In this document: positions 1 to 7,979 of the stretch, piece after piece
How positions within the stretch are numbered: position 1 is the stretch's first letter
Layout: every line of letters starts with the position of its first letter
DNA from: JAWOFN01 sp046497505 [NCBI: bacterium]
GTDB lineage: Bacteria; Blakebacterota; Blakebacteria; Blakebacterales
Reading direction: 5' to 3'
Assembly (NCBI GenBank): GCA_046497505.1
Contig: JAWOFN010000100.1
Coordinates: 1-7,979 of the forward strand
Length of the DNA: 7,979 nt
The notes under the pieces: model-generated
Databases searched by the model: none
Told to the model about the DNA's origin: nothing
The model's input: the letters and a program-made list of their open reading frames with translations, nothing else
Translations under genes and position numbers: made by a program

Positions 1-2
1 GT

Positions 3-27
3 GGAGGTGAGGGGCCAGGAGGTGAGG
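3..27. repeat. Short direct repeat of a 10-mer at the window edge
   Basis: The 10-mer GGAGGTGAGG occurs at 3-12 and again at 18-27, a 15-base period, just beyond the 3' end of the SDR gene. The first 40 bases hold no other recognisable feature. The repeat may be chance in purine-rich sequence or part of a gene cut off by the window edge. Confidence 0.4.
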
Positions 28-40
28 ATCCCCACCCGCA

Positions 41-763
41 TCAGAAGAGGTCCACGTCGTTGAAGGGTCCCGGGGGGTCGGTGAGGATGTCGGCGATGCG
101 GCGGCCCACATCGCCGGGATCCAGGAAGGTGCTCCGATCGAACTCCTCCCGCTTCTCCTCCGGGAGCTCGTCCCACAGGGGGGTGTCCACCGCGGGGGGA
201 TGGATCATGCTCACCGTCAGGCCGCGGGGGACAGCCTCCTCGGCCAGGACCTCCATGAGGCCCCGCAGGCCGTATTTGGAGGCGCTGTAGGCGCCGTTCT
301 CGGGCAGCGGCTCCTTGGCCGCCACCGAGCCCACGGCCAGGATGTGGCCCGATCCCGCCGCGTACATGGAGGGGAGGGCGGCGCGGAGGGGGAGGAAGGT
401 CCCCACCAGGTTGGCTTCCAGGGAGCCGCGGAATGCGGAGAGCGACTCCTCCACCAGGGGACTGAGATGGAATGTGCCGGCGGAACAGACCAGACCGTCC
501 CATCGGCCGAAACGCGACGTGAAATCCTCTGCGGCCCTTTCCAGGGCCTCCCGGTCGGTCACGTCGACAGGGGTCCCCCCGGCGCGTCCGGGGGGTGCGC
601 CCAGGGCCTCCAGCGCTCCCTCCATCCGGTCCGGGTCGCGGCCCGCCAGCCAGACGTCCCACCCCCGGTCCAGCAGGGCCCGGGCGGCAGCCAGTCCCAG
701 CCCCCGGGTACCCCCGGTGACGAAAGCGGCCGGCCGGCCCTCATCGGGTCCGCGGGTCCTCAT
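41..763 (-). CDS. Short-chain dehydrogenase/reductase (classical SDR, probably NADP-dependent)
   Basis: A 240-residue protein, the normal length for a classical SDR oxidoreductase: a soluble Rossmann-fold enzyme that reduces a carbonyl or oxidises an alcohol using NAD(P). Visible motifs are the nucleotide-binding TGGTRGLG (16-23), R42 after the second beta strand (an NADP preference is inferred), DVTD (67-70), CSAG (93-96) in place of the usual NNAG, and the catalytic tetrad N118, S146, Y159 (in YSASK) and K163. The start is supported by GGAGGAG four bases upstream (complement of 768-774). The start ATG shares an ATGA overlap with the stop of the SDR relic upstream. The substrate cannot be read from sequence. 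The gene diverges from a pterin synthase, so a pterin carbonyl reductase (sepiapterin-reductase-like) is one inference; a generic FabG-like reductase is equally possible. Confidence 0.9.
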   Translation of the reverse strand: MRTRGPDEGRPAAFVTGGTRGLGLAAARALLDRGWDVWLAGRDPDRMEGALEALGAPPGRAGGTPVDVTDREALERAAEDFTSRFGRWDGLVCSAGTFHLSPLVEESLSAFRGSLEANLVGTFLPLRAALPSMYAAGSGHILAVGSVAAKEPLPENGAYSASKYGLRGLMEVLAEEAVPRGLTVSMIHPPAVDTPLWDELPEEKREEFDRSTFLDPGDVGRRIADILTDPPGPFNDVDLF

Positions 764-990
764 GCCGCTCCTCCGCGTCCCTTCCCTTCACCGGTGTCCA
801 TGCGGGAGACGCCGGCGTTGTTGACGAGGAGGTCGAGACCGCCAAATTGTTCGAACAGCCGCTCCATCGAACGCGTCACACCCTCGGGGTCGGTGAGGTC
901 GGCGGCTTCCCCGGCGATGACACGGCCTGGTCCGCTGCAGGCCCTGGCGCCGAGGACGATCTTACCTTCGAACTGTGCTTGCTGTGGCAT
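760..990 (-). pseudogene. Truncated short-chain dehydrogenase relic
   Basis: From the ATG at 990 the frame encodes 76 residues beginning MPQQAQFEGKIVL, a typical SDR N-terminus. It then carries a distorted glycine motif (SGPGR, with the usual TGxxxGxG disrupted), DLTDPEGV, FGGLDLLVNNAGVSRM, and about a dozen unrelated residues before a stop inside the next gene's start (ATGA). Compared with a complete SDR it lacks about 30-35 residues between the glycine motif and DLTD, and everything after the NNAG strand, including the catalytic Ser, Tyr and Lys. It cannot be an active SDR by itself. The best reading is a decayed gene copy. The frame can be extended upstream to an ATG at 1029, but those residues overlap the divergent pterin gene and do not look like SDR sequence. 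A short expressed protein cannot be excluded. Confidence 0.75.
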
Positions 991-1016
991 AGGTTGAGAA
1001 ACTACGGAACACGTAC

Positions 1017-1022
1017 GGAAGG
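1017..1022 (+). promoter_or_regulatory. Shine-Dalgarno site that sets the pterin synthase start
   Basis: GGAAGG lies five bases before the ATG at 1028. An in-frame GTG at 1022 overlaps this site, so it is a poor alternative start. I therefore use ATG 1028. Confidence 0.7.
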
Positions 1023-1027
1023 TGTCC

Positions 1028-1456
1028 ATGGTCTATTTGACGAAGCGTTTCGAGTTCAGTGCGGCCCACCGCTATCACAACCCGGGACTCTCCGACGAGG
1101 AGAACGTGGAACTCTTCGGGGCCTGCAACAACCCCGCCGGGCACGGTCACAACTACGGCCTGGAGGTCACCGTCGCCGGGGAGGTGGATCCGGCCACCGG
1201 TTTCTTCATGAACGCGTCGGAGCTGAAGCGGGTCGTCCAGGAACGGGTCGTGGACGTCCTGGACCACAAGTTCCTGAACCACGACGTGCCCTATTTCGCG
1301 GACGTGATCCCCTCGAGCGAGGAGATCGTCCGCTGGATGTGGGGTCGCCTGGTCGATGCGTTCGACGAGCACGAGGCATGCCTCCACCGGATCAGGCTGG
1401 AGGAGACCTCCACCATCTTCGTGGAGTACTGCGGCCCGGAGGATGGACCGGCCTAG
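1028..1456 (+). CDS. 6-pyruvoyl-tetrahydropterin synthase family protein, C-x5-HGH (PTPS-II-like) type
   Basis: A 142-residue zinc enzyme of the PTPS/QueD family (COG0720), which converts 7,8-dihydroneopterin triphosphate to 6-pyruvoyl-tetrahydropterin or related products. Zinc ligands are H14, H39 and H41 (HGHNY, 39-43). The catalytic set is C33, D79 and H80, and E126 matches the substrate-anchoring glutamate. The cysteine-to-HGH spacing is C-x5-HGH (CNNPAGHGH). From memory, this is the animal-type PTPS pattern, while queuosine-pathway QueD normally has C-x3-HGH. Other stretches also resemble the mammalian enzyme, such as LSDEEN (21-26), DPATG (54-58) and DVPYFADV (86-93). A role in biopterin-like cofactor synthesis is therefore inferred over queuosine. 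No folE or other queuosine gene is in view. The gene diverges from the SDR pair and converges on the PPC gene. Confidence 0.93.
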   Translation: MVYLTKRFEFSAAHRYHNPGLSDEENVELFGACNNPAGHGHNYGLEVTVAGEVDPATGFFMNASELKRVVQERVVDVLDHKFLNHDVPYFADVIPSSEEIVRWMWGRLVDAFDEHEACLHRIRLEETSTIFVEYCGPEDGPA

Positions 1457-1462
1457 GTGCCC

Positions 1463-1506
1463 AGTGCCGCCCCCCGCAGATACGGCTGCATTCGAGCGGC
1501 GGCACT
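1463..1506. terminator. Long inverted repeat between convergent genes, probable bidirectional terminator
   Basis: AGTGCCGCC (1463-1471) is perfectly complementary to GGCGGCACT (1498-1506), a 9-bp stem around a 26-base loop. The loop holds a smaller hairpin, GCAG (1476-1479) with CTGC (1486-1489). It begins seven bases after the pterin synthase stop and its far arm reaches into the PPC stop codon, so it could end both transcripts. Neither side has a T-run, so it is not a canonical intrinsic terminator. Confidence 0.55.
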
Positions 1507-1927
1507 AGAGGTCCAAAAGCTCCAGTTCCTGGCCCGGCACGGTCCGCCGCTGCACCTCGCCGCCGCCCCGGCGCAGGTAGATCTCCAGGGTGGGCCCCAC
1601 CTCGGCATCGAAGAGGTGGCCGCCGATGACCTGGAAATCGGGGCCGCAGAGGGTGGTGTGCATGTGGGCGAAGACGCTGCCGTCGCTCTTCACGCTCACG
1701 TTCCCGAGCAGGCTGAGGAGCTCGAAGCCCCCCTCGAAGCGCCGGTCCCTGTATTCGCCGGCCTCCTGGTCGAAGTAGCCCAGGAGGGCCCAGCGCACCG
1801 CCCCGATGCCCCGGATGTCGCCGCTCTTCACCCCGTGCTCCTCGAGGAAGGAGTGCAGGGTCTCCGCCACCGCCTCACCCGTCTCCAGGCGGATGATCCA
1901 GCCCTCTTCGAAGGAACGATACTGCAT
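1505..1927 (-). CDS. Stand-alone PPC (DUF296) domain protein
   Basis: A 140-residue protein made of a single PPC/DUF296 domain, the domain found at the C-terminus of plant AT-hook proteins and as free-standing proteins in bacteria and archaea, where it forms trimers. The signature runs through RLETGE (13-18), IRGIGAV (38-44), LGYFD (49-53), the conserved FELLSLLGN (68-76), a histidine pair H88 and H90 (HMH), and GGHLF (102-106). The three histidines H88, H90 and H104 are the likely metal-binding set. The start at 1927 is preferred because the domain begins directly after it and AGGAAGG (complement of 1937-1943) lies nine bases upstream; the longer frame to 2068 adds proline-rich residues with no family similarity. 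No AT-hook is present, so DNA binding is not implied. The cellular role of bacterial members is largely unknown. Confidence 0.88.
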   Translation of the reverse strand: MQYRSFEEGWIIRLETGEAVAETLHSFLEEHGVKSGDIRGIGAVRWALLGYFDQEAGEYRDRRFEGGFELLSLLGNVSVKSDGSVFAHMHTTLCGPDFQVIGGHLFDAEVGPTLEIYLRRGGGEVQRRTVPGQELELLDL

Positions 1928-2037
1928 GTCGCGCCGCCTTCCTGTTATCAGTATGTTCGGAACGTCGATCCCCGGTCGGGGGCCCTGGTCGAAGATAAAA
2001 CGTGAGGGGGGCCCGGGCCAGCCCGGCCGGACGAACC

Positions 2038-2043
2038 AGGGAG
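2038..2043 (+). promoter_or_regulatory. Shine-Dalgarno site that sets the plsC start
   Basis: AGGGAG lies six bases before the ATG at 2050. An in-frame GTG at 2002 would add sixteen residues without hydrophobic or family character, so ATG 2050 is chosen. Confidence 0.65.
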
Positions 2044-2049
2044 CAGCAG

Positions 2050-2796
2050 ATGGAAGAGCGGTCCACACGCGTCTCCGGCACCCTGGCGGCGTGGCTCCTC
2101 GCCCTCCCCTTCACCCTGGCGGCCAGCGCGTCCCTGCTCCTGCTCACTCCCTTCCCCGGCCGGCGACGTCGGGGGGATGCCATGATCCGGTGGTGGGCGA
2201 GGAACGTCCTGCGCATCGCCGGGATCCCCCACCGGATGACGGGGGAGGAGAACCTCCCGGAGGAGGACGACGCCCCCTGCGTCTTCGTCTCCAACCACAC
2301 CAGCATGCTGGACATCCCGGTGTGTCTCGCCCACCTCCCGGGCCACGTCCGCCTGCTGGCCAAACGCTCCCTCTTCCGAATCCCGGTCTTCGGGTGGCTG
2401 CTGCGGATGGAGGGGTTCGTGCCGGTGGACCGGTCCAGTCAGCGGAGGGCGCGCCGGAGCCTCCGTCCCGCATCCGAGCGCATCGGGGGGGGGACCCGCG
2501 TCTTCGTTTTCCCCGAGGGGACCCGCTCCCGGACCGGGGAACCGGGTCCCTTCAAGACCGGGGCCTTCCGGCTGGCCATCCAGGCGGGCGTCCCGGTGGT
2601 GCCGCTGGCGATGGTGGGGGCGGGGGAGGTGCTGCGGCCGAAGTCGATGCGGGTGAAGGAGGGGGAGGTCACCCTGGTCGTGGGGCCCCCGATCGAGACC
2701 GGGGGGCTCGGCGAGGAGGACCGTCACGAGGTCCGTCGCCGGGCCGAGACGTGGATCAGGGGGGCGCTGGGACGTCAGGGGTCCCCTTCCTCCTGA
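2050..2796 (+). CDS. plsC: 1-acyl-sn-glycerol-3-phosphate acyltransferase (PlsC family)
   Basis: A 248-residue membrane-associated acyltransferase of the LPLAT/PlsC family, expected to acylate lysophosphatidic acid to phosphatidic acid in phospholipid synthesis. A hydrophobic N-terminal segment (about 12-33) should anchor it in the inner membrane. Motif I is NHTSMLD, with catalytic H83 and D88. Motif II covers IPVFGWLLRMEGFVPVDR (111-128). Motif III is FPEGTRS (154-160), with E156 and G157 for glycerol-phosphate binding. Motif IV is VPVVPLAM (181-188). Length and motif order match the family. A run of nine G (2485-2493) encodes three consecutive glycines (146-148) just before motif III. The 3' end overlaps that of mazG by 22 bases on the opposite strand. 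Acceptor preference (lysophosphatidate or another lysolipid such as lyso-ornithine lipid) cannot be decided from sequence, so the symbol is a family-level call. Confidence 0.92.
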   Translation: MEERSTRVSGTLAAWLLALPFTLAASASLLLLTPFPGRRRRGDAMIRWWARNVLRIAGIPHRMTGEENLPEEDDAPCVFVSNHTSMLDIPVCLAHLPGHVRLLAKRSLFRIPVFGWLLRMEGFVPVDRSSQRRARRSLRPASERIGGGTRVFVFPEGTRSRTGEPGPFKTGAFRLAIQAGVPVVPLAMVGAGEVLRPKSMRVKEGEVTLVVGPPIETGGLGEEDRHEVRRRAETWIRGALGRQGSPSS

Positions 2797-3575
2797 CCGG
2801 CGGACTCCCACCATCCCAGGAGACGTTCCTCCCCCGCCTGCTGCAGCCGCATCCCCGCTTCACGGGCCCGTCCCTCCAGCCTCTCGAACCGGGCCTGGAA
2901 CCGGGCGGCCGCCTCCCTGAGAGCGGACTCCGGGTCCACCTCCCTTCGCTCGGCGTACACGGCCAGCGCCAGCAGGAGGTCCCCCAGTTCCCGGCGGACC
3001 TCCTCCCTGTCCTCTCCCGCCTCCCTCACCTCCGCCCACTCCTCCTCCACCTTGTCGGCGGCTCCCGAAGCATCCTTCCAGGTGAAGCCGGCCCGCCGGG
3101 CCTTGGCAGCCAGGCGGGAGGCACGGGCCAGGGCGGGGAGGGAGGGGGGGACCCCTTCGAGGGCCGAGTCCTTCCCTTCCTCCTGCTTGAGGCGCTCCCA
3201 GTTGTGGAGGACATCGTCGGGACCTTCCACCTCGGCGGTCCCGAACACATGGGGGTGGCGCCGGATGAGCTTCTCGGTGATCTTCCCGGCCACGCGGTCC
3301 AGGTCGAAGGAGCCCCGCTCGGCCCCCAGGCGTGCGTGGAAGACGATCTGGAGGAGGAGATCCCCCAGTTCCTCCACCAGGGCCGCGTCGTCCGGCCCAC
3401 GGGGGTCGTCCAGGACGGAGAGGACCTCGTAGGTCTCCTCGAGCAGATGGGAGCGGAGGGTGCGGTGGTCCTGCTCACGGTCCCAGGGGCAGCCCTCCGG
3501 TCCGCGCAGGACATCCATGACGGCCTCCAGGCGCCGGAGGGGATCTTCGGGCAGTTCGTCGGGGCGGGTGGTCAT
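2775..3575 (-). CDS. mazG: Nucleoside triphosphate pyrophosphohydrolase MazG
   Basis: A 266-residue, two-domain MazG, close to the length of the E. coli protein (263). The family hydrolyses (d)NTPs to NMP and pyrophosphate in the cytoplasm, acting in nucleotide-pool cleaning. The N-terminus has the family signature LRGPEGCPWDREQ (23-35). The first domain carries the metal-binding EExxE (46-50) and ExxD (69-72) motifs. RRHPHVFG (105-112) is another family hallmark. The second domain repeats the acidic pattern with E178, E179 and E182, then E196 and D199. The start at 3575 is favoured by GGAGG four bases upstream (complement of 3580-3584) and by agreement with family N-termini; a longer frame to 3764 would overlap the divergent kinase gene. 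It shares an 85-base divergent intergenic region with that gene. Confidence 0.95.
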   Translation of the reverse strand: MTTRPDELPEDPLRRLEAVMDVLRGPEGCPWDREQDHRTLRSHLLEETYEVLSVLDDPRGPDDAALVEELGDLLLQIVFHARLGAERGSFDLDRVAGKITEKLIRRHPHVFGTAEVEGPDDVLHNWERLKQEEGKDSALEGVPPSLPALARASRLAAKARRAGFTWKDASGAADKVEEEWAEVREAGEDREEVRRELGDLLLALAVYAERREVDPESALREAAARFQARFERLEGRAREAGMRLQQAGEERLLGWWESAGQEEGDP

Positions 3576-3660
3576 CTTGCCTCCGGTGAGGTCGTGAGCG
3601 TCGGGGGGACCCGGCACAATTAAGGGGATCGACCTCGGTACGTCCAGCGACGGGAGCGGG

Positions 3661-5139
3661 ATGCACGACGCGATCATGGCGATGGCAGGAGCGGGGGCGC
3701 TGGCCCTGGTGGTCTCGGCCGCCGAGGGGGCCAGGCGCCTGCTGGACGCCCCGGGGACCCTCACACGGCGATCGGTCCACCTGGCAGCAGGTGTGCTGGG
3801 CGCCCTGGTGCCGTGGCTCTTCCGATCGCGGTGGTGGCCGGCCGGGGGGGCGGCGGCCGCGGTGCTCGCCCTCTATCCCAGCGTCCGGAGGGGATGGCTC
3901 CCCGCCCTCCACGCCGCGCGCCCCCGCTCCCTGGGCACCGTCTGGTTCGCCGTTTCCGCACTGCTCCTCTATCTGGTCGCCTGGGAACAGCCGGTCCTGG
4001 TGTGCCTGCCCCTGCTGGTGCTGGCCTTCGGGGACGTGGCGGGCTCGGTGGTGGGGAGCCGGATGGGGACCGCCCGTCCCCTCCCCGAACCCTTCCGGCG
4101 CCGGACCTGGGACGGCTCCTTCGCCGTCTTCGTCATGACGGGGCTGGTCGTGACGGTGGGGTGGGAGGCGCTGGGGCTCGGGGGACCGCTGAGCGCGGTG
4201 CTCGTGGGACTGGCGGTCGCCCCGATGGTCACCGCCGCGGAGGCGCTCTCCGGGGAGGGACTGGACAACCTGACCATCCCGCTCGCCGCGGGCCTGACCC
4301 TGCAGATCGTGCTCTCCGACCCGGCCGGCCAGCCGGGGGCGCTCCTGGCCGGTGAGGCCCTCGGGCTGGCCGTGGCCGGGGCGGCCTGGCGCTGGAGGGT
4401 GCTGGATGCCGGCGGGGCCGCCGGCGCATTCCTCATCGCCGGGTTCGTCCTCGGGGGCGGGGGATGGCCATGGGCCCTGCCGCTGGCAGCGTTCTTCCTC
4501 CTCTCGAGCGCCCTCTCCCTGCTCCGGGACCGCCTGCGTCCCGGCACGGCGGCCCTGGCGGAGAAGGGTTCCCGCAGGGACATCGGCCAGGTGGCGGCGA
4601 ACGGCGGGGTGCCCGGCCTCCTGTTCGCCGCCGGCGTCGCCGGTCTGCCCGCGGTTTGGATATGGCCTGCTTTCCTCGGTTCGGTCGCCGCGGCTGCGGC
4701 GGACACCTGGGGGACGGAGATCGGGACGATGGCCGGGCCGCGCGCCCGCCTCATCACGACCGGGGAGCGCGTTCCCGCGGGTACGAGCGGGGGCGTGACC
4801 TTAGCGGGCACCCTCGGCGGCATCGCGGGGGCTGCGGTCGTGGCGGGTGTGGGACTGCTGCTCCCTCCGGGGGGGACAGGAGCGGCCGGATGGGCAGCGG
4901 GGGCCGCTGCAGCCGGGGGGGTGGCGGGTACCATGGCGGACAGTCTTCTGGGGGCCACGCTCCAGGGACGCTACCGATGCACCGTGTGCGGGACGGTCAC
5001 CGAGCGGCGGAGGCACTGCCCCGGGGGTCCGGTCGAGCGGGTCCGGGGCCTGGCGGGACTCACGAACGACGGGGTGAACCTGGCGGCCGGGGCGGTGGGG
5101 GCGGGGACCGCGCTCCTCATCCTGCTCCTGGCGGGCTGA
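3661..5139 (+). CDS. Fused membrane protein: phytol/dolichol-kinase-like module plus DUF92 (VTE6-like) module
   Basis: A 492-residue polytopic membrane protein with two recognisable halves. Residues 1 to about 225 resemble the CTP-dependent polyprenol kinase family (VTE5/SEC59, related to CDP-diglyceride synthases): RRSVHLAAG (36-44), FGDVAGSVVGSRMG (123-136), RRTWDGS (147-153) and AEALSGEGLDNLTIP (193-207). Residues from about 248 form a complete DUF92 domain: DAGGAAGAF (249-257), RRDIGQVAANGG (305-316), ADTWGTEIG (347-355), GTSGGVTLAG (374-383), MADSLLGA (425-432), a C-x2-C-x9-C cluster at C440, C443 and C453, and LTNDGVNL (467-474). In plants VTE5 makes phytyl phosphate and the DUF92 protein VTE6 phosphorylates it to the diphosphate. 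The fusion therefore suggests a two-step salvage kinase for an isoprenoid alcohol; this is inference. GGGAG (3652-3656) precedes the ATG by four bases. The substrate is unknown. Confidence 0.85.
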   Translation: MHDAIMAMAGAGALALVVSAAEGARRLLDAPGTLTRRSVHLAAGVLGALVPWLFRSRWWPAGGAAAAVLALYPSVRRGWLPALHAARPRSLGTVWFAVSALLLYLVAWEQPVLVCLPLLVLAFGDVAGSVVGSRMGTARPLPEPFRRRTWDGSFAVFVMTGLVVTVGWEALGLGGPLSAVLVGLAVAPMVTAAEALSGEGLDNLTIPLAAGLTLQIVLSDPAGQPGALLAGEALGLAVAGAAWRWRVLDAGGAAGAFLIAGFVLGGGGWPWALPLAAFFLLSSALSLLRDRLRPGTAALAEKGSRRDIGQVAANGGVPGLLFAAGVAGLPAVWIWPAFLGSVAAAAADTWGTEIGTMAGPRARLITTGERVPAGTSGGVTLAGTLGGIAGAAVVAGVGLLLPPGGTGAAGWAAGAAAAGGVAGTMADSLLGATLQGRYRCTVCGTVTERRRHCPGGPVERVRGLAGLTNDGVNLAAGAVGAGTALLILLLAG

Positions 5140-5144
5140 AACGC

Positions 5145-5174
5145 CCTGAGAGCCCCGCCAGGGGTGTCTCGAGG
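5145..5174 (+). terminator. Hairpin after the kinase fusion gene, possible terminator
   Basis: CCCC (5153-5156) pairs with GGGG (5161-5164) around a GCCA loop. The stem continues with GAGA (5148-5151) against TCTC (5167-5170) across a small bulge, and weakly with CCT/AGG outside that. It sits just after the stop codon and before the tRNA promoter. There is no T-run, so intrinsic termination is uncertain. Confidence 0.45.
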
Positions 5175-5186
5175 AGTCCTTGCATC

Positions 5187-5215
5187 TTGACACCGCAGCG
5201 AGGTGCCCCTACCTT
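5187..5215 (+). promoter_or_regulatory. Probable sigma-70 promoter for tRNA-Val-thrS-infC
   Basis: A perfect TTGACA (5187-5192) is followed after 17 bases by TACCTT (5210-5215), a weak match to TATAAT. A start near 5222 would leave about 33 bases of leader before the tRNA. This is the only convincing -35 box I find ahead of the tRNA and the translation genes. A second -10-like TAGGAT at 5228-5233 has no matching -35. Confidence 0.6.
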
Positions 5216-5254
5216 GCGCCACCTCTGTAGGATGTGGAGCGATCCGCACATATT

Positions 5255-5331
5255 GGGCGATTAGCTCAGTTGGCTAGAGCACCAGCTCGACACGCTGGGG
5301 GTCACTGGTTCGAGTCCAGTATCGCCCACCA
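5255..5331 (+). tRNA. tRNA-Val (anticodon GAC)
   Basis: A complete 77-nt cloverleaf with encoded CCA. The acceptor stem is GGGCGAT (5255-5261) with ATCGCCC (5321-5327). The D stem is GCTC/GAGC (5264-5267, 5277-5280). The anticodon stem is CCAGC/GCTGG (5282-5286, 5294-5298) with the seven-base loop TCGACAC and anticodon GAC at 5289-5291. The variable loop is GGGTC, and the T stem is ACTGG/CCAGT around TTCGAGT. It reads the valine codons GUC and GUU. The base before the anticodon (position 33) is C, where almost all tRNAs have U. thrS begins 22 bases downstream with no hairpin between, so the tRNA is probably cut from a shared transcript. Confidence 0.95.
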
Positions 5332-5353
5332 TTTCACCCCATCCGAACCGTGC

Positions 5354-7318
5354 ATGACGATGGCTGAGACGACTGCCACAGAGGAGCGTCTGACCCTCAC
5401 ACTCCCCGACGGGAGTACGCGGGAGGTACCGGCTGGGACCACCGGCCGGGAGGTGGCGGAGTCCATCGGCCCCGGCCTTGCCCGGGCGGCCCTGGCCGCC
5501 GAGATCAACGGGCGCGTGGTGGACCTGGACGCCCCGCTCGAGGAGAGCGGGCCCTTCAGGATCCACACCTTCGATTCGGAGGAGGGGCAGGAGGTGTTCT
5601 GGCACTCCACCGCTCACCTCACCGCCCAGGCCGTGAAACGGCTCTACCCCTCCGCGAAGCTCGCCATCGGTCCTCCGGTGGAGCAGGGATACTACTACGA
5701 CATCGACTTCGGGGAACCGATCTCCAGCGAGGATCTCGAGAAGATCGAGGCGGAGATGGAACGGATCGTCCAGGAGGACCTGGAGATACGGCATTCCACC
5801 CTGCCGCTGGATGAGGCGAAGAGCTTCTTCGAAGAGGCGGGCGAGACCTACAAGGTCCGGATCCTGGAGGACCTGAAAGCGGACGAGGAAGTGGCCCTCA
5901 CGGACGACGAGGAGGTCAGCCTCTACTCCCAGGGGGAGTGGACCGACCTCTGCCGGGGACCGCATGTGCCCTCGACAGGGCGCCTGAAGGCCTTCAAGCT
6001 CACCCGACTCGCCGGAGCGTACTGGCGGGGCGATCCCGAGAACGAGCAGCTGCAGCGGGTCTACGGGATCAGCTTCCCCAGGGCCTCCCAGCTGGAGTCG
6101 TACCTGGAACGGATCGAGGAGGCGAAGAAGCGGGACCATCGGAAGATTGGCAGGGAGATGGACCTCTTCTCCTTCCAGCCCGAGGGTCCGGGGTTCCCCT
6201 TCTGGCACCCCAGCGGTACGATCCTCTTCAACACGGTGAGCGATTACATCCGGGGCAAGCTGACCGAGCGGGGCTATCATGAGATCCGGACCCCCCTGAT
6301 CCTCAGCGAGGAGCTCTGGCACAAGAGCGGGCATTGGGAACACTACCGGGACAACATGTACTTCACCGAGATCGACGAGGACGATTTCGCGGTGAAGCCC
6401 ATGAACTGCCCGGGGGCGTGCCTGATCTATGCCTCCGACCTCCGCTCCTACCGGGACCTCCCCCTCCGCATGGCGGAGATGGGGCTGGTGCACCGGCACG
6501 AGCTGAGCGGGGTGCTCCACGGCCTGACCCGGGTGCGCTCCTTCACCCAGGACGACGCACATCACTACTGCACCCCCGACCAGGTGGAGGCCGAGGCGGC
6601 CACGATCGTCGAGCTGGTCCGGGAGGTGTACGCCGATTTCGGGTTCCAGGACTACCGGGTGGAACTGAGCACCCGCCCCGAGAAGTACGCGGGCACCGTC
6701 GAGATGTGGGACCGCGCCGAAGCGCAGCTCACATCGGTACTGGACGAGAGCGGGCTGGAGTACACCGTGAACGAGGGGGACGGGGCGTTCTACGGCCCCA
6801 AGATCGATTTCCACGTCCGTGACAGCATCGGCCGGTCCTGGCAGCTGGGCACGGTCCAGGTGGACTACTCCATGCCCGAGGCCTTCGATCTGGAGTACGT
6901 GGGCTCGGACGGGGAGCGTCACCGGCCGGTGATGATCCACCGGGCCATCTTCGGATCGGTGGAACGCTTCCTCGGCATCCTCATCGAGCACTATGCCGGG
7001 GACTTCCCCCTTTGGCTCGCACCCCGCCAGGTGGTGGTGATCCCGGTGGGCGAGGGGCACAGACCCTACGCCCGGGACATCGCCGGACGGATGCACGAGG
7101 GGGGGCTTCGCACGGAAGTGGATGACCGGGACGAGAAGGTAGGGTACAAGATACGTGAGGGGGAGACCGGTCGTGTCCCCTTCATGCTGGTGGTAGGGGA
7201 CCGGGAGCAGGAAGCCGGTTCTGTTAGTGTGCGGCGTCGTAAAGAGGGCGATATTGGTACGATGACCGTGGAAGCATTCCTTGAACTCGCCCAGAAGGAG
7301 AGGGACAGCTACTCGTGA
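5354..7318 (+). CDS. thrS: Threonyl-tRNA synthetase
   Basis: A 654-residue class II aminoacyl-tRNA synthetase that charges tRNA-Thr and edits mischarged seryl-tRNA. In order: an N-terminal TGS domain (about 13-72), the editing domain with HSTAH (84-88) and YYYD, the catalytic core with zinc ligands C352 (in MNCPG), H403 (in DDAHHY) and H529 (in IHRAI), and the C-terminal anticodon-binding domain (from about 560). All expected catalytic and zinc residues are present, and the length is close to the E. coli enzyme (642). The start is uncertain between ATG 5354 and ATG 5360; neither has a Shine-Dalgarno sequence, and the open frame continues upstream through the tRNA, which cannot be coding. The short leader leaves no room for an E. 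coli-type operator or a T-box. The stop overlaps the infC start. Confidence 0.97.
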   Translation: MTMAETTATEERLTLTLPDGSTREVPAGTTGREVAESIGPGLARAALAAEINGRVVDLDAPLEESGPFRIHTFDSEEGQEVFWHSTAHLTAQAVKRLYPSAKLAIGPPVEQGYYYDIDFGEPISSEDLEKIEAEMERIVQEDLEIRHSTLPLDEAKSFFEEAGETYKVRILEDLKADEEVALTDDEEVSLYSQGEWTDLCRGPHVPSTGRLKAFKLTRLAGAYWRGDPENEQLQRVYGISFPRASQLESYLERIEEAKKRDHRKIGREMDLFSFQPEGPGFPFWHPSGTILFNTVSDYIRGKLTERGYHEIRTPLILSEELWHKSGHWEHYRDNMYFTEIDEDDFAVKPMNCPGACLIYASDLRSYRDLPLRMAEMGLVHRHELSGVLHGLTRVRSFTQDDAHHYCTPDQVEAEAATIVELVREVYADFGFQDYRVELSTRPEKYAGTVEMWDRAEAQLTSVLDESGLEYTVNEGDGAFYGPKIDFHVRDSIGRSWQLGTVQVDYSMPEAFDLEYVGSDGERHRPVMIHRAIFGSVERFLGILIEHYAGDFPLWLAPRQVVVIPVGEGHRPYARDIAGRMHEGGLRTEVDDRDEKVGYKIREGETGRVPFMLVVGDREQEAGSVSVRRRKEGDIGTMTVEAFLELAQKERDSYS

Positions 7319-7848
7319 GCACAGATCGCGGACCTCGCGTCAACCGTCAGATCCGGATATCACCCGTGAGGGTGGTGGACGAGGACGGCGAACAGCTCGG
7401 GATCATGGAAGTGGATAAGGCCCGGACTGCCGCGGAAGAGCGGGGCCTCGACCTGGTGGAGGTGGCGCCCAACGCCCGCCCCCCGGTCTGCAAGATCATG
7501 GACTACGGGAAGTACAAGTACGAGCAGGCCAAGAAGGAGAAGGAGGCGAAGAAGAAGCAGCACCAGGCCCAGGTCAAGGAGATGAAGTTCCGGCCGAAGA
7601 TCGACGACCACGACTACAACTTCAAAGTCAACCACGTCCGCGATTTCATCGAGAACGGGGACAAGGCGAAGCTGACCATCATGTTCCGCGGACGGGAGAT
7701 GATGCATCAGGAGTTCGGCGAGGCGATCCTGGAGCGGGTCAAGGAAGACCTCTCCGACATCGCAGTCGTGGAACAGGAGCCCAAGACCGAAGGCCGCAAC
7801 ATGACCATGGTCCTGGCTCCTGCCAAATCCCTGAAGAGCACGGACTGA
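7315..7848 (+). CDS. infC: Translation initiation factor IF-3
   Basis: A 177-residue IF3, which binds the 30S subunit, keeps it apart from 50S and checks start-codon pairing. The N-terminal domain has VNRQIR (9-14), VRVVDEDGEQLG and LDLVEVAPNARPPVCKIMDYGKYKYE; a lysine-rich linker (about 71-82) follows; then the C-terminal domain, including VKEMKFRPKIDDHDY and FRGREM. The apparent start is GTG, overlapping the thrS stop as GTGA, so translation is likely coupled. Purine-rich GGAGAGGG sits about ten bases upstream. In E. coli infC uses AUU and IF3 represses it by rejecting that codon; GTG here is a milder non-AUG start, and whether it supports autoregulation is unknown. Confidence 0.96.
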   Translation: MSTDRGPRVNRQIRISPVRVVDEDGEQLGIMEVDKARTAAEERGLDLVEVAPNARPPVCKIMDYGKYKYEQAKKEKEAKKKQHQAQVKEMKFRPKIDDHDYNFKVNHVRDFIENGDKAKLTIMFRGREMMHQEFGEAILERVKEDLSDIAVVEQEPKTEGRNMTMVLAPAKSLKSTD

Positions 7849-7883
7849 ACCGCGCATAACGAAGTCAGGTGAGATAGGACATC

Positions 7884-7979
7884 ATGCCGAAGATGAAGAG
7901 CAACCGGGCCGCCATGAAGCGTTTCAAGAAGACGGGTACCGGGAAGATCCGCCGCCGGAAGGCGTACAAGAGCCATATC
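7884..7979 (+). CDS. rpmI: 50S ribosomal protein bL35 (partial, cut by window end)
   Basis: The first 32 codons of bL35 are present, with the family N-terminus [18 protein letters not shown], then [13 protein letters not shown]. The rest, about half of a protein of roughly 65 residues, lies beyond the window. AGGA (7876-7879) is four bases before the ATG. It lies 35 bases after infC in the conserved thrS-infC-rpmI-rplT order, so rplT (bL20) is expected next. No hairpin separates it from infC. Confidence 0.96.

Follow-up and report, generated by a model that had tools for sequence, protein, structure and literature searches.

The window, that is the whole stretch of 7,979 nucleotides analysed here, encodes on its forward strand at 3661-5139 a membrane protein of two domains, in a reading frame that runs uninterrupted from its ATG start through its stop codon and whose three codon positions have G+C fractions of 0.77, 0.61 and 0.89. 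An earlier note on this DNA had read the frame as a single polypeptide fusing a kinase-like domain to DUF92, and such a polypeptide is indeed present there. Around it lie two short-chain dehydrogenase ORFs, PTPS, a PCC domain, an acyltransferase, MazG, a tRNA-Val, thrS and infC. The 89-aa ORF at 763-1029 on the minus strand holds an internal short-chain dehydrogenase fragment (PF00106, profile positions 51-90 of 195) and resembles a remnant, with a full-length dehydrogenase adjoining it at 41-763 on the same strand; the ThrRS (5354-7318, plus strand) shows 46 to 52 percent identity to near-full-length matches from several phyla, with no clear nearest among them. The features of the two-domain protein are:

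3661..5139, +: ORF of the two-domain membrane protein, 492 aa, ATG to stop
3661..4356, +: N-terminal half, residues 1-232, putative Sec59/VTE5-like lipid-alcohol kinase domain (CTP_transf_1 superfamily), from a sub-threshold PF01148 match, alignment to CdsA-type PF01148 proteins and its own structural model
3766..3780, +: R36-R37-x2-H40, at the position of the PfPolK charged clamp; R36 and H40 in 24/25 aligned fusions
4033..4056, +: D125-x6-G132, aligning with DxxAYxxG of CdsA; D in 24/25, G in 25/25
4102..4119, +: RTWDGS, residues 148-153, a conservatively altered K-S/T-x-E-G motif; G152 in 25/25, position 148 K in 19/25 and R in 3/25
4240..4269, +: E194...D202-N203 motif; 24/25 each
4363..5100, +: DUF92 domain (PF01940), residues 235-480; Pfam E 3.2e-54
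4576..4608, +: R306-D-x2-Q310...N314-G-G; R306, Q310 and N314 in 25/25
4702..4725, +: D348-T-W-G-T-E-I-G, candidate metal/nucleotide-site motif; D, T, W and E in 25/25
4780..4791, +: G374-T-S-G377 motif; G374, S376 and G377 in 25/25
4939..4965, +: D427-S-x2-G431-x3-Q435 motif; D427, G431 and Q435 in 25/25
4978..5019, +: C440-x2-C443-x8-H452-C453, variable Cys/His cluster; 24/45 fusion rows
5065..5079, +: N469-D-x2-N473 motif; N469 and N473 in 25/25

Assignment of the C-terminal half to DUF92 is firm, with residues 235-480 matching PF01940 at 184 bits (cut-off 27.5) over profile positions 3-250 of 251; against the narrow TIGR00297 equivalog the score is 95.8 bits, below the cut-off of 205.85. 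The motifs D-T-W-x-T-E, G-x-S-G, D-S-x2-G-x3-Q and N-D-x2-N, a set taken from the alignment of fusions, all occur in the window protein and vary little or not at all among 25 fusions. It had also been claimed that both halves keep their hallmark motifs, a C-x2-C-x9-C cluster in DUF92 included. Both active-site signatures are retained, and the cysteines are present in the window protein (C440, C443 and C453), but because Cys/Cys/His/Cys occupies positions 440/443/452/453 in just 24 of 45 fusion rows, the cluster is a variable feature and no hallmark of DUF92.

Residues 1-225 match PF01148 (CTP_transf_1) at E 0.0019 and 18.5 bits, under the curated cut-off of 24, and the kinase label of the N-terminal half therefore required independent tests. 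PF01148 is matched at E 0.1 by 5 of 25 fused N-halves and any other family by at most two, and an NCBIfam search of N-halves returned no name common to two of them. A profile built from the 25 fused N-halves finds Chloroflexota proteins of 264-328 residues weakly (E 4e-5 to 4e-4 per whole genome). Seven of these loci that were fetched (L142-L148) are all CdsA-type, each with 172 to 204 bits to PF01148, and in a small ORF set the profile matches them at E 9e-8 to 8e-6. In the profile alignment D125 falls on their DxxAYxxG motif and RTWDG on their KS/KT-x-EG motif, the comparison with CdsA being confined to these two motifs. Among six stand-alone N-half homologues, one passes the PF01148 cut-off (27.7 versus 24 bits) and the other five are unmatched at E 0.1. 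The superfamily pattern of D-x2-A/G...G and K/R-S/T-x-E/D-G is found in full, together with R-K/R-x2-H and E...DN, the window having the conservative variants RTWDG and D-x2-G.

An AlphaFold2 model of the full 492-aa protein has a mean pLDDT of 90.9 and pTM of 0.90, and the N-half modelled alone reaches 92.4 and 0.89. The best solved folds for the N-half model are CdsA (4q2e, Z 8.2, rmsd 4.6, 166 residues aligned; 4q2g, Z 7.7), with unrelated folds scoring up to 7.3; archaeal CarS (5guf) aligns to residues 106-220 of the N-half model at Z 5.6 and to residues 321-490 of the full model at Z 6.4, and for the whole model a membrane pyrophosphatase (Z 7.6) stands level with CdsA (7.4), all in the range of Z 5 to 8 where a common helical arrangement can suffice. 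Foldseek gave no E under 0.001 among matches for the models of the 492-aa protein and the N-half, and a sequence search of solved structures gave nothing credible (best E 0.56, 0.077 and 1.2 for the whole protein and either half). No tandem-duplication signal was found between the halves (hhalign 4 percent, E 0.01; reversed control 17 percent, five shuffled controls at most 0.4). Several indirect lines of evidence, namely the alignment to CdsA-type proteins, the stand-alone homologue above the cut-off and the active-site motifs, agree in suggesting that the N-half belongs, as a Sec59/VTE5-like domain, to the superfamily of CTP-dependent lipid kinases and cytidylyltransferases, and uphold its earlier description as phytol/dolichol-kinase-like; no alternative family, and none of a non-kinase membrane type, was consistently found to fit it better. 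The window protein has the order Sec59-like then DUF92 in one polypeptide, with aspartates in both domains, and these aligned aspartates would be the catalytic ones.

Conservation was scored on key residues, eight in the N-half and twelve in the C-half, which were picked from 25 aligned fusions and read in 45 rows, two of which (L015 and L157) are one protein. The N-half set is intact in 42 of the 45 rows and the C-half set in 45 of 45; within the 20 rows outside the choice of residues the figures are 18 and 20. The window protein carries both sets complete. Divergence of the two halves is parallel across fusions (Spearman 0.68, with 0 of 1000 permutations as high).

Genome and viral contigs gave no match when queried with the protein alone, with part of its sequence or with an initial alignment of two rows; an alignment-guided genome scan found 203 relatives, of which 80 loci were kept. 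Both halves lie in one ORF in 25 of these 80 public loci (one of the 25, L007, ends at a contig edge), and the fusion is therefore no assembly accident. Fusion loci are titled Calditrichota, KSB1, Neomarinimicrobiota, Bacteroidota and Rhodothermales, Ignavibacteriaceae, Polyangia, one Deltaproteobacteria and one Bacillota MAG, and G004, titled Deltaproteobacteria, sits in the Calditrichota genome group. A single match extends across the two halves in 21 of 40 Calditrichota genomes (in G440 with one internal stop codon), in at least 76 of 198 Bacteroidota genomes (in G546 with one internal stop codon) and in at least 2 of 140 Myxococcota genomes; the latter two counts are lower bounds because those searches scored the best candidates per genome only, and the Bacteroidota count comes from the matches listed. 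Nine Calditrichota genomes have a best C-half match that lacks the N-half: six of them have an N-half match elsewhere (in G426 as pieces only), and one of the nine, G437, has a fusion with a damaged N-half (L150). Among Gemmatimonadota the query matched in 155 of 249 genomes, mostly as DUF92 alone among the matches listed. A candidate adjacent pair of separate genes in the Myxococcota genome G684 was rejected: the locus (L149, 1571-3036, plus strand) has its kinase and DUF92 halves in different overlapping frames, as an interrupted or frame-shifted fusion or through an assembly error.

Across Chloroflexota the halves are separate genes. A stand-alone N-half occurs at E below 1e-30 in 15 of 151 genomes, and DUF92 is found in 14 of these 15 versus 41 of the 136 others (Fisher p 2e-6, uncorrected for kinship); when weaker N-half matches (E 1.7e-24 to 4.1e-9) are included, DUF92 occurs in 26 of 34 genomes versus 29 of 117, again uncorrected for kinship. 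Of the 55 Chloroflexota genomes with DUF92, 29 gave no match to the N-half at an E of 1e-8 or lower. Twelve stand-alone N-half loci (L125-L136) match the N-half profile at E 5.1e-45 or better, and the two genes are non-adjacent in the seven genomes that carry both on one contig (G015, G271, G312, G378, G384, G400 and G408). On a plasmid of Thermomicrobium roseum (NC_011961.1; L001, 2122-3234, plus strand) the DUF92 gene consists of two consecutive same-frame ORFs split by a stop codon, and it is absent from the PLSDB gene table.

The survey of fused and separate forms that the earlier note had proposed has thus returned fused forms in Calditrichota, Bacteroidota and Myxococcota and separate, co-occurring forms in Chloroflexota, and the suspicion that similar fusions exist elsewhere was right, since they are widespread in bacteria and also in print (PMC5898192, in the passages drawn on here). 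The fusion architecture is common in some bacterial phyla. That the two presumed steps are linked is supported by the recurrence of the fusion across several phyla, together with co-occurrence where the genes are separate; the commonness of stand-alone DUF92 with no detected N-half counts against a strict coupling.

Mapped onto a tree of 102 DUF92 domains, the fused state takes 8 changes to explain (against a mean of 24 with shuffled labels), of which strongly supported branches force only 2. A single origin, with 26 fused C-halves in one clade (L113 and five cut-off rows excluded), was rejected on a quick tree (p-AU 0.0009). The pattern points to fusion on more than one occasion, to its reversal or to its transfer. 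The C-half of the window protein lies outside the main fused group; placed closest to it, without strong support, are a Polyangia fusion and two rows classed as stand-alone, one of which, L043, ends at a contig edge. The longest branch of the tree (1.9) belongs to L113 (774-2390, plus strand, in a Gemmatimonadota genome), a divergent fusion with an FDTTATEVG-type DUF92 half.

Some proteins of this architecture have one half decayed. Eight in Gemmatimonadota combine a kinase domain of the N-half type (matching at E 7e-42 or lower) with a second half that lacks the ADTW motif:

L106, 883..2328, +: decayed-DUF92 protein
L107, 1001..2491, -: decayed-DUF92 protein
L108, 1283..2680, +: decayed-DUF92 protein
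L109, 1093..2571, -: decayed-DUF92 protein
L110, 1146..2558, +: decayed-DUF92 protein
L111, 1377..2771, +: decayed-DUF92 protein
L112, 1640..3103, -: decayed-DUF92 protein
L114, 996..2375, -: decayed-DUF92 protein

Seven of the eight were scanned with Pfam and none has a DUF92 match; as a group, the eight second halves retain similarity to DUF92 along some 100 columns (hhalign 96.5 percent with E 9e-10, against 0.1 percent for a reversed control). PF01940 has no match in six of these eight genomes and a separate one in two. The mirror case, a Bacteroidota protein (L015, 9908-11389, plus strand, which is also L157, 6276-7757, minus strand), has an N-half that has lost R36, H40, D125, E194, D202 and N203 and a DUF92 half with all twelve key residues intact; L168 is without R36 and H40. 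Since fusions with one decayed half occur in both directions, the two steps are not always coupled.

Gene neighbourhoods were compared across 45 fusion loci with a crude choice of ORFs, which overlooked the fusion gene in 4 of the 45, and showed lineage synteny only. Annotation covered the 21 neighbour clusters that recur in at least 4 of the 45 loci, nine of them through representatives scanned with Pfam and the others by eye. No prenyl pathway (phytol, quinone or carotenoid metabolism) is indicated by the neighbours in the window or by those compared across the 45 loci. In 11 Bacteroidota-type loci (L022, L024, L029, L041, L047, L049, L152-L154, L161 and L166) the fusion gene has a gene for a sodium:dicarboxylate symporter (PF00375 in L154) as its direct neighbour, with no functional link evident.

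Judged by its sequence, the window protein is probably a bifunctional integral-membrane kinase for prenol salvage that takes a prenol to its diphosphate. The N-half, of Sec59/VTE5 type, would transfer phosphate from CTP to a free prenol, and the DUF92 half, of VTE6 type, would phosphorylate the resulting prenyl monophosphate to a prenyl diphosphate usable by isoprenoid pathways; we infer both activities, the CTP donor and a hand-over of the monophosphate between the fused domains. As to the substrate, our guess is a C15-C20 prenol, whether farnesol, geranylgeraniol or scavenged phytol. Passages of PMC9782597, PMC10849223 and PMC13415981 present VTE5, FOLK and VTE6 as kinases of prenols and prenyl phosphates that prefer CTP, geranylgeraniol and its phosphate being accepted also by VTE5 and VTE6.

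Both halves could instead be lipid kinases acting on a long polyprenol of the undecaprenol or dolichol type, or on a diacylglycerol-like lipid, which we regard as unlikely. A plsC-type acyltransferase does lie near in the window, but we know of no role of DUF92 on diacylglycerol phosphate, which counts against that lipid, and no gene for either kind of substrate was recognised among the 21 recurrent neighbour clusters. Dolichol kinase falls within the superfamily of the N-half, and the sole conserved archaeal gene context reported for DUF92, in the passages cited from PMC5898192, is uppS, whose product makes long-chain polyprenyl diphosphate; both would suit a long polyprenol. Less probable again is a DUF92 half that acts as a cytidylyltransferase, making a CDP-lipid with no second kinase step. 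The relation that HHpred finds between DUF92 and pfam01148, in which neither catalytic aspartate is lost (PMC5898192, 2015, in part), would fit such a role, as would the appearance of CarS, a CDP-archaeol synthase, as the listed solved fold over a C-half that was barely probed, but the characterised DUF92 protein VTE6 is a phytyl-phosphate kinase according to passages of PMC9782597 and PMC10849223. It is very improbable that one half alone is active while the other serves it in a structural or regulatory capacity: naturally occurring fusions in which one half has decayed (the C-half in eight Gemmatimonadota proteins, the N-half in L015/L157) offer a precedent, against which the window protein has all eight N-half and all twelve C-half key residues.

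Read as a bifunctional prenol kinase, the fusion is a testable single-protein bacterial candidate for both prenol kinase steps, and its distribution over Bacteroidota and Calditrichota hints that prenol salvage could be a more general trait. More tentatively, it is nearly as likely as not that many non-photosynthetic bacteria, these two phyla and others among them, possess a one-protein salvage route from prenol to diphosphate in which the monophosphate is passed between fused sites, the fusion having been made, undone or transferred repeatedly. In the papers searched, no assay of a fused bacterial member and no activity of any fused member came to light.

Among known systems, CdsA (4q2e/4q2g) and CarS (5guf) belong to the same CTP-using intramembrane superfamily, CdsA heading the solved folds for the N-half; they are cytidylyltransferases, not kinases, and the Z scores are only 5 to 8. 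PfPolK of Plasmodium, likewise a membrane protein and a CTP-dependent prenol kinase, has a proposed Arg-Lys-x2-His clamp like R36-R37-x2-H40 of the window protein, but it has a single domain, and only monophosphate products are reported in the passages cited (PMC10849223). Plant VTE5 or FOLK (phytol and farnesol kinase) and VTE6 (phytyl-phosphate kinase, COG1836) represent the same two superfamilies and act sequentially in phytol salvage; they are separate proteins with known substrates, likened here by description, and phytol-phosphate metabolism is listed for COG1836 in part of PMC3223725. The Chloroflexota genes are of the same two families, but unfused. Nearest in architecture is the Mbar_A3310 type (arCOG02245) of Methanosarcina barkeri, which is archaeal, unlike the window protein, and is compared by its published description, not by sequence: in the passages of PMC5898192 drawn on here, such proteins bear an extra N-terminal Sec59-like domain, giving the same domain order with catalytic aspartates kept in both, and the authors consider a kinase step of isoprenoid biosynthesis likely. 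The pairing of these two domains was thus already in print in 2015 and the architecture is not new; to that account, as far as those passages go, the present analysis adds a wide bacterial distribution and variants with one half decayed.
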